From positions 744,001 to 808,000 of the forward strand of contig JAGYIE010000002.1 in the NCBI GenBank assembly GCA_018402765.1: a stretch of DNA of 64,000 nucleotides, read 5' to 3'. The notes beneath the pieces were generated by a model. The model was not told the origin of the DNA and ran no database searches. It saw only the letters and a list, made by a program, of their open reading frames with translations. The stretch's first letter is position 1; every line of letters starts with the position of its first letter. The position numbers were made by a program, and so were the translations under genes. This document shows, piece after piece, positions 1 to 64,000 of the stretch. The DNA is from Vicingaceae bacterium (GTDB taxonomy: Bacteria > Bacteroidota > Bacteroidia > Flavobacteriales_E > Vicingaceae).

Positions 1-1117
1 GCCTACCGAATTTTGTAATCTCTTTTTTAGCCTCTAAAATTGCTGCTTCTGTTGTGAGCATCATACCCGTACCAATGTATTCAAGATGAAATTCTTCATC
101 CATATCTCCTTTAGAAGGGACCATTTTAGTAACTATTCTAGCAATCATTGGCACAAAACCAACCATCAATAAGGTATTGATAATATTGAACACGGTATGA
201 AATAGAGAAAGTTGAAGTTCTTCCTGACTTCCACTAATGTCTGGTACTATTGACGTTAATCCTTCTTGAAAAGGAATCCACAGCCATTTAATCAAATTAA
301 TAAAAAATGGGAAGGTAAGGGTCATCCAAATTACACCAACAACATTAAATATTAGGTGTGCTCTTGCAGCTCTCTTTGCATGAACATTAGCTACAATAGC
401 GGCTAAGTTCGCAGTTATTGTTGTTCCTATGTTTTCACCCAACACCATGGCAGCAGCTATTTCAAAGGTGATTACGTCAGTATATAGTAGTGTAAGCGTT
501 AGCGCCATTGCTGCAGAAGAGGACTGTATAATTATCGTAATTAGGGTTCCAACGAGTATAAAAAGAATTGTAGAAAGAATTCCATAGTCTGTAAATGTTG
601 CTAAAAAGGTAAGAGCCTCAGGATTTTGATTCAAATCTGGAACAGCACTTTTTAACGCATCTAACCCTAAAAACAATAATGCAAATCCAATTAATACCTC
701 TGCAAAAGATTTTAAAGTGCCTCTTTTGGCAAACATCATAGGAAAGCCTACGGCTATTATTGGTAAGGCAAATGAGGAGATTTTAATTTTGAATCCGAAG
801 AATGAAATGAGCCAGGCCGTTACTGTAGTACCAATGTTTGCACCCATAATTACTCCAATCGACTCTACTAAGCTTAATAGTCCTGCATTTGCAAAACTAA
901 CCACCATAACGGTAGTTGCTGAGGATGACTGAATTAATAAGGTAATCAAAAAGCCGGTAAAAACTCCAAGTACCCTATTTCTTGTCATGCTACTCAGAAT
1001 CTGACGGAGCTTGTTGCCTGCTGCTTTTTGTATTCCCTCTGACATTATCTTCATTCCAAAGATGAAAAATCCTAATGCTCCTAACAAGTTCAACGATTCT
1101 AATAATCCAAACTCCAT
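1..1117 (-). CDS. Na+/phosphate symporter family protein (PF02690), 3' end cut by window edge
   Basis: Translation of the minus strand from the ATG at 1117 gives about 372 codons with no stop before the window edge, so the C-terminus lies outside. The protein is an integral membrane transporter with the inverted two-repeat layout of the NptA/YjbB Na/Pi cotransporter family. Each repeat carries a serine-rich signature: QSSSATTVMVV followed by GANIGTT in the first, and QSSSAAMALTL followed by GENIGTT in the second. These QSSS motifs mark the substrate path in SLC34-type transporters. Expected role: sodium-coupled phosphate uptake or export across the inner membrane. The C-terminal part visible here runs into a soluble region that may become a PhoU-like domain, which cannot be checked. 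Family assignment is secure; transport direction is inference. Confidence 0.9.
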   Translation of the reverse strand, partial: MEFGLLESLNLLGALGFFIFGMKIMSEGIQKAAGNKLRQILSSMTRNRVLGVFTGFLITLLIQSSSATTVMVVSFANAGLLSLVESIGVIMGANIGTTVTAWLISFFGFKIKISSFALPIIAVGFPMMFAKRGTLKSFAEVLIGFALLFLGLDALKSAVPDLNQNPEALTFLATFTDYGILSTILFILVGTLITIIIQSSSAAMALTLTLLYTDVITFEIAAAMVLGENIGTTITANLAAIVANVHAKRAARAHLIFNVVGVIWMTLTFPFFINLIKWLWIPFQEGLTSIVPDISGSQEELQLSLFHTVFNIINTLLMVGFVPMIARIVTKMVPSKGDMDEEFHLEYIGTGMMLTTEAAILEAKKEITKFGR

Positions 1118-1379
1118 ATCAAGGTATTTTATAAATAATTATTTTATAGGCAATTAATTGCTTTTTAAAGAGGGGTTAAATTTTATCCAAAGAGAATATG
1201 TTTTTATAGGTTGTATGTTAATTTAATATTAAGAAATCTAGGAAAATCAGCACGAAATCATCCTATTTATTCTTCAACTTTAATAGAGAGATGTGAATGT
1301 TTTTGTAAAATAACAATTCGTTAATACCAATTTTCAGATTAGATAAAACTGTATTAACGATAACTACCGTCCCTTAATT

Positions 1380-1387
1380 TATGTTTG
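1380..1387 (+). promoter_or_regulatory. Bacteroidota -7 promoter element (TATGTTTG)
   Basis: Matches TAnnTTTG and ends 10 nt before the ATG at 1398, implying a very short leader. The 280-nt gap 1118-1397 holds nothing else that I recognise. Confidence 0.55.
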
Positions 1388-1397
1388 TGATTGGTTT

Positions 1398-2087
1398 ATG
1401 AATGAATCTGTAAACATATTTATAGTAAAAAGTTTTTTACAAGCTACACCGTTTTTTGAGCAAGCTTTCGAAAAGGATGGCTTTATTGTTGAAACAATAA
1501 CAGCTTATGATTCCTTAGTTGATAAAGCTATCTTAGTTAAACCTGAACTTATCTTTATACCTGTAGAGTTAGAAAAAGGAGACGGGATAGAACTGTGCTA
1601 TGAGATCAAGAACAATCCGAAACTTAAGGGAGTCTTTGTAATTTTATATTCTAAACGCAAAGAGGATTATACTCAAATTGCAGGATTTGATTCAGGGGCC
1701 GACGATTATCTGGTCAGTCCAATACAAGCGAGAGTGTTGTCTAGTAAAATTAAGGCTTTACTCAAAAGAAAGCGTATTAATTTCAATCAGGATACTAAGA
1801 ATAAAAATTTGATTTACAATGATATTGTTGTTGATAAAGAGCGGTATCTTATTATCCAAAATGGGACAGAATTTTATTTGCCTAAGAAGGAGTTTGAACT
1901 TCTTTGTTTACTTCTTTCCAAGCCACAAAAGGTTTTTTCAAGACAAGAGATTAAACAGGCCGTTTGGGGTGGAAATAGGGTAGTTCAAGGCAGAACAATC
2001 GATGTACATATTCGAAAAATTCGAGAGAAGATAGGAAAGCGTTATATTCAAACAATTAAAGGGATTGGGTACCGCTTAGAGACTTAG
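1398..2087 (+). CDS. OmpR-type winged-helix regulator with degenerate receiver domain
   Basis: A 229-residue two-domain protein: a receiver-like fold at about 5-122 and an OmpR/PhoB winged-helix DNA-binding domain at about 135-228 (FSRQEIKQAVWGG, then RTIDVHIRKIREKIG and IKGIGYRL, all typical). The receiver lacks every residue needed for phosphorylation. The acidic pair expected near 11-12 is Lys-Ser. The phosphoacceptor Asp is Pro55, in PELIFIPVELEKGDG. The conserved Thr is Ser85. The conserved Lys before Pro is Ser107, in ADDYLVSPI. The GADDYL segment remains, so the fold is recognisable. No histidine kinase lies beside it. It probably binds DNA without phospho-control, or answers another signal. 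Its stop overlaps the convergent SDR gene by 4 nt. Confidence 0.85.
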   Translation: MNESVNIFIVKSFLQATPFFEQAFEKDGFIVETITAYDSLVDKAILVKPELIFIPVELEKGDGIELCYEIKNNPKLKGVFVILYSKRKEDYTQIAGFDSGADDYLVSPIQARVLSSKIKALLKRKRINFNQDTKNKNLIYNDIVVDKERYLIIQNGTEFYLPKKEFELLCLLLSKPQKVFSRQEIKQAVWGGNRVVQGRTIDVHIRKIREKIGKRYIQTIKGIGYRLET

Positions 2088-2782
2088 ATTTTTTTGTCAA
2101 GTGGATTCAAATCGATTCGTCCTAAAAATAGCTGTTTACTTAGCTTTAGACTTTGAGCTATAAGTTCAGCAATATCTTCTGGCTGGATCATTTTACTTCT
2201 GTCAATATCTAACCCATCCCAAGATGACGTATTTACAGAGCCTGGATAAATGCCACATACGCTTACTTCAAATTCCCTTAATTCGTCTGCTAGCAGTTTA
2301 TTTAGTCCATTCATTGCATGTTTACTAATAGTATAAGCTGCTGCAGATTCCCTAGTTTTTTCTGCTAATACAGAGAGTATGTTGAAAATATATCCCGCCC
2401 GTTTAGCCTTAAAAATTGGCGCTGCAATTTGACTCATTTCAAATGCTGTTCTTACATTGAGGTCAAAATTATTCAATAGTTCACTACTAGTTATTTCTTC
2501 GATAGAACCAACAGCATATCGACCGAAATTATTAACTAAAATGGTCAATTCTTCGCTGTATTTTGACAACTCTTTCCTAAGGTTTATTCTAGCTTTAGGT
2601 TTCGTAAGGTCGCATTGATGTATATGGCATATAGCTTTTGATGTACTTTGAATAACTTTTTGAAGTTCTCTTAAATTCTGTTTGGAAGAAGAAATAGCAA
2701 CAATATCAATATTTTCCTTCGCTAAACGAATAGCGATCGCTCTTCCAATACCTTTTGTGGCTCCTGTAATTATGGCTAACAT
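2084..2782 (-). CDS. Short-chain dehydrogenase/reductase (SDR family)
   Basis: Classical SDR of 232 residues with a Rossmann fold. The cofactor-binding TGATKGIG motif lies at the very N-terminus, a catalytic Ser sits in NILSVLAEK, and YTISK supplies the YxxxK catalytic pair. The usual NNAG motif reads NNFG here, a mild departure. I start it at the ATG at 2782 (MLAIITGATKGIG) because SDRs begin directly with the first beta strand; a longer start at 2806 would add eight residues that do not fit the fold. The substrate cannot be read from sequence. The gene is divergent from the glycosyltransferase at 2822 and shares a 39-nt gap with it that holds promoter boxes on both strands. Confidence 0.85.
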   Translation of the reverse strand: MLAIITGATKGIGRAIAIRLAKENIDIVAISSSKQNLRELQKVIQSTSKAICHIHQCDLTKPKARINLRKELSKYSEELTILVNNFGRYAVGSIEEITSSELLNNFDLNVRTAFEMSQIAAPIFKAKRAGYIFNILSVLAEKTRESAAAYTISKHAMNGLNKLLADELREFEVSVCGIYPGSVNTSSWDGLDIDRSKMIQPEDIAELIAQSLKLSKQLFLGRIDLNPLDKKI

Positions 2783-2786
2783 TCTG

Positions 2787-2794
2787 CAAAGGTA
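2787..2794 (-). promoter_or_regulatory. -7 promoter element (TACCTTTG) of the SDR gene
   Basis: Read on the minus strand, TAnnTTTG ends only 4 nt before the ATG at 2782. If used, the mRNA would be leaderless or nearly so. The alternative is that the longer start at 2806 is real and this box is chance. Confidence 0.4.
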
Positions 2795-2806
2795 AATTCT
2801 ATTCAC

Positions 2807-2814
2807 TATATTTG
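2807..2814 (+). promoter_or_regulatory. -7 promoter element (TATATTTG) of the glycosyltransferase gene
   Basis: TAnnTTTG match ending 7 nt before the ATG at 2822, which places the transcript start at or next to the initiation codon. It is divergent from the box at 2787-2794, with 12 nt between them. Confidence 0.5.
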
Positions 2815-2821
2815 AGTTCCT

Positions 2822-3916
2822 ATGAAAACTATTCTACAAAAGAAACGTGTATTGGTATGTCCACTTGACTGGGGGCTCGGGCATGCTTCACGATGTGTTC
2901 CTCTCATAAAAGAGTTAGATTATTCAGGTTTTGAGGTTGTTATAGCTGCAGACCGAGCGCCCTTAGAGTTGTTAAAAAAAGAATTTCCAAATAAGGAATA
3001 CTTAACTTTTCCTGGTCCTGAGGTGAGATATCCTAAGCACATTGGAATGGGACTTTTTATGCTGTTTAAGGCACCTAAAATGATTAAATGGCTTAAGGAC
3101 GAGCGGCTTTTATTGGAAAGTTTTATTCAAACGTATGCCATAGATGCAGTCATCTCCGATAATCGATATGGAGTGTATTCTTCAAAAATTCCCTCCATAT
3201 TAGTTACTCATCAGTTGTTTATTCAAGCTCCCTTAGGTAAAGGAGCGCTTAAGGCTTTTATAGCTTCTCATGCTAAAAACTTTACAGAAACTTGGGTGCC
3301 TGATTTTGCCGGTGATGCTAATTTATCGGGATATTTGTCACATGGGAATACGGAGATAAAAGATGTTCATTTTATTAATCCACTTTCTAGATTTACTGGT
3401 TTTGCCAAATCAGAGGAAAATCATACAAGAGATTTGACCATTGTTTTGTCAGGACCTGAGCCAACACGAACACAGTTTGAAACCATAATTTTGGAACAAC
3501 TTAAATCATTTAAAGGAAATGTGCTTTTAGTGAGGGGGTTGCCTGAAACCATTCAGCTACTTAAGATTTCTGCAAATGTAGAGGTACAATCTTTTTTATC
3601 AGCGGATGAGCTTGAAGTAGAAATGTCTAATTCTAAACATATTATTTGTAGGAGTGGCTATTCTTCTATCATGGATTTAGCTGCGTTGGGAAAACGTGCT
3701 GTTTTGGTGCCTACTCCAGGACAAACTGAGCAAGAGTATTTAGCTGAAAAATTAGAGAAAGAAGGCAAATTCTTTTTCATGGCTCAAGATAAATTTAACC
3801 TTTTTACAGCAATTGCCAATTGTGATAATTATTCTGGAATAAAAGTAAAAAAAGACACTTCAGCTCTACTTAATAGAATTGAGGAGTTAAAAAAACGATT
3901 GAATTATTCTAAATAA
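2822..3916 (+). CDS. GT28/MurG-like glycosyltransferase family protein
   Basis: A 364-residue protein with the two-Rossmann GT-B layout. The N-terminal half begins VLVCPLDWGLGHASRCVPL, the glycine-rich GLGHA loop typical of MurG-like enzymes. The C-terminal half has the donor-binding pattern ending CRSGYSSIMDLAALGKRAVLVPTPGQTEQEYLAE, equivalent to the nucleotide-sugar site of GT28 enzymes. It is not MurG itself: MurG's acceptor motifs are absent, and this family is usually annotated as a UDP-GlcNAc:LPS transferase-like protein. Expected role is a sugar transfer in envelope glycan or glycolipid synthesis, at the cytoplasmic face. The donor and acceptor are unknown. It overlaps the tail of murF-alr on the opposite strand by 13 nt. 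Confidence 0.8.
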   Translation: MKTILQKKRVLVCPLDWGLGHASRCVPLIKELDYSGFEVVIAADRAPLELLKKEFPNKEYLTFPGPEVRYPKHIGMGLFMLFKAPKMIKWLKDERLLLESFIQTYAIDAVISDNRYGVYSSKIPSILVTHQLFIQAPLGKGALKAFIASHAKNFTETWVPDFAGDANLSGYLSHGNTEIKDVHFINPLSRFTGFAKSEENHTRDLTIVLSGPEPTRTQFETIILEQLKSFKGNVLLVRGLPETIQLLKISANVEVQSFLSADELEVEMSNSKHIICRSGYSSIMDLAALGKRAVLVPTPGQTEQEYLAEKLEKEGKFFFMAQDKFNLFTAIANCDNYSGIKVKKDTSALLNRIEELKKRLNYSK

Positions 3917-6390
3917 AAAACACGTTTTACTCTATTTCCGACATCTGTTAAGATCTCATAGGGAATCGTATGTTGTGCTTTTGACAGCTGATAGATGGTG
4001 TTTTGTGGTCCGAAAATAACTACTTCGTCACCTTCGTTTGCTTTAATTCCTGTTATATCAATCATTAACATATCCATACATATTGACCCTATAGTAGGAA
4101 CTAATTGTCCATTCACGGCAACTTTCCAATTTCCATTTCCCAATAATCGGCTAATTCCATCAGCATATCCTATAGAAACAGTAGCCGTTTGACCATCTTG
4201 AGACATTATTCCTTTGCGACCATAGCCCACTGTTTCTCCTTTTTTAAGCTGTTTTATTTGAGAAATATGAGCAACTAATCGATGAACAGGATTTAAATTC
4301 TTTTTATGTTCTTCAGTATTGCTAACGCCATATAGACCAATTCCTAAACGTACCATTTCAAACTGTTGATCTGGAAAACGAAGAATTCCACTGGAATTTA
4401 AGATATGCCTGATATATGTTGATTTAAGACGGCTTTTTAAATACGCATCCATTTCATTGAACCTGCTAAATTGTTCTAAAGTAAAATCATCTTTCTCATT
4501 CTCATCGCTGGCGGCCAAATGAGAAAAAATACTCGCTACTTCTATGCTCGGTTCTGAAGAAATTAAGCTCACAACTTCTTGTAATTCATTTATTTCAAAT
4601 CCTAACCTTCTCATTCCTGTATCCAATTTTAGGTGGATTCGTTTTGGTTGAGAAGTTTCAGTTTTGGGCAGTGATTTTACATGCGAAATAAACAACTTTA
4701 ACAAGCGTAAACTAAATATTTCAGCCTCCAAATTAAAACGCACTAGACTATCAAAACTAGCAGGCTCAGGATTAAGCACCATAATAGGCAATTTTATTCC
4801 TTGTTGTCTTAAAGATATTCCCTCATCAGTATAAGCTACTGCTAAATAATCTGCTCTATAGTAGTCTAAAATGTTTGCAATTTCATGTGTTCCGCTTCCG
4901 TATGAAAATGCTTTCACCATCACCATTAACTTGGTTTTTGGTTTTAAAATGGACTTAAAATAGTTAAAGTTGTCAATTAAATTATTTAAGTTAATTTCTA
5001 GTGTGGTAGTATGCGCTTTTTCTTGCAGTCGATCGGTTATGCGCTCAAATTCAAAAAGGCGAGCCCCTTTAATAAGGATTGCTTCATTTTGGAATGATTC
5101 ATTGGTTAAGTGTTGTAAAAAATCAGTTGTATTTTTATAGCATTCTATTGGAATATAAAAAAGTGCCGATTGCGATGAAATGTTTGGTCCTATAGCGATC
5201 ACTCGATCTATTTGATTTCTTTTAACCAAGTCTGCTACCTCCTGGTAAAGTAAGTTTAAGCGAATGCTATTTTGCAATATATCTGAAATAATTAGCGTGT
5301 GCTTTGGGTGCTGTTGTTGTTGTTTTAGATACGTAATCGCAATTTTTAGTGAGGTTACATCTGAATTATAGGTATCATTGATTAAGGTGCAACCATTTAT
5401 GCCTTTTTTTAGTTCTAATCGCATAGCAATAGGACTAAGTTGAGCCATGCCTTGTTCAATTGAATAATTAGGAGCCTTAAGTATTAGACATGTTAACCAT
5501 GAGTGTATTGCATCCTCGATTGATGCATCATCTATAAATGGAATTTGAATGGAATGATTAAATCCATTATAAGTTCCGGTTATTAAAGTTTTGCCGTCTT
5601 CTTTTTTTCGCTCGGTGATTTGTAAATCAGCATCGGCAACAACGGACCAAGTTACTTTTTTGACTTTATCTAGTTTTTTATTAGCTAGAATAGAGTGGTG
5701 GATAGATTCGTGATCTTTACAGTATATTAGGGTCTCACAATTATAAAAAAGCAATAGCTTCTCTTTAATTATAGCTACTCGATTATCAAAATTTTGAGCA
5801 TGAGCTGAGCCGATGTTTGTAAATATTCCGATTGAGGGTTGAATCATTTCTTCAAGAGAACCCATTTCATTTGGGGCTGAAATTCCTGCTTCAAAGATGC
5901 CCAAATTGTGTGTTTCATTTAAATTCCAAATAGAAAACGGCACTCCAATTTGAGAATTATAACTTTTAGGACTTCTACAAATATTGTACTGATCTTTTAA
6001 TAATTGGAATAACCATTCTTTGGTTACCGTTTTTCCATTACTGCCTGTAACTGCAATAACAGGTAGCTGATAATTACTTCTGTGTGCTTTTGCTAATAAA
6101 TGTAGTGCTTTCAATGAGTTTTCTACTAAAATGAAAGTAGCATCCGTCCATGCTGTATTGATAGAATCTTTACTGGATATCAAAAAACTTCGAATGCCTT
6201 TTTTATAGGCCTCTTCTATGTATTGATGGCCATCTTGTCTGCGGCCGATAAGCGCAACAAACATTGATTCTACATATTTCTGTTGCGCTCGGCTATCATA
6301 TAAAATATAATTAACAGATTGAGTAATTCCGTAGTGCTCACCTAGGCACATGGTGCATATTTCGGTGGTGTTATACCTCTTGTTAATCAT
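3904..6390 (-). CDS. murF-alr: Bifunctional MurF ligase / alanine racemase fusion
   Basis: An 828-residue fusion of two peptidoglycan precursor enzymes. The N-terminal part (about 1-450) is UDP-MurNAc-tripeptide:D-Ala-D-Ala ligase: ATP loop VTGSNGKT at 114-121 and the LINDTYNSDVTSL nucleotide-site segment. The C-terminal part (about 458-828) is a fold-type III PLP alanine racemase. The Schiff-base lysine is Lys493 in MVMVKAFSYGSG, the second catalytic Tyr lies in GETVGYGRKG, and SIGYADGISR and GSICMDMLMID are family blocks. The racemase makes the D-Ala used to form the D-Ala-D-Ala that the ligase adds, so the fusion joins supply and use. The arrangement is known in Bacteroidota. It lies 11 nt downstream of tdk, probably in one transcript. 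Confidence 0.95.
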   Translation of the reverse strand: MINKRYNTTEICTMCLGEHYGITQSVNYILYDSRAQQKYVESMFVALIGRRQDGHQYIEEAYKKGIRSFLISSKDSINTAWTDATFILVENSLKALHLLAKAHRSNYQLPVIAVTGSNGKTVTKEWLFQLLKDQYNICRSPKSYNSQIGVPFSIWNLNETHNLGIFEAGISAPNEMGSLEEMIQPSIGIFTNIGSAHAQNFDNRVAIIKEKLLLFYNCETLIYCKDHESIHHSILANKKLDKVKKVTWSVVADADLQITERKKEDGKTLITGTYNGFNHSIQIPFIDDASIEDAIHSWLTCLILKAPNYSIEQGMAQLSPIAMRLELKKGINGCTLINDTYNSDVTSLKIAITYLKQQQQHPKHTLIISDILQNSIRLNLLYQEVADLVKRNQIDRVIAIGPNISSQSALFYIPIECYKNTTDFLQHLTNESFQNEAILIKGARLFEFERITDRLQEKAHTTTLEINLNNLIDNFNYFKSILKPKTKLMVMVKAFSYGSGTHEIANILDYYRADYLAVAYTDEGISLRQQGIKLPIMVLNPEPASFDSLVRFNLEAEIFSLRLLKLFISHVKSLPKTETSQPKRIHLKLDTGMRRLGFEINELQEVVSLISSEPSIEVASIFSHLAASDENEKDDFTLEQFSRFNEMDAYLKSRLKSTYIRHILNSSGILRFPDQQFEMVRLGIGLYGVSNTEEHKKNLNPVHRLVAHISQIKQLKKGETVGYGRKGIMSQDGQTATVSIGYADGISRLLGNGNWKVAVNGQLVPTIGSICMDMLMIDITGIKANEGDEVVIFGPQNTIYQLSKAQHTIPYEILTDVGNRVKRVFYLE

Positions 6391-6401
6391 ATAGATGGGG
6401 T

Positions 6402-6995
6402 CTACTCTTTTTTTGCTTTTTTTCTATTTACTTCAACGAAGCAATCTCTGCATAGTGGCTCATAGCTATCTGTTTCTCCTAGCATTACTAGCTTATTATT
6501 GTCTGCTATTCGGTGTGAATGGTTTGCTAAGTTTCCACAACTTAGGCATATCGCATGAACTTTGGTTACATATTCAGCAGTTGCCAAAAGTGCAGGAATA
6601 GGGCCAAAAGGAACGCCCTTATAATCCATATCTAATCCTGCAACTATTACACGAATACCTTGATTTGCAAGTTGATTACAAACAGCAACGAGTTCCATGT
6701 CAAAAAACTGAGCTTCATCTATTCCTACTACATCTTCATCATTTATCAAAAGAGGAATGTTCGCAGAAGAAGGCACAGGAGTTGAATGGATTTGGTTGGC
6801 GTCGTGAGAAATAACTGCTACATCATCATATCTTTTATCAATCTCAGGTTTAAATATTTCTACCTTTTGTTTGGCTATTTTTGCTCGCTTTAATCTGCGA
6901 ATCAACTCTTCTGTTTTTCCTGAAAACATAGAACCGCAAATGACTTCTATCCAGCCTTTTCTTTTCTTTGGATTGATGGTATTTTCGAGAAACAT
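6402..6995 (-). CDS. tdk: Thymidine kinase (type II)
   Basis: A 197-residue cytosolic salvage enzyme that phosphorylates thymidine to dTMP with ATP. The phosphate-binding loop GSMFSGKT is at 21-28. The catalytic Glu is in GIDEAQFFD (Glu94). The lasso region has the two Cys pairs CLSC and CRDC that bind structural zinc. Length and layout are normal for the bacterial/human TK1-like class. The first gene of a two-gene minus-strand unit with murF-alr, it is driven by one half of the palindromic promoter at 7029-7044. Confidence 0.95.
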
Positions 6996-7028
6996 GCAGT
7001 CAAATTATATGAGATTCTACCTATTGAT

Positions 7029-7044
7029 TACTTTTGCAAAAGTA
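7029..7044. promoter_or_regulatory. Palindromic divergent promoter: two abutting TACTTTTG -7 elements
   Basis: The 16 bases are a perfect inverted repeat, TACTTTTG followed by CAAAAGTA. Each half is a TAnnTTTG -7 box: the plus-strand half (7029-7036) points to the gene at 7083, the minus-strand half (7037-7044) points to tdk at 6995. Leaders would be about 40 nt on each side. Confidence 0.6.
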
Positions 7045-7082
7045 TCATTAAACTTTTATTTTCTCTACAATTAAAAACAACT

Positions 7083-7838
7083 ATGGATATTCAAGAAAAG
7101 CGAAAGGAACTAACTCAGCTAGTAGATAATATTAAGGAACACTCCGATCGACTAACGGTGAGCCATACTCTGCCGGCTTTAGAATTAAGTGTGTTGATCT
7201 CAAAGATTGCTAAGCTTTATGAAGAAACGATCATTTTAAAGCATGAAATTTCTAGAATGGAACTTTTTGAAATAGAAAAGTTGCCAATTAGTCAAAATAG
7301 AAAAGCAATCAAAAAGGACGCTTCTGTAGCCGAAGCAACTAATTCGATAATAGAAGCATATGAGCAAAAAGATGATGAAATCACTTTAGAGATGGATTCA
7401 GATAATCCAGATTCAGAAAGTTTTGATGAGCCACTGTCTAATGAAATAGAAGAGGAGATCACAGAAGAATCAGAGGGTTTATCTAACCACGATACTTCAG
7501 AAGTAAAATCGATTTCTAAATATGAAATTGATTTCCAAGACTTAAATACTAAGTTGTCAGGGAAAGAAGAAAATAGTGTTGTCGACCAATTACAAAAGCA
7601 ACCCATTGCAGACTTAACGACTGCCATTGGTTTAAATGAACGATATTTATATGCAAATGAGTTGTTTGGAGGCAATATGGAGCTCTTTCGAGATGCGCTT
7701 AGAGTGCTAAATAGTAAAGGAAGACTGCAAGATGCTCTAGACTGTTTAGAAAACGAACTTGGAGCAGCTCATCAATGGAGTAGTGAGCACGATTTGGTGC
7801 ATTCTTTAAGACGATTAGTGGAAAGAAGGTTTAATTAG
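7083..7838 (+). CDS. Acidic coiled-coil protein with conserved C-terminal domain, function unknown
   Basis: A 251-residue cytoplasmic protein with three parts. Residues about 1-65 form a charged helix likely to be a coiled coil. About 75-160 is low-complexity and strongly acidic (runs such as NEIEEEITEESE), probably disordered. About 178-251 is a compact domain beginning DLTTAIGLNERYLYANELFGG and ending in DCLENELGAAHQW and LRRLVERRF. I recognise this C-terminal domain as recurring in otherwise dissimilar Bacteroidota proteins, without a known function. No signal peptide or membrane segment. It is divergent from tdk. An acidic linker between two conserved ends suggests a tether or scaffold, but that is inference. 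Confidence 0.75.
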   Translation: MDIQEKRKELTQLVDNIKEHSDRLTVSHTLPALELSVLISKIAKLYEETIILKHEISRMELFEIEKLPISQNRKAIKKDASVAEATNSIIEAYEQKDDEITLEMDSDNPDSESFDEPLSNEIEEEITEESEGLSNHDTSEVKSISKYEIDFQDLNTKLSGKEENSVVDQLQKQPIADLTTAIGLNERYLYANELFGGNMELFRDALRVLNSKGRLQDALDCLENELGAAHQWSSEHDLVHSLRRLVERRFN

Positions 7839-7956
7839 TTTTCGTTCAACTGCTCTCATTACCATTTAATTTCTCGATTTGCCGATTATAAAAGTATCGT
7901 TTAAAAACAATGATTTTCGATTACTTTTAAACTTAGAATATTACAAATTCGATCTA

Positions 7957-9396
7957 ATGAAACAAAAAAATAAGTTGACGTTTTTAGCCATTGGTTTAGT
8001 TTTTTTTAGCGTCTCTTTTAAGACTTATGCTCAAAAGCAATGGAGTTTAGAAGAATGTATAACTTATGCTATCGAGAAAAATCTTCAGGTAAAGCGAACA
8101 GAATTAAATTTAGAGATATCTGCCGAAAATTTAAAACAATCAAGATACAATGCATTGCCATCTATAAATGCAAATGCAAGTAATACGTATAACTTTGGAC
8201 AAACCATTGACCCTTTTACCAATAGTTTTGCTACGCAAACTGTGCGGTCAAATAGTTTTGGGGTTCAGGCTACATTGAACGTATTTAATGGTTTTCAAAC
8301 AATTAATTCAATCCGGTCTAGTAAGGCAGGTTTCGAAGCATCTCTTGCGGATTTAGAAAAAATGAAGAATGATATTTCTTTAAATGTTGCCAATTCATAT
8401 TTGCAGATTCTATTCAACATAGAGCTATTGAGAAATGCAGAAAGTCAGTTGTCCGTTTCAAATGTCCAAAAAGAGCGTATTATTAAGTTGGTAGCTGCGG
8501 GAAGTCAGCCACAAGGAGCGCAGTTCGATATAGAAGCGCAATTGGCTCAGGAGGAGTTAAATAGAGTGAATGCCGAGAATCAATTGAATTTATCGTTATT
8601 GAATTTGAAACAGCTATTGCAACTAGAAGCCTCAGCGGATTTTGCAGTAGCTGAGCCCTTATTAGGTGAAATAGAACAACAGCAAGTAGCCTCTACTCCG
8701 GGTGCAATATATGAAAACTCGTTAGCCATAATGCCTGAAATAAAAGGTTCAGAGCTTAGGTTAGGCCAGGCTGAGCAAGAGCTTAAACGTGCTCGTGGGG
8801 GATATTCGCCAAGACTAACAGTTAGCGGTTCATTTGGTACAGGATACTCAGGTGCTGCTCAAGAGGTGATTGGGATAGAAGATCCTGTTATAAAGCCTAC
8901 AGGAGGTTTTGTCCAAAATACAGGTGATATTGTAGTTTCTCCTATTGCGAATCCTATTTTTAAAGATAAATCATTTAATGATCAATTGGATGATAATGTC
9001 AATCGATCGGTAGGGATGAATTTAAGCATTCCAATTTTTAATGGATTGGCGTCTAGAACTAATGTTGCCCGTTCTAAAATTCAACTTGATCAAGCAGAAA
9101 ATACCCTAATGGAAACCAAACAGCAACTGCGGCAGCAAATTGAATCTGCATATTTGGACGCAGCAGCTTCACTAAAAAGATATGAATCGGCAAAGTCATC
9201 GGTAAAAGCGCTTAACGAGTCATTTAAATACACCCAGCAGCGATTTAATGTAGGGCTGCTGAACTCATTTGATTTTAGCAATGAGAAAAACCGACTAATC
9301 CAAGCAGAATCTAGTTTATTACAAGCCAAATACGAGTTTATTTTTAAGACGAAAGTATTGGAATTCTATCAAGGTAAAACATTAAGTTTAAAGTAA
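7957..9396 (+). CDS. TolC family outer membrane efflux protein
   Basis: About 480 residues: the outer membrane channel of a tripartite exporter. It begins with a signal peptide ending ...KTYAQ, then WSLEECITYAIEKNLQV, the usual TolC-family opening. Two long alpha-helical hairpin repeats follow, with the outer-membrane strand segments embedded in them (NTYNFGQTIDPFTNSF in the first half, NLSIPIFNGLASRTNV in the second), as in TolC/OprM. I choose the ATG at 7957 over the upstream TTG at 7879 because it directly begins a signal peptide. Only 6 nt separate it from the adaptor gene at 9403, so the two are cotranscribed. No inner-membrane pump gene is adjacent. Confidence 0.9.
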   Translation: MKQKNKLTFLAIGLVFFSVSFKTYAQKQWSLEECITYAIEKNLQVKRTELNLEISAENLKQSRYNALPSINANASNTYNFGQTIDPFTNSFATQTVRSNSFGVQATLNVFNGFQTINSIRSSKAGFEASLADLEKMKNDISLNVANSYLQILFNIELLRNAESQLSVSNVQKERIIKLVAAGSQPQGAQFDIEAQLAQEELNRVNAENQLNLSLLNLKQLLQLEASADFAVAEPLLGEIEQQQVASTPGAIYENSLAIMPEIKGSELRLGQAEQELKRARGGYSPRLTVSGSFGTGYSGAAQEVIGIEDPVIKPTGGFVQNTGDIVVSPIANPIFKDKSFNDQLDDNVNRSVGMNLSIPIFNGLASRTNVARSKIQLDQAENTLMETKQQLRQQIESAYLDAAASLKRYESAKSSVKALNESFKYTQQRFNVGLLNSFDFSNEKNRLIQAESSLLQAKYEFIFKTKVLEFYQGKTLSLK

Positions 9397-9402
9397 ATTA
9401 CA

Positions 9403-10701
9403 ATGAAATCAAAGAAAACAGTTTGGATATTAGTGGCTATTGTAGGTCTCCTATTACTAGTGTCGGTGGTAACCAAAAAGGGAACCAACCATGCTATAAA
9501 AGTAACTGCTGAAAAGCCTTTGCTAAGAACATTAATAGAAACAGTGAGCGCAAGTGGTAAAATACAGCCTGAAGTAGAGGTTATCATTAGTTCTGATGTC
9601 TCAGGAGAAATTATAGAAATGGCTGTAAAAGAAGGGGATTATGTAAAGCAAGGAGATTTGTTGTTAAAAATTAACCCGGATTTAGTTGAGTCAGCACTGG
9701 GTAGAGCAGAAGCAGCATTGAATACTGCAAAGGCAAATCACGCTAGCTCTCAAGCAAGGTTCGCTCAAAGTAAAGCTCAGTTTGTAAATGCTAAAGCTAG
9801 TTTTGAACGAAATGAAAAGTTATACAAAGACAAGGTAATATCTGATGCTGAGTTTGATAATGCTACTTCATCATTTGAAGTGGCACAATCAGAGGTATCT
9901 GCTGCTCAGCAAAGTATGAAAGCAGCACTATTTAATATCAAAAGTGCAGAGGCAAGTTTAAAAGAAGCTAGAGAGAATTTAGGAAGAACATCAATTTATG
10001 CTCCCATGGATGGAACGATAATTAACCTAAGTAAAGAAAAAGGTGAACGGGTAGTAGGAACGGCCCAAATGGCTGGTACAGAAATTTTAACTGTTGCTAA
10101 TTTGTATACTATGGAGGTTGATGTTGATGTTAATGAAAATGACATTGTTAGGGTTAGTAGAAACGATACTGTGTTGATTGAAGTTGATGCATATTTGGAG
10201 CGAAAATTTAAAGGCGTGGTAACAGAAATAGCAAATTCAGCAAATACCACCGGAGCAAGTATAGATCAAGTAACCAACTTTGATGTAAAAATTCGAATTC
10301 TTCGCGAAAGCTATATTGATCTGATAGATACTAGAGATTCTACTAATTCTCCATTCAGACCGGGGATGTCAGCAAATGTGGATATTCAAACCAAACGATT
10401 AAACAAAGTATTATCATTACCGATTCAAGCTGTTACTACACGACCGGATACAGCAAAAAGCAAGGCTGGTAGTGAAGAAGATGAGCTTGTTGAGTGTGTA
10501 TTCGTATTGAAAGAAGGGAAAGCCCATTTAATGCAGGTTGAAACAGGGATTCAGGACACAAAGTATATTCAAATAGTTACTGATATAGATCTTGAATCGG
10601 ACATAATTACTGGACCATATACTGCAGTATCTAAGCTTTTGATGGATGGTAAAGAAGTGAATAAGGTAAAGAAAGAATTGCTCTTTGAGCGAGAAGATTA
10701 G
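9403..10701 (+). CDS. HlyD/MacA-type periplasmic efflux adaptor
   Basis: A 432-residue membrane fusion protein linking an inner-membrane pump to the TolC channel encoded just upstream. One N-terminal membrane anchor (about 7-23) is followed by a beta-barrel/lipoyl segment (VSASGKIQPEVEVIISSDVSGEIIEMAVKEGDYVKQGDLL), a coiled-coil hairpin rich in Ala, Glu and Lys (about 80-190), the second lipoyl half (GRTSIYAPMDGTIINL) and a membrane-proximal barrel. The layout is closest to MacA, whose partner is an ABC permease (MacB). No MacB or RND gene follows: tsaB starts 3 nt after the stop. The pump must be encoded elsewhere. The substrate is unknown. Confidence 0.9.
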   Translation: MKSKKTVWILVAIVGLLLLVSVVTKKGTNHAIKVTAEKPLLRTLIETVSASGKIQPEVEVIISSDVSGEIIEMAVKEGDYVKQGDLLLKINPDLVESALGRAEAALNTAKANHASSQARFAQSKAQFVNAKASFERNEKLYKDKVISDAEFDNATSSFEVAQSEVSAAQQSMKAALFNIKSAEASLKEARENLGRTSIYAPMDGTIINLSKEKGERVVGTAQMAGTEILTVANLYTMEVDVDVNENDIVRVSRNDTVLIEVDAYLERKFKGVVTEIANSANTTGASIDQVTNFDVKIRILRESYIDLIDTRDSTNSPFRPGMSANVDIQTKRLNKVLSLPIQAVTTRPDTAKSKAGSEEDELVECVFVLKEGKAHLMQVETGIQDTKYIQIVTDIDLESDIITGPYTAVSKLLMDGKEVNKVKKELLFERED

Positions 10702-10704
10702 TAT

Positions 10705-11391
10705 ATGGCATTAATTTTATCTTTAGAGACCGCTACTAAAGTTTGTTCAGTGGCATTGCATGAAAATGGCAATTTATTAGCAATTAAAGAAGTTAATGCT
10801 GACTATTCACATTCAGAAAATTTAACCTTGTTTATTCAAGAGGTTTTACTTTTGGCAAATAAATCCTTTAATCAAATTGATGCCGTTGCAATTAGCAAAG
10901 GGCCTGGGTCATACACAGGGCTTCGTATTGGGGTTTCATCAGCAAAAGGTTTATGCTATGGTTTGGAGATTCCATTAATTGCAGTAGAAACATTGCAGTC
11001 TATGAGTAGCGTTGCTCAGCAAAAAATAGGTGGATTTGAAGCTACCTATTTACCTATGATAGATGCTAGAAGGATGGAAGTTTTTTGTGCAGCTTATGAT
11101 GCAGAAGGAAATCTATCAAGAACTACCACAGCCGAAATTGTTGATGATACTAGTTTTACTGATTTACTGAATCAAACAGTTTATTTCTTTGGAGATGGGG
11201 CTGCAAAGTGTAAAACTGCATTAGCTGACAAAGAGAATTTTAAGTTTATCCCTGATATATTTCCAACAGCCAATACATTAGGAGAAATCGCTTATTTGAA
11301 ATTTATGGCGAATCAAATAGAGGATTTAGCTTATTTTGAGCCGTATTACCTAAAGGATTTTGTTGCTACTGTTCCTCGCAATTTGATTTAA
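10705..11391 (+). CDS. tsaB: tRNA threonylcarbamoyladenosine biosynthesis protein TsaB
   Basis: A 228-residue ASKHA-fold protein that forms the dimerising partner of TsaD in the t6A37 tRNA modification complex. It starts ALILSLETATKVCSVAL, the TsaB opening in place of an active ATP site, and carries AISKGPGSYTGLRIGVSSAKGL, the family's best-conserved block. TsaB lacks the metal-binding His residues of TsaD, as does this protein. Its start follows the adaptor stop by 3 nt, so it is probably translated from the tolC-adaptor transcript. The pairing of an essential tRNA gene with an efflux pair recurs in Bacteroidota and has no obvious functional meaning. Confidence 0.93.
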   Translation: MALILSLETATKVCSVALHENGNLLAIKEVNADYSHSENLTLFIQEVLLLANKSFNQIDAVAISKGPGSYTGLRIGVSSAKGLCYGLEIPLIAVETLQSMSSVAQQKIGGFEATYLPMIDARRMEVFCAAYDAEGNLSRTTTAEIVDDTSFTDLLNQTVYFFGDGAAKCKTALADKENFKFIPDIFPTANTLGEIAYLKFMANQIEDLAYFEPYYLKDFVATVPRNLI

Positions 11392-11421
11392 TTGTTTAGG
11401 TATTTAAAAAAGATGATTCCT

Positions 11422-11429
11422 TATATTTG
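11422..11429 (+). promoter_or_regulatory. -7 promoter element (TATATTTG)
   Basis: TAnnTTTG match 21 nt upstream of the ATG at 11451, giving the DUF922-like gene its own promoter after tsaB. Confidence 0.55.
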
Positions 11430-11450
11430 AGGGACTAAAACCTAGTGACT

Positions 11451-12023
11451 ATGAAAATTCGATTAGTATCATTATTTTTTTTATTCACTATTGTAGTTAA
11501 TGGACAAGATTCAGAATCAGCTAAAGATAGAATTTGTTGGAGTAAAAATTATACCTTAGAATGGTTAGATTTTCAAGGAACACCACCAGAAACTGAATCT
11601 TCAGCCGCTTTATCTAGTTTGGCCATTCCTTATGAAGTAGAGACTTATTCCGATGGACGAATCGTAATTAATATCAATTCTTGCTTTGTAAAATCTAAGT
11701 CTTGGGTAGTACCAAAATATAAAAATAACCTGCTTTTACAACATGAACAACTACACTTTGATATTGCTGAATTAATTAGGAGAAAAATGGTCAAAGCCAT
11801 TACAGATGCAGATCTTACCCTAGAGAATGCAGAAATAGTAATTAATTCAATTCTACGAAAATTTTGGTCAGAAGACTATAAACGCATGCAGGAACAATAC
11901 GATCGGGAATCAAATTTTTCAAGGTTTATTCGTAAACAAATCGAATGGAATAAGACGATAGCTGAAGAGTTGGAACTTTACAAAGCCTATAAATACACCG
12001 AGATTACACTTAATGTGAATTAA
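11451..12023 (+). CDS. Secreted DUF922-like putative zinc protease
   Basis: A 190-residue exported protein. The signal peptide runs to about residue 19 (...FFLFTIVVNGQ). The mature part has the DUF922 pattern: an early aromatic segment LEWLDFQGTPP, a strand region, SWVVP, and then LLQHEQLHFDIAE. That contains HEQLH, an HExxH zinc site, followed by Asp as in the HEQxHFD signature of the family, which is described as predicted secreted zinc-dependent proteases. A helical C-terminal tail follows. Protease activity has not been shown as far as I know for this family, so the function is inference. The start at the ATG at 11451 is preferred to the GTG at 11445. Its last 4 nt overlap the convergent gene. 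Confidence 0.75.
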   Translation: MKIRLVSLFFLFTIVVNGQDSESAKDRICWSKNYTLEWLDFQGTPPETESSAALSSLAIPYEVETYSDGRIVININSCFVKSKSWVVPKYKNNLLLQHEQLHFDIAELIRRKMVKAITDADLTLENAEIVINSILRKFWSEDYKRMQEQYDRESNFSRFIRKQIEWNKTIAEELELYKAYKYTEITLNVN

Positions 12024-12883
12024 AAGTAGTTGTATTTTATAGTTAATATGGTAATGAAACCTTTTTCCTGCCTTCGGATTACTAAAGCTTCTAGTAGAAT
12101 GGGTTGGTTTACAGCATAGACAAAAGCGGTCTTATTTTTTAGTTTATCATTCTCATAATGATAAATATACTCCAGCTGTTCATCTTTATATTCAAACGTA
12201 TACTTGCCTTTGGAATTCCCATTTATTTGGTTGTTATAGCTAATTTCTTTAAGTAAAGTCCCATCATATAGCCAGTTCATTTTTCGGCTTCTAGATGTGA
12301 TGTATAACTCTTCTTCTTTATTAATTAACCTATGTTGTTGGTCATAATATAATCGTTGTTCTAAAAATGGTCTGTTTTCAGAGTTTAGAATTAGGCGTTT
12401 TGCAAATGTAGCTTCACTGTAAGGTTCTTTATAATTCGTAATTGCGCTTGTATCGGCTTTATTATTTTTAATTTCTACAATCACTTCTTTTTTTAACCTT
12501 CCAGCATTGTTGTAAAAATAGAGTTTCTTAATTAGTTGATTTTTGTATTGATCTATTTGTTGTGTTAACTGAAATTGTTCATTGAACTCATATAAGCTGA
12601 TTAAACTATCTATACCTGTTTCGCTTTCTTCTATATAAACTTCACGAATAGGCTCACCATCTGTGTTAAAGAAGTATCGTCTTTCTATTCCGTGACGAAT
12701 AATAACTTCACCATCTACCTTACTTGAATAAGAAAGTATGACACTTTTGATATTTTGTACTTTGACGTAATCTATGTTAAAGTCGGTGATGTGATCAAAA
12801 GGGTTTCCTACAGGATTTACTAATTGAGCAGTGGAACAAAGAGAAGTTAAATAGCATGTAACGACTAAAATTTGTTTTATCAT
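12020..12883 (-). CDS. Secreted YD/RHS-like repeat protein, function unknown
   Basis: A 287-residue protein with a signal peptide ending near residue 19 (...LCSTAQ). The mature sequence is built of degenerate strand-turn-strand repeats with the pattern Y-x-Y/F-(N/D)-x-x-x-(R/Q)-L (for example [27 protein letters not shown] and [17 protein letters not shown]). That resembles the YD/RHS or MORN-like beta repeats of Bacteroidota surface proteins. No catalytic motif and no T9SS sorting domain are seen. Its start codon overlaps the stop of the DUF255 gene (ATGA, 4 nt), so the two are translationally coupled. Confidence 0.65.
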
Positions 12884-14916
12884 TTAATTTTTTGTACTAA
12901 ATGAATAACTTCTTTAACTGAGGAGGTTGGACGATTACACGTTTGGTTTGTACAAACGTAAATAGCTGTAATCCCATCTGGGAATCTATTTTTAAATAAA
13001 GCGAATTCATCATTTGGAACCTCTGTAGCTGCAATCACACAGTTTGGTAAATACGCTTCTTCTAATTCTCGTTTTTTTGATTCATTTTCTTTGCCTACCA
13101 AGGCAACCTCATAGAAATTAATAATTTCATGAATCAATAATATTCCCCAATTTGAAAAGGATGAACCATATTGAATTAATTGGTCTACAACGTTTGTAAG
13201 CATCTGCCGCGAAGTAGCTAGATAAGTTTTGTTGTCCGTCAAATGTCCTAGTTTAAAAAGTGCATTTGCCAATATAGAATTGCTTGCAGGAATTACGTTA
13301 TCCATAATTTCCATTTTTCGAGCTATAAGCGCTGCATCATTTTTATCAGTAAAGTAGAACATACCTGATGATACATCAAAAAGATTTTCATAGCAATAGT
13401 CAATAAGTTGCTCGCTTATTTTCAACCACTTTAGATCCTTCGCAACTTCAAATAGCTGAATAAATGCTGATACGATAAGTGAATAATCTTCTAGAAATCC
13501 TGAGATGTTTGCCGATTTATTTTTATAACTATGCAATAATGAATTGTTCTCTTTTATTAAGTTAGTGTTGATGAAATTTGCAGCTTTGATCGCAGCATTC
13601 AGGTGGGCTTTGTCTCCGAAGGCCTTGTAGGAGTCAACAAGTGCTGAAATCATTAAACCATTCCAAGAAGCAATCATTTTATCATCCAATCCTGGACGTA
13701 CTCTTTTTTTTCTTACTTCTAAAAGCGTTGTATTTATGTAAATTGCTTTTTTTCGCACTTCATCAAGCGTGATGTTTAAATTAGTTGCAATGTCTATTTC
13801 AGACTTATTACGCATTAATATGTAATTCTTATCTTCCCAATACCCGTAGGAATCAATATGGTAATAATAAGTTAAGAATTTTAAATCATTTGGGAATAAA
13901 TCTTCTAACTCTTCTTTTGTCCACACATAAAACTTGCCTTCTATTCCTTCACTATCAGCATCTAATGCGGAGTAAAAATACCCTTCGGTATGCATCAATT
14001 CTCTAAATACAAATTCAGTTGTATCAAGTGCAATTCGTTTATAGAGATCATTCTTTGTAGCTTGATAGGCTTTGCTATAAAGACTTATAAGTTGTGCATT
14101 GTCGTAGAGCATTTTTTCAAAGTGCGGCACTTTCCATGTTTGGTCAACCGAGTAACGCGCAAAACCACCTCCAACTTGATCGTAAATTCCACCATAGGCC
14201 ATTTTTTTTAATGTTAATTCTATATGGTTCTTTACAATCGCATTTGGCTTGAAATAGTTAGCATAAAGCAGAAATTCAATATTGTTGGGCATCATAAATT
14301 TTGGTGCTCGGTTTGGTCCACCATACGTTGGGTCAAAGCTTCCTGCCCAATTCTCTATAATTGCATCAATTTGTTTGTCTTCAAATGGTTGATCTTTGTT
14401 TATCTTTTCGATTAAATCTGCCCTATGCACTCCAGAAGTTAATCGATCTGCGTACTCTATCACTTTTTTATGGTCGTCTTTGTACAACGCAACTAATTGA
14501 AGCAGCACATTCTTCCACTGATCTTTCTTGAAGTAAGTTCCTCCATAAAAAGGTCTTCCATCAGGCATTGTTATGCAGTTAAGTGGCCATCCTCCTTGCC
14601 CTGTCATCAACTGAACTGCACTCATATACACTTGGTCTATATCGGGTCGTTCTTCTCGATCTACCTTTATGCATATAAAATGTTCATTCATAATGTTAGC
14701 TACCGACTCGTCTTCAAATGATTCAAGTTCCATTACATGGCACCAATGGCAAGCGGAGTAGCCAATGCTTACGATTATTGGTTTGTTTTCAATTTGGGCT
14801 TGATTCAATACCTCCTTATTCCAAGGTTTCCAATTTACTGGATTGTGCGCATGCTGAAGAAGATATGGGCTACTTTCATGGACCAAATCGTTTGTGAATT
14901 TGTGTTGATTGTTCAT
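12880..14916 (-). CDS. YyaL/SSP411-like protein: thioredoxin fold plus six-hairpin domain
   Basis: A 678-residue cytosolic protein of the DUF255 family. The N-terminal thioredoxin-like domain (about 5-165) opens with the family hallmark [20 protein letters not shown] and carries a CxxC site, [12 protein letters not shown], with Cys56 and Cys59; [13 protein letters not shown] and GQGGWPLN are further diagnostic blocks. The rest (about 190-678) is an alpha/alpha-barrel like that of N-acyl-glucosamine epimerases ([29 protein letters not shown]). Human SPATA20 and B. subtilis YyaL belong here. The biochemical role is not settled; a redox or sugar-related role is often proposed. No signal peptide, so the CxxC acts in the cytoplasm. 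The TAnnTTTG box at 14949-14956 drives it. Confidence 0.9.
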
Positions 14917-14948
14917 AACTAGAATGCGCTTAAAGAGAATATTTATAT

Positions 14949-14956
14949 CAAAGTTA
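14949..14956 (-). promoter_or_regulatory. -7 promoter element (TAACTTTG) for the DUF255 gene
   Basis: On the minus strand, TAnnTTTG ends 32 nt before the ATG at 14916. Confidence 0.5.
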
Positions 14957-15028
14957 ACTAACCTCTATCGCTTGAAGTCAATCAATGAGCATATTTATTT
15001 AACTTTATCAGCTGAAAACCTAAAGTAC

Positions 15029-17704
15029 ATGAATCGAATTTTTGGCTTATTCTGTATGTTTTTCCTTGTTCATCTTAATGCAAACGCTGAACATATAATT
15101 GGAGGTGAAATCTATTATAATTGTCTAGGTGCTGTTGGAGCAGATTCTACTCGATATGAAATAATCATTAAGGTGTATCGTGATTGTCAATTCCCTATTG
15201 GACCAAATAGAGCTGATTTCGACAACCCTTTGGCGCTTGCTATCTACGATAATAATGTCCGTGTTCTAAATCGATTTAACGTTTCCTTAGGGCAAAGAGA
15301 TACTATCCCAATCATTATAAATGATCCATGTTTAGTATCTATTCCTAATATATGTGTAGAAACAGGAGTTTATACAACTACCGTGACATTAAGAAATTCA
15401 TTAGCAGGCTACACAGTAAGTTATGCCCGATGCTGCAGATCGCCAATTGTAGATAATTTATTCTTGCCATCAGATCAAGGTATCGTAATTACTACTGAAA
15501 TTCCAGGGAATGTTATCTGCAATTCCTCTCCTGTAATCACTGATTTTCCTCCTGTTGGCATTTGTGCAAATAGGCCATTTGTTTTTGATCATTCGGCTAT
15601 TGATCCCGATGGTGATTCATTGTCATATTCTTTTTGTTCGCCTTTTCAAGTGCCATCTAATGGAAATCCTGGAGCAATAGCTACTGCCCCACCTTATCAA
15701 ACAGTAAATTATGGCACAGGATTTTCAAGTATTAATCCTCTACCTGCTAATCCTGGATTATCTATTGACCCTATTACTGGAATTATTTCAGGTACACCCA
15801 CACAGATAGGTAATTATGTTGTCGGTGTTTGTGTTACTGAATATAGAAATGGGTTGCCAATAAGTACAGTTAAGCGAGATTTTACAATAAACACTGCATC
15901 TTGTGATCCTTTAATTGTTTCTGCGGCACAAGATCAGTTAACTTCTTGTGATGGACTTACAGTTACGTTTAATAATCTTAGCGTAGGGACCACTCAGTTT
16001 TTTTGGGATTTTGGAGTGCCGGGTGTGTTAAGTGATACTTCTCGGTTAATCTCTCCAACTTTTACTTACCCCGATACAGGAGTTTATTCTATAACATTAA
16101 TTGCAGGTCCTGGTGGGCCTTGCAATGATACTTCAGTGGTTACTTTTAATGTTTTTGGAGCGTTGAATGTTGATTTTACCATTCCTTCTCTTCAATGCTT
16201 GGATACCAATAATTTTAATGTACAAGTTACAGGAACTTTTGAAACATTTGCATCATTCAATTGGAATTTCGGTGCCTCAGCATCACCTAGCTCTTCTACT
16301 AATCAAGTTGTCAATAATATTTCTTATCCTTCCGCAGGTATATACCCCATACAATTATCGGTTATGCAAGGTCAATGCACAGATACAATAATCAAGAATA
16401 CAGAGGTAGGAGGTAACCCAATTGCGAATTTTGGATTTGAAGTGGTAGACAACTGCGTTCCTGTCGAAGTACAGTTTAAAGATTCTTCTTTCACAGATGC
16501 GAATATTGTCGATTATTTTTGGGATTTTGGTGATGGCACAACATCTACTTTTAGGAATCCAATTAAAACGTACACTCAATTAGGAGCATATGAAGTTACT
16601 TTAAGAGTTGTTCAGCAAGATAGGTGTATTGACACCTCGTTTAAAGTTTCGGTAGATTCTATACTTGTTTCTCAAAAGACAGATGCTTTTTTTATAACGG
16701 GGGAGCCTCAATGTTTTAATGGAAATCAGTTTAACTATGTTGCTACGGGCAATTTGTCTTCTACTAATACCTACCAATGGCAATTTGGTGATAATGCAAA
16801 CATTTCGCAAAGTACAAATCAGTCTGTAGTTGTTTCGTATGATACTTCTGGTAGTTTTCTTGTACAGCTAATTGTAGACCAAGATGGCTGTAAGGATACA
16901 CTTATTCAGATTGCAGAGGTATATGAAAACCCAACGATAGATTTTACCTATTCAGAAGATTCCGTATGCTTTCCTGATGCTGTTCAGTTTACAGATCTTT
17001 CTACAGCGGTTTCTCCTATAAACTACTTGTGGTTTTTTGGTAACGGAGACAGCTCAACTTTGCCTAACCCATTTGTAAATTATGACTCTGTAGGACTTTA
17101 TAATGTATTTCTTCAAATACGTACCGATGATAAATGCATTGATACCTTATTTAAGACGGTAGATTCCGCTATACAAGTTTTTCCACGTCCTTCTAGTGGA
17201 TTTTATTTCTCAGATAGCATAGCAACGATTAAAACTCCTTTTATAACATTTACAGATACGTCATCTAATTGGACCAATAGAACATTGTTCTTGGGTGATG
17301 GTGGTGTATCTGATGATAGTTTAGTTTACTATGCATATAAAGATGTAGGAATTTTTGAGGTAGTTCAAGTAGTAGAAAATCAGTTTTTCTGTACAGATAC
17401 CACCATTAAAACTATTGAGATAACAGATGTTTTTGAGTTTATAATGCCAAATGTTTTCACCCCAAATGGTGATGGAATAAATGATTTATTTAGGCCAACT
17501 GCATGCGGTGTTGCTGATTACAAGGTTACTGTTCTTGACCGTTGGGGAAATACCAGATTTAAATCAGAGACTCTTGCAATAGGCTGGGATGGTAGAGTAG
17601 ATGGATATAAGTCTGATTCTGGAACCTATTTTTATGTAGCTGAAGTAACAGATTTTACAGGGAAAAAATATATTTTCAAGGGAACGGTTAGTTTATTTCG
17701 CTAA
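15029..17704 (+). CDS. Large secreted PKD-domain protein with type B T9SS sorting domain
   Basis: An 891-residue surface or secreted protein. A signal peptide (ends ...HLNANA, residue 20) is followed by a Cys-rich head starting EHIIGGEIYYNC. Next come an Ig/cadherin-like segment (IDPDGDSLSYSF, then GIISGTPTQIGNYVVGV), at least five PKD-type repeats (VDYFWDFGDGTTSTF is the clearest) and a C-terminal gliding-motility-type CTD: IMPNVFTPNGDGINDLF, then VTVLDRWGN, GWDGR, SGTYFYV and FKGTVSLFR. That CTD routes cargo through the type IX system (type B). The ATG at 15029 starts a clean signal peptide; an earlier TTG at 14909 would add 40 residues and is not needed. Likely an adhesin or cell-surface structural protein; ligand unknown. 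Confidence 0.9.
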   Translation: MNRIFGLFCMFFLVHLNANAEHIIGGEIYYNCLGAVGADSTRYEIIIKVYRDCQFPIGPNRADFDNPLALAIYDNNVRVLNRFNVSLGQRDTIPIIINDPCLVSIPNICVETGVYTTTVTLRNSLAGYTVSYARCCRSPIVDNLFLPSDQGIVITTEIPGNVICNSSPVITDFPPVGICANRPFVFDHSAIDPDGDSLSYSFCSPFQVPSNGNPGAIATAPPYQTVNYGTGFSSINPLPANPGLSIDPITGIISGTPTQIGNYVVGVCVTEYRNGLPISTVKRDFTINTASCDPLIVSAAQDQLTSCDGLTVTFNNLSVGTTQFFWDFGVPGVLSDTSRLISPTFTYPDTGVYSITLIAGPGGPCNDTSVVTFNVFGALNVDFTIPSLQCLDTNNFNVQVTGTFETFASFNWNFGASASPSSSTNQVVNNISYPSAGIYPIQLSVMQGQCTDTIIKNTEVGGNPIANFGFEVVDNCVPVEVQFKDSSFTDANIVDYFWDFGDGTTSTFRNPIKTYTQLGAYEVTLRVVQQDRCIDTSFKVSVDSILVSQKTDAFFITGEPQCFNGNQFNYVATGNLSSTNTYQWQFGDNANISQSTNQSVVVSYDTSGSFLVQLIVDQDGCKDTLIQIAEVYENPTIDFTYSEDSVCFPDAVQFTDLSTAVSPINYLWFFGNGDSSTLPNPFVNYDSVGLYNVFLQIRTDDKCIDTLFKTVDSAIQVFPRPSSGFYFSDSIATIKTPFITFTDTSSNWTNRTLFLGDGGVSDDSLVYYAYKDVGIFEVVQVVENQFFCTDTTIKTIEITDVFEFIMPNVFTPNGDGINDLFRPTACGVADYKVTVLDRWGNTRFKSETLAIGWDGRVDGYKSDSGTYFYVAEVTDFTGKKYIFKGTVSLFR

Positions 17705-18174
17705 AGCTGAATAGGTACTTTTTGGTGAATACTTACTGGAAACGTCTTATTAACTAAAAATGCCCCACCTTTAATGTTGCCATTTAATTCTACGTTTACT
17801 TCTTTACCTCCCGAGGTAGCTAGGTTTAATAACTTGGGCAAAGAGGTAATAGTTAGTTTTGAGATGTTTAGATTGAAATTAATTTGATGACTTTCTTTAG
17901 AGTCTCCCTTTATCTTGAAGGATTCATTAAGAGTAGTTTTTCCAAGATCAATACCTTCTAGTTTAATATCAAACTCAGCTCCTTTCACATTTATGCTAAA
18001 AGGGTTTGGATTGAATATTTCAGCATTTACACTAAAATCAATTATGCTGGAAGAGATATTCTTAACTTTTAATCGTTCAATTTTTGTTAATTCTACTTCT
18101 TCTATTCCTGTGCAAGACAGAAAAACTGTACTCATTATGATCATCATGAGTGCAGTAAATAAATTATTTTTCAT
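17701..18174 (-). CDS. LEA type 2 family lipoprotein
   Basis: A 157-residue lipoprotein with a lipobox at FLSC (Cys21). The mature domain is LEA14/WHy-like: VKNISSSIIDFSVNAEIFNPNPFSINVKGAEFDIKLEGIDLG shows the paired strands and the NPNPF signature of late-embryogenesis-abundant type 2 domains. In bacteria these are small beta-sandwich proteins tied to desiccation or envelope stress, but the biochemical function is unproven. It is the last gene of the gpmI-peptidase-LEA unit, starting 4 nt after the peptidase stop. It overlaps the stop of the convergent PKD gene by 4 nt. Confidence 0.85.
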   Translation of the reverse strand: MKNNLFTALMMIIMSTVFLSCTGIEEVELTKIERLKVKNISSSIIDFSVNAEIFNPNPFSINVKGAEFDIKLEGIDLGKTTLNESFKIKGDSKESHQINFNLNISKLTITSLPKLLNLATSGGKEVNVELNGNIKGGAFLVNKTFPVSIHQKVPIQL

Positions 18175-18178
18175 TTTT

Positions 18179-19549
18179 TCATTTTTTTAATTGCGAAAAA
18201 TTTTCAAAGAAATAAGGTATGGTTTCAATTCCCTTTAGGAAGTTAAAAATACCATAATGTTCGTTAGGAGAGTGTATAGCATCAGAATTTAATCCAAATC
18301 CAAGTAAGATTGATTTCAAGCCTAATTCTTTTTCAAAAAGCGCAACAATTGGAATACTTCCGCCTGCTCTAACCGGAATAGATGGCTTACCAAAAGTAGT
18401 TGCTATTGCCTTAGCAGCTGCCTGATATGCAGGAATATCTATTGGTGTCACATATGGCTCTCCACCATGATGAGGCTTTACCACTACTTTTACACTGTCA
18501 GGAGCTATAGACTTAAAGTGATTTTTGAATAATTGAGTAATTTCTTCGCTGCTCTGATTTGGAACTAAACGCATTGATATTTTTGCTTGTGCTTTTGATG
18601 GCAAAACTGTCTTTGCACCTTCTCCAATGTAACCTCCCCATATTCCATTTACATCGAGTGTTGGTCTGATAGATGTTCTTTCTATTGTGCTATATCCTTT
18701 TTCTCCATGTACATCATTAATGTTTAAATGATCTTTATAATCATTTAATTCAAAAGGAGTTTTAGCCATTTCAGCGCGTTCTTCAGCACTTACTTCTACT
18801 ACATTGTCATAAAATCCAGGAATGGTAATTCGATTATTTTCGTCTGTAAGAGATGCGATCATTTTGCTTAGTATATTGATAGGATTTGCTACTGCTCCTC
18901 CATACACACCTGAGTGTAAATCCCGATTAGGACCTGTTATTTCTACTTCTAGGTATGACAAACCTTTTAATCCTGTAGTAATTGAAGGGTGCTCCATCGA
19001 TAACATAGAAGTATCTGAAATCAAGATAATATCGGCTTTTAAGCGCTCCGTATTTTCTTTAATAAACGTGCCCAGATTCACAGAGCCCACTTCTTCTTCT
19101 CCTTCAATGATAAATTTGACGTTACAAGGTAATTGGTTGGTTTTTATCATTAATTCCAGCGCCTTAACATGCATATAGATTTGACCTTTGTCATCTGCGG
19201 CACCCCGAGCATAAATTTTACCATCTTTGATAACGGGCATAAAGGGAGGAGAATCCCATAATTCTATTGGGTCTGCCGGTTGAACATCATAATGTCCATA
19301 AACCAAAATTGTTGGTAGTGTAGGATCAATAATCTTTTCTCCATAAACTACAGGATAACCTGCTGTTGGACACAGTTCAGTATTTTCTGCACCTGCTAAT
19401 TCTAGGGTTTTTTTAACTGCTTCAGCTGCGGCCATCGTATCATTTTTATATGCTGAGTCAGCACTGATAGATGGAATTTTTAGTAATTCGACCAATTCTG
19501 CAATAAAACGATCTTTGTTTGCTTCAATGTACTTTTTAACGTCTTTCAT
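18179..19549 (-). CDS. M20 family metallopeptidase (dipeptidase)
   Basis: A 456-residue zinc dipeptidase of the M20 clan without a signal peptide, so cytoplasmic. First metal ligand: the His of LVYGHYDVQP, in the Asp-containing HYDVQP block typical of the M20 carnosinase/DapE-like branch. Bridging Asp: GAADDKGQIYMH. General base and ligand Glu pair: FIIEGEEEVGS. The dimerisation (lid) domain lies between about 180 and 340 and includes DLHSGVYGGAVANP, and the last His ligand is in SDAIHSPNEHYG. Substrate is probably Xaa-Xaa dipeptides. It sits 8 nt downstream of gpmI. Confidence 0.9.
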   Translation of the reverse strand: MKDVKKYIEANKDRFIAELVELLKIPSISADSAYKNDTMAAAEAVKKTLELAGAENTELCPTAGYPVVYGEKIIDPTLPTILVYGHYDVQPADPIELWDSPPFMPVIKDGKIYARGAADDKGQIYMHVKALELMIKTNQLPCNVKFIIEGEEEVGSVNLGTFIKENTERLKADIILISDTSMLSMEHPSITTGLKGLSYLEVEITGPNRDLHSGVYGGAVANPINILSKMIASLTDENNRITIPGFYDNVVEVSAEERAEMAKTPFELNDYKDHLNINDVHGEKGYSTIERTSIRPTLDVNGIWGGYIGEGAKTVLPSKAQAKISMRLVPNQSSEEITQLFKNHFKSIAPDSVKVVVKPHHGGEPYVTPIDIPAYQAAAKAIATTFGKPSIPVRAGGSIPIVALFEKELGLKSILLGFGLNSDAIHSPNEHYGIFNFLKGIETIPYFFENFSQLKK

Positions 19550-19557
19550 ACTATACT

Positions 19558-21087
19558 TTAATCTTTTATTAATGATTTTCCGGTCATCTCTATTGGCTGC
19601 TTTATTCCCATAATCTTTAAAATTGTAGGAGCAACATCTGCTAGAATGCCATTATTAATTTCTTTGTAATCTTTATCAATTATAAATAAAGGTACTGGAT
19701 TGGTTGTGTGAGCCGTGTTAGGAGAGCCATCTGCATTAATAGCAAAATCTGCATTTCCATGATCTGCAATTATAATAAATGTGTAGTCTCTTAATAATCC
19801 CGCTTCTACAATTTCTTTGGTACAATTATCTACAGTTTCTACTGCTTTCACAATAGCATCAAATACACCCGTATGGCCCACCATGTCTGGATTCGCAAAA
19901 TTAAGACAGATAAAGTCTGTAGATTGTTTATTGATTTCTTGGATAATTTTATCTGTAATCTCTTTTGCACTCATCTCTGGCTGCTGATCATAGGTACTCA
20001 CTTTAGGAGATTGTACCATAATGCGTTTCTCTCCTTCAAATGGCGCTTCTTGTCCCCCTGAAAAGAAAAATGTCACATGTGGATACTTTTCTGTTTCTGC
20101 TATCCGGATTTGCCTTTTCCCTGCTTTTGATATAAGTTCTCCTAAAGTATTCTTTAGGTTGTCTTTATCAAAAATAATGTGAATACCATTAAAGGTGCTG
20201 TCATAATTGGTCATTGTTACGTAATGCAACGGGAGTGTATGCATTTTGTATTCAGGAAATTCTTTTTGTGTTAAAGCCGATGTAATTTCTCTACAACGAT
20301 CTGTTCTATAATTAAAACAGATAACAACATCTCCTTCACAAATTTTCGCAATTGGGTTATTTTCTTTATCAGTAAAAACAATCGGTTTAATAAACTCATC
20401 AGTGATATTATTTTCATATGCGTCTTTTACTGCCTGCAATGGATCCTTGTATTTTTTTCCTATTCCTGCTGTGAGCAGATCGTATGCTATTTTTATTCGC
20501 TCCCATCTATTGTCTCTATCCATTGCATAATATCGTCCAACTATAGTCGCTAGCTGTGCTGATGATTCGGCAAGCTTGTGCTGTAAACGTTGAATGTGTT
20601 CAATTCCACTAGTTGGTTTACTATCTCTGCCATCCGTAAACGCATGGACGAATACATTCTGTAAACCTTCTTTGGCTGCAATGTCTAATAGTTTATATAA
20701 ATGCTTTGTATGGGAATGAATTCCTCCATCAGAAACTAAGCCCATTAGATGAATAGCTTTGCCGTTCTTTTTGGCGTAAATCATAGCGTTCAGAACTACT
20801 TCATTATCGCTTATTGAATCATCATCTACCGCCTTGTTGATTTTTACTAAATCTTGGTAGATCACCCTTCCGGCCCCTATATTTAAGTGACCAACTTCAG
20901 AGTTCCCCATCTGACCATTTGGAAGCCCTACATGCTCTCCATCTGTTCTTAACGTTGCAGTTGGATATACAACCATAAGATTGTCTATAAATGGAGTTTT
21001 TGCCTTAAATATAGCATCTGATGGCGATTTGTCGCCAATACCCCATCCATCTAAAATTAACAAAGCAACTTTCTTCGTGGCTGTCAT
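19558..21087 (-). CDS. gpmI: 2,3-bisphosphoglycerate-independent phosphoglycerate mutase
   Basis: A 509-residue di-manganese glycolytic enzyme interconverting 3- and 2-phosphoglycerate. N-terminal metal site LLILDGWGIGD. The phosphoserine nucleophile is the Ser of GQMGNSEVGHLNIGAGR. The transferase insert includes GLVSDGGIHSH, AFTDGRDSKP and GRYYAMDRDNRWER. The C-terminal phosphatase-like metal cluster has PDMVGHTG and IIADHGNAD. Full length for the family. First gene of the minus-strand gpmI-M20-LEA unit, with its own TAnnTTTG box. Confidence 0.97.
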   Translation of the reverse strand: MTATKKVALLILDGWGIGDKSPSDAIFKAKTPFIDNLMVVYPTATLRTDGEHVGLPNGQMGNSEVGHLNIGAGRVIYQDLVKINKAVDDDSISDNEVVLNAMIYAKKNGKAIHLMGLVSDGGIHSHTKHLYKLLDIAAKEGLQNVFVHAFTDGRDSKPTSGIEHIQRLQHKLAESSAQLATIVGRYYAMDRDNRWERIKIAYDLLTAGIGKKYKDPLQAVKDAYENNITDEFIKPIVFTDKENNPIAKICEGDVVICFNYRTDRCREITSALTQKEFPEYKMHTLPLHYVTMTNYDSTFNGIHIIFDKDNLKNTLGELISKAGKRQIRIAETEKYPHVTFFFSGGQEAPFEGEKRIMVQSPKVSTYDQQPEMSAKEITDKIIQEINKQSTDFICLNFANPDMVGHTGVFDAIVKAVETVDNCTKEIVEAGLLRDYTFIIIADHGNADFAINADGSPNTAHTTNPVPLFIIDKDYKEINNGILADVAPTILKIMGIKQPIEMTGKSLIKD

Positions 21088-21104
21088 ACGCTATTGTGTT
21101 TATG

Positions 21105-21112
21105 CAAAATTA
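21105..21112 (-). promoter_or_regulatory. -7 promoter element (TAATTTTG) of gpmI
   Basis: TAnnTTTG on the minus strand, 17 nt upstream of the gpmI ATG at 21087. Confidence 0.5.
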
Positions 21113-21189
21113 ACTCTTAAAAAGGGGCTTTGAAAGGCCAAAGTATAAAATCATTTTATATCTTATAAATCATTTTGACTCGATAACAT

Positions 21190-21935
21190 TTAAATAAGTT
21201 TTTCGCCACCTTTAATCCCAAAGTAAAGTGCTCTAACCGGAAATGGAATCATAAAGTTATTCTGATTAAATGTTTTTTAAGCTATATAAGATCCTCACTT
21301 CTTGTTTCCATATAGCTGGTTTGAGTAGTGTTGTTGATCCATAAAAAGAGATTAAAATTGATAGAACTGTCTCAAAAGGAAATATACAAAAAGGAGAATC
21401 TGTCGTTTTTGCTTGTATTAGAATAATCTTCAAAAGCACTTTTAAATACATCTTTTATTAGACAATATGATTTCTTATCTATCGAAGTTGTGAATAGTCA
21501 TTGCCCTAAGGCTAATCTGTTGGTTAAATAATATATAACGGTTTGATTATATTACTTCACCAGCTTTAAATGTTTTTTGTACAGCAAAGAATATCCCAGC
21601 CATGCAGTTTACTGATGTATCTTGAAATGTAAAACTAAAAACAAAACCAACCACTCCAACTCCTGCAAGTAGGTAAGTAGATGGTTTACATAAATTTAAT
21701 ATGCCCAAAGCAAAAAATAATCCAACCATCATTGCAATTAGTTAAAGAGTATTGCTTATTAATCTATTTAAGGATAAGTGATTATATTTATGTAACAATT
21801 ATAAAAAAAAGTCTTGTTATTGGCTTAGTTAGAAAATAGAAACTAACTAAAATAAGTATCGCTACTGCGATATTTGGCAGTATATCAACAAATGAATTTA
21901 GCCATCCTGTTAGCTTCTAAAGTAAAATGTCATAG
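21190..21935 (-). pseudogene. Decayed small-conductance mechanosensitive channel (MscS family) gene
   Basis: The 870-nt gap between gpmI and the kinase gene is not empty. Read on the minus strand from about 21935, one frame gives an MscS-like run: GWLNSFVDILPNIAVAILIL, a stop, another stop, then LLAGVGVVGFVFSFTFQD and AGIFFAVQKTFKAGEVI (the pore helix and cytoplasmic junction), a stop, and ISLRAMTIHNFDR. A second frame then continues DVFKSAFEDYSN, has an apparent internal deletion, and gives DSSINFNLFLWINNTTQ. A third frame ends IPFPVRALYFGIKGGEKL and a stop at 21190. All pieces are in the order of an intact channel, which would be near 280 residues. At least six in-frame stops, two frameshifts and one deletion make it non-functional. 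The exact 5' limit is uncertain. Confidence 0.85.
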
Positions 21936-21957
21936 GTCTTATTTAAACTGATTTCTT

Positions 21958-23397
21958 TTAAAATTGCTTTAGCTTTATGCTAAATTTAGTGCCAATACCC
22001 AGCTCACTTTCAACTCCAATTGTTGCATGATGTGCGTTTATTATATTTTGTGTAGTCGTAAGTCCTAGACCCATTCCTGTCCTTTTTCCAGTGTAAAATG
22101 CATCAAAAAGATTGTTAAGCTTTTCTTTACCAATTCCTTCTCCATTATCACTTATTTCTATTAATAGGTGATTACTATCAATTTTCGTTTCTATTGTTAA
22201 TATACCTTTTTCGTCTTCCATTGCTTCAATAGCATTAATAATAATATTTAGGACAGCAATTTTTAGCTGCTCTCCGTCAATAAGTGTTTTTGTCGGCTTG
22301 GTGTTTAGTAAAAGCTTTAATTCAACGTATTTTAATTTTATCCGATCTTTTGCAAGCTCTAATATTTTAGGAATAAAATCATCTAGTACTACGGGTAATA
22401 ATTCAACTTTTGTAGGTTTTGTTGAATTTAATAGCTCTGTAATCAAATTATTTATTCGGTCTGAGTTTCGCTTTATGATTTCACTGTAGATTTTATTGCT
22501 GCTATCTTCCGGCATATCTATAGTCATTTGTTCCAGAGATAGATTTATGTTTGTTAAGGGGTTCCTTACTTCGTGAGCGATACTTCTAGCAAGTCTTCCT
22601 GTCATCCCTAATTTTTCAGCTCTAAGTATTTGTAGTTCATTTTCCTTTTGCTTGGTGTTATCTCTAATTATTCCTTGGTAACCCTCTATTTCATGGGATA
22701 GATCAAATAAGACAATTGTTGTTATGGAACAATTTAATTTCTTCCCATCTTTTCGGATAAGAATTGCTTCGAAGTCTTTAATTAATCCCTTACTAAATAA
22801 TGCTGCTTTAAAATTATCGAAGGTTTCTTGTTCAAGAAAAAGCGACTGCAAGGGGATTTTAGATAATTCCACTTTGCTGTAGCCAAATAAATTAGACATA
22901 GATTCATTGGTTTCTGTAAAGAATAACTGCTTATCAATAACGTAAATAGGATCTATAGAGCGATGGAATAGGGTTTTGTACTTTGCTTCTCGTTGGTTAA
23001 TTTTTTCTTTTGAGATGTACCGCTCAATTGCATAGCGAATAGAGCGTTCTAGTTTTTCTGCGGATAATTCTGATTTGATTAGGTAATCATCAGCCCCCAT
23101 TTTCATAGCTAACATATCAATTTCCCTATCACCTTGGCCGGTCAAAATAATGATTGGCTTGTTGGAATTATTATTCCTTGCAAATTTTAAAAGGTCTAAA
23201 CCAGAGCGCTTACCTAGTCTGTAATCAATAAGAAATAGATCAGTTTCTTCGCTTTGTATTTCTTTTTCAGCATCCTCAAAATCACTTATCCACTTGCAGT
23301 GAATAGTGATTAATTCAATGTCCGAAAGGTAATCCTCTGTGAGAATGAAATCATCCTCATCATCATCAATTATAGTAATGGTTATATTTTCAATCAT
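21958..23397 (-). CDS. Receiver-PAS-histidine kinase
   Basis: A 479-residue soluble sensor kinase. Order: an N-terminal receiver (about 5-125, acidic cluster DDDEDD at 11-16, phosphoacceptor Asp58 in LFLIDYRLGKRSG), a PAS domain (about 140-250), a HisKA helix pair with the phosphorylated His275 in SIAHEVRNPLTNINLSL, and a HATPase_c domain (NIIINAIEAMED, SDNGEGIGKEKL, TGMGLGLTTTQN). No membrane segment. The receiver at the N-terminus suggests that the kinase is itself controlled by another phosphodonor, perhaps the single-domain receiver encoded two genes upstream. It is the last gene of a three-gene unit, starting 5 nt after the activator gene. Confidence 0.9.
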   Translation of the reverse strand: MIENITITIIDDDEDDFILTEDYLSDIELITIHCKWISDFEDAEKEIQSEETDLFLIDYRLGKRSGLDLLKFARNNNSNKPIIILTGQGDREIDMLAMKMGADDYLIKSELSAEKLERSIRYAIERYISKEKINQREAKYKTLFHRSIDPIYVIDKQLFFTETNESMSNLFGYSKVELSKIPLQSLFLEQETFDNFKAALFSKGLIKDFEAILIRKDGKKLNCSITTIVLFDLSHEIEGYQGIIRDNTKQKENELQILRAEKLGMTGRLARSIAHEVRNPLTNINLSLEQMTIDMPEDSSNKIYSEIIKRNSDRINNLITELLNSTKPTKVELLPVVLDDFIPKILELAKDRIKLKYVELKLLLNTKPTKTLIDGEQLKIAVLNIIINAIEAMEDEKGILTIETKIDSNHLLIEISDNGEGIGKEKLNNLFDAFYTGKRTGMGLGLTTTQNIINAHHATIGVESELGIGTKFSIKLKQF

Positions 23398-23402
23398 TTA
23401 AC

Positions 23403-24803
23403 TTAACTTTTTAGGTCGATATTATAACTTTCCATTTTATTGTAAAGCGTTTTTCTATCTATTTGAAGTACATTGGCTGCCTTTGTTTTGTTGTAACCGA
23501 CCTGTTCTAAAACCTTAAGAATTGCTTTTTTTTCTGCTGCCTCCGCAACCGATTTGAGGTCTGTAAAGCTTTCCTCCTCATCAAGTTCAGGTGATAAGTT
23601 ATAGCTAGGAGAAATAATTTCAACAGGTAATGCGCTAGTTTCCATTTGCTCACCTGGAGACAAGAGCACACCACGTTTGATTACATTTTTTAGCTCTCTT
23701 AAATTACCATGCCAATAGTATCCTTTAAGTTTCTGTAAGGTGGAATGTTCTATGGATTTAACCTCTTTTCCTAGTTCTTGATTAGCATTCTCTAGAAAAT
23801 GATTTGCAAAAAGTTCAATATCTTCTTTTCGTTCTCTTAATGGAGCGAGTTCAACTATAAATTCATTCAGTCGATAGAATAGGTCTTCTCTGAATTTACC
23901 ATTTTTTACCGCAGTCAATAAATCCTCATTACTTGCTGCTAGTACTCTTACATCTATATCAAAATCTTTATTATCCCCGATTTTTCTTACCTTCCTTTCT
24001 TGCAAAACACGTAGTAGTTTTATTTGATTTTCATACGATAAATTGCCTATTTCATCTAAGAAGATTGTTCCGCCATTAGCGTACTCGAAATGACCAACTT
24101 TGTTATTTAGAGCACCTGTAAATGATCCTTTTATATGACCAAAAAGTTCGCTCGCTGCCAGTTCCTTCGGAAGTGCTCCACAATCTATTGCCACAAATGA
24201 CTTGCCCGACCGTTTACTCTTCTTATGAATCGATTTGGCGACGAACTCTTTACCTGTGCCACTCTCTCCTTGAATAATTACACTCATGTCAGTAGGTGCT
24301 AGCAAGTTTATTAATTGCTCAATTCTTTTCGATTGTGGGCTTTTTCCTTCGATAAATACATCTTTGTTAATTGCTTTCTTGTCATTTTTTTGAGGCCTTA
24401 TTGACTTGACTCCATGTTCTGATGTAAATAAAGAAATGTCTTCTTTAAGTGCTTTTTTAATTGCATGTAGAATTTCTTCATGAAAAATTGGCTTGGTTAC
24501 ATATTCACTTGCACCCATTTTTATGCATTGTACCGCAGTTTTCACGTCAGAATAACCTGTTATGATAATTACCTTCGCAGAAGGATTGGTCTTTTTAATT
24601 TCTTTCAACATTTCTGAACCGTCCATATCAGGTAACCTGAAATCACATAAAACCAAATTAATTGTACTTTTTTCAAGGATTGAAAGCGCACTTTTTCCTG
24701 TGTAGGCAAGCTCTACATTGTACCCATTTTTGGTTAAGTATTTCTTTAACAACAGGCAGATGTCTGTATCATCGTCGATTACTAATATCTTTTCTTTCAT
24801 CAT
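23403..24803 (-). CDS. NtrC-type sigma-54-dependent response regulator
   Basis: A 466-residue transcription activator. The receiver (about 4-120) has DDDTD at 10-14 and phosphoacceptor Asp54 in LVLCDFRLPDMDG. The AAA+ domain (about 155-385) has Walker A GESGTGKE at 179-186, a sigma-54 contact loop GSFTGA (the GAFTGA motif with Ser), GGTIFLDEIGNL as Walker B, and FREDLFYRLNEF. The C-terminal Fis-type HTH has YNKTKAANVLQIDRKTLYNKM. It should drive RpoN promoters of unknown targets. I see no -24/-12 promoter in the operon's own upstream region. Two adjacent ATGs (24803 and 24800) could start it. Confidence 0.93.
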   Translation of the reverse strand: MMKEKILVIDDDTDICLLLKKYLTKNGYNVELAYTGKSALSILEKSTINLVLCDFRLPDMDGSEMLKEIKKTNPSAKVIIITGYSDVKTAVQCIKMGASEYVTKPIFHEEILHAIKKALKEDISLFTSEHGVKSIRPQKNDKKAINKDVFIEGKSPQSKRIEQLINLLAPTDMSVIIQGESGTGKEFVAKSIHKKSKRSGKSFVAIDCGALPKELAASELFGHIKGSFTGALNNKVGHFEYANGGTIFLDEIGNLSYENQIKLLRVLQERKVRKIGDNKDFDIDVRVLAASNEDLLTAVKNGKFREDLFYRLNEFIVELAPLRERKEDIELFANHFLENANQELGKEVKSIEHSTLQKLKGYYWHGNLRELKNVIKRGVLLSPGEQMETSALPVEIISPSYNLSPELDEEESFTDLKSVAEAAEKKAILKVLEQVGYNKTKAANVLQIDRKTLYNKMESYNIDLKS

Positions 24804-24810
24804 TATGTTT

Positions 24811-25176
24811 TTAAAGGTTAAGTATAGTTATTGTTTTTAGGATTAGTTCTTTATTTAAAGGTTTGCCAATAAAGTCGCTAATTCCAAATTTTGAAAAGGC
24901 GTAATCACGTTCTTTTTGACTGTCATATGCACTTATTATTACAACAGTTGAGTTCGGTGATTCTTTTTGGATAAAAGGTATAATAGTATAGCCTGAACCA
25001 TCAGGTAAATTTAAATCTAAAAGTATAATGTGTGGAATTATTTCAACAATCTTTTGTTTTCCTTCTTCAAGAGAATTTGCATAATTAGTCGCTTGACCTT
25101 CTTTTGTAAGCAATGAGCTTAGTAGCCAACAAATATCCATTTCGTCATCTATTATTAAGATTCGATTATATTTCAT
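24811..25176 (-). CDS. Single-domain response regulator
   Basis: A 121-residue stand-alone receiver: ILIIDDEMD acidic pair near 10-12, phosphoacceptor Asp54 in IILLDLNLPDGSG, conserved Ser/Thr in VVIISAYDS, and Lys in DFIGKPLN. No output domain. I start at the ATG at 25176, where the first beta strand begins; a longer start at 25227 would add 17 residues foreign to the fold. As first gene of the unit with the NtrC-type activator and the receiver-bearing kinase, it is a natural shuttle or phosphate sink in a relay. Confidence 0.88.
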   Translation of the reverse strand: MKYNRILIIDDEMDICWLLSSLLTKEGQATNYANSLEEGKQKIVEIIPHIILLDLNLPDGSGYTIIPFIQKESPNSTVVIISAYDSQKERDYAFSKFGISDFIGKPLNKELILKTITILNL

Positions 25177-25345
25177 AGTAATTGAGTTAATACTTCTACA
25201 CGTCGAAAGGTTTAGTTCGTTTACCATTAAATAGGGACAGCCTATCTAAATTGTTATCTATTTGGTATATAGAAAATTATAGTTTTAAGCCTTAAGATAT
25301 AGCATGTTTGAGCTATCTTAAACAATAAATATTCCTTTTACAAAG

Positions 25346-25833
25346 ATGAAAAACTCAATCATGACTAAAACACTAATTTTATTCTTGTCAATTAGTGCAC
25401 AATCTTTTTCTCAAGAGTCTGTAGAAGAGGTTCTTACGATTTGTGGTAAAGTGGAGTCAGGAAAACAACTTGTTGAAGGATAAGCCATTACGGTGGTTAA
25501 GAATAATAAGTGTTTAATGATATTGATCATATTAAAGGATATCGATTAGATTTAACATTAGATGGGACGTACTCCATTCTATTTGAAAAGGGAGGCTATC
25601 TAACCAAGTCAGTGATCATAAATGGAATGATTGATTCAGATGTAAAATTCAATAGAACAACGTTTCAAATGGACATAAATTTGGTATGAATTGAAGACTT
25701 TATGCAAGATAAGTTTTGCCTACTACCTGTGGCAAAAATATATTTCGACAAAAGGAACCAAGTATTTACATTTGATAAATCGTACACGAAAGAAATGCTA
25801 AAGCTTTACGACCGAATTAAGTCAAAAAAATAA
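25346..25833 (+). pseudogene. Broken secreted protein gene, paralogue of the convergent gene at 25846-26415
   Basis: An ATG at 25346 starts a good signal peptide (MTKTLILFLSISAQSFSQ) and continues TICGKVESGKQLVEG to a stop. The coding signal then resumes as AITVVKNNK and shifts frame to YRLDLTLDGTYSILFEKGGY and FQMDINLV, meets a TGA, and continues in the same frame with PVAKIYFDKRNQVFTFDKSYTKEMLKLY to a stop at 25833. The pieces follow the same order as the intact neighbour (ADGYYTKRFIF; FKFDMDIF; PVGVVKYNNKKEEFEHNKSYT). Two stops and at least one frameshift: a dead copy. The two paralogues converge with 12 nt between their ends. Read-through or sequencing error is possible but would have to occur three times. 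Confidence 0.8.
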
Positions 25834-25845
25834 TTTTATTTTAGC

Positions 25846-26415
25846 CTATTTTTCATTTGTAAGTTGCATTCTCTTTTGTAATTCTGACTCAATTAGCAAG
25901 TCTTTATAGACTTTTTTCATCTTATTCGTGTACGACTTATTATGTTCGAATTCTTCTTTTTTGTTATTGTATTTAACTACTCCTACAGGCATATCTAAAG
26001 CCGACGTATTAACCTCATCTAATTCCTTTTCTGAGAATATATCCATGTCGAATTTAAATTCTGGAATGCCATTGCTATACCCTTTCGGAATGGATGTGTC
26101 AAAAATAAATCGTTTTGTGTAATATCCATCAGCTGTAATTTCTATTGTGCAATAAGAATTAATGGGGACATTCGCTTGAAAATTATTTCTTGAATTACTT
26201 GGAACTGACCTAAGCAGACTATTTCTGATGTAGATATTAATAGTATATTTCTTAATCTTAGTTCTGTTATTGTAAATCAGTCCCACAAGCTTAATGCTGT
26301 CTTGTTTTATTAATTTCGGTTGGTTGAGTAGAATAATCTCTGAGTAATTACATGAAAACAATGGGGAGGAACTCAGTAAAATTAAAATTGTCAGCAACTT
26401 TTTTAGGTCATTCAT
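25846..26415 (-). CDS. Secreted carboxypeptidase-regulatory-like domain protein, function unknown
   Basis: A 189-residue protein with an N-terminal export signal ending near residue 21 (...SSPLFSC). The Cys there could be a lipobox, although LFSC is a weak match. The central part (about 35-120) has a CarboxypepD_reg/Ig-like strand pattern with EITADGYYTKRFIFDTSIPKG. The second part holds FKFDMDIF, PVGVVKYNNKKEEFEHNKSYT and a basic helical tail. The DMDIF...P...YN...F...YT layout recurs in small Bacteroidota exported proteins of unknown role. It faces a decayed paralogue, so the family duplicated locally here. Confidence 0.7.
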   Translation of the reverse strand: MNDLKKLLTILILLSSSPLFSCNYSEIILLNQPKLIKQDSIKLVGLIYNNRTKIKKYTINIYIRNSLLRSVPSNSRNNFQANVPINSYCTIEITADGYYTKRFIFDTSIPKGYSNGIPEFKFDMDIFSEKELDEVNTSALDMPVGVVKYNNKKEEFEHNKSYTNKMKKVYKDLLIESELQKRMQLTNEK

Positions 26416-26451
26416 TTTGTTTGGTTGAAGATGTTTTTATATCAGGTCGTA

Positions 26452-26459
26452 CAAATGTA
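26452..26459 (-). promoter_or_regulatory. -7 promoter element (TACATTTG)
   Basis: TAnnTTTG on the minus strand, 36 nt upstream of the ATG at 26415. Confidence 0.5.
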
Positions 26460-26571
26460 TGAAAATTGTTCAATTTAAAGAAAAATGCTATCCTCAATAT
26501 CCTCAGACGGAGTTTTGGTTATGAGTGATAGATGCGTTTAAGAGAAAGTTTCTTTAAATACACGACATAAA

Positions 26572-26604
26572 AAAACCCTAACTAGGAAATCTAATTAGGG
26601 TTTT
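26572..26604 (-). terminator. Rho-independent terminator after tRNA-Phe
   Basis: Inverted repeat with arms AAACCCTAA and TTAGGGTTT, an inner CTAG-like stem with one mismatch and a 5-nt loop. On the minus strand it is followed by a T-run, 4 nt beyond the tRNA 3' end. Confidence 0.75.
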
Positions 26605-26608
26605 GGAG

Positions 26609-26681
26609 TGGTGCCAGCTGGAATCGAACCAGCGACACAAGGATTTTCAGTCCTTTGCTCTACCGACTGAGCTATGGCACC
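26609..26681 (-). tRNA. tRNA-Phe (GAA)
   Basis: A 73-nt cloverleaf on the minus strand. The acceptor arm GGTGCCA pairs with TGGCACC, the D arm starts GCTCAG, the anticodon loop ACTGAAAAT has GAA at the centre, and the T arm is GGTTCGATTCC. Discriminator base A; the CCA end is not encoded. A promoter box lies at 26702-26709 and a terminator at 26572-26604, so it is a single-gene unit. Confidence 0.97.
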
Positions 26682-26701
26682 ATTTTTCAACTAAGCGGTC
26701 G

Positions 26702-26709
26702 CAAATGTA
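26702..26709 (-). promoter_or_regulatory. -7 promoter element (TACATTTG) of tRNA-Phe
   Basis: TAnnTTTG on the minus strand, ending 20 nt before the tRNA 5' end at 26681. Confidence 0.55.
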
Positions 26710-26760
26710 TTAATAAAATTCTAATCTTTTAAAATTAAATTTCAAGAATTTTTCTTCCCG

Positions 26761-26768
26761 TATATTTG
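26761..26768 (+). promoter_or_regulatory. -7 promoter element (TATATTTG) of coaX
   Basis: TAnnTTTG ending 4 nt before the coaX ATG at 26773, again implying a leaderless or near-leaderless transcript. Confidence 0.55.
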
Positions 26769-26772
26769 TTTT

Positions 26773-27501
26773 ATGAATTTAGTAATTGATATTGGCAATA
26801 CGTTATCAAAAGTGGGTATTTTTCAGTTTGATAAAGAGGTAGATTCTTTTGTTGCTGAAACACTTAATTTTGAAAAAATTCAACAATTCGTTAGTCAATA
26901 CGCAATTAGTCATTTTATAATGGCATCTGTTAGGTGTAATGATTATAAACTCTTTAGCCTTCTTTCTTCTCAGTATGCAGGGATATATTTAGATCAGAAT
27001 ACACCTTTGCCGATATCGTTAGGGCATTATTCTTCTTCAACAATAGGAGTGGATAGAATTGCTTTATTGGTTGCTGCGAATAAAATTTTCCCTCGTCAAA
27101 ATTGTCTGATAATTGGATGTGGTAGTTGCATAACCTATAATTATTTGACAAAAAATGGTGTGTTTGCGGGAGGAGCTATTTCTCCGGGGATTAACATGAG
27201 ATTAAAAGCTATGCATCAGCTTACAGGCAAGCTTCCTTTGGCAAATTGGGACGGTGTAAGTCTTCCTTCAGAGATAGCAAACTCAACGAATGACTCTTTG
27301 TTGTCAGGTGCGATTAATGGTGCAATATATGAAATGGATGAAGTAATAAATCGATATAACAAGACGTTAAAATATGAACTTAACATTATTTTAAGTGGAG
27401 GTGATGCTAAATTCTTTGAAAAAGAGCTAAAAAATAGCATCTTTGCACACGCAAATTTTGTGCTATACGGACTCAATGAAATACTCCAATTCAATTCTTA
27501 G
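26773..27501 (+). CDS. coaX: Type III pantothenate kinase
   Basis: A 242-residue ASKHA-fold enzyme for the first step of coenzyme A synthesis (pantothenate to 4'-phosphopantothenate). The phosphate-1 motif IDIGNT is at 5-10. The catalytic GVDR motif is intact (Asp94, Arg95). AGGAISPGINMRLKAMHQLTGKLP is the usual pantothenate/dimer block. Oddity: the second phosphate motif, normally IDxGT followed by ITxD, reads IIGCGSCITYNYL, so the Asp is Gly115, the Thr is Ser118 and the later Asp is Asn123. Either activity is altered or the motif tolerates this in the lineage. The gene overlaps the next gene by 26 nt. Confidence 0.88.
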   Translation: MNLVIDIGNTLSKVGIFQFDKEVDSFVAETLNFEKIQQFVSQYAISHFIMASVRCNDYKLFSLLSSQYAGIYLDQNTPLPISLGHYSSSTIGVDRIALLVAANKIFPRQNCLIIGCGSCITYNYLTKNGVFAGGAISPGINMRLKAMHQLTGKLPLANWDGVSLPSEIANSTNDSLLSGAINGAIYEMDEVINRYNKTLKYELNIILSGGDAKFFEKELKNSIFAHANFVLYGLNEILQFNS

Positions 27502-28753
27502 AAGTAGCCTTTTAATTATTATTATTTTTACAGTAGCGGCAGTAGAAGGACAGACCACTACCAGTTCACCGTATTCAAGATATGGTATTGGCGAACTTAG
27601 TCAGCAAAGATTTAATATTAATGCTGGTTATGGAGGTGCAGGTATAGCTCTTCGAAACGACAGGTTTGCAAATATTGTGAATCCTGCTTCGCTTACAAGT
27701 TTTAAACTAATAGCCTTTGAAGTTGGCGCTAAAACGAGCTTGTATAGTACAATTAGTAGCGGTCAATCAACTTCTGGAACCAATGCCTACTTAAATCATC
27801 TATCGCTCTCTATGCCAATTACCGAAAAGTGGGGGATGTCTTTTGGTCTCTTGCCTTTTACATCTATTGGTTACGACTATTCATATTTTGAGCAGAGTGC
27901 AACTTTAGGTAATATACAATATGACTATTCAGGTTCTGGTGGTTTAAATGAAATATACTTAGCCAATGGTTATGAAGTTGCTGATGGACTATCATTAGGG
28001 TTTAAGGGTTCGTTTGTTTTCGGTGCAGTAGAAGAAGAAACAAAAGTTTACCTTCTAGATCAAATAAATGCATTCAATACTTCAGATAGGTCACGAAACA
28101 ACATTAGTGATGTAAAATTTGACTTTGGAGCACAGTATTATAAGAATTTAAATGACGAGTATACCGCAACTGTAGGACTAACCTATGCTTTAGGGACTAA
28201 AATAGGAGGTAGTAGAACACAATTGATTCGATCATTTAGAGGAGATCCAGAAGTTTTAGAGCGATTTTTGGATACAGCTAAATATGTAAGAAACGAAAAG
28301 AATAATCTGGAGTTACCTTCAGAAATTGGAATCGGTATCTCGCTAGAGAAAAAAGAGAAGTGGTTAGCAGAAATTAATTATCGAAATTCGGATTGGACCA
28401 ATATTCAATCTACAGGGAGAGAAGATTACGCAGACAGCCAAACATTAATCGGTGCAATAAAACTTTTGCCTAAGAAAAATGCATATGCAGATTATTTAAA
28501 ACTAATTACTTATAGTTTTGGTGCACGTTATTCAACTACCTATTTAGTTGTAAATGGACAGCAACTAAATGAAGTTGGCATCAATTTTGGTTTAACGCTT
28601 CCATTCAAGAAAAGTATCTCATCAGTTACTATTGGGGCTGAAGCAATGAGAAGAGGTAAAGATGCAGATGGATTATTGCGAGAAGACTTTTTAAATATTC
28701 AAATTGGCATCACTTTTAATGATAGATGGTTTATCAAACGGAAATACGATTAA
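27476..28753 (+). CDS. Outer membrane beta-barrel protein (OmpP1/FadL-like fold)
   Basis: A 425-residue exported protein. The signal peptide ends near residue 25 (...AAVEGQ). The mature part starts SSPYSRYGIGEL, an opening common to a Bacteroidota outer-membrane family, and continues with the NAGYGGAGIALRND and NPASLTSF segments reminiscent of FadL/OmpP1 N-termini. Alternating aromatic strands follow to a C-terminal strand QIGITFNDRWFIKRKYD. The start at the ATG at 27476 begins a proper signal peptide and lies inside the coaX 3' end, so translation is coupled. The transported substrate is unknown. Confidence 0.75.
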   Translation: MKYSNSILRSSLLIIIIFTVAAVEGQTTTSSPYSRYGIGELSQQRFNINAGYGGAGIALRNDRFANIVNPASLTSFKLIAFEVGAKTSLYSTISSGQSTSGTNAYLNHLSLSMPITEKWGMSFGLLPFTSIGYDYSYFEQSATLGNIQYDYSGSGGLNEIYLANGYEVADGLSLGFKGSFVFGAVEEETKVYLLDQINAFNTSDRSRNNISDVKFDFGAQYYKNLNDEYTATVGLTYALGTKIGGSRTQLIRSFRGDPEVLERFLDTAKYVRNEKNNLELPSEIGIGISLEKKEKWLAEINYRNSDWTNIQSTGREDYADSQTLIGAIKLLPKKNAYADYLKLITYSFGARYSTTYLVVNGQQLNEVGINFGLTLPFKKSISSVTIGAEAMRRGKDADGLLREDFLNIQIGITFNDRWFIKRKYD

Positions 28754-28767
28754 AAAATAATAGAAAA

Positions 28768-30057
28768 ATGATGAAAAAAATAGTAGCATTTTTAACGATT
28801 GCTTTTTTAGGATTAAACTTGGCAAGCGCTCAGGATTACGGGAGCATGCCTGATAAGTGTAAAGAGAATATTTCTTTGTATAGAAGTTATTATACTCAGA
28901 AGTCGTACGCTGACGCTGCGAAATATTGGAAATTAGTATATAGAATGTGTCCTGCAGCTAGTGAGCGCAGTTATGTTGATGGATCAAATATAATTGAATT
29001 TTTAATTAAGAACGAAAAAGACGCTACAGCTAAGGAATTATTAATTGATTCGTTATTCCTATTGTATGATGCTAGAATAGCAAACTTCGGAAAGGAAGGG
29101 TATGTATTAGGGAGAAAGGCGACTGATATGTTGAAGTATCGTTCATCAGATGCAGCTGCAGTATTCGCCACTGCTGACAAATCATACAATTTAAGAGGAG
29201 ACAAATCTGAAGCTGGCACTTTAGTTACTTATATGCAAGCGGGAGTTTTGTTAGAGAAAAAAGGAGAAAAGACTCCAGAAGACATTGTTGCATTATACAC
29301 TAAAATAAGTGACGTTATTGCAGCAAATAAATCAAATCCTAAAACTGGCAAATACTATGAGCAAGCCGAAGAAAGTATTTCAGGATTAGCATCTCCATAT
29401 TTAAGCTGTGATGTGTTAATTGATTTAGCGAATAAAAACTTCGAAAGCAATAAGGAAAATACACAGTGGCTAGAGAATACAGCAAATCTTTTAGATAGAA
29501 AAGGTTGTACAGACGCACCTATCTTTTTCACTATTGCAAAGAAAATGCATAGCGTAAACCCAAATGCTGTTTCCGCTGAAAAAATGGGAATAATGTCTCT
29601 AAAGACGAAAAAGTATAACGATGCTTTAGGTTTTTTCAATCAAGCGTTAGAATTAGCAACTGACCCAGACAAAAAGGCGGATTACTATATCGAGTTAGCT
29701 CAAACATATTCAAGTATGGGTTCTTATGCTCAGGCAAGAAGTATGGCATTAAAGGCGGCAGGAGCTAGACCAGGGTTTGGATTACCTTACATCATAATAG
29801 GTGATATGTATGCTTCAAGCACTAGCTGCGGATCCGGAGATGCATGTAAACAAAAGGCTGTTTATTGGATTGCAGTTGATGCTTATGCAAAAGCAAAGGC
29901 TGTGGATGGTAGCCTTACCTCAAGTGCAAATAGTAAAATTGCAACCTACTCAAAATACTTTCCTACTAAAGAAGAGTGTTTCTTTATAGGTGTGAAAGAA
30001 GGAGAAAAAGTAGAAATAGGATGTTGGATAAACGAATCGACTACAGCGCGTTTTTAA
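28768..30057 (+). CDS. Exported tetratricopeptide repeat protein
   Basis: About 429 residues with a signal peptide ending ...LNLASAQ. The mature protein is helical. The clearest TPR units are YNDALGFFNQALELATDPDKKADYY and SMGSYAQARSMALKAAGARPG near the C-terminus, with weaker repeats before them. Two Cys pairs near the end (CGSGDAC and an ECFF/GCW pair) could form disulfides in the periplasm. Two adjacent ATGs (28768 and 28771) both fit. It follows the barrel gene by 14 nt and precedes lptC by 1 nt, so it belongs to an envelope-biogenesis operon. Its precise role is unknown; a periplasmic scaffold is plausible. Confidence 0.75.
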   Translation: MMKKIVAFLTIAFLGLNLASAQDYGSMPDKCKENISLYRSYYTQKSYADAAKYWKLVYRMCPAASERSYVDGSNIIEFLIKNEKDATAKELLIDSLFLLYDARIANFGKEGYVLGRKATDMLKYRSSDAAAVFATADKSYNLRGDKSEAGTLVTYMQAGVLLEKKGEKTPEDIVALYTKISDVIAANKSNPKTGKYYEQAEESISGLASPYLSCDVLIDLANKNFESNKENTQWLENTANLLDRKGCTDAPIFFTIAKKMHSVNPNAVSAEKMGIMSLKTKKYNDALGFFNQALELATDPDKKADYYIELAQTYSSMGSYAQARSMALKAAGARPGFGLPYIIIGDMYASSTSCGSGDACKQKAVYWIAVDAYAKAKAVDGSLTSSANSKIATYSKYFPTKEECFFIGVKEGEKVEIGCWINESTTARF

Positions 30058-30058
30058 A

Positions 30059-30619
30059 ATGAATACGCTGAAAAATATACTAACAATAGTCATCCCGATA
30101 GCATTAGCTATCGGGATGTTTTCTGGTTGTAAAAATGACATCAACGAAGTTGATGCCTTAACTAGCATGGATAACATGCCCGTAGAAGTTAGAAAAGGCG
30201 TTAAATTGTATTACAGTCAAAATGCTAGAGTTTCTGCTTTGTTAAAAGCAAAAACTATGGAGCGTTATGTAGGAGAAGAAGAGTATACTGTTATGCCTGA
30301 TGGCGTATATTTAGAAACGTATGATTCTACAATGGTGGTAACTTCTAGTTTAGAGGCTGACTATGGAATACAGTTGACCGAAAAGAACCTTATGGAAGCT
30401 AAAGGGAACGTGAGAGTGGTTAATGAAAAAGGAGAAAAGTTAAATACAGAACAACTATTTTGGGATACTGAACGGATGGAGATTTATACTGACTTGCCTG
30501 TGAAGATAATTACTGCTGATCAGATAATTGAGGGAGATGGGCTTGTATCAAATGAAGACTTTTCGGAATATAAGATTAAAAAAATACGTGGAATCATAAG
30601 TTTAGAAGACGATGAATAA
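30059..30619 (+). CDS. lptC: LPS export system periplasmic protein LptC
   Basis: A 186-residue protein of the LptC/DUF1239 family that carries lipopolysaccharide from LptBFG to LptA. An N-terminal hydrophobic segment ends in a lipobox-like MFSGC (Cys23), suggesting a lipoprotein, as is usual in Bacteroidota. The mature part follows the beta-jellyroll pattern of the family, with DGVYLETYD, EAKGNVRVVNEKGEKLNTEQLFWD and YTDLPVKIITADQIIEGDGLVSNEDFSEY. The codons for the signal sequence contain a perfect 12-bp hairpin at 30091-30118. It overlaps the next gene by 8 nt. Confidence 0.88.
   Translation: MNTLKNILTIVIPIALAIGMFSGCKNDINEVDALTSMDNMPVEVRKGVKLYYSQNARVSALLKAKTMERYVGEEEYTVMPDGVYLETYDSTMVVTSSLEADYGIQLTEKNLMEAKGNVRVVNEKGEKLNTEQLFWDTERMEIYTDLPVKIITADQIIEGDGLVSNEDFSEYKIKKIRGIISLEDDE
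30091..30118. repeat. Perfect 12-bp inverted repeat inside the lptC signal sequence
   Basis: Arms CATCCCGATAGC and GCTATCGGGATG flank a 4-nt loop ATTA. The core CCCGATAGC/GCTATCGGG is the type of GC-rich palindrome seen in terminators of AT-rich genomes; here it encodes IPIALAIGM. The 3' arm is followed by TTTTC. Confidence 0.85.
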
Positions 30620-30827
30620 GATGATAAATTTTTTAGAAAAAATGTGGCTAATGCTAGCAATAGTAACCATCATTTTGGCTGTTTATAAAACCTTTTATAG
30701 CACGATAGAAGACGCTGCATACTTCTATGTTTTTTGTGCAGTTTCTATTATTTTCTATTTTTTAAGAAAACGCCAACGTATCAGTTTAAATTCACAGCAG
30801 GAAGAACAAAAAAACTCCGCACAATAA
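30612..30827 (+). CDS. Small one- or two-pass membrane protein, function unknown
   Basis: A 71-residue protein with two hydrophobic stretches (about 10-28 and 37-50) and a basic, Gln-rich tail. Its start overlaps the lptC stop by 8 nt, and a start at the second in-frame ATG (residue 4) is also possible. A small membrane protein directly after lptC recurs in Bacteroidota genomes by my recollection, so it is unlikely to be a chance frame. A role linked to LPS export would be guesswork. Confidence 0.65.
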   Translation: MNKMINFLEKMWLMLAIVTIILAVYKTFYSTIEDAAYFYVFCAVSIIFYFLRKRQRISLNSQQEEQKNSAQ

Positions 30828-30831
30828 TTAC

Positions 30832-30839
30832 TAAATTTG
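30832..30839 (+). promoter_or_regulatory. -7 promoter element (TAAATTTG)
   Basis: TAnnTTTG 19 nt upstream of the ATG at 30859, giving the CorC-type transporter its own promoter after the lptC cluster. Confidence 0.5.
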
Positions 30840-30858
30840 ACTAGTATCATTTGCCAAT

Positions 30859-32130
30859 ATGGATAATTACGTCTGGGGAGTTATTTTAATTACACTAATA
30901 CTGTCAGCTTTCTTTTCAGGAATGGAAATAGCTTTCGTTACAGCTAACAAGTTTAAGATCGAGCTAGATACAAAGCAAGGGGATATTCTCTCGGCTATTC
31001 TCTCTAAATTTTTAAAACATCCTTCTCGATTTATTGGAGCTATGCTTGTAGGTAACAACATTGCATTAGTTATCTATGGTATTTTTATGGCTCAGATTTT
31101 AGCGCCCATTATTGGCAGCTACACTGGAAATGAGAGTTTGATTTTAATGGTTCAGACAATTGTATCAACGATAATCATTTTAATAACAGCTGAATTTCTT
31201 CCCAAAGCTATTTTCAGGATAAACCCTAATTCAATTTTGCGATTTTTTGCCATCCCTATTGGCTTGTTGTATTATATTTTATTGATTCCAATGTTTTTAA
31301 TAATTGGATTGTCAGAGTTAATTTTAAAATATGTATTCCGAATGGAAAACGTTACAGAAGATTTAAATTTTGGACGTATAGATTTAGAGCATTATTTAAG
31401 AGATGCAACAGATCGGATTGATGAGGATAAGCAAGAGATGGATCATGAAATTCAGATTTTTCAAAATGCTTTGGACTTTTCAAAGGTTAAAGCGCGCGAA
31501 TGCATGATTCCCCGAACAGAAGTGATGGCGTTGGAAGTTGAACAGTCAATCGAGGAGCTGAGACAAGTTTTTATTGAATCCGGCTATTCAAAAGTGTTGA
31601 TTTATAGAGATAACATTGACAATATTATTGGATATGTTCATTCTTTTGAATTGTTTAAAAGGCCTGAGTCTATAAAATCCATTCTATTGCCTGTATTAAT
31701 TATACCCCAATCAATGTCTGCAAATGAAATACTGGAATTATTTATTACGCAGCGTAAAAGTGTTGCAGTTGTTGTTGATGAATTTGGAGGGACTTCCGGC
31801 ATATTGACCATTGAAGATGTAATGGAAGAAATTTTTGGTGAGATAGAAGATGAACACGATAAAGAGGAGCTAACTGAAGAGAAGATTTCAAGCACTGAAT
31901 ATTTGTTTTCTGCTCGCTTAGAAATTGATTACTTGAACGATACGTACAAATTAGATTTGCCTGAAGGAGACACCTATGAAACCCTAGCAGGATTAATTAT
32001 TTCATATCATGAAAGTATACCAAAAGCTGACACAAAATGTATAATCGGAGCGTATGAGTTGACGGTAGTTAAGGTCAGTGAAAATAGAATAGAATTAATC
32101 CGAATAGATACGCTAAAATCGGCTGAATAA
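30859..32130 (+). CDS. CNNM/CorC-type transporter (DUF21, two CBS domains, CorC_HlyC)
   Basis: A 423-residue inner membrane protein. The DUF21/CNNM membrane domain (about 1-190) starts with LSAFFSGMEIAFVTANKFKIE and has GAMLVGNNIALVIYG and AEFLPKAIFR, its most conserved blocks. Two CBS domains follow (about 210-330; MIPRTEVMALE, then VVVDEFGGTSGILTIEDVMEEIFGEIEDEHD). The C-terminal CorC_HlyC domain (about 340-420) has LPEGDTYETLAGLI. Family members are linked to Mg2+/Co2+ efflux. The gliding protein GldE has the same architecture, but no gld genes are near, so the general label is safer. The adjacent PpiD-like gene lies 62 nt downstream. Confidence 0.9.
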   Translation: MDNYVWGVILITLILSAFFSGMEIAFVTANKFKIELDTKQGDILSAILSKFLKHPSRFIGAMLVGNNIALVIYGIFMAQILAPIIGSYTGNESLILMVQTIVSTIIILITAEFLPKAIFRINPNSILRFFAIPIGLLYYILLIPMFLIIGLSELILKYVFRMENVTEDLNFGRIDLEHYLRDATDRIDEDKQEMDHEIQIFQNALDFSKVKARECMIPRTEVMALEVEQSIEELRQVFIESGYSKVLIYRDNIDNIIGYVHSFELFKRPESIKSILLPVLIIPQSMSANEILELFITQRKSVAVVVDEFGGTSGILTIEDVMEEIFGEIEDEHDKEELTEEKISSTEYLFSARLEIDYLNDTYKLDLPEGDTYETLAGLIISYHESIPKADTKCIIGAYELTVVKVSENRIELIRIDTLKSAE

Positions 32131-32192
32131 TTTGCTTTATTAATTCCATAATCAATCGTATATTCGCAACCCATAAATTTTAACAAACAGAA

Positions 32193-34265
32193 ATGGCTAT
32201 AATTGGAAAAATTAGAGAGCGTTCAACGCTCGTACTAATACTAATCGGAGGAGCAATCGTTGCTTTTGTTTTAAGCGACTTATTTGGATCGGGAGCTTCA
32301 TTTACACAAACAAGAAACGTTGCTGAAGTTGACGGTATTGGAATCTCAGCACAAGAATTTCAAAGTCAAGTGCAGACTGCAATTGAAAACTTCCAAACGA
32401 ATCAACCTGATCAGCCTCTTGATGACAATACAAGAGACGCAATTAGACAGCAAGTGTATGATCAAATGCTAAACCAAGTAGTGTTAGATAGAGAGTTTGA
32501 TGAGTTAGGTATAACTGTTACTACTAAAGAACTTTTTGATATGGTTCAAGGTAATAACCCACATCCACAAGTTAGGCAAGCGTTTACAAACCCTGAAACA
32601 GGACAGTTTAATTCAACTGATGTTGTACGTTTTATACAAACATTAGATCAAAATCCTGAGGCGAAAGGGCAATGGGTGAATTTTGAGCAAGCGCTAAAAA
32701 GTGATAGAGAAATTCAAAAATACAACACCTTAATCTCTAAAGGACTGTATGCAACGAGTTTCGCTGCACAACAAAAGAATCTAGCAACAGCAAAAACAAT
32801 GTCAGTAAAATATGTAATGAAGAGATATAATGATATATCTGACACATCTATTACTGTTACTGAAAGCGAGCTAATGGATTATTATAATGCGCATAGAGAT
32901 GACTATATGCAGGAGAAATCCAAAAAGATAGAGTATGTTCCTTTTAATATTTCACCTTCTGAGGCTGATATCGCTTTAGTAAGAAAATGGGCAAATGAAA
33001 TGTATCAGGAATTTAAGAATACGAAAAATGATTCTTTGTTCTTGGTAAATAATTCTGACCAAGGATTTGATCCAAAATATTATTCTAGAAAGTCTATTCC
33101 AGCAGGATACGACACTTCATTGTTTAACCAAGAGCCAGGTTTTATTACCATGCCATTTGACATCTCTTCTGAAACTAGAATTCAAAAACTTTTGGATAAA
33201 AAAATTGGTCCTGATTCTGTAAAATCACAACACATATTGATTGCAACTCAAGGCAGAACTATCGATGAGGCTAACATAATTGCTGATAGCTTACTTGCAT
33301 TAATTAATGGAGGTCAAACTTTTGATACTGTCGCTAAAACTAATTCTGATGATCAAACTTCTGGTAAAAATGGCGGTGACTTAGGTTGGTTTGTTGAAGG
33401 TGCAATGGTAAAGCCGTTTAATGATGCAGCGTTTGCATCAGCTTTAGGAGAGATTAAGAAAATTGAAACTCAATTTGGTGTACACCTGATAAAAGTTACT
33501 GATAAAACAGAAGACGTATTAAAAATTCAAGTTGGTGCATTGGCGAGAATACCTGAGCCAGGTAAAGAAACATTTGCAACCGCTTTTCAAAACGCAAATG
33601 GCTTTTCAATCAACTCTACTTCTGGAAGCTGGGACGATCAAATTAATGATGGAGGCTTAATTCGAAGAGCAGCAATTGTTAGTGAAGATGATAGAGAAAT
33701 CAAAGGTGTTGAAGGTTCAAGAAGTATTTTAACTTGGATAAATGATGCCAAGGAAGGAGATATTTCTGAGCCATTTGACATTAAGGATGCTTACGTAGTA
33801 GTAAAATTAACAGAGGTTAATGAGAAAGGTGTTGCGCCATTCAAGAAAGTAAAAGCTAGAGTGGAATATGAGGCTAAGAGAGATAAAAAAGCTGAACAGT
33901 TTATTGAGCAAATGAAAGGTTCTCAAAATTTGGCTGAAGCTGCAAGCAAAATTGGTGCTCAAGTGCAAGACGCTTCAAATGTGTCTTTTGATAATTCATC
34001 TTTAGCAGGTGCAGGAAATGAGCCTGAAATTGTAGCAAAGATTACAACGTTAACCCAAGGACAAATGACCGCTACTCCGATAAAAGGAAATAATGGAGTG
34101 TTTATGGTTCAAGTTATAGCGGTAAATGAGCCTGGAGATGCAAGTGTAAGTGGACTTAAGGCAAGCTTGCAGTCAGGATATCAGTCTAGAGTAAACAACA
34201 GACAAGCAATTGAAGCATTAAAAGATAAGTCAACGATCAAGGATAATAGAGCTAAATTCTTTTAA
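32193..34265 (+). CDS. PpiD-like periplasmic chaperone with parvulin-type peptidyl-prolyl isomerase domain
   Basis: A 690-residue inner-membrane-anchored folding factor. A single N-terminal membrane helix (about 12-31, LVLILIGGAIVAFVLSDLFG) is followed by a SurA_N/PpiD helical chaperone region. The parvulin domain (about 345-440) is recognised from SQHILIATQG at its start, SDDQTSGKNGGDLGWFVEGAMVKPFNDAAF in the middle and QFGVHLIKVTDK at the end. A long C-terminal chaperone part follows. It helps fold exported and outer membrane proteins, fitting its place after lptC and an outer membrane barrel gene. A strong terminator follows at 34286. Confidence 0.92.
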   Translation: MAIIGKIRERSTLVLILIGGAIVAFVLSDLFGSGASFTQTRNVAEVDGIGISAQEFQSQVQTAIENFQTNQPDQPLDDNTRDAIRQQVYDQMLNQVVLDREFDELGITVTTKELFDMVQGNNPHPQVRQAFTNPETGQFNSTDVVRFIQTLDQNPEAKGQWVNFEQALKSDREIQKYNTLISKGLYATSFAAQQKNLATAKTMSVKYVMKRYNDISDTSITVTESELMDYYNAHRDDYMQEKSKKIEYVPFNISPSEADIALVRKWANEMYQEFKNTKNDSLFLVNNSDQGFDPKYYSRKSIPAGYDTSLFNQEPGFITMPFDISSETRIQKLLDKKIGPDSVKSQHILIATQGRTIDEANIIADSLLALINGGQTFDTVAKTNSDDQTSGKNGGDLGWFVEGAMVKPFNDAAFASALGEIKKIETQFGVHLIKVTDKTEDVLKIQVGALARIPEPGKETFATAFQNANGFSINSTSGSWDDQINDGGLIRRAAIVSEDDREIKGVEGSRSILTWINDAKEGDISEPFDIKDAYVVVKLTEVNEKGVAPFKKVKARVEYEAKRDKKAEQFIEQMKGSQNLAEAASKIGAQVQDASNVSFDNSSLAGAGNEPEIVAKITTLTQGQMTATPIKGNNGVFMVQVIAVNEPGDASVSGLKASLQSGYQSRVNNRQAIEALKDKSTIKDNRAKFF

Positions 34266-34285
34266 CTAAATAAACTATTCTGAAG

Positions 34286-34318
34286 GGGCAGTATCACTTA
34301 TGATATTGCCCTTTTTTT
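34286..34318 (+). terminator. Rho-independent terminator after the PpiD-like gene
   Basis: Arms GGGCAGTATCA and TGATATTGCCC (one G-T pair) close a CTTA loop and are followed by seven T, 21 nt after the stop. Confidence 0.85.
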
Positions 34319-34323
34319 GTTCT

Positions 34324-35171
34324 GAGTCCCGTCCTGAAATAAGTTGACGCAAAATTGATTAATAAATAAACTAAAGATTTGCCATAGCCATTTTCTCTAT
34401 TATTTAAGTTTTATATTTTACACAATAGCTCAGATAGCAAAGTGCAAGTTATATAATCGGTTAAGTGTTCCGAAGAGCTTTCAAATAGGGCCACAGATGT
34501 TGATACCTCGTTTGGGAACAAGAAAACGTTACTGTCTTATTGTGATTTTTTAAAGGATTGGTCGATTAGGATGGAATAATTGAAATTACCTTACGGCTTT
34601 TTAAATTTTATATTAAGATGCTTACATTATTGTATATCGGGTATAAATTTAATTTCAAGAAATTAGCGGTAAAAATATTCAAATGTGACAACCTATTAAA
34701 TACAGAGGCGAGTTCAATAAGTTTACGTTTTCAATATCACTTATTTATTGATGAGGCGAAATCATTACTTATTAGTAGTATACGTGTGTTTTACAGAAAA
34801 TAGTAGCTATGACCTTTTAAGTGGTGAAATTGTATATAAACTGTGTGAATACAAAATAGAAGTAGTGAGGAGAATAATACCAATATTCTATCATTAATCT
34901 ATTCCCTACCGATTGCGGCATCAAGTGCTCTTTAGTTGAACGGATGGAATCCGATAAGAATAAACTGATCCCATCAATGACAGATGGATGCGATTGTTAC
35001 CAAAATTCAACTGCTGAAATAATTAACGGAAACTTGAAACATGAAATTTTAATCTATAAATGTTAAGACAAAACCGAATCAGGAACTCTAGTATTACAAT
35101 CAGTAGATACTTACAATGATATAAGACCACATTTAGGCTTAAATATGAAAACACTAAACCTTATTCCTTAA
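34324..35171 (+). mobile_element. Fossil IS3-family insertion sequence
   Basis: The left edge has GAGTCCCGTCCTGAAATAAG, resembling ends of Bacteroidota IS3-family elements. One plus-strand frame (codons starting at positions divisible by 3) then gives colinear transposase pieces over about 240 codons despite many stops: PRLGTRKRYCLI near 34506 (usual PRIGTRKLYYLL), FPTDCGIKC near 34905 (usual HSDRGIQY), IPSMTDGCDCYQNSTAEIINGNLKHE near 34968 (usual ISMTENGDPYENAIAERVNGILK) and YNDIRPHLGLNMKTL before a stop at 35169-35171. The right inverted end and orfA are not found. Roughly seventeen in-frame stops but no frameshift needed: decay by substitutions. No intact gene lies in this 990-nt gap. Confidence 0.85.
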
Positions 35172-35202
35172 AAAAGCAGTGAGGATATCCTCACTGCTTT
35201 TT
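35171..35202 (-). terminator. Loopless 16-bp palindrome, probable terminator of the T9SS cargo gene
   Basis: AAAAAGCAGTGAGGAT is followed immediately by its exact reverse complement, so the hairpin is GC-rich in the middle and has A and T tracts at its ends: a bidirectional terminator. It lies 55 nt downstream of the minus-strand stop at 35258 and directly abuts the IS3 fossil on its other side. Confidence 0.8.
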
Positions 35203-35257
35203 ACTAATTTTATTCTATAACGGTATCAGTCTATTTTAGGACTAGCTTTGAAATTTT

Positions 35258-38200
35258 CTATCTTAGTATAATTTTCTTAACCACACTTTCTTTATTAGAA
35301 ATCAATCTAAGGTAGTAAATTCCTTGTGAATAGTTCGATAAATCAAATTGCTCATTGAATCCCAAAGTATTTATTCCTTGTTTTTCATAAATTACTTCCC
35401 CTTTCATTGATATAATTTGAAGATTAGCTTGGTAAGCTTGTTCTGTTTCTATTTTTAGGGTTACTATTCCATTTGTTGGATTTGGAAAAACACTTAAGTT
35501 TCCTAACTGAGTGATGTCATTTAAACCAACTTTACAGGTATCAGTTATGGTAATTCGAACCGAGTCAGAAACGGTTTCACATAAACCATTAGATAACACT
35601 CTAACATTATACCAATATTCCGTGTTTAAATTTAAACGTGTTGGGTCAACACCTATAGTTTGAATTATTCTACCGTTTACATTAGGATCATTACTAGACC
35701 ATTGGTAAGTAGCATTTAAACCTAAATTTGCACCTGCATTTATGTAATATGTAGTGTCGCTGCATATAATAGTGTCTAATCCTTCAAATTCTATGGTTGG
35801 GAATGATGCGACTACTCCTCTTATTGGAACTCTTCCTGAGAAGCAAGAATCCTTTTGTGCACCAATATAGAATACACTAGTAGTGTCTATGTTTCTTGAG
35901 TAGCTTGTTCCAAAAGTTAACACACCAGGCGCTATTGGGTCTGAATACCAAAATACTCTTGTAGCTCCCGGAGGCTGTATAGCTCCAAGATTTATTTGTC
36001 CTGGGCCACATATAGTATCACCTATTGCAGTAGGTAAAGGAACCTTAGTAACATTAACAGTTAGTGTATTAGAATATGTACTATCACAAATCTTGGCTCT
36101 GTAGGTATTTACTGCATTTGGCGGCAAAACGACATATAACGCTGAATCACGATTAGGGCCAAATTCGTTAAACCACTGATTTCCCACTTGTCGTTGCCAT
36201 TGTATGGCACCAAAGAAAGTAGTGTCACTTAGAATTACTCCTGTCCCTTCGCATACGGTTGTTGCTGATGAAAAGGCTGCTCCTGCTGTTCTTCTTGTTA
36301 TGATATTATCAGGTCTTAATGTATCCGTTCCTGGCACTGTATCTAAACCTGTAAGCATATCCGTGACAACTGTAAAGCCATAGTCAGCTCCAATTTCAGA
36401 CATATCTACCCCTGTAAAAAATACTGTATCGATTTCATCTGTTTGTAATACTAACCCATTATGGAAATTATTATTATTTAAAACGTATGTTGCAGTATCC
36501 CATGGAGTACCATTTTTAGTTACAAAAACACTAAATTTTGTTGAGTCAACTGAAAAATCTATATCTTGAGCACCAAAATTTTGAACTAAAACACCAAATT
36601 CTTGATTGTTGTTGTAACATGTATATCTTGTTGTGTCAGGAGATACCAATCTAACTGGGCCAACATCTATATCAGTTAAATCATATATAAAGATATCATC
36701 TATGGCCATTGTAGAGGCAAACCCTGTTCCTCCTTTTATTCCAACAAAACGTATTCTTGCCTGCTTTCCTTTTACTTGAGGTTCTATATTGACCGTTCGT
36801 AATTCCCAAGCATCTCCACTAGTGGCTTGTTGTTGACCTTTTAAACTATCCACCTTTACCCAACCTTGGTCTGAATCTACTTCAACGTACATATCTCCCA
36901 TGTCAAATCCAAATCTGTGGTACCAGTATTTTAACCTTGGGGCTAAAACATTAGTAAAATCGATACATGTTGTTTCTAAATAGGTTACTTGAAATGGTGA
37001 ACCTTGGTTTCCGTCCGCATAGAAGTACTTTCCAATTGAGTTTCCTCTTGTATGATCTTTGTTTGGTCCTGTAGCTCCACCTGGTGAAGCTACACCTCTC
37101 CCTATTATCCACTTAAATGCACTAGTAGAGGCAGAAAATGTGGGATTAGTTGTCCATCCATTTGCATGATTACCTGTGTTATTTGGAGCACTAGAGGCAG
37201 TGCTTTGATTGAAACTTTCGAAATCTTCAAAGTATGGAACAGTAATGGGCGCTAAGTGATCTACTGCGATTGAGAAAATATTATCAGTAGTGTCTGTATC
37301 TGTCGATAAATTTAGTTTACCTGCAATAGTATATGTTTTAGGAATTGATAAATCCGCACATTGACTAAACGTAAGACTTGTAGATCTAAATGGCGCAATA
37401 GAAACAGGAAACGTTTGAGTAATAGGTGTTCCTCCGTCTATTGTATATTCTGCTTGAATTGATTTTAATGTATCATTTCCTACATTCTTAACTCTAAACT
37501 TTACAGGCTCACAGTTTGTATAATTACACAAGCCTGTAGTTGGACTATTGATATCCACTAATTGAACTTGTCCTGTGTCAGGTAAGACAATTCCTATGTC
37601 ATCAATTGCCATATTGCCATTATTTCCCGCAGAAGATCGTTTTGCTACAAAGCGAAATGTCATAAATTGACCCGCAAATTGCGTTAAGCCTATTGACTTT
37701 TTTCTCCATGGTTGTGATCTGCTTGTTTGTTGTCTACCAACAATAGAATCTAATCTAGCCCAACTTGGAAATTGGTCACTTTTAGCTTCAATGTATAGGG
37801 TCCCCATGTGTATTCCATGCATGTGATAGTAAAACTCTAAAACAGGTGTTGATACACCCAATAAACTTACACATGGACTTTCAAAAGTAGTTTCATTCCC
37901 TCCTGAACCTCGAGAACCATCAACCATTAAGAATTTAACCGGGGCAGGATTAGGTGTATTATCGGTTTGTGGTCCTGTTGCGATATTGGTGTTGGAGTTT
38001 CTAACTCTCCATGAATAACTTGTTAACGCATTAGGTGAAGATACAAAGCCATCGGGTAAGTTTCCAAGTGCGTTGTTTGGAAAAGTAGAAAAATCATTAA
38101 AGTAAGGAAACGGAAGAACTTGGTTCGATACTATTTGATTTTTTATAGTGTCATTTGCCGCACTCACGTCATTTGCGACTGTTGCAGCAAGTGTGAATGA

Positions 38201-38512
38201 AAAAGACCTAACTGCTGATAAGTCTGCTTTTGTGGTGAATGTATGAATATAAAATGCTTGAGGCAAAATAGTCGCACCTGTTACCAATTCTGTTACTGGA
38301 GTGCCGCCATCAAGTATATAAGTAAAAGTTACATTACCAAAAATCTGAGTAGCTCCTACGTTTTGAACTCTAACCTTTACATCTTCATTAATTTTTAAGT
38401 CACAACCATCTGTTGGAGCTGTTAAACTAACTACCTTTAAATCGGTAGCTTGACCATATAGAGTGGTAACAAGCGATAAAATAACGGTTAAAAGGGATAG
38501 TAAATTTTTCAT
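35258..38512 (-). CDS. Large secreted protein with type A T9SS sorting domain
   Basis: A 1084-residue cargo protein. Signal peptide MKNLLSLLTVILSLVTTLYGQ, then CARDB-like beta-sandwich domains (DLKVVSLTAPTDGCDLKINEDVKVRVQNVG at the start, repeated as VNSPTTGLCNYTN-like and later blocks). Two copies of a MAM/jelly-roll-like module follow (VLEFYYHMHGIHMGTLYIEA and LKYWYHRFGFDMGDMYVEV, each ending in MAIDDI). Ig-like segments come next and a C-terminal sorting domain closes it (LGNLSVFPNPTNGIVTLKI ... GIYYLRLISNKESVVKKIIL). The ATG at 38512 is chosen because an upstream extension to 38587 would run through the trxB terminator. Likely a surface adhesin or enzyme scaffold; no catalytic domain recognised. 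Confidence 0.88.
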   Translation of the reverse strand: MKNLLSLLTVILSLVTTLYGQATDLKVVSLTAPTDGCDLKINEDVKVRVQNVGATQIFGNVTFTYILDGGTPVTELVTGATILPQAFYIHTFTTKADLSAVRSFSFTLAATVANDVSAANDTIKNQIVSNQVLPFPYFNDFSTFPNNALGNLPDGFVSSPNALTSYSWRVRNSNTNIATGPQTDNTPNPAPVKFLMVDGSRGSGGNETTFESPCVSLLGVSTPVLEFYYHMHGIHMGTLYIEAKSDQFPSWARLDSIVGRQQTSRSQPWRKKSIGLTQFAGQFMTFRFVAKRSSAGNNGNMAIDDIGIVLPDTGQVQLVDINSPTTGLCNYTNCEPVKFRVKNVGNDTLKSIQAEYTIDGGTPITQTFPVSIAPFRSTSLTFSQCADLSIPKTYTIAGKLNLSTDTDTTDNIFSIAVDHLAPITVPYFEDFESFNQSTASSAPNNTGNHANGWTTNPTFSASTSAFKWIIGRGVASPGGATGPNKDHTRGNSIGKYFYADGNQGSPFQVTYLETTCIDFTNVLAPRLKYWYHRFGFDMGDMYVEVDSDQGWVKVDSLKGQQQATSGDAWELRTVNIEPQVKGKQARIRFVGIKGGTGFASTMAIDDIFIYDLTDIDVGPVRLVSPDTTRYTCYNNNQEFGVLVQNFGAQDIDFSVDSTKFSVFVTKNGTPWDTATYVLNNNNFHNGLVLQTDEIDTVFFTGVDMSEIGADYGFTVVTDMLTGLDTVPGTDTLRPDNIITRRTAGAAFSSATTVCEGTGVILSDTTFFGAIQWQRQVGNQWFNEFGPNRDSALYVVLPPNAVNTYRAKICDSTYSNTLTVNVTKVPLPTAIGDTICGPGQINLGAIQPPGATRVFWYSDPIAPGVLTFGTSYSRNIDTTSVFYIGAQKDSCFSGRVPIRGVVASFPTIEFEGLDTIICSDTTYYINAGANLGLNATYQWSSNDPNVNGRIIQTIGVDPTRLNLNTEYWYNVRVLSNGLCETVSDSVRITITDTCKVGLNDITQLGNLSVFPNPTNGIVTLKIETEQAYQANLQIISMKGEVIYEKQGINTLGFNEQFDLSNYSQGIYYLRLISNKESVVKKIILR

Positions 38513-38550
38513 ATAAATTCTAAATAAATGTATTCTTAAGGCCATAAAAA

Positions 38551-38584
38551 TATAAAAAAATAAGGAACCTACATGAAGATTCCT
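38551..38584 (-). terminator. Rho-independent terminator of trxB
   Basis: Read on the minus strand, AGGAATC and GGTTCCT pair around an 8-nt loop and are followed by a T-rich run. It lies 39 nt after the trxB stop. Confidence 0.6.
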
Positions 38585-38623
38585 CACTTTTGACGTAATA
38601 GTACGCGATATGGTTGTTTGGAT

Positions 38624-39583
38624 TTAGTGAATTCCTTTATCTGCAAGATATCTCTCAGCATCTAAAGCCGCCATACATCCTGTTCCAGCAGCAGTTACTG
38701 CTTGTCTATATATTTTGTCAGCAGCATCACCTGATGCAAAGATTCCTTCAATATTTGTTTTGGTAGATCCTGGGTTTACTTTTAAATACCCTACATTATC
38801 CATATTTAGCCAACCTTTAAAAATATCTGTGTTTGGTTTATGACCAATTGCAACAAAAAATCCTGTAACAGGGATCGTCGCCTCTTTCCCGGTCGTATTA
38901 TTTAAAACTCTTACACCCTCAACCGCTTTTTCGCCTATTATCTCTTTCGTTTCGTGGTTAAATAACACTTCAATATTCGGTGTTTTGAGTACTCTATGCT
39001 GCATTGCTTTAGATGCTCTTAACTCATCTTTTCTTACCAGCATGGTTACTTTCTTGCAGAGTTTTGCTAGATAAGAAGCTTCTTCTGCAGCTGTATCGCC
39101 ACCGCCAACTATTGCAACTTCTTGACCTTTAAAGAAAAATCCGTCACAAACTGCACATGCGCTTACTCCAAACCCATTTAGTCTTTGTTCTGATTCTAGT
39201 CCAAGCCATTTTGCTGAGGCGCCTGTTGATATAATTACACTATCAGCTGTTATTGTTTTCTTTCCATCAATAGTTACTTTATGAACAGGACCTGTGAAGT
39301 CTACTTCAGTTACCATTCCAAACCTTACGTCTGTTCCAAATCTTTTTGCCTGCTTTTCAAATTCAATCATCATTTCAGGCCCTTGAGCCCCATCAGGATA
39401 GCCAGGAAAGTTTTCTACTTCAGTAGTTATTGTTAATTGTCCACCAGGTTGTAGTCCTTGATACATAACGGGATGCATGTCTGCTCTTGCTGCATAAATT
39501 GCTGCGGTATATCCTGCAGGCCCTGAGCCAATTATTAGACATTTTACGTGTTCTGTTGTTTCTATTGCTTCTTGCGTTGACAT
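38624..39583 (-). CDS. trxB: Thioredoxin reductase
   Basis: A 319-residue FAD/NADPH disulfide reductase that reduces thioredoxin. The FAD-binding motif is GSGPAGYTAAIYAARA (19-34). The redox-active pair is Cys143/Cys146 in SACAVCDG. The NADPH loop is GGGDTAAEEASYLA. The C-terminal FAD contact is GIFASGDAADKIYRQAVTAAGTG. All functional residues are present and the length is normal. It is transcribed alone, from the TAnnTTTG box at 39616-39623 to the terminator at 38551-38584. It could supply electrons to the CxxC proteins encoded elsewhere in the window. Confidence 0.96.
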   Translation of the reverse strand: MSTQEAIETTEHVKCLIIGSGPAGYTAAIYAARADMHPVMYQGLQPGGQLTITTEVENFPGYPDGAQGPEMMIEFEKQAKRFGTDVRFGMVTEVDFTGPVHKVTIDGKKTITADSVIISTGASAKWLGLESEQRLNGFGVSACAVCDGFFFKGQEVAIVGGGDTAAEEASYLAKLCKKVTMLVRKDELRASKAMQHRVLKTPNIEVLFNHETKEIIGEKAVEGVRVLNNTTGKEATIPVTGFFVAIGHKPNTDIFKGWLNMDNVGYLKVNPGSTKTNIEGIFASGDAADKIYRQAVTAAGTGCMAALDAERYLADKGIH

Positions 39584-39615
39584 ATATTTTCTAATTGTAT
39601 GTTATTTTTAAACGT

Positions 39616-39623
39616 CAAATTTA
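39616..39623 (-). promoter_or_regulatory. -7 promoter element (TAAATTTG) of trxB
   Basis: TAnnTTTG on the minus strand, 32 nt upstream of the ATG at 39583. Confidence 0.55.
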
Positions 39624-39671
39624 TCAATTTAAATATTACCTAATTTGTTAGATTATTACATTTATGCTTTT

Positions 39672-39679
39672 TACTTTTG
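39672..39679 (+). promoter_or_regulatory. -7 promoter element (TACTTTTG) of tRNA-Pro
   Basis: TAnnTTTG ending 9 nt before the tRNA 5' end at 39689. Confidence 0.55.
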
Positions 39680-39688
39680 TATACTTAT

Positions 39689-39763
39689 CGGGACGTAGCT
39701 TAGTCCGGTTAAAGTGCGCGTCTGGGGGGCGCGAGAGCGGTGGTTCGAATCCACTCGTCCCGA
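39689..39763 (+). tRNA. tRNA-Pro (GGG)
   Basis: A 75-nt cloverleaf. Acceptor CGGGACG pairs with CGTCCCG, with discriminator A. The anticodon stem CGCGT/GCGCG (one G-U pair) encloses the loop CTGGGGG with anticodon GGG. The T arm is GTGGTTCGAATCCAC. CCA is not encoded. The C1-G72 pair is typical of proline tRNAs. Confidence 0.96.
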
Positions 39764-39834
39764 CTTAACCATCATCGGATTATTAATTTAGAAGGTCTAT
39801 TTTTTATTAAAGTTGCAGTCAGTAAATAAAATTA

Positions 39835-40470
39835 ATGAGATCCAAATTAGAAATTGAACAAGTTGAAGAAGGAACTCTACTGCCTGTAATGGAGTATTTT
39901 TATACCATTCAAGGTGAGGGCTATCATAATGGAAAAGCGGCTTATTTTGTCCGTTTAGGTGGATGTTCTGTTGGATGTCATTGGTGCGATGTTAAAGATA
40001 GTTGGGAAGCTACAGAACATCCGTTAATTGGTATTTCAGAAATTGCCAAACTCACATTAGAAGGAAAGTCTGATTTAGTAGTGATTACAGGTGGAGAGCC
40101 TGTAACGTATAATTTGAATCCATTATCCATTCAATTGAAGTTGATGGGTAAATATTTAGCAATGGAGACTTCTGGGGCTTTCCCCTTGACTGGAGAATGG
40201 GATTGGATTTGTCTTTCCCCAAAGAAAAATAAACCACCTCAAAAGGAGTTTTATCAATTGGCACACGAACTGAAAGTAATCATTTTTAATAAAGATGATT
40301 TCAAATGGGCAGAGCAGCATCGGGCTAAAGTTAATGCAGATTGTAAATTGTACTTGCAAGTGGAATGGAGTAAATCTGATAGTATGATGCCTTTAATTGT
40401 GGAGTATGTTAAAAATAATCCACATTGGACCATTTCAGTTCAATCCCATAAATATATAGACGTACCTTAA
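39835..40470 (+). CDS. queE: 7-carboxy-7-deazaguanine synthase (radical SAM)
   Basis: A 211-residue radical SAM enzyme forming CDG from CPH4 in the pathway to preQ1 and queuosine. The 4Fe-4S ligands are Cys44, Cys48 and Cys51 in LGGCSVGCHWCDVK, the CxxxCxxC motif. FYTIQGEGYHNGKAAYFVRLGG precedes it, as in all QueE proteins, and VVITGGEPV is the GGE SAM-contact motif. CLSPKKNKPP and the LYLQVEW region fit the family. QueG, the final queuosine enzyme, is encoded at 56057 in the same window, so the pathway is probably complete in the genome. It lies 9 nt before the OmpA-family gene. Confidence 0.93.
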   Translation: MRSKLEIEQVEEGTLLPVMEYFYTIQGEGYHNGKAAYFVRLGGCSVGCHWCDVKDSWEATEHPLIGISEIAKLTLEGKSDLVVITGGEPVTYNLNPLSIQLKLMGKYLAMETSGAFPLTGEWDWICLSPKKNKPPQKEFYQLAHELKVIIFNKDDFKWAEQHRAKVNADCKLYLQVEWSKSDSMMPLIVEYVKNNPHWTISVQSHKYIDVP

Positions 40471-40479
40471 TTTGAAATT

Positions 40480-42444
40480 ATGAAGTTTCCTCTACTGTTT
40501 TTTATAGTAGCTAAATTCTTGCTTTTTTTTTGTCAAGTAAGTGTAGCTCAAAATAGTGTTATGACAACCTCCGACAAAAAGGCAGTAAAACTATTTGAGG
40601 AGGCAAAGACACAGTATCAAAAATATGAACTTACAAACGCTGTTATTTCGCTAAAGACTGCGCTAGAAAGAGATCCGAATTTCGTTGAGGCTCATACGTT
40701 AATGGGCTATGTTTATATAGATTTAAAAGATAAAAGTAAGGCACTTTCTGCTTTTGAGTCGGCAATGAAGATTAATCCACGATTTTCTTCAAATACTGTT
40801 TTTTTTGTAGGACAGTTGTACCTAGAAAAAGGGTCATACGAAGAAGCGTCAATGGCTTTAAATCAGTTTCTCAAATTTCCTGTTGCAGACTCAAAATTAA
40901 GAGCTGAGGCACAAGACAAACTTGAAGGAATAAATTTTGCAATTGAAGCAGTTAAAAATCCAGTACCTTTTAATCCAATCAATTTAGGTCCAGGGGTCAA
41001 TTCTGAATTACCTGAATATTTTCCCAGTATTACGGTCGATGGATCTACATTGTTATATACGCGGCAGCTGCCCGCTCCGAATACTCCCGCTAAATATAAT
41101 GAGGACTTTTACATCAGTAATTTAGAGGATGGGGTATGGGGAGAATCTTATAATATTGGATCACCCATTAATACTGAAAATAATGAGGGGGCGCCTTCTT
41201 TGTCAGCCGATGGTAAATTGTTAATATTTACAGCATGTGAACTTTATGGAGACTATGGGGGCGGAAGAAAGGGTCTAGGGAGTTGTGATTTATTCTTTAG
41301 CCAACGTCAAGGGAATAATTGGACTAAACCCCAGAATTTAGGAACGGAGATTAATTCTAAATCATGGGAAACTCAGCCATCATTTAGTGCAGATGGTAAA
41401 ACTCTGTACTTTATAAAAAGGGTAAAAGACAAGCACAATACTGCGCATAGTGATATTTATGTTTCTACTCTTGGGGTGGATGGTTATTGGAAAGAGGCTA
41501 AACCGCTGCCGGGTCATATTAATACATCAAAGAATGAAGAGTCAGTTTTTATACACCCCGATGGACAAACCCTTTATTTCTCTTCTGATGGTCACCCTGG
41601 TATGGGAGGCCTAGATATTTTTGTAACAAGACTTAGTAATAATGGGGAATGGTCTAATCCTCAGAATTTGGGTTTTCCGATTAATACCCACGTGAATGAG
41701 AATTCTATTCTAATTTCTCCAAGTGGTAATTTAGCTTACTTTGCCTCTGATCGTGCCGGTGGTTTTGGCGGACTTGATTTATATCAGTTTGACCTACCAA
41801 GAAAAGTTCAACCTGCTAAGGTGTCTTATTTGGCAGGAAAAGTTATAGATGCTGAATCTAGGGAACCATTGGGTAGTCAATTTGAGTTGTTAAATTTAGA
41901 AAATTCCAAAACTGTTATATCCTCAATGTCAGACCCTACAGATGGTAGTTTTTTAGTGGCCCTGCCATTATCAAAGAATTATGCATTAAATGTATCTAAG
42001 CCAGGCTATCTTTTTCACTCTGAAAATTTTACCGTCCAGAAAGTATCAAGTTCAGAGCCATTTAAAAAGAATATTGAACTTCAACGAATTAAAGTTGGAG
42101 CAAGTGTTATACTGAATAATATTTTTTATGCTACGAACGAGTTTGATTTATTGGATAATTCAAAAGTAGAGTTGTTTAAGTTGGTAGAATTCTTAAGAAA
42201 CAACAGTGCTATTTCCATTGAAATAGAGGGCCATACAGACAACGTCGGGTCTTATGAATTAAATAAAACACTTTCCATCAATAGGTCTAAAAAGGTTTAC
42301 GAATTCTTGGTCAGTCAAGGCATTTCTGAGGGCCGTTTATCATACTCTGGATTTGGATCAGAAAACCCAATTGCTTCAAATCAAACAGAAGAGGGAAGAG
42401 CGCGAAATAGGCGAACCGCTTTTAGCGTAACTAAAATTAATTAG
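40480..42444 (+). CDS. PorE-like OmpA family protein (TPR, PD40 propeller, CRD, OmpA)
   Basis: A 654-residue exported protein with signal peptide ending ...VSVAQ. Domains in order: TPR repeats (about 30-150, NFVEAHTLMGYVYIDLKDK); a PD40/WD40-like propeller (about 165-440) whose blades repeat SADG-K-L-F and FASDRAGGFGGLDLY; a carboxypeptidase-regulatory-like domain (about 450-535, GKVIDAESREPLGSQFELL); and an OmpA peptidoglycan-binding domain (about 545-654, IEIEGHTDNVGS, then RAKxV-like NRSKKVYEFL and NRRTAFSV). The same four-part order defines PorE, the T9SS component that anchors the secreton to peptidoglycan. Bacteroidota encode several paralogues, so PorE identity is likely but unproven. 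No lipobox is evident. Confidence 0.85.
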   Translation: MKFPLLFFIVAKFLLFFCQVSVAQNSVMTTSDKKAVKLFEEAKTQYQKYELTNAVISLKTALERDPNFVEAHTLMGYVYIDLKDKSKALSAFESAMKINPRFSSNTVFFVGQLYLEKGSYEEASMALNQFLKFPVADSKLRAEAQDKLEGINFAIEAVKNPVPFNPINLGPGVNSELPEYFPSITVDGSTLLYTRQLPAPNTPAKYNEDFYISNLEDGVWGESYNIGSPINTENNEGAPSLSADGKLLIFTACELYGDYGGGRKGLGSCDLFFSQRQGNNWTKPQNLGTEINSKSWETQPSFSADGKTLYFIKRVKDKHNTAHSDIYVSTLGVDGYWKEAKPLPGHINTSKNEESVFIHPDGQTLYFSSDGHPGMGGLDIFVTRLSNNGEWSNPQNLGFPINTHVNENSILISPSGNLAYFASDRAGGFGGLDLYQFDLPRKVQPAKVSYLAGKVIDAESREPLGSQFELLNLENSKTVISSMSDPTDGSFLVALPLSKNYALNVSKPGYLFHSENFTVQKVSSSEPFKKNIELQRIKVGASVILNNIFYATNEFDLLDNSKVELFKLVEFLRNNSAISIEIEGHTDNVGSYELNKTLSINRSKKVYEFLVSQGISEGRLSYSGFGSENPIASNQTEEGRARNRRTAFSVTKIN

Positions 42445-42883
42445 AGATTGGTGAAATTTCATCTTGGATAATGAAGGCCCCCGGGAAGGTTTGTTTCATT
42501 TCTTCAAAAAACCGGTTTACCTCTAATCGATTTTCAAAGTCACCTACTCTTATTTTAAAGTTCGGTTGTTGATAAATCATATACGTATTAATTTCTGGAT
42601 AAATTTTCATAAAATTGGTTTGGGCTTTAAGTGTTTCAGTTTTTGATAGGCCAGAGTGAATTTGAACCCGGAACCCTAAGTCACTTTTTGCTGTATTGTA
42701 TTTTTCCAATAAGACACTTATATTATTATCCTCTTGAATAACTATATTTCCAGTGTCTATTACTGCCGAAAGAACCATCGTTTCCTCGAAAGCAGTCGGG
42801 GAAGTTCGGTTTAGTTTATATTGAACTTGACCTGAAATGCTGAATGAAATTAAAAGAATTATAAAAACTAAAGTTATTTTCAT
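42437..42883 (-). CDS. Exported SPOR-domain protein
   Basis: A 148-residue protein. Signal peptide MKITLVFIILLISFSISGQ (ATG at 42883), a short linker, and a C-terminal SPOR domain (about 70-145): GFRVQIHSGLSKTETLKAQTNFMKIYPEINTYMIYQQPNFKIRVGDFENRLEVNRFFEEMK, with the RVQIHSG and FKIRVGDF strands typical of the fold. SPOR domains bind glycan strands lacking stem peptides, at division sites. A longer start at 42970 is rejected because it would bury the signal peptide. It converges on the OmpA-family gene (8-nt overlap), and both products bind peptidoglycan. Confidence 0.8.
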   Translation of the reverse strand: MKITLVFIILLISFSISGQVQYKLNRTSPTAFEETMVLSAVIDTGNIVIQEDNNISVLLEKYNTAKSDLGFRVQIHSGLSKTETLKAQTNFMKIYPEINTYMIYQQPNFKIRVGDFENRLEVNRFFEEMKQTFPGAFIIQDEISPISN

Positions 42884-42898
42884 TTGTTTATTTTTACG

Positions 42899-42906
42899 CA
42901 AAATTA
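42899..42906 (-). promoter_or_regulatory. -7 promoter element (TAATTTTG) of the SPOR gene
   Basis: TAnnTTTG on the minus strand, 15 nt upstream of the ATG at 42883, supporting that start. Confidence 0.5.
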
Positions 42907-43075
42907 GTAAAATCCATCCCAAATAATATAATGTCATTTTTGAGAAGATTTCTGTTGAAATTAAACACAATAATTATATAATTTACAAGTAATTTGGCTT
43001 ATTTAGAATGAATCTAAATTAGATATTCTAAAGTTAATTTTGGATTAAATAGTACAGTAAAAACGATGTTTCTCA

Positions 43076-43083
43076 TAAATTTG
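43076..43083 (+). promoter_or_regulatory. -7 promoter element (TAAATTTG) of the act-cox operon
   Basis: TAnnTTTG 60 nt upstream of the actA ATG at 43144, giving a leader of about 50 nt for the 11-kb respiratory operon. No second operator or inverted repeat is obvious. Confidence 0.55.
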
Positions 43084-43143
43084 CGCCTCGTAATAGAAGC
43101 GAAAGTTAAAATTTAGTTGCGACATAAACGTAATACATTAAAT

Positions 43144-44406
43144 ATGAACGCATTTTCACATAAGTCGATTAAACTGAATCTGTATGGACTTCTCCTTGCA
43201 TTATTCGTTTTTTCAACAAATTTCACCAATGCTCAAGATGGTGAGAAGTTATTTAAGTCATACTGCGTGTCTTGCCACTACGCAGGAGAAAATGTTCTTG
43301 TTGGACCAGGTTTAAAGGGAGTTACTGAGAAGTATGAAATGTCTTGGATTCTTGAGTGGGTTAAAAATTCACAGGCATTAGTTAAAGCAGGCGATGCGCA
43401 AGCTATAGCAGTTTATGAGAAGTATAATAAAGTAATCATGCCCAATCAGCCTGTGAATGATGATGAGATTAAAGCTATCTTCGCGTATGTTGATGATTAT
43501 AACGCAAATGCAGCAGTAGCTGCTCCTTCTGCTTCTTCTTCGGATGCCGTCGTAGCGACTTCAGATTCCGCAGTTGAGGATGATAATACTACTTATTACG
43601 TATTTTTTGGAGCGATATTGGTATTGTTAATTGTTATTAGCGTACTAAGAAAAGTCAATTACTCTCTTAACTCAGTTATAAAAAACGGAGAAATAGAAGA
43701 CGAGAAAGGCATGTGGTCTGCATTAGTCCATTGGGGTGCAAGTAATAGAAAATTCGTTGTGTTATTTGTTTTAGGAATAATAGTTTTGTTTGCTAAAGCA
43801 GGATGGGATACAGCACTTAATGTTGGTGTTTATACTGGTTATGAACCTGAGCAACCTATTAAATTTTCCCATCAAGTTCATGCAGGTGCCAATAAAATTG
43901 ACTGTAATTATTGCCACAGTGGAGCTCGAAATAGTAAGTCTGCGGGTATCCCTTCAGCAAATTTATGTATGAACTGTCATACCTATATTAACGAAGGGCA
44001 ACAATATGGTAAAGAGGAGATTGCAAAAATTTATAAAGCTCTAGATTTTGATCCGGTTACAAAAACGTATGGTGATAATACTACTCCAATAAAATGGGTT
44101 AAGGTTCATAACTTACCTGATCACGTTTATTTTAATCACTCTCAACATGTAACGGTTGGGCAAATTGATTGCGCAAAGTGTCATGGCCCTGTTGAAGAGT
44201 ATACTGTAGGAAAGCAGTTCGCTCCTTTAACAATGGGATGGTGTATTGATTGCCACAGAGAAACTAAAGTTCAAACAGAAGGAAACGGTTATTACGATGA
44301 GATTCATAAGCGATTACCTGAAGATTTAAAAGCAAAATATTTAGAAAACGGTGTTATTAATGTGGATGAACTTGGCGGTATAGAATGTGCTAAGTGTCAT
44401 TATTAA
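43144..44406 (+). CDS. actA: Alternative complex III subunit A: hexaheme cytochrome c (monoheme plus pentaheme)
   Basis: A 420-residue membrane-anchored multiheme cytochrome. The signal peptide ends near residue 30 (...NFTNAQ). A class I monoheme domain follows, with CVSCH at 41-45 and a likely Met ligand in KVIMPNQPV. A linker of Ala/Ser and a membrane helix (about 144-162) lead to a pentaheme part with CxxCH at about 254, 275, 343, 367 and 415. The pentaheme section corresponds to ActA of Rhodothermus marinus; the N-terminal monoheme domain is the Bacteroidota fusion. Role: periplasmic electron transfer in menaquinol:cytochrome c oxidoreduction. The ATG at 43144 is chosen over a TTG at 43117. 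Confidence 0.92.
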   Translation: MNAFSHKSIKLNLYGLLLALFVFSTNFTNAQDGEKLFKSYCVSCHYAGENVLVGPGLKGVTEKYEMSWILEWVKNSQALVKAGDAQAIAVYEKYNKVIMPNQPVNDDEIKAIFAYVDDYNANAAVAAPSASSSDAVVATSDSAVEDDNTTYYVFFGAILVLLIVISVLRKVNYSLNSVIKNGEIEDEKGMWSALVHWGASNRKFVVLFVLGIIVLFAKAGWDTALNVGVYTGYEPEQPIKFSHQVHAGANKIDCNYCHSGARNSKSAGIPSANLCMNCHTYINEGQQYGKEEIAKIYKALDFDPVTKTYGDNTTPIKWVKVHNLPDHVYFNHSQHVTVGQIDCAKCHGPVEEYTVGKQFAPLTMGWCIDCHRETKVQTEGNGYYDEIHKRLPEDLKAKYLENGVINVDELGGIECAKCHY

Positions 44407-44442
44407 TATTATTAAGATTCCACAAAGTTTCAATTAATATCT

Positions 44443-47400
44443 ATGGATAAGACTAAAAAATATTGGAAAGGAACTGAAGAGTTGAATAACTCTGCAGATT
44501 TTTCAACTTCTAAAAATAATGAGTTTCAAGAATACTTGCCAACTGATGAGTTTTTGGGAGATAAAGAAACCTTAGAGAATTCTTCTACGAGCAGAAGAGA
44601 CTTCCTCAAATATTTAGGATTTGGTGTAACTGCTGCTTCTTTAGCGGCTTGTGAGACGCCTGTTAATTATGCTTTGCCTTATGTCGTTAAGCCTGACACA
44701 GTTACTCCTGGTATAGCGAATTGGTACGCTTCAACTTTTTCTGATGGAAATGATTATGCTAGTATTTTAGTAAAAACTAGAGAAGGTCGGCCAATTAAAA
44801 TTGAAGGTAATAAGCTTTCTGAAGTTACTAGAGGTGGTGTTAATGCAAGAATTAACTCCTCTGTACTTTCATTATATGATGGAAAGAGAATCAAGTCGCC
44901 TACTGTAGACGGCACTGAGTATGCATGGTCAGCTATTGATCGAACTATAAAAGCTGATTTAAAAAAGATAGATAGTAAAGGTGGTTTAGTTAGAATTTTG
45001 ACACATTCTTTGACCAGTCCTTCTACAAAATATTTAATTGAAGATTTTAAAGCTAAATATCCTAGAGCTAATATTGAGCACATTCCGTATGATGCAGTTT
45101 CATTAAGTGGAATGTTAAAAGCTAACGAGCTTTCATTTGGTAAAAAAGTAGTTCCCTCTTATCATTTTGATAATGCAAAGGTTATTGTTTCAATAGGTGC
45201 TGACTTTTTAGGTAACTGGATTTCACCTGTTGAATATGCAAAGCAATATGCAGTTAATAGAAAGCCTGAAAATGCATGGATGTCTAAACATTTCCAGTTT
45301 GAGACTACATTCTCTATGACAGGAACAAATGCAGACTACAGAACGCCAATAAAGCCTTCAGAGTACGGAAAAGTTTTAGTGGCACTTTATAACTATGTCG
45401 CTGCGAAGTTAGGTCGAAGTAAAGTTTCCTCTTCTTTAACTTCTGCTGATGCGGCTATTGTAAAGGCAGGTGACGCATTATTAGCTGCGAAAGGAGCTTC
45501 TATTGTTGTTACTGGGTCAAATGATATAAACGAGCAATTGTTTGCTAATGCGATAAATAATCTACTAGGCAACTACGGTAAAACTTTGAACATAAATACT
45601 CCCTCTAATTATAGAAAGGGAGATGATGAAAGCGTAATGCAATTGGTTGCAGATATGAATGCAGGCAAAGTAGATGCTATATTTATTGCTGGAGTAGACC
45701 CTGTTTATTCAATGCCAGCAACGGTTAAGTTCTCTGAAGCTTTGGCTAAAGTTAATACTAGAGTATCTTTTGCGTCTCGTCCAAATGAGACTTCTGCATT
45801 GTGCAACTTTATTACTCCTGACAACCATTTCTTAGAGTCATGGAATGATCATAACCCTATTGCAGGACATTATTCAGTTTCTCAGCCCGTTATATCAAAT
45901 TTGTTTGATACGCGTCAATTTCAAGATTCTTTATTGGTTTGGATGGATGCAGAAGTTGATTATTTTGCCTACATGAAGAAAGTATGGGAAGAAAAAGCTT
46001 ATCCAAATCAAACTGCTAGTTTGAATTTTACGGATTTTTGGAATTCTGTATTGAGCGATGGTACTTTTAAACATAAAGTAGTAGTTGATGAGCCGGTTGC
46101 TTTTAATGCTGAATTATCCAATGCTGCAAGTTCAATTAATGAGAATACTTCAGCTGAATGGGAAATTGAGTTTTACCAGAAAGTTGGCATTGGTTATGGA
46201 AATGATGCACATAACCCTTGGTTGCAAGAGCTTCCTGATCCAGTTTCAAAAATAACTTGGGATAACTATATTACAATGAATCCTTCTGATGCGAGAGAGC
46301 TTGGTTATGCAACTGAGTATGGTGAGCAAAAAGAAGCCAATACAATGAATATCAAAATTAATGGGGTTTCGTTCGAAGGAGTGCCTGTGGTTTCACAACC
46401 TGGCCAAGCAAAAGGAACCTTAGGTGTTGCTCTAGGTTATGGAAGAACGATTGGTAAAGACGATCAGATAGTTGGATTTAACGTGTATCCTGCTGTCACT
46501 GTTGCAGGCAAGTCAATGTTGACTTACAGCACGGATGTTTCCTTTGAGAAGGCATCTACAACTTATCAGATTGCAACCACACAAACTCACCAAACCATAA
46601 TGGGTCGTGACTCTGTTGTTAGAGAAACTACATTTGGTGTTTATAAAGCAGGCGATAAAGATGCATTTAATCCACCGCATCTTTTAACTACGCATGAAGG
46701 AAAAATTAAAACAACTGATGCTTCACTTTGGGCTAAGCATCCTGTAGAAGATGTTGGTCACCGATGGGGGATGACAATAGATATGAATTCATGTATCGGT
46801 TGTGGTGCATGCGTTACCTCATGTAACTCAGAAAATAACGTTCCTGTTGTGGGTAAAGATGAAGTTAGACGTTCTCGTGAAATGCACTGGTTACGAATCG
46901 ACCGTTATTTCAGTAGTGAAGAGGAGCAAAAGTCAGAAGGCGATAGAAGCTATGGTTTAATGGAGGTTGCAGAAGACAACCCAAGAGTTGTTCACCAACC
47001 AATGATGTGTCAGCATTGTAATCATGCGCCATGCGAAACAGTATGTCCTGTAGCTGCAACTACACACAGCAACGAAGGGTTAAACCAGATGACTTATAAC
47101 AGATGTATTGGTACTAGATATTGTGCAAATAACTGTCCTTATAAGGTTAGAAGATTTAACTGGTTTAATTATATGGGCAATGATGATTTCGCAGCAATTA
47201 ACCCTTCTCAAGATGATTTAGGACGTATGGTATTAAATCCAGACGTTACTGTTAGAGCAAGAGGTGTTATGGAGAAATGTAGCATGTGTGTTCAACGTAT
47301 CCAAGAAGGTAAATTAACGGCTAAGAAAGATAGTAGAAAAGTGCTAGATGGAGAAATTCAGACCGCTTGTGCTTCTGCATGTCCAACAGATGCAATTGTT

Positions 47401-47544
47401 TTTGGAGATTTAAATGATAGTGAGACTATCGTAAGAAAAGTTGCTGATAGTGACCGCTCTTACAGAGTTATTGAAGAGGTTGGTACTGAACCAAATATAT
47501 ACTACCAGGTTAAGGTAAGAAATACAGAAGAAGTACAGGCATAA
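44443..47544 (+). CDS. actB: Alternative complex III subunit B: molybdopterin-oxidoreductase-like iron-sulfur protein
   Basis: A 1033-residue fusion of a molybdopterin-family catalytic-like domain (about 75-760), which in ACIII carries no cofactor, and an NrfC-like ferredoxin domain (about 775-1015). The latter has the Cys clusters CIGCGACVTSC, CQHCNHAPCETVCP, CIGTRYCANNCP and CSMCVQR with CASACP, enough for three 4Fe-4S and one 3Fe-4S clusters as in R. marinus ActB. The N-terminus has twin arginines (51-52, SRRDFLKYLGF) and a lipobox-like SLAAC (Cys70), indicating Tat export and lipid anchoring to the periplasmic side. It follows actA by 36 nt. Confidence 0.94.
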   Translation: MDKTKKYWKGTEELNNSADFSTSKNNEFQEYLPTDEFLGDKETLENSSTSRRDFLKYLGFGVTAASLAACETPVNYALPYVVKPDTVTPGIANWYASTFSDGNDYASILVKTREGRPIKIEGNKLSEVTRGGVNARINSSVLSLYDGKRIKSPTVDGTEYAWSAIDRTIKADLKKIDSKGGLVRILTHSLTSPSTKYLIEDFKAKYPRANIEHIPYDAVSLSGMLKANELSFGKKVVPSYHFDNAKVIVSIGADFLGNWISPVEYAKQYAVNRKPENAWMSKHFQFETTFSMTGTNADYRTPIKPSEYGKVLVALYNYVAAKLGRSKVSSSLTSADAAIVKAGDALLAAKGASIVVTGSNDINEQLFANAINNLLGNYGKTLNINTPSNYRKGDDESVMQLVADMNAGKVDAIFIAGVDPVYSMPATVKFSEALAKVNTRVSFASRPNETSALCNFITPDNHFLESWNDHNPIAGHYSVSQPVISNLFDTRQFQDSLLVWMDAEVDYFAYMKKVWEEKAYPNQTASLNFTDFWNSVLSDGTFKHKVVVDEPVAFNAELSNAASSINENTSAEWEIEFYQKVGIGYGNDAHNPWLQELPDPVSKITWDNYITMNPSDARELGYATEYGEQKEANTMNIKINGVSFEGVPVVSQPGQAKGTLGVALGYGRTIGKDDQIVGFNVYPAVTVAGKSMLTYSTDVSFEKASTTYQIATTQTHQTIMGRDSVVRETTFGVYKAGDKDAFNPPHLLTTHEGKIKTTDASLWAKHPVEDVGHRWGMTIDMNSCIGCGACVTSCNSENNVPVVGKDEVRRSREMHWLRIDRYFSSEEEQKSEGDRSYGLMEVAEDNPRVVHQPMMCQHCNHAPCETVCPVAATTHSNEGLNQMTYNRCIGTRYCANNCPYKVRRFNWFNYMGNDDFAAINPSQDDLGRMVLNPDVTVRARGVMEKCSMCVQRIQEGKLTAKKDSRKVLDGEIQTACASACPTDAIVFGDLNDSETIVRKVADSDRSYRVIEEVGTEPNIYYQVKVRNTEEVQA

Positions 47545-47572
47545 TAATAGAAATTAGCAAAATAGTAATATA

Positions 47573-48952
47573 ATGCATCAGGAATCAGCAATAAGAGAAC
47601 CACTTATTTTAGGAGATAAATCCTACAGCGATATTACAAATGACGTGCTTAGACCAATAGTTGGGAAAGCAGATCGTTCGTGGTACATTGTTTTTGGCCT
47701 TGCGTCAGTAATGGCACTATGGGGAATTGGTTGTATCCTTTATCTTTTGGGTACAGGAATAGGAACTTGGGGATTAAATAAAACCGTTGGATGGGCTTGG
47801 GATATCACCAACTTTGTTTGGTGGGTTGGTATAGGTCATGCAGGTACACTTATCTCTGCCGTATTATTGTTGTTTCGTCAGAAATGGAGAATGGCAATTA
47901 ACCGCTCTGCTGAGGCAATGACAATATTTGCCGTTATGATGGCGGCTGTTTGGCCTGGAATTCACATGGGTCGTATTTGGTTAGCTTACTTTGTATTTCC
48001 TCTTCCAAATCAGTTTGGTTCTTTATGGGTTAACTTTAACTCCCCACTACTTTGGGATGTATTTGCAATTAGTACTTACTTTTCGGTATCGTTAGTGTTC
48101 TGGTATATAGGTTTAATCCCTGATTTCGCAACTATTAGAGACAAGGTTACTCAGGTTGTACCTAAAAAGGTATACAGTTTATTGGCTTTTGGATGGACGG
48201 GAAATGCGAAAGCATGGAATCGTTTTGAAGAGGTATCATTAGTATTAGCAGGGCTCGCTACTCCATTAGTGTTTTCGGTTCACTCCATTGTATCTATGGA
48301 TTTTGCAACGTCTGTCATTCCAGGATGGCATACAACAATTTTTCCTCCTTACTTTGTCGCAGGGGCCGTATTCTCAGGATTTGCAATGGTAAATACATTG
48401 CTTATTGTCATGAGGAAAGTTCTCAACCTTGAAAATTATATTCATGTTAAACATATCGAATACATGAACATTGTAATTATTGTTACAGGGTCGATTGTTG
48501 GGGTAGCTTATTTAACTGAATTATTTATTTCTTGGTACTCAGGTGTAGAGTATGAATCATATGCTTTTATAAATAGAGCTACTGGTCCTTATTGGTGGGC
48601 TTATTGGTCTATGATGACTTGTAACGTTATATCTCCTCAGGTATTCTGGTTTAAAAAATTGAGAACAAACATTACCTTCACTTTCTTTATGTCCATAATT
48701 GTTAACATTGGTATGTGGTTTGAGCGTTTTGTAATTATAGTTACCTCTCTTCATAGGGATTATTTACCATCAAGTTGGACAATGTTCCACCCTACATTTA
48801 TAGATATAGGTTGTTTTATAGGAACTATAGGAATTTTCTTTGTATTGTTCCTATTATTTGCACGTTTCTTCCCTGTATTGGCATTAAACGAATTGAAATC
48901 AATTTTAAAATCATCAGGAGAGGCTTACAAAAAGCAAACTCTAGAGCATTAA
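47573..48952 (+). CDS. actC: Alternative complex III subunit C (NrfD/PsrC family)
   Basis: A 459-residue polytopic membrane protein of the NrfD/PsrC type with about ten membrane helices. It begins REPLILGDKSYSDITNDVLRP, the usual ActC opening, and has WWVGIGHAGTLISAVLLLFRQKWR, GIHMGRIWLAYFVFPLPNQ and VHSIVSMDFATSVIPGWHTTIFPPYFVAGA, family blocks around the quinol site and putative proton path. In ACIII structures, ActC and ActF each carry a helix bundle, and ActC binds menaquinol near ActB. Start ATG at 47573, 28 nt after actB. Confidence 0.95.
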   Translation: MHQESAIREPLILGDKSYSDITNDVLRPIVGKADRSWYIVFGLASVMALWGIGCILYLLGTGIGTWGLNKTVGWAWDITNFVWWVGIGHAGTLISAVLLLFRQKWRMAINRSAEAMTIFAVMMAAVWPGIHMGRIWLAYFVFPLPNQFGSLWVNFNSPLLWDVFAISTYFSVSLVFWYIGLIPDFATIRDKVTQVVPKKVYSLLAFGWTGNAKAWNRFEEVSLVLAGLATPLVFSVHSIVSMDFATSVIPGWHTTIFPPYFVAGAVFSGFAMVNTLLIVMRKVLNLENYIHVKHIEYMNIVIIVTGSIVGVAYLTELFISWYSGVEYESYAFINRATGPYWWAYWSMMTCNVISPQVFWFKKLRTNITFTFFMSIIVNIGMWFERFVIIVTSLHRDYLPSSWTMFHPTFIDIGCFIGTIGIFFVLFLLFARFFPVLALNELKSILKSSGEAYKKQTLEH

Positions 48953-48973
48953 TAATATTTAATCACAGAAACA

Positions 48974-49501
48974 ATGGCTGATAAAGTTATATACGCAACT
49001 TATGATGATGAGCAGGTTCTTTTGAGAGGAGCTAAAGATTTAGTATCTAAAGGGATTTACATTAGAGATGTCTACTCACCATTTCCTATTCATGGGCTAG
49101 ATCCTGTAATTGGTGTTAAGCACACAAGAATAGCAATTACTGCTTTTATTTATGGTTTGATTGGATTATCTCTTGCTGTTTATGGAATGTATTATTTTAT
49201 GATCCAAGATTGGCCTATGAACATTGGCGGTAAGCCGAACTTTACATTAATAGATAATTTACCTGCTTTTATTCCAATTACTTTTGAATTTACAGTTCTT
49301 TTGGCTGCTCATGGTATGGCATTAACCTACTTTTTGAGGAACTGGACATTACCTGGCGTTAAAGCAAGAAATCCGTATCCTGAAACTACAGATGATAAGT
49401 TTGTAATGGAATTACATTTACATGACAATCATGATCAAACTGAGTTAGAGCTTGAAGAAATGCTGAAGGCTACAGGGACTACACGAATCGAAGCTAGATA
49501 A
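48974..49501 (+). CDS. actD: Alternative complex III subunit D (DUF3341)
   Basis: A 175-residue membrane protein with two helices (about 52-75 and 97-117) and a cytoplasmic N-terminal ferredoxin-like domain (VIYATYDDEQVLLRGAKDLVSKGIYIRDVYSPFPIHGLD, the DUF3341 hallmark). The C-terminal tail is acidic and His-rich (ELHLHDNHDQTELELEEML). ActD stacks against ActC in the complex and is thought to be structural. Spacing to actC is 21 nt. Confidence 0.93.
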   Translation: MADKVIYATYDDEQVLLRGAKDLVSKGIYIRDVYSPFPIHGLDPVIGVKHTRIAITAFIYGLIGLSLAVYGMYYFMIQDWPMNIGGKPNFTLIDNLPAFIPITFEFTVLLAAHGMALTYFLRNWTLPGVKARNPYPETTDDKFVMELHLHDNHDQTELELEEMLKATGTTRIEAR

Positions 49502-49522
49502 GAATTATTACGAAGCATTAAT

Positions 49523-50152
49523 ATGAAAAATAACAGAATCATTAACACGGTATTTGTATTTGCTGCTATTGCAACTAGTACGTTGGCTTCATGTGAAGAT
49601 CCAAATAGCCCTGGTGTTGAATACATGCCTGATATGTATCGTTCTCCGGCAATTGAAACTTATGTAGACTATGTTTATACAGATTCTATGTCGGCTCGTT
49701 TACCTGTTGCTAATACAATAGCTCGAGGTTATAAGCCTTACCCATTTGAAAACACATTAGAAGGTTATGAAGAATCAGGTCAGAAATTAAAGATACCTTT
49801 TAAAATCACAGATGAAATGTTAGCTAAGGGCGGAGCTCTTTATGCATCATTTTGTAAGCATTGTCATGGTCCTAAGGGTCAAGGGAAAGGGTCTATTAAT
49901 CATCCTGCCTACAGCGCTGTACCATCTTATACTGATGAAACAAAAAATAGAAGAGGAGGAAGGTCAATGTCCGAGCTTGAGCCTGGACACATTTATCATG
50001 TAATTATGTATGGTTTGAATGCAATGGGCCCACATGCTGCTCAGTTAAACGAAGAAGAGCGATGGAAGATTATTGCATACGTGCAAACATTGCAAGGAAA
50101 AAATAAAACTGAAGAATCAGATAATTCAGATGCAGTAGTTACTGCTGATTAA
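49523..50152 (+). CDS. actE: Alternative complex III subunit E: monoheme cytochrome c lipoprotein
   Basis: A 209-residue periplasmic cytochrome c with lipobox LASC (Cys24). The mature part starts PNSPGVEYMPDMYRSPAIETY, the conserved ActE N-terminus that wraps over other subunits. The heme site is CKHCH at 111-115 with GPKGQGKGSI after it, and Met ligands in YGLNAMGPHAAQL. A low-complexity acidic tail closes it. It is the likely exit point to the CuA site or to a mobile cytochrome c. Confidence 0.93.
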   Translation: MKNNRIINTVFVFAAIATSTLASCEDPNSPGVEYMPDMYRSPAIETYVDYVYTDSMSARLPVANTIARGYKPYPFENTLEGYEESGQKLKIPFKITDEMLAKGGALYASFCKHCHGPKGQGKGSINHPAYSAVPSYTDETKNRRGGRSMSELEPGHIYHVIMYGLNAMGPHAAQLNEEERWKIIAYVQTLQGKNKTEESDNSDAVVTAD

Positions 50153-50177
50153 TTTATAGATAGTTAAATACGCTAGT

Positions 50178-51440
50178 ATGGAATTTATATTTACAAAAAA
50201 AGCAAAAATTACCTTCGCTATATTTATGGTTGTTGGTTTAATTTCCTTGTTCTTCGGATTTGGGGCAGATGAATCAGAACATCATTCTAGATTTTGGGCT
50301 AATATTTTAATAAATGGTTTCTTTTTCTTTGGAATATCTTTAGGAACCTTGTTTTTCTTAGCGCTGCAATATGCTACTGAGGCCTCGTACTTAACGGTAT
50401 TGAAACGGGTTTTTGAAGGAATTACACAGTATATGTGGGTTGGAGCAATTGTATTAATACTATTTTTCGCTTCAAGTTCTTTACACCTGAATCACATTTA
50501 TCATTGGATGGATGCAGCAGCTACTAATGAATTTGTTATAGAGAGCACAATCGGTACTGACCACCCTGAATACGTTGCTGAAATGGTTGATGGTGCAGTA
50601 GAAAATAAGCATTTTGATTCAATCATTGCAGGGAAAACTGCTTATTTGAATCAAGGTTTCTTCTGGATTAGAACCTTAGCATATATTGGTGTATGGTTAT
50701 TCTTCGTTCGTTTATTTAGAAAAAGATCTTTATTAGAGGATGAGCAAGGCGGAACCAAGATCCACTTTAAGAATATGGTTTTTAGTGCTATATTCTTAGT
50801 CTTCTTCGCTTACACATCCTCTACTGCTTCTTGGGATTGGATCATGTCAATTGACACACACTGGTTCAGTACTTTGTTTGGATGGTATGTATTCTCAGGT
50901 ATCTGGGTCAGCGCTATGATTACTATCGTATTATTGACACTTTATTTAAAATCTAAAGGATATCTTAAAGAAGTCAATAAATCTCACATGCATGATATCA
51001 CCAAATGGATGTTTGCAATTAGTTTCTTATGGAGTTATTTGTGGTTCTCTCAGTTTGTTTTAATATGGTACTCAAATATACCTGAAGAGGTGACCTATTA
51101 CATGACACGAATTGATCATTACAAAGGGTTATTCTTTGGGGTATTTGCTGTTAATTTTGCTATGCCAATGGTAATATTGATGTCAAGAGATTCCAAAAGA
51201 AGTATCGGTTATTCATTGGTTGTTGGTATGATTATTTTTATTGGGCACTGGCTTGACGTTTACCTTTTGGTTATGCCTGGATCGGTTGGTGCTCATTGGC
51301 ACTTTGGATTTTTCGAGGTAGGAACTTTTATCGGTTTCTTAGGGTTATTCTTGTTCACAGTATTTAGATCATTGACTAAGGCTCCATTAATGGTGAAGAA
51401 CCACCCATTCTTGGAAGAGAGTAAACATTTACATATATAA
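50178..51440 (+). CDS. actF: Alternative complex III subunit F (NrfD-like membrane subunit)
   Basis: A 420-residue polytopic protein, paralogous to ActC, with about ten membrane helices and a periplasmic loop at about 115-150. Blocks such as SSTASWDWIMSIDTHWFSTLFGWYVFSG, HDITKWMFAISFLWSYLWFSQFVLIWYSNIPEE and GHWLDVYLLVMPGSVGAHWHFGF are conserved in ActF, annotated elsewhere as quinol:cytochrome c oxidoreductase quinone-binding subunit 2. Polar residues within helices are candidates for a proton path. Separated from coxB by 28 nt. Confidence 0.94.
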   Translation: MEFIFTKKAKITFAIFMVVGLISLFFGFGADESEHHSRFWANILINGFFFFGISLGTLFFLALQYATEASYLTVLKRVFEGITQYMWVGAIVLILFFASSSLHLNHIYHWMDAAATNEFVIESTIGTDHPEYVAEMVDGAVENKHFDSIIAGKTAYLNQGFFWIRTLAYIGVWLFFVRLFRKRSLLEDEQGGTKIHFKNMVFSAIFLVFFAYTSSTASWDWIMSIDTHWFSTLFGWYVFSGIWVSAMITIVLLTLYLKSKGYLKEVNKSHMHDITKWMFAISFLWSYLWFSQFVLIWYSNIPEEVTYYMTRIDHYKGLFFGVFAVNFAMPMVILMSRDSKRSIGYSLVVGMIIFIGHWLDVYLLVMPGSVGAHWHFGFFEVGTFIGFLGLFLFTVFRSLTKAPLMVKNHPFLEESKHLHI

Positions 51441-51468
51441 TTAAAATAAACACTAAAAGTATTTTGCA

Positions 51469-52533
51469 ATGCTAGATTTGCTAATAATTGTTTCGGTTGT
51501 ATTGGGTATTATTGCCCTTGCACAATTAATTAAGGTATTGGAACTTGCAGGACAAGCAAGGGGTGAAAATTCTTGGGACGTTACAGATCGAGATAACAAA
51601 ACCCAAGCGCGTTTAATGCCAGTATTTTTGGTCGTTTATTTCGCTTCGATCATCTATCAAATGGTAGCTTGGGGTAAATACTTACTACCTGTTTCGGCTT
51701 CAGCTCATGGAGAAACTATTGATAATCTGATGATGACTTCATGGATTGTTATTTTTCCAGTGTTTATTTTAACTCATATCTTACTATTTTATTTTGCATG
51801 GAAATATTCTTATGATAAGAATAGAAAGGCTGAGTTCTTTCCTCATAGCAATAAGTTAGAGCTGTTATGGACTATTGTTCCTACTGTTGTTTTATCTATT
51901 CTTATCCTCTATGGGTTAAATACATGGAATAATATTACTACTCCTGTTTCTCAGGAAGAAGATCCAGTTTTAATTGAACTTTATGCATACCAGTTTGGAT
52001 GGATAGCAAGATATGCAGGAGACGACAGGGAATTTGGATATGCCAATGTCAGAAATATCGAAGGTGTTAATGCACTTGGTATGGATTCTACTGATTCAAA
52101 AGGGTGGGATGATAAAATTGTTAGAGCTGAGTTTCACTTGCCTGTTAATAGACCTGTTCAATTTATTTTTAGAGCTCAAGATGTTATTCATTCAGCTTAC
52201 ATGCCTCACTTTAGAGCACAGATGAACTGTGTTCCCGGAATGACTACTAGGTTCGGATATACACCGACCATTACTACGTCAGAAATGAAAGGAATTACAC
52301 AGAATGACGAATTTAATTACATTCTTCTGTGTAATAAAATTTGCGGCGCGGCTCATTACAATATGCAAATGGATATTATTGTAGAAAGTGCCGAAGATTT
52401 CGAAGCTTGGTTAGGCGAGCAGAAAGAGTTTTTACCAATCGATGGATCGCCTAAAGCATTAGAAGTAGAATCAATAGAGGTTCAAGAAGAGGCTACTGAT
52501 GGATCAGCAAGCACAACAGCATCTATTAATTAA
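51469..52533 (+). CDS. coxB: Cytochrome c oxidase subunit II (CuA)
   Basis: A 354-residue subunit. An extra N-terminal helix (about 1-20) is followed by two membrane helices typical of subunit II (about 85-110 and 135-158) and a periplasmic cupredoxin domain (about 165-310). The CuA ligands are Cys288, Cys292, His296 and Met299 in LLCNKICGAAHYNM, with the upstream His in DVIHSAYMPHFRAQM. A Ser/Thr/Glu-rich tail follows. There is no fused cytochrome c domain (no CxxCH), so heme delivery comes from ActE or a separate cytochrome. Belongs to the act operon by spacing and orientation. Confidence 0.95.
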   Translation: MLDLLIIVSVVLGIIALAQLIKVLELAGQARGENSWDVTDRDNKTQARLMPVFLVVYFASIIYQMVAWGKYLLPVSASAHGETIDNLMMTSWIVIFPVFILTHILLFYFAWKYSYDKNRKAEFFPHSNKLELLWTIVPTVVLSILILYGLNTWNNITTPVSQEEDPVLIELYAYQFGWIARYAGDDREFGYANVRNIEGVNALGMDSTDSKGWDDKIVRAEFHLPVNRPVQFIFRAQDVIHSAYMPHFRAQMNCVPGMTTRFGYTPTITTSEMKGITQNDEFNYILLCNKICGAAHYNMQMDIIVESAEDFEAWLGEQKEFLPIDGSPKALEVESIEVQEEATDGSASTTASIN

Positions 52534-52563
52534 TATTAAACAGTAAGACTTAAATTAATTTAC

Positions 52564-54327
52564 ATGTCAGCACATACACATCACGACGATAACGACTTTT
52601 TGTTCAAGTACATCTTTAGTACTGATCACAAAATGATTGCAAAGCAGTTTTTACTGACTGGAACTTTTATGGGCTTCATAGGTATGATGATGTCATTATT
52701 TTTTAGAATTCAATTAGGTTGGCCTGGTGAGGCTAGTCCAATTTTGGAAGCTGTTTTGGGAAGTTGGGCCCCTGATGGGGTTTTAGCGCCTGATAAGTAC
52801 CTTGCCTTAGTTACTATTCATGGTACCATTATGGTTTTCTTTTTGTTAACTGCAGGCCTCAGCGGTACTTTCTCAAATCTACTTATTCCTCTACAAATCG
52901 GTGCTAGGGATATGGCTTCAGGTTTTATGAACATGTTGTCTTACTGGTTATTCTTTTTATCTAGTATCTTAATGTTAGCTTCTTTATTCGTTGAAGGAGG
53001 CCCTGCAGCCGGTGGTTGGACTATTTACCCGCCACTGAGTGCATTGCCTGAGGCTATGCCAGGATCTGGTTTAGGCATGACTTTATGGATAGCCTCTATG
53101 GCTATTTTTATTATGTCGTCTTTATTAGGTAGTTTGAATTACATAGTTACTATCTTAAACTTAAGAACTAAAGGTATGTCAATGACAAGAATGCCACTTA
53201 CCATCTGGGCATTTTTTGTAACGGCTATCTTAGGAGTTTTATCATTTCCTGTATTATTTGCTGCAGTTCTTTTATTGCTATTTGACCGTTCATTTGGCAC
53301 CTCATTTTATTTGTCGGATATTTTTATCGCTGGTAAAGCATTAGAGGTAGAGGGTGGAAGTCCTATATTATATGAACACTTATTTTGGTTCTTAGGTCAC
53401 CCTGAGGTTTACATTATTTTATTGCCTGCATTGGGAATTACATCTGAAGTTGTAGCAACCAACGCTCGTAAACCAATTTTCGGCTATAGAGCTATGATTG
53501 GATCTATTTTAGCTATTGGATTTATCTCTGTACTTGTATGGGGTCACCACATGTTCGTTACTGGAATGAGCCCTTTCTTAGGAGCTGTATTTACATTTAC
53601 GACATTATTAGTAGCGATTCCTTCTGCTGTCAAAGTATTTAATTATTTAACTACACTGTGGAAGGGTAACATCAAGTTCACACCTGCTATGTTATTTGCA
53701 ATTGGCTTGGTATCTACTTTCATTACTGGAGGTTTAACAGGTATTATTTTAGGAGATTCTGCTCTTGATATAAATGTTCATGATACGTATTTTGTGGTTG
53801 GTCACTTTCATATTGTAATGGGGCTGTCGGGTACATTCGGTATGATTTGTGGCATCTACCATTGGTTCCCTAAAATGTTCGGTCGCATGTTAGATAAACG
53901 TTTAGGATTCGTTCACTTCTGGTTGACTATCACAAGTGCCTATGGTGTTTTCTTTCCAATGCACTTCCTAGGTTTAGCTGGTGTGCCTAGAAGATATTAC
54001 ACGAATTCTTCTTTCCCATTATTCGATAATCTGATTGATATTAATGTAACCATAAGTATTTTCGCCATGATTGGTGGAATTGCACAATTTATCTTTTTAT
54101 ATAATTTGTTATATTCCATATTTAAAGGTCCGAAATCTCCCAAAAACCCATGGTTATCTAATACATTAGAATGGACTACACCTGTGGAACATATACATGG
54201 AAACTGGCCGGGTGCTATTCCTGAAGTACATAGATGGCCTTACGATTACAGTAAGCCGGGTGCCGAGTTAGATTATATTCCTCAAGATGTGCCAATGGGT
54301 CCTGATGAAAAAGATGAGGGTCATTAA
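52564..54327 (+). CDS. coxA: Cytochrome c oxidase subunit I
   Basis: A 587-residue catalytic subunit with twelve or more membrane helices. The low-spin heme ligands are His86 (TIHGTIMVFF) and His416. The high-spin heme ligand is His414 (VVGHFHIVMG). CuB is bound by His279, His328 and His329 (FLGHPEVYIILLP, with Tyr283 as the cross-linked tyrosine, and WGHHMFVTG). This is an A-family enzyme by the YIIL motif. It reduces O2 and pumps protons. The operon ends here with a strong terminator, without subunits III or IV or a heme O synthase. Confidence 0.96.
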   Translation: MSAHTHHDDNDFLFKYIFSTDHKMIAKQFLLTGTFMGFIGMMMSLFFRIQLGWPGEASPILEAVLGSWAPDGVLAPDKYLALVTIHGTIMVFFLLTAGLSGTFSNLLIPLQIGARDMASGFMNMLSYWLFFLSSILMLASLFVEGGPAAGGWTIYPPLSALPEAMPGSGLGMTLWIASMAIFIMSSLLGSLNYIVTILNLRTKGMSMTRMPLTIWAFFVTAILGVLSFPVLFAAVLLLLFDRSFGTSFYLSDIFIAGKALEVEGGSPILYEHLFWFLGHPEVYIILLPALGITSEVVATNARKPIFGYRAMIGSILAIGFISVLVWGHHMFVTGMSPFLGAVFTFTTLLVAIPSAVKVFNYLTTLWKGNIKFTPAMLFAIGLVSTFITGGLTGIILGDSALDINVHDTYFVVGHFHIVMGLSGTFGMICGIYHWFPKMFGRMLDKRLGFVHFWLTITSAYGVFFPMHFLGLAGVPRRYYTNSSFPLFDNLIDINVTISIFAMIGGIAQFIFLYNLLYSIFKGPKSPKNPWLSNTLEWTTPVEHIHGNWPGAIPEVHRWPYDYSKPGAELDYIPQDVPMGPDEKDEGH

Positions 54328-54350
54328 GACTTTATTATTTATATCAATTA

Positions 54351-54387
54351 AAATGTCCTTAACTTCGTTAAGGACATTTTTTTTAAT
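54351..54387 (+). terminator. Strong rho-independent terminator of the act-cox operon
   Basis: A perfect 13-bp stem (AAATGTCCTTAAC / GTTAAGGACATTT) with a TTC loop runs into a T-run, 24 nt after the coxA stop. Confidence 0.92.
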
Positions 54388-54395
54388 TTGAAAGT

Positions 54396-55034
54396 TTGAA
54401 GTATATCACACTGATTTTCTTTTGTATTTTTGGAATTCGAGCGTATGCTCAACATTTTGAAAATGATATTAAAGCTACTTTAAAAGAAAAGCCAATATTA
54501 GATCTTCGTTCGGATTCCCGTCATTCGTTTATAAACCAAGCAGGAGTTAGTGTTTTCGGTTTAAAAGGAGGTATTGAATTTGACAGACGTTTACGCTTCG
54601 GATTAGGCTTTAATATTTTAGCTACAAAGCTAAGCAGAACTATTTCTTTTGATTATGAAGGTGTCATAACAACAACCAATGACGCCAGGTTGGTATTCTA
54701 CCATATTTCACCCTATGTGGAATATGTGTTTTATAAAAAAGAGCGCTGGGAATTGAGTATACCTGTACAGTTCGGTATAGGCAATTCCTTTTATACTTAT
54801 AAAACAGTATCAGGGCAACGATTTAATGATAGCCGCAAATTTATACTTACGTATGAACCTGCAATTACCGCCCAATATAAAATGTTTAAATATTTTGGCC
54901 CTGGTTTTGGTGTAGGTTATCGTTTAATGATTTTAGACAATAATGCGATAAAAGAAAGCTTTAACTCTCCGGTATATATTTTTAGATTTAAAGTCTTTTT
55001 TGGTGAAATTTATAGGGATTTAAATAAGCAATGA
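54396..55034 (+). CDS. Outer membrane beta-barrel protein with TTG start, function unknown
   Basis: A 212-residue exported protein. The signal peptide [18 protein letters not shown] begins directly after a TTG codon at 54396; no ATG or GTG lies nearby in frame, so TTG is the likely start. The mature part is a small barrel with alternating strands ([67 protein letters not shown]). The start lies only a few bases after the T-run of the act-cox terminator, so expression depends on read-through or a promoter buried in the terminator. It is followed after 4 nt by ruvB. Confidence 0.75.
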
Positions 55035-55038
55035 GTAT

Positions 55039-56056
55039 ATGATTGAACAGTTAGATTCTAGTTATGAATCCTCATCAGATCGTGAAATAGATAAGGTCTT
55101 AAGGCCTGATGAATTAGAAGATTTTGCAGGTCAAAAGAAGATAACCGATAATTTGAGAATTTTCGTGGAGGCCGCTTTACAAAGAGGAGAGGCATTAGAT
55201 CATGTTTTGCTGCATGGTCCTCCAGGTCTTGGAAAGACAACTTTAGCAAATATAATCGCCAATGAATTAAAGGTTTCTATTAAAATTACATCAGGCCCAG
55301 TACTAGAGAAACCTGCAGATTTGGCGGGTCTTTTAACCAACTTAGATGAAGGAGACGTTTTATTTATTGATGAGATTCATAGATTGAGTCCAATCGTAGA
55401 GGAATACCTATATTCTGCTATGGAGGACTACAAGATAGATATTATGATAGATTCAGGTCCGAATGCTAGGACTGTTCAAATTAAATTGAGTCCATTTACT
55501 CTCATTGGTGCTACAACACGCGCAGGTCTTCTTACTGCGCCTCTTCGCGCTCGTTTTGGAATTAATTGTAGATTGGAGTATTACGATAGAGAATTGCTAG
55601 CAAAGATTGTTAAAAGATCTTCTGAAATACTGCATACGGAGATTAAATCCGATGCTGCAAATGAAATTGCAGGACGTAGCAGAGGAACTCCAAGAATTGT
55701 AAATGCGCTTTTAAGAAGAGTTAGAGATTTTGCTCAAATAAAGGGCAATGGTAAAATTGATCTAAGTATTGCTAATGTCGCATTAGAAGCCCTTAATGTA
55801 GATCAATATGGTTTAGATGAAATGGATAATCGGATTCTAACCACCATCATTGATAAGTTTAAGGGTGGGCCTGTTGGACTTACGACTATTGCCACTGCTG
55901 TTGGAGAGCAAGCTGGTACTATTGAGGAAGTTTATGAGCCATTCTTAATTAAAGAGGGTTTTATAATGAGAACACCCCGAGGAAGAGAAGTAACCGAAAA
56001 GGCGTACAAACATTTAGGAAGAATCAATCATAGGAATACAGGAACACTTTTTGAAA

Positions 56057-56064
<8 letters not shown>
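55039..56064 (+). CDS. ruvB: Holliday junction branch migration helicase RuvB
   Basis: A 341-residue AAA+ motor that drives RuvA-bound Holliday junctions. Walker [12 protein letters not shown], Walker [12 protein letters not shown], sensor 1 [20 protein letters not shown], sensor 2 [19 protein letters not shown], and a winged-helix domain ([15 protein letters not shown], then [17 protein letters not shown]) that binds DNA. The opening [21 protein letters not shown] is typical. It overlaps queG by 8 nt. Neither ruvA nor ruvC is in the window. Confidence 0.97.
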
Positions 56065-56975
<911 letters not shown>

Positions 56976-57001
<26 letters not shown>

Positions 57002-57161
57002 TTGTGTCTGCATAGAGATGACCAAAATTTGCCAAACACCATGCTTTAAGCATTAAGGATTCTTCTTGTTTTAGCCATTTTTTCGCTTTTGTCAATTCTT
57101 TCTTAAAAAGGGCTTTATCAAAGCTCACTTTTTGAAGAACTTTCTTACTAAACTCGTACAT
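56976..57161 (-). CDS. Small conserved Bacteroidota protein (61 aa), function unknown
   Basis: A 61-residue basic helical protein starting MYEFSKKVLQKVSFDKALFKKEL, then KAKKWLK and LKAWCLANFGHLYADTI. I recall close homologues of this size and wording across Bacteroidota, all without a described role, so I take it as a real gene although short. No signal peptide. Its 3' end overlaps the queG 3' end by 26 nt on the opposite strand. Two to three amphipathic helices are likely. Confidence 0.7.
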
Positions 57162-57258
57162 AATTCATACTTATTTTGAAGTTTCAATTTACAAAAAAAT
57201 GATTCAGCTGAGGTGTTAAAAAATGATATAATTTTAACTTTAGGGTGTTCGTTGGTAG

Positions 57259-57822
57259 TTATTCACTCCATCTATATGATTGCTGCTCTATACCTGCTAA
57301 ATCGATTACCCGATCTACTACAGTAGAGGCTAATTCTTCAATAGTTTTAGGTTTGCTATAATAAGATGGAACTGCAGGACAAACTATTCCTCCTGCCTCA
57401 GTTATAGCTTTCATGTTGTTAATATGAATTAAATTTAACGGCGTATCTCTGGCTACCAATATTAGTTTTCTTCTTTCTTTTAGAATTACATCTGCTGAAC
57501 GAGTGATTAAATCATCTGAGAACCCATTTGCAATTCTTCCTAGCGTTCCCATAGAACATGGAATAATAATCATAGTATCGTATTTTGCAGACCCTGATGC
57601 GAATGGAGCCATGAAGTTTGACTTTTCATAAAAGTCAAAATCATACTTTTCATAATCTTTATTGTCTAGCTCCCATAGCCAAACGTCTTTAGCATTTTTT
57701 GACATTACTACTCCTACATTTTCAATTTGATCAGATAGCTGAGCGAGTTTGTCTAGTAGTAATTTTGCGTAGATGGAACCTGAGGCTCCTGTTATTGCGA
57801 CGATTATTTTCCGTTTAGCCAT
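57259..57822 (-). CDS. ubiX: UbiX-like flavin prenyltransferase
   Basis: A 187-residue flavoprotein that builds prenylated FMN, the cofactor of UbiD decarboxylases. It begins KRKIIVAITGASGSIYAKLLLDKL with the FMN-binding GASGS loop; ASGSAKYDTMIIIPCSMGTLGRIANGFSDDLITRSADV and RRKLILVARDTPLNLIHINNM are family blocks, and PAVPSYYSKPKT is near the end. The ATG at 57822 is used because the preceding 20 residues of a longer reading are not homologous. It overlaps the upstream porin gene by 8 nt. No ubiD is present in the window; in a menaquinone-based organism it may serve futalosine-type or other decarboxylations. Confidence 0.93.
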   Translation of the reverse strand: MAKRKIIVAITGASGSIYAKLLLDKLAQLSDQIENVGVVMSKNAKDVWLWELDNKDYEKYDFDFYEKSNFMAPFASGSAKYDTMIIIPCSMGTLGRIANGFSDDLITRSADVILKERRKLILVARDTPLNLIHINNMKAITEAGGIVCPAVPSYYSKPKTIEELASTVVDRVIDLAGIEQQSYRWSE

Positions 57823-58474
57823 TAATGCTTCCAAATTTATAATGCAATGTAAATGATATATAACTATGGAACATTCCTGCATTAAAACGGTTCAATCCTC
57901 CTGCTCCTAAAGCTAGATTATTGATTGTGCCTATTGATTCAAAATACCGAACAGGTGTGAGGGAGTTGCTGAATCTCCAGCTCATAATGATGTGTTCATT
58001 TAGATTGAATGCAGCACCTGCTGTAACGCCGACATCGAAATTTTTAAATTGACTCAGGCTAGAAGGTATTGAAAACGGCCCATTTTCATCCTCTAAGTAG
58101 CTATTTACTAGTGTACTTACATATGGACCTACTTCAAATGTAAAACTTTTATAGTCATACTGATACAAAATTGGAACTTCTATATAATCCATCCGCAAAA
58201 GGAAAAAGTCAGTATCTCCTTCACTTGTTTTAGGATTTTTTCTGCTGCCTTTTTGAGTGTAGGTGATTTCAAATTGGATATGGTGTTGATCACGAAGATT
58301 AATTTTTGCGAATCCACCAAATATTACCCCTGCCTTATTAAAGCCAGAATATCCATCTCCACTAATCTGTGAAGCAGCGACACCGGCTTTTATTCCTGCA
58401 TCTATAGCTTGAGAATTGGCAGTAATTGCATAAGCTAAGCTTAACGTAAAAATGATATAATGTATAAACTTCAT
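57815..58474 (-). CDS. Outer membrane beta-barrel (porin-like) protein
   Basis: A 219-residue exported protein, signal peptide ending ...AITANSQ (residue 22). The mature part is an OMP_b-brl_2-like eight-strand barrel with AGIKAGVAASQISGDGYSGFNKAGVIFGGFAKINL at the start, TYTQKGSRKNP, YIEVPILYQYDYKSFTFEVGPYVSTLV, and a terminal strand YISFTLHYKFG. This is the common PorT/OmpW-size barrel class in Bacteroidota, without a specific function. The ubiX start codon lies within its end, so the two are coupled. Confidence 0.82.
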   Translation of the reverse strand: MKFIHYIIFTLSLAYAITANSQAIDAGIKAGVAASQISGDGYSGFNKAGVIFGGFAKINLRDQHHIQFEITYTQKGSRKNPKTSEGDTDFFLLRMDYIEVPILYQYDYKSFTFEVGPYVSTLVNSYLEDENGPFSIPSSLSQFKNFDVGVTAGAAFNLNEHIIMSWRFSNSLTPVRYFESIGTINNLALGAGGLNRFNAGMFHSYISFTLHYKFGSING

Positions 58475-58502
58475 ATTTGGGTGAACCCTGAAATAAATAA
58501 TG

Positions 58503-59402
58503 CTATTTTAATTTAACCTGGCTTACTTGCAAAATTTCTTTTGTATCCCTATTCGATAGATATACTGCAACTTTGAGGTTCTCCTTTTTCCAATCTTTTT
58601 TCTTTATTAAAACATATTCTTTGTGATATAGTTCTCCTTGAACTGACGGTAAAGCACTAGAGCCCCATGCGCCATTTACAGCTCTTCTCATTACATATTT
58701 ATGATCATAATCAGATTTTAATACGCCATTGTCTAATTGCCAACCTATAATATGGTCTTCAATTAAATATACTTGTAAGTTATGATCTTCAGGTGAATCA
58801 AAAAGGTATTCATAATCGATTATAACTCTTATATACTCTTCATTTGGAGCAAACCAAACATCTAAATCTATTATAGCCGTTTGCGGGTCGTTTTTGTGAC
58901 TTTCAATGGTGCCTCTCCATTTGTCTTTCCCTTCTGATTCAGGGGTTAATCTACTTACTATACCTCTTGGAAAGGTGTTGGCAGGATTAAACGTGTTTTT
59001 GATTATTTCTCCTTCAGGATTTGAACGTAGATCAATTGTGTATGGCTTGGTAGAATCAGGGTCTGGGTTTGGTAAAGCAAAATTACCGGCATGGATAGAT
59101 ATAGGAATCACTTGGTCTCCATAAATAGTATCCAAGTTTAGTAGTATTCTTGACCCATCAGGGCAAGCCGTGCATTGAATACCTGTAAACTCTTCAATTA
59201 ATAAATTTCGCTTTGTGGTAGCGTCACTTTCATACTTTTCCCATGTCAGCTGCTCTAGTTCAGTCGAATCTAAATTTATACCATTGTCATATACGATGGT
59301 AGACCCGTCGTCCAATACATCAGGATATGGGTTAGTAACCTCATCACATGATGACAGAATGATTATACTACTTGCAATTGTGAATAATTGGATATTTTTC
59401 AT
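58503..59402 (-). CDS. Omp28-like lipoprotein with thioredoxin-type CxxC
   Basis: A 299-residue lipoprotein (lipobox LSSC, Cys19). The mature part resembles the Omp28 family: KRNLLIEEFTGIQCTACPDGSRIL places a CxxC pair (Cys77, Cys80) at the start of a thioredoxin-like domain, followed by ISIHAGNFALP and a PRGIVSR segment, then a beta-sandwich with a YLIEDHIIGWQLD block. No T9SS sorting domain. It shares family and motif order with the much larger T9SS cargo at 61729. It starts 11 nt after the DUF6029-like gene and is cotranscribed with it. Redox or metal/ligand binding is plausible, unproven. Confidence 0.82.
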   Translation of the reverse strand: MKNIQLFTIASSIIILSSCDEVTNPYPDVLDDGSTIVYDNGINLDSTELEQLTWEKYESDATTKRNLLIEEFTGIQCTACPDGSRILLNLDTIYGDQVIPISIHAGNFALPNPDPDSTKPYTIDLRSNPEGEIIKNTFNPANTFPRGIVSRLTPESEGKDKWRGTIESHKNDPQTAIIDLDVWFAPNEEYIRVIIDYEYLFDSPEDHNLQVYLIEDHIIGWQLDNGVLKSDYDHKYVMRRAVNGAWGSSALPSVQGELYHKEYVLIKKKDWKKENLKVAVYLSNRDTKEILQVSQVKLK

Positions 59403-59413
59403 AATTGTATTTT

Positions 59414-61069
59414 TTAAAAGCTACTTGTTATTGATAGATATAAGCCGTTTGACGCAGGCACTACTCTACAAACTCCACCAACACAGAAAATTCCTGCTCG
59501 TTGTCTTCCGTAAGATAATGAAATTCTATTGCCGTGATTGTTATAGCCTCCAGAAATATTGTAGTAGAGTACTTCGTCAGCTTTTGGGTTGTCATAATTA
59601 TACTGACCGAGTGCTGCTACGAACCAATGTGGAGAATAGGAGTACTCTAATAAACCTGTTGCCCAATCTCCTTGGTCTTGTTTTGTTTTTAAAACTTGAG
59701 CTTCAAATCGCAGTGAGTTTCGCATATTAAATTTATACGTTCCTTCTACTACTCCTATATGGGCTTTTATAATAGGAGTTTCAGGTGGCTTGCCTTCAAT
59801 TACTGCTTGGTTGTACAGCAGGTTAGAATAGGTTAGAATAAGTTTAAAGTCTTTAGTTAATTTCTTATTTATTTGAATATTCAAATCTCTAAAAAAACGC
59901 TGTCCTGTTTCAAAATAATTAGAAGAGTATAAATTACGTTGTACATCTGCTGTAGGATCTAATGAGTCCTTGTCGATATCAAATGCAAATGCTGCATTTA
60001 GTTGAATTCCCGTGCCATACTTTCCGCCCAACACAGATCCTTTTTTGAAATTATAGATTACATCCCCTTGTAATGCTGTTTCTCCGTTAGGCTGTGTAGC
60101 GTAGGGGTAAAGTGTTGCTAATAAATTATAGGTGTGTTGTTTTGTAAGTGCTGGTTGATAATTAATAAACAAGTCTTGCTCACCCGCTGTTCGTTCACTT
60201 CTAAAGCTAAAGTTATCAACTCTCTTTGCTGACAGTGAAATTCCTAAGCCTTTCCGAGAGTAGGTGGCTTGAATAAATGCTGCTTCACCATTTTTGTAGT
60301 TGAATCCATTATCCGTATTTGGATCATTTGCTTTGAAAGCATACTCTGCATTGATATTAAATTTCCCTCTAGATATGATTGTTCTAGCTGAAAAAGCAGG
60401 AACATTTTCAGGTAAAATAAAGTCAGGGTTATCATCCTCTTGGTACTTGCTAACTACACTTCCGCCAAAACTGATTTTTGTTTTAGCCTCTGCGAGCTGC
60501 TCAAATGTTTCATTTAAGTTTATGGTCGCATTAAATGCTCGGACAATCCCCTCTCCTTTATCAAAAAAGATTCGTTGCTGCCCAATTAAACCTGTAAATT
60601 CTATTCCGTTTTTAACTTTATATTTTACACGTATTCCATCAATTGCATTATCATATCCTAAGCCTCTTTCTTCATAAGCTCTTAAAACCAAACCATTCCC
60701 GAATTGCTCATAAAAATTACCTACTGTAACGGATAAATCTTCTGACGTATAGGATGCAAATCGATACGGAATACCGCTGCCTTTATATCCTGTTGGATAA
60801 CCTAGTAATGCATTTTGATAAGATTCATAACGGACGCCTGCAGAGAATCCGCCATTGGAGTAGATTAAATTAAGGAAACCATTGCTAAGGACTTGCTCGT
60901 TTGGTTGTTCTGCACCTATTAACGTATCCTCCTGATAATATTGCGCTTCAATTTGGAAGTTACCGGTGATTTTTCCTTTATTTAAAACATCTTTAATGTC
61001 TTGTGCTTGTATTGCTGATGAGGAAAGAAGTACAGCCGAAGTAAGCAGATTGATTAAATTTATTTTCAA
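59414..61069 (-). CDS. DUF6029-like outer membrane beta-barrel protein
   Basis: A 551-residue exported protein, signal peptide ending ...SSAIQAQ. The mature part is a large barrel: a start GKITGNFQIEAQYYQED, NGFLNLIYSNGGFSAGVRYESYQNALLGYP, VTVGNFYEQFGNGLVLRAYEERGLGYDNAIDGIRVKY, and repeated long aromatic strands to a final LYLSITSSF, a typical C-terminal strand. I recognise the family as DUF6029, found in Bacteroidota and of unknown role. Downstream by 11 nt is the Omp28-like lipoprotein gene, a pairing that suggests a barrel with a surface or periplasmic lipoprotein partner. Confidence 0.78.
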   Translation of the reverse strand: MKINLINLLTSAVLLSSSAIQAQDIKDVLNKGKITGNFQIEAQYYQEDTLIGAEQPNEQVLSNGFLNLIYSNGGFSAGVRYESYQNALLGYPTGYKGSGIPYRFASYTSEDLSVTVGNFYEQFGNGLVLRAYEERGLGYDNAIDGIRVKYKVKNGIEFTGLIGQQRIFFDKGEGIVRAFNATINLNETFEQLAEAKTKISFGGSVVSKYQEDDNPDFILPENVPAFSARTIISRGKFNINAEYAFKANDPNTDNGFNYKNGEAAFIQATYSRKGLGISLSAKRVDNFSFRSERTAGEQDLFINYQPALTKQHTYNLLATLYPYATQPNGETALQGDVIYNFKKGSVLGGKYGTGIQLNAAFAFDIDKDSLDPTADVQRNLYSSNYFETGQRFFRDLNIQINKKLTKDFKLILTYSNLLYNQAVIEGKPPETPIIKAHIGVVEGTYKFNMRNSLRFEAQVLKTKQDQGDWATGLLEYSYSPHWFVAALGQYNYDNPKADEVLYYNISGGYNNHGNRISLSYGRQRAGIFCVGGVCRVVPASNGLYLSITSSF

Positions 61070-61091
61070 AATAATTAAATAAATAAAAGTT

Positions 61092-61116
61092 AAAAAGCTT
61101 GCAGTAAACTACAAGC
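61092..61116 (-). terminator. Weak terminator after tlpA
   Basis: GCTTG and CAAGC arms close a 10-nt loop and are followed on the minus strand by a T-tract, 16 nt after the tlpA stop. Probably only attenuates read-through into the DUF6029-like gene. Confidence 0.45.
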
Positions 61117-61132
61117 ACTGGTTTTTTGACTA

Positions 61133-61642
61133 TTATTTGCTGATGCTCTCTCCAGCAGATAGTTTTTTTATGAGTTCGTACAGTTCGTATTCATCTCCTT
61201 CTGAATAGGAATTGTGTTGCCAAACGATATCTCCATTGCCATCGACAAGGAATGTGTGAGGAACATTGTTTACTCCCATTGCTCTTTTCAAATCTCCGTT
61301 GGGATCTAGTAATATATCATATTCCCATGATTTGCCATTTACATAAGGAGCAACTTTACCCATATTTCGGGCATCATCGATAGAAACAGCAATTATTTTT
61401 ACACCTGTTTCTTCCACCCAATCTTCATACATATAAGCTATATTATTTAGCTCTCTTTTGCACGGGCTGCACCAGGTTGCCCAAAAGTTAATAACAACTG
61501 GTTTGCCATTATTACTTATTTTAGACGTGTTGAATGTTTCATAGTCCATTGTTTTAACGTCAACAGATGGAACCTTTCCTTGATTTTGAGCTATTAGCGA
61601 CATTGAAAATGTAACCAATAATGCAGCTAGTAAATTTTTCAT
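61133..61642 (-). CDS. TlpA-like periplasmic thioredoxin
   Basis: A 169-residue thiol-disulfide protein: signal peptide ending ...SMSLIAQ, thioredoxin fold with the active site WATWCSPCKREL (Cys58, Cys61) and a cis-Pro in GVNNVPHTFLVDGNG. Reductive partner of the TlpA/ResA class. A longer start at 61666 is rejected in favour of the ATG at 61642, where the signal peptide begins. It lies between the two Omp28-like CxxC proteins, which makes them likely redox clients or partners; that link is inference. Confidence 0.9.
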   Translation of the reverse strand: MKNLLAALLVTFSMSLIAQNQGKVPSVDVKTMDYETFNTSKISNNGKPVVINFWATWCSPCKRELNNIAYMYEDWVEETGVKIIAVSIDDARNMGKVAPYVNGKSWEYDILLDPNGDLKRAMGVNNVPHTFLVDGNGDIVWQHNSYSEGDEYELYELIKKLSAGESISK

Positions 61643-61654
61643 AAAATAGTGATT

Positions 61655-61704
61655 TAAAAAAATCAATCAGCACTCAATCTAATTTAGATCGAAGTGCTGA
61701 TTGA
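61655..61704 (-). terminator. Rho-independent terminator of the T9SS Omp28-like gene
   Basis: A 12-bp perfect outer stem (TCAATCAGCACT / AGTGCTGATTGA) encloses an inner near-palindrome; on the minus strand a T-tract follows. It lies 24 nt after the stop at 61729 and ends 13 nt before the tlpA ATG. Confidence 0.85.
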
Positions 61705-61728
61705 CAGTTATTTTAGAAAGTGAAATAG

Positions 61729-63825
61729 TTATTTAATAACGCTTACTTTCTGAGTTGATACTTCGTTTCCTGCAATTACTTTTACAAAATAAATGCCAGA
61801 ATTTAAGTTACCCAAATCTAATCTCATTTTTTGTTCGCCTGCAGCTAAAGTACCTCTATTAGTTGAAGAAACAACTTCTCCTAATACACTTACGACCTCT
61901 ACAGTTACATTTTCAGACTCTTTTAATCCAAATTTAACGTTCACAAATGATTCATTTGTTGGGTTAGGATATACTGAGAAATCTGTTACGTTAATGCTGT
62001 TTTTTGTAACACCAACTACTAAGTCAGTAAAGTTAATTTTGTTTACATTAACAATTTCTCTTGCATTTTCTCCTGTTGCAGCATCATAATAATTCACGAA
62101 TGCAATAAACTCCATTTTACTTTGATCCCATGAAGGGTTTAAAGGAATAGTGTATGTTTTTGATATTGTTGAGTTCAATGCTGGTGCCGATAAGAAAAAA
62201 GTATCATCACCCCATGCACTTGTAGTTGCTAGAGCTCTAACCACATGTCTGTGAGGGTAGCCAATAATCGGATTACCTGCATTACCATATGGGTGACCTG
62301 ATTGACCTTGATATGCGTTTATTTGATTATAGCCAGACCCTGAACCAACTACGCTGTCCTCAACTACAAATACAGTTAAGTTAGCATCTTGCCAATTTGG
62401 TAAGAAATCAACAAAATCTACATCTACTGTAATGTCAACAGTATTTGCTGATGTTAAAGCTCCTACCATTGTTATATCAAGAGGAGTTAGAGCATTTGCT
62501 TGAGATGCAGTATTTGCTACCCAATTACCTCTACTATGACCTACTCTAGTTTCTCCAGTGAATAACTTTCTATCAATAGCTGCTGTTGGGGCGCCGGTTG
62601 TAAATGCAGCCGCATAAGCTGAGTGAGCCGGAATAGTCATCGCGTCAGTACCAAAACCTGCATGAATTCCAACTGTTATGGCTTCAGGAATCGTATTTCT
62701 AATTTGATTAACAACTACTTCCCCATCTGGACAAAATTGACAAACTGCTGTAGTGAATTCTTCAACTAGAACCTTCTTTGTTCCTGATCCACCTGCATTA
62801 ACGGTTGCAGTTGTTCTGAGTGTATCATTAAATGCTCTTGCATCACTAGCTGCTTCTAACCAAAAAACAAAATCTTTATTACCCGGAGTTCCTATAAAAG
62901 GATTGGTTAATGTAAATGACCCTTTTGTCCCTGAAGCTATAGATTGCCCTGTGAAAGATTCAGTAATTGCACTACCTCCATTTACTGTATACTTTACGTC
63001 AAATGCAGTTAATGGAGAAGAACCTGCGTTAATAATATCTCCTGAAATAGTTGTAGAAGAAGCGTTAGCTAAAATAGCAGGCAAATTAACGTTTGTCAAT
63101 TCTGCATCAGCTGTAGGCTGTGTTCCAAAACCAAATTCATAATATGTATTATCGTCAGGACCGTCAGCAGAACCCCCATTTAAATTAACACCTGCAACAT
63201 TTGGGGAGCCTGCTACTGAAGTAGCAGTCGTACCATTTACCTGAACGCCTACTGTTAAAGAAAGAGGTGTATTGTAGTTACGCATATCAACTACAAATAA
63301 ACGGTTGGTAGTTTCTTCCATCATAATTGACCAATACGTCCAGCCCGTTCCACCTGCAGCAGAATAAGAAGAAAACATCACCCAGTGTTGTCTGTAAGGT
63401 GCAGAACCAAAGGTTTTAGAAATAATCGCATCATTTGGTCCATTTCCATTCATTCCCCACGCCATTACCGATTTGTCAGGAATTAAAGCTGAGGGAATTG
63501 CAACGTTTGCATCGCTAGGCGCTGCAACAGTAGAAGCAACATCGAAAGTCAATACCCCTGTAGTAGATACTTTATAATTTGTTTCAGTAACTCCATTAAA
63601 GCTAAAAGCAAAAGGAATTAACTGTGAAGCAGACCAAACCGGCGTTGATGAAGTACCTTGAACAATAGTCCATCCTTGTGGTCCTAATACTCCTGAGGTT
63701 TGTTCAACATCAGTGTTTAATCCACCTGGATTAGTATTTATTGATATATAGCTTTGTGTGTAATACTGAGCGTATCCCACCGAAGCTGTCGCCATGATGG
63801 CTAAAGCAGTAAAGATTTTTTTCAT
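61729..63825 (-). CDS. T9SS cargo with Omp28-like domain and CxxC
   Basis: A 698-residue secreted protein. Signal peptide ending ...ASVGYAQ. An N-terminal beta domain (about 25-235) is followed by a CARDB-like domain (about 240-345) and an Omp28-like thioredoxin-fold domain (KVLVEEFTTAVCQFCPDGEVV, Cys362 and Cys365; VGIHAGFGTDAMTIP; PTAAIDRKLF). Next comes a beta-sandwich with VVEDSVVGSGSGYNQ, and a type A sorting domain (TDFSVYPNPTNESFVNVKF ... GIYFVKVIAGNEVSTQKVSVIK). Its CxxC and motif order match the lipoprotein encoded at 58503. Exported across the outer membrane by T9SS. The function of Omp28 is unknown (adhesin in P. gingivalis by reputation). Confidence 0.88.
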   Translation of the reverse strand: MKKIFTALAIMATASVGYAQYYTQSYISINTNPGGLNTDVEQTSGVLGPQGWTIVQGTSSTPVWSASQLIPFAFSFNGVTETNYKVSTTGVLTFDVASTVAAPSDANVAIPSALIPDKSVMAWGMNGNGPNDAIISKTFGSAPYRQHWVMFSSYSAAGGTGWTYWSIMMEETTNRLFVVDMRNYNTPLSLTVGVQVNGTTATSVAGSPNVAGVNLNGGSADGPDDNTYYEFGFGTQPTADAELTNVNLPAILANASSTTISGDIINAGSSPLTAFDVKYTVNGGSAITESFTGQSIASGTKGSFTLTNPFIGTPGNKDFVFWLEAASDARAFNDTLRTTATVNAGGSGTKKVLVEEFTTAVCQFCPDGEVVVNQIRNTIPEAITVGIHAGFGTDAMTIPAHSAYAAAFTTGAPTAAIDRKLFTGETRVGHSRGNWVANTASQANALTPLDITMVGALTSANTVDITVDVDFVDFLPNWQDANLTVFVVEDSVVGSGSGYNQINAYQGQSGHPYGNAGNPIIGYPHRHVVRALATTSAWGDDTFFLSAPALNSTISKTYTIPLNPSWDQSKMEFIAFVNYYDAATGENAREIVNVNKINFTDLVVGVTKNSINVTDFSVYPNPTNESFVNVKFGLKESENVTVEVVSVLGEVVSSTNRGTLAAGEQKMRLDLGNLNSGIYFVKVIAGNEVSTQKVSVIK

Positions 63826-63853
63826 GTTGTTAAATTTAAGTTAGTGTATCCAC

Positions 63854-63861
63854 CAAATTTA
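63854..63861 (-). promoter_or_regulatory. -7 promoter element (TAAATTTG)
   Basis: TAnnTTTG on the minus strand, 28 nt upstream of the ATG at 63825. Confidence 0.55.
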
Positions 63862-63903
63862 ACAAAAAACAACATGTAAATAACAATTTGTTATTCGTGC
63901 ATA

Positions 63904-64000
63904 TTAATAGCCCAATTGTGCTTTAATTCTCGATAAAACCTGTAGTGCTGTTTTTCTTGCTTTAACAGCTCCCGTTGCTAGCATTTGGTCAATTGATTCA
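63904..64000 (-). CDS. trpS: Tryptophanyl-tRNA synthetase, C-terminal end only
   Basis: The last 31 codons of a minus-strand gene cut by the window edge. They read DQMLATGAVKARKTALQVLSRIKAQLGY before a stop at 63904-63906. The (E/D)xxLxxGAxKAR...A...L..(V/I)+...G pattern is the terminal helix of bacterial class I TrpRS. Only this small part is visible, so the assignment rests on about 30 residues. Confidence 0.65.
   Translation of the reverse strand, partial: ESIDQMLATGAVKARKTALQVLSRIKAQLGY

Follow-up and report, generated by a model that had tools for sequence, protein, structure and literature searches.

A unitary MscS-family channel pseudogene between gpmI and a sensor kinase operon in a Vicingaceae bacterium

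The analysed window is a 64,000-nucleotide stretch of the genome of a Vicingaceae bacterium. Its region of interest carries, on the minus strand, gpmI, a hybrid sensor kinase, an NtrC-type sigma-54 response regulator and a single-domain response regulator, with a damaged small gene on the plus strand at the far side of this operon (Table 1). Among open frames of at least 50 amino acids (aa), the longest in the interval between gpmI and the kinase encodes 61 aa. Frameshift-tolerant protein-to-DNA alignment identified this interval as homologous to an MscS-family channel gene that is intact in a genome of the same genus (G001). The first-pass annotation had put the remnant at 21190-21935, which is the right place but falls about 20 bases short of the true extent at each end.

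Table 1. Features of the locus (window coordinates)
Feature	Position	Strand	Content or state	Lesions	Basis
gpmI	19558-21087	minus	Intact; downstream flank anchoring the synteny		77% identical to G001, 81% to G002
Whole MscS-family channel remnant	21169-21955	minus	Pseudogene		Alignment to the intact G001 gene; PF00924 match
Remnant segment 1	21794-21955	minus	Presumed N-terminal helix and TM1	Stop 21919	Alignment
Remnant segment 2	21454-21793	minus	TM2, pore helix TM3 and most of the beta domain	Stops 21744, 21549, 21477	Alignment; domain limits from the Pfam domains of the intact gene
Remnant segment 3	21273-21453	minus	End of the beta domain and part of the C-terminal domain (DSSINFNLFLW)	34-codon gap; stops 21374, 21284	Alignment
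Remnant segment 4	21169-21272	minus	IPFPVRALYFGIKGGEKL end	Stop 21192	Alignment
Hybrid sensor kinase	21958-23397	minus	Intact upstream neighbour; receiver, PAS, HisKA, HATPase_c		Pfam
NtrC-type sigma-54 response regulator	23403-24803	minus	Intact; same operon		Pfam
Single-domain response regulator	24811-25227	minus	Complete receiver domain		Pfam (Response_reg)
Second pseudogene (small protein)	25361-25827	plus	Other side of the operon	One frameshift, two stops	Alignment to the intact G001 protein

Residues 3-299 of the 299-residue G001 channel aligned along the whole remnant with a score of 563, compared with a mean of 31 and a maximum of 38 for 20 order-1 Markov resamples and 32 for the opposite strand, and 134 of the 260 aligned codons (51.5%) were identical. 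As read from one assembly, the alignment revealed three frameshifts (near 21793, 21453, and 21272), seven in-frame stops, and a gap of 34 codons between 21414 and 21413, such that the single open frame required of a working MscS channel is lacking. In addition, the first aligned position holds no start codon, the minus strand reading TTA AAA GAA there and overlapping the stop of the kinase. The channels of the more distant G007 and G017 gave scores of 378 and 282, respectively, and located all three breaks no more than about 10 bases from the G001-based positions; six rather than seven stops were recovered with them because both alignments end before the seventh. Moreover, the Pfam search of the genome detected the remnant above the cut-off as a PF00924 match (26.2 bits) with two TAA codons inside it, which, together with the alignment to the G001 gene, indicates MscS ancestry for the beta domain and the C-terminal domain. 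The peptides LLAGVGVVGFVFSFTFQD and IPFPVRALYFGIKGG were both found on the minus strand in one shared frame, with the remaining colinear pieces distributed over the two other frames. Thus, the earlier description, made from the letters alone, of colinear channel pieces spread over three frames, with stops, an apparent deletion and still readable peptides, was accurate.

In G001, gpmI, the channel, the kinase and the NtrC-type regulator all lie on one strand, with 5 bases from the kinase to the channel, and the intact orthologue that the first-pass annotation proposed to look for in sister species, between gpmI and the kinase operon, is thereby found. This intact gene carries four MscS Pfam domains and matches the solved MscS structures 4hw9 (E 4e-32, residues 32-288) and 2oau (residues 1-282). 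In other genomes, the channel lies directly before gpmI (G004, intact), one gene before gpmI (G010), in an 8-base overlap with the kinase (G007), or on the opposite strand at a distance of about 1 kb from the kinase (G017).

Whether the gene is dead or merely fast-evolving can be judged from what has changed. The remnant (51.5% identical to its G001 counterpart) is more diverged than three intact MscS pairs between the same two genomes (62%, 74%, and 79%). Divergence alone is no proof of death, because the intact channel of G004, which belongs to another genus, is about equally far from that of G001 (58% identity; differences at codon positions 1, 2, and 3 of 0.38, 0.20, and 0.60, compared with 0.40, 0.20, and 0.53 for the remnant). 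Third positions of the remnant differ most, as expected if selection had still acted on the gene for some of the time after the two genomes diverged. The stronger evidence comes from 70 residues that are invariant in seven intact relatives (G001, G004, G007, G010, G017, G037, and G040), of which the remnant keeps 42, changes 20, and has no aligned codon for 8. The changed share of the aligned invariants (20/62, 32%) lies above the 1-16% of the leave-one-out controls, in which each intact gene, when left out, had changes at between 1 of 71 and 13 of 83 of the columns on which the other six genes agree. Within the 40-residue pore stretch, 6 of the 18 invariants are changed and the core GLALGFAFQD reads GFVFSFTFQD, revealing that the conserved glycine/alanine-rich pore helix, a mark of working MscS channels, has not been preserved. 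Furthermore, only 62 of the 188 codons that differ from G001 (33%) are synonymous differences, compared with 52-67% in intact genes (kinase, 173/335; gpmI, 204/321; one intact MscS pair, 123/184). The changed invariants and the low synonymous share both indicate that purifying selection has been lost at the remnant. Of seven gene pairs compared between the two genomes, five had matching reading frames and were used; four of these are saturated at synonymous sites (pS 0.77-0.84) and the fifth has a dS of 2.6, and the loss therefore cannot be dated; the fact that the remnant can still be aligned despite this saturation nevertheless suggests that the channel died well after the split from G001. 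The lesions, the lost invariants and the nearly full-length alignment are thus in line with the first-pass wording that the gene is clearly dead and yet recent enough to align.

Taken together, the stretch is best explained as a unitary pseudogene of an MscS-type channel whose function was lost in this lineage, which is now drifting, and whose loss was tolerated (probability about 0.96). The ancestral gene would have stood between gpmI and the operon of the kinase, the NtrC-type regulator and the response regulator, probably as the last gene of that operon. On the lineage leading to this genome, frameshifts and nonsense mutations, together with a deletion of about 100 bases and the disappearance of the start codon, would have abolished its function, and the remnant, presumably making no product, would now be drifting without constraint. 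The loss may have been tolerated owing to the other MscS-domain genes and the one MscL gene that the genome retains. An observation that counts against this explanation is that a 61-codon frame containing the pore stays open, although invariants have been lost there too.

This open frame (21547-21732, around the pore helix) might encode a functional short membrane peptide that survived the channel. It has an ATG, remains uninterrupted, and is 63% identical to G001 (with a query that had ten mistaken residues, one of them inside the match) compared with 51.5% for the whole remnant; pore helices, however, evolve slowly in any case, the pore stretch, with its core motif, shows the changed invariants described above, and the 61-aa product has no Pfam domain at E 0.001, which leaves a surviving peptide very improbable. 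Alternatively, the gene might be intact and its apparent breaks mere errors of sequencing or assembly, which would be conceivable insofar as the lesions are known from one assembly. However, all three frameshifts and seven stops, together with the 34-codon gap, fall within about 790 bases, whereas the open frames of the neighbouring gpmI, kinase and NtrC-type regulator match those of G001 in length. Random errors are unlikely to leave such a clustered pattern, nor do they fit the change of 20 of the 62 aligned invariants, and we give this explanation hardly any weight.

The absence of a long open frame, and the ease with which the interval could be annotated as intergenic, would also suit a regulatory or non-coding RNA sequence whose likeness to a channel is incidental. 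Such a reading is contradicted by the synteny and by an alignment score of 563 against a control maximum of 38, and is extremely unlikely. A search of Rfam over 21050-22000 gave no credible match; the sole hit (E 0.99, 11.5 bits) was far under the gathering score of 100, and a non-coding RNA was accordingly rejected.

The Pfam search detected seven PF00924 matches in the present genome, namely the remnant and six others, compared with eight in G001. Each of the two genomes also has one MscL gene. One of the six is a 164-aa protein (L161 2529-3023; G000:C1) with the MscS beta domain as its only Pfam match; it is either truncated or a short MscS-like protein in its own right and, given that match alone, may not be a full channel. 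With regard to an intact recent duplicate in this genome, a pore-segment query (with ten mistaken residues) found only the remnant at E 0.001. Of the intact genes of this genome, the closest shares 31% identity with the G001 channel, compared with 51% and 33% for pieces of the remnant, indicating that the remnant did not arise by recent duplication of an intact paralogue. Counting the paralogues, as the first-pass annotation had proposed, thus yielded six other MscS-domain matches, and with the MscL gene these are compatible with its suggestion of a redundant paralogue, and such redundancy would be sufficient to account for the tolerance of the loss. Its other suggestion, a habitat with little osmotic downshock as the cause of the loss, found no support and was rejected, as many channels remain. 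Because several other such channels persist in the genome, the loss of this one is ordinary. In another genus of the family, a match resembling MscS (L163 about 1777-2280; G013:C11:254776-255279) is interrupted by a TGA and a TAA and has a short open frame; it is perhaps another independent MscS pseudogene.

The adjacent operon had been described as not affected. This holds for the kinase (479 aa compared with 480 in G001; 66.5% identical over 474 residues) and the NtrC-type regulator (466 aa in both; 77.5% identical), which have kept their G001 lengths, and for the complete receiver domain of the single-domain regulator (51% identical over 116 residues). In comparison with G001, differences at codon positions 1, 2, and 3 were 0.27, 0.18, and 0.59 for the kinase and 0.21, 0.10, and 0.56 for the NtrC-type regulator, demonstrating that both genes are still constrained because positions 1 and 2 change far less than position 3. 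The description fails in one respect: since the G001 channel starts 5 bases after the kinase and is thus probably the last gene of its operon, the operon in the present genome has probably lost a gene. No sigma-54-type sites were found with the pattern used in a scan of window positions 18000-27000 and of locus L035.

A constant partnership of kinase and channel was also considered and rejected. Among 80 named kinase loci (the best 80 of 312, some species being represented twice, with up to 5 kb of flank and less at contig ends), 79 had no channel match (tblastn, E 1e-8), the sole exception being the G001 record. Conversely, no kinase match was found at E 1e-30 in G004, where the channel is present. 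The pairing is therefore loose, and the kinase is not as a rule accompanied by the channel.

Erosion of the locus is not confined to the channel. The second pseudogene aligned with an intact 168-aa protein of G001, with 109 of 155 aligned codons identical and a score of 491 (maximum of 40 in 20 resamples), and its hydrophobic start suggests that the ancestral product was probably secreted. Beside it, a 189-aa protein encoded at window 25846-26415 on the minus strand had no Pfam match at E 0.001 and showed weak similarity to the small G002 protein (24% over 147 residues, E 1e-8), which suggests that the two may descend from an old tandem duplication. In G002, another genome of the same genus, the two regulators, the kinase and the channel are all missing between the 189-aa gene and gpmI (L154 4568-5552; G002:C23); this genome is 69% complete, but the gap lies inside one contig with both conserved flanks. 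When aligned to both strands of the gap, the channel scored 34 and 33, within the range of the controls for the remnant alignment, and the kinase 40 and 41, scores that have no control of their own, while tblastn returned no channel or kinase match below E 0.8 in the whole G002 locus. In G002, the small gene carries a frameshift distinct from that of the present genome, close to its end. As for the relationship of the three genomes, gpmI of the present genome is nearer to that of G002 (Table 1), whereas the peptidase is nearer to that of G001 (92.7% compared with 90.8% for G002). A tentative reading, which we consider possible but rather unlikely, is that a sensor-channel cassette has been dismantled within one genus, being intact in G001, reduced here to a constrained kinase and NtrC-type regulator beside a dead channel and a dead small gene, and gone from G002. 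If that reading were true, the kept operon would have a role independent of the channel.

In practical terms, the region should be annotated as an MscS pseudogene and not as empty, and its significance goes little beyond that. The series of three genomes nevertheless offers a small, clean example of a channel that is lost while its upstream regulators are kept, and argues against assuming that the kinase operon serves the channel. No published record of this case was found in those parts of the literature on mscS pseudogenes and mechanosensitive channels that were consulted. The remnant is an ordinary in-place pseudogene; within the limits of a single sequence, the mode of its loss is established, while the reason for the loss we infer. 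In comparison with the intact channel of G001, it is the same gene in the same slot and on the same strand (134 of 260 aligned codons identical), but the single open frame of G001 is broken in the remnant by three frameshifts and seven stops, and the remnant also has the 34-codon gap and lacks a start codon at the aligned position. Likewise, the small-conductance mechanosensitive channel MscS, as represented by 4hw9 and 2oau, is matched by the intact G001 gene, whereas the remnant is unable to encode such a protein. Unitary bacterial pseudogenes, i.e., single-copy genes decayed in place, are generally marked by in-place loss, kept neighbours and remaining paralogues, all of which are found here, and the remnant thus does not differ from them in kind.
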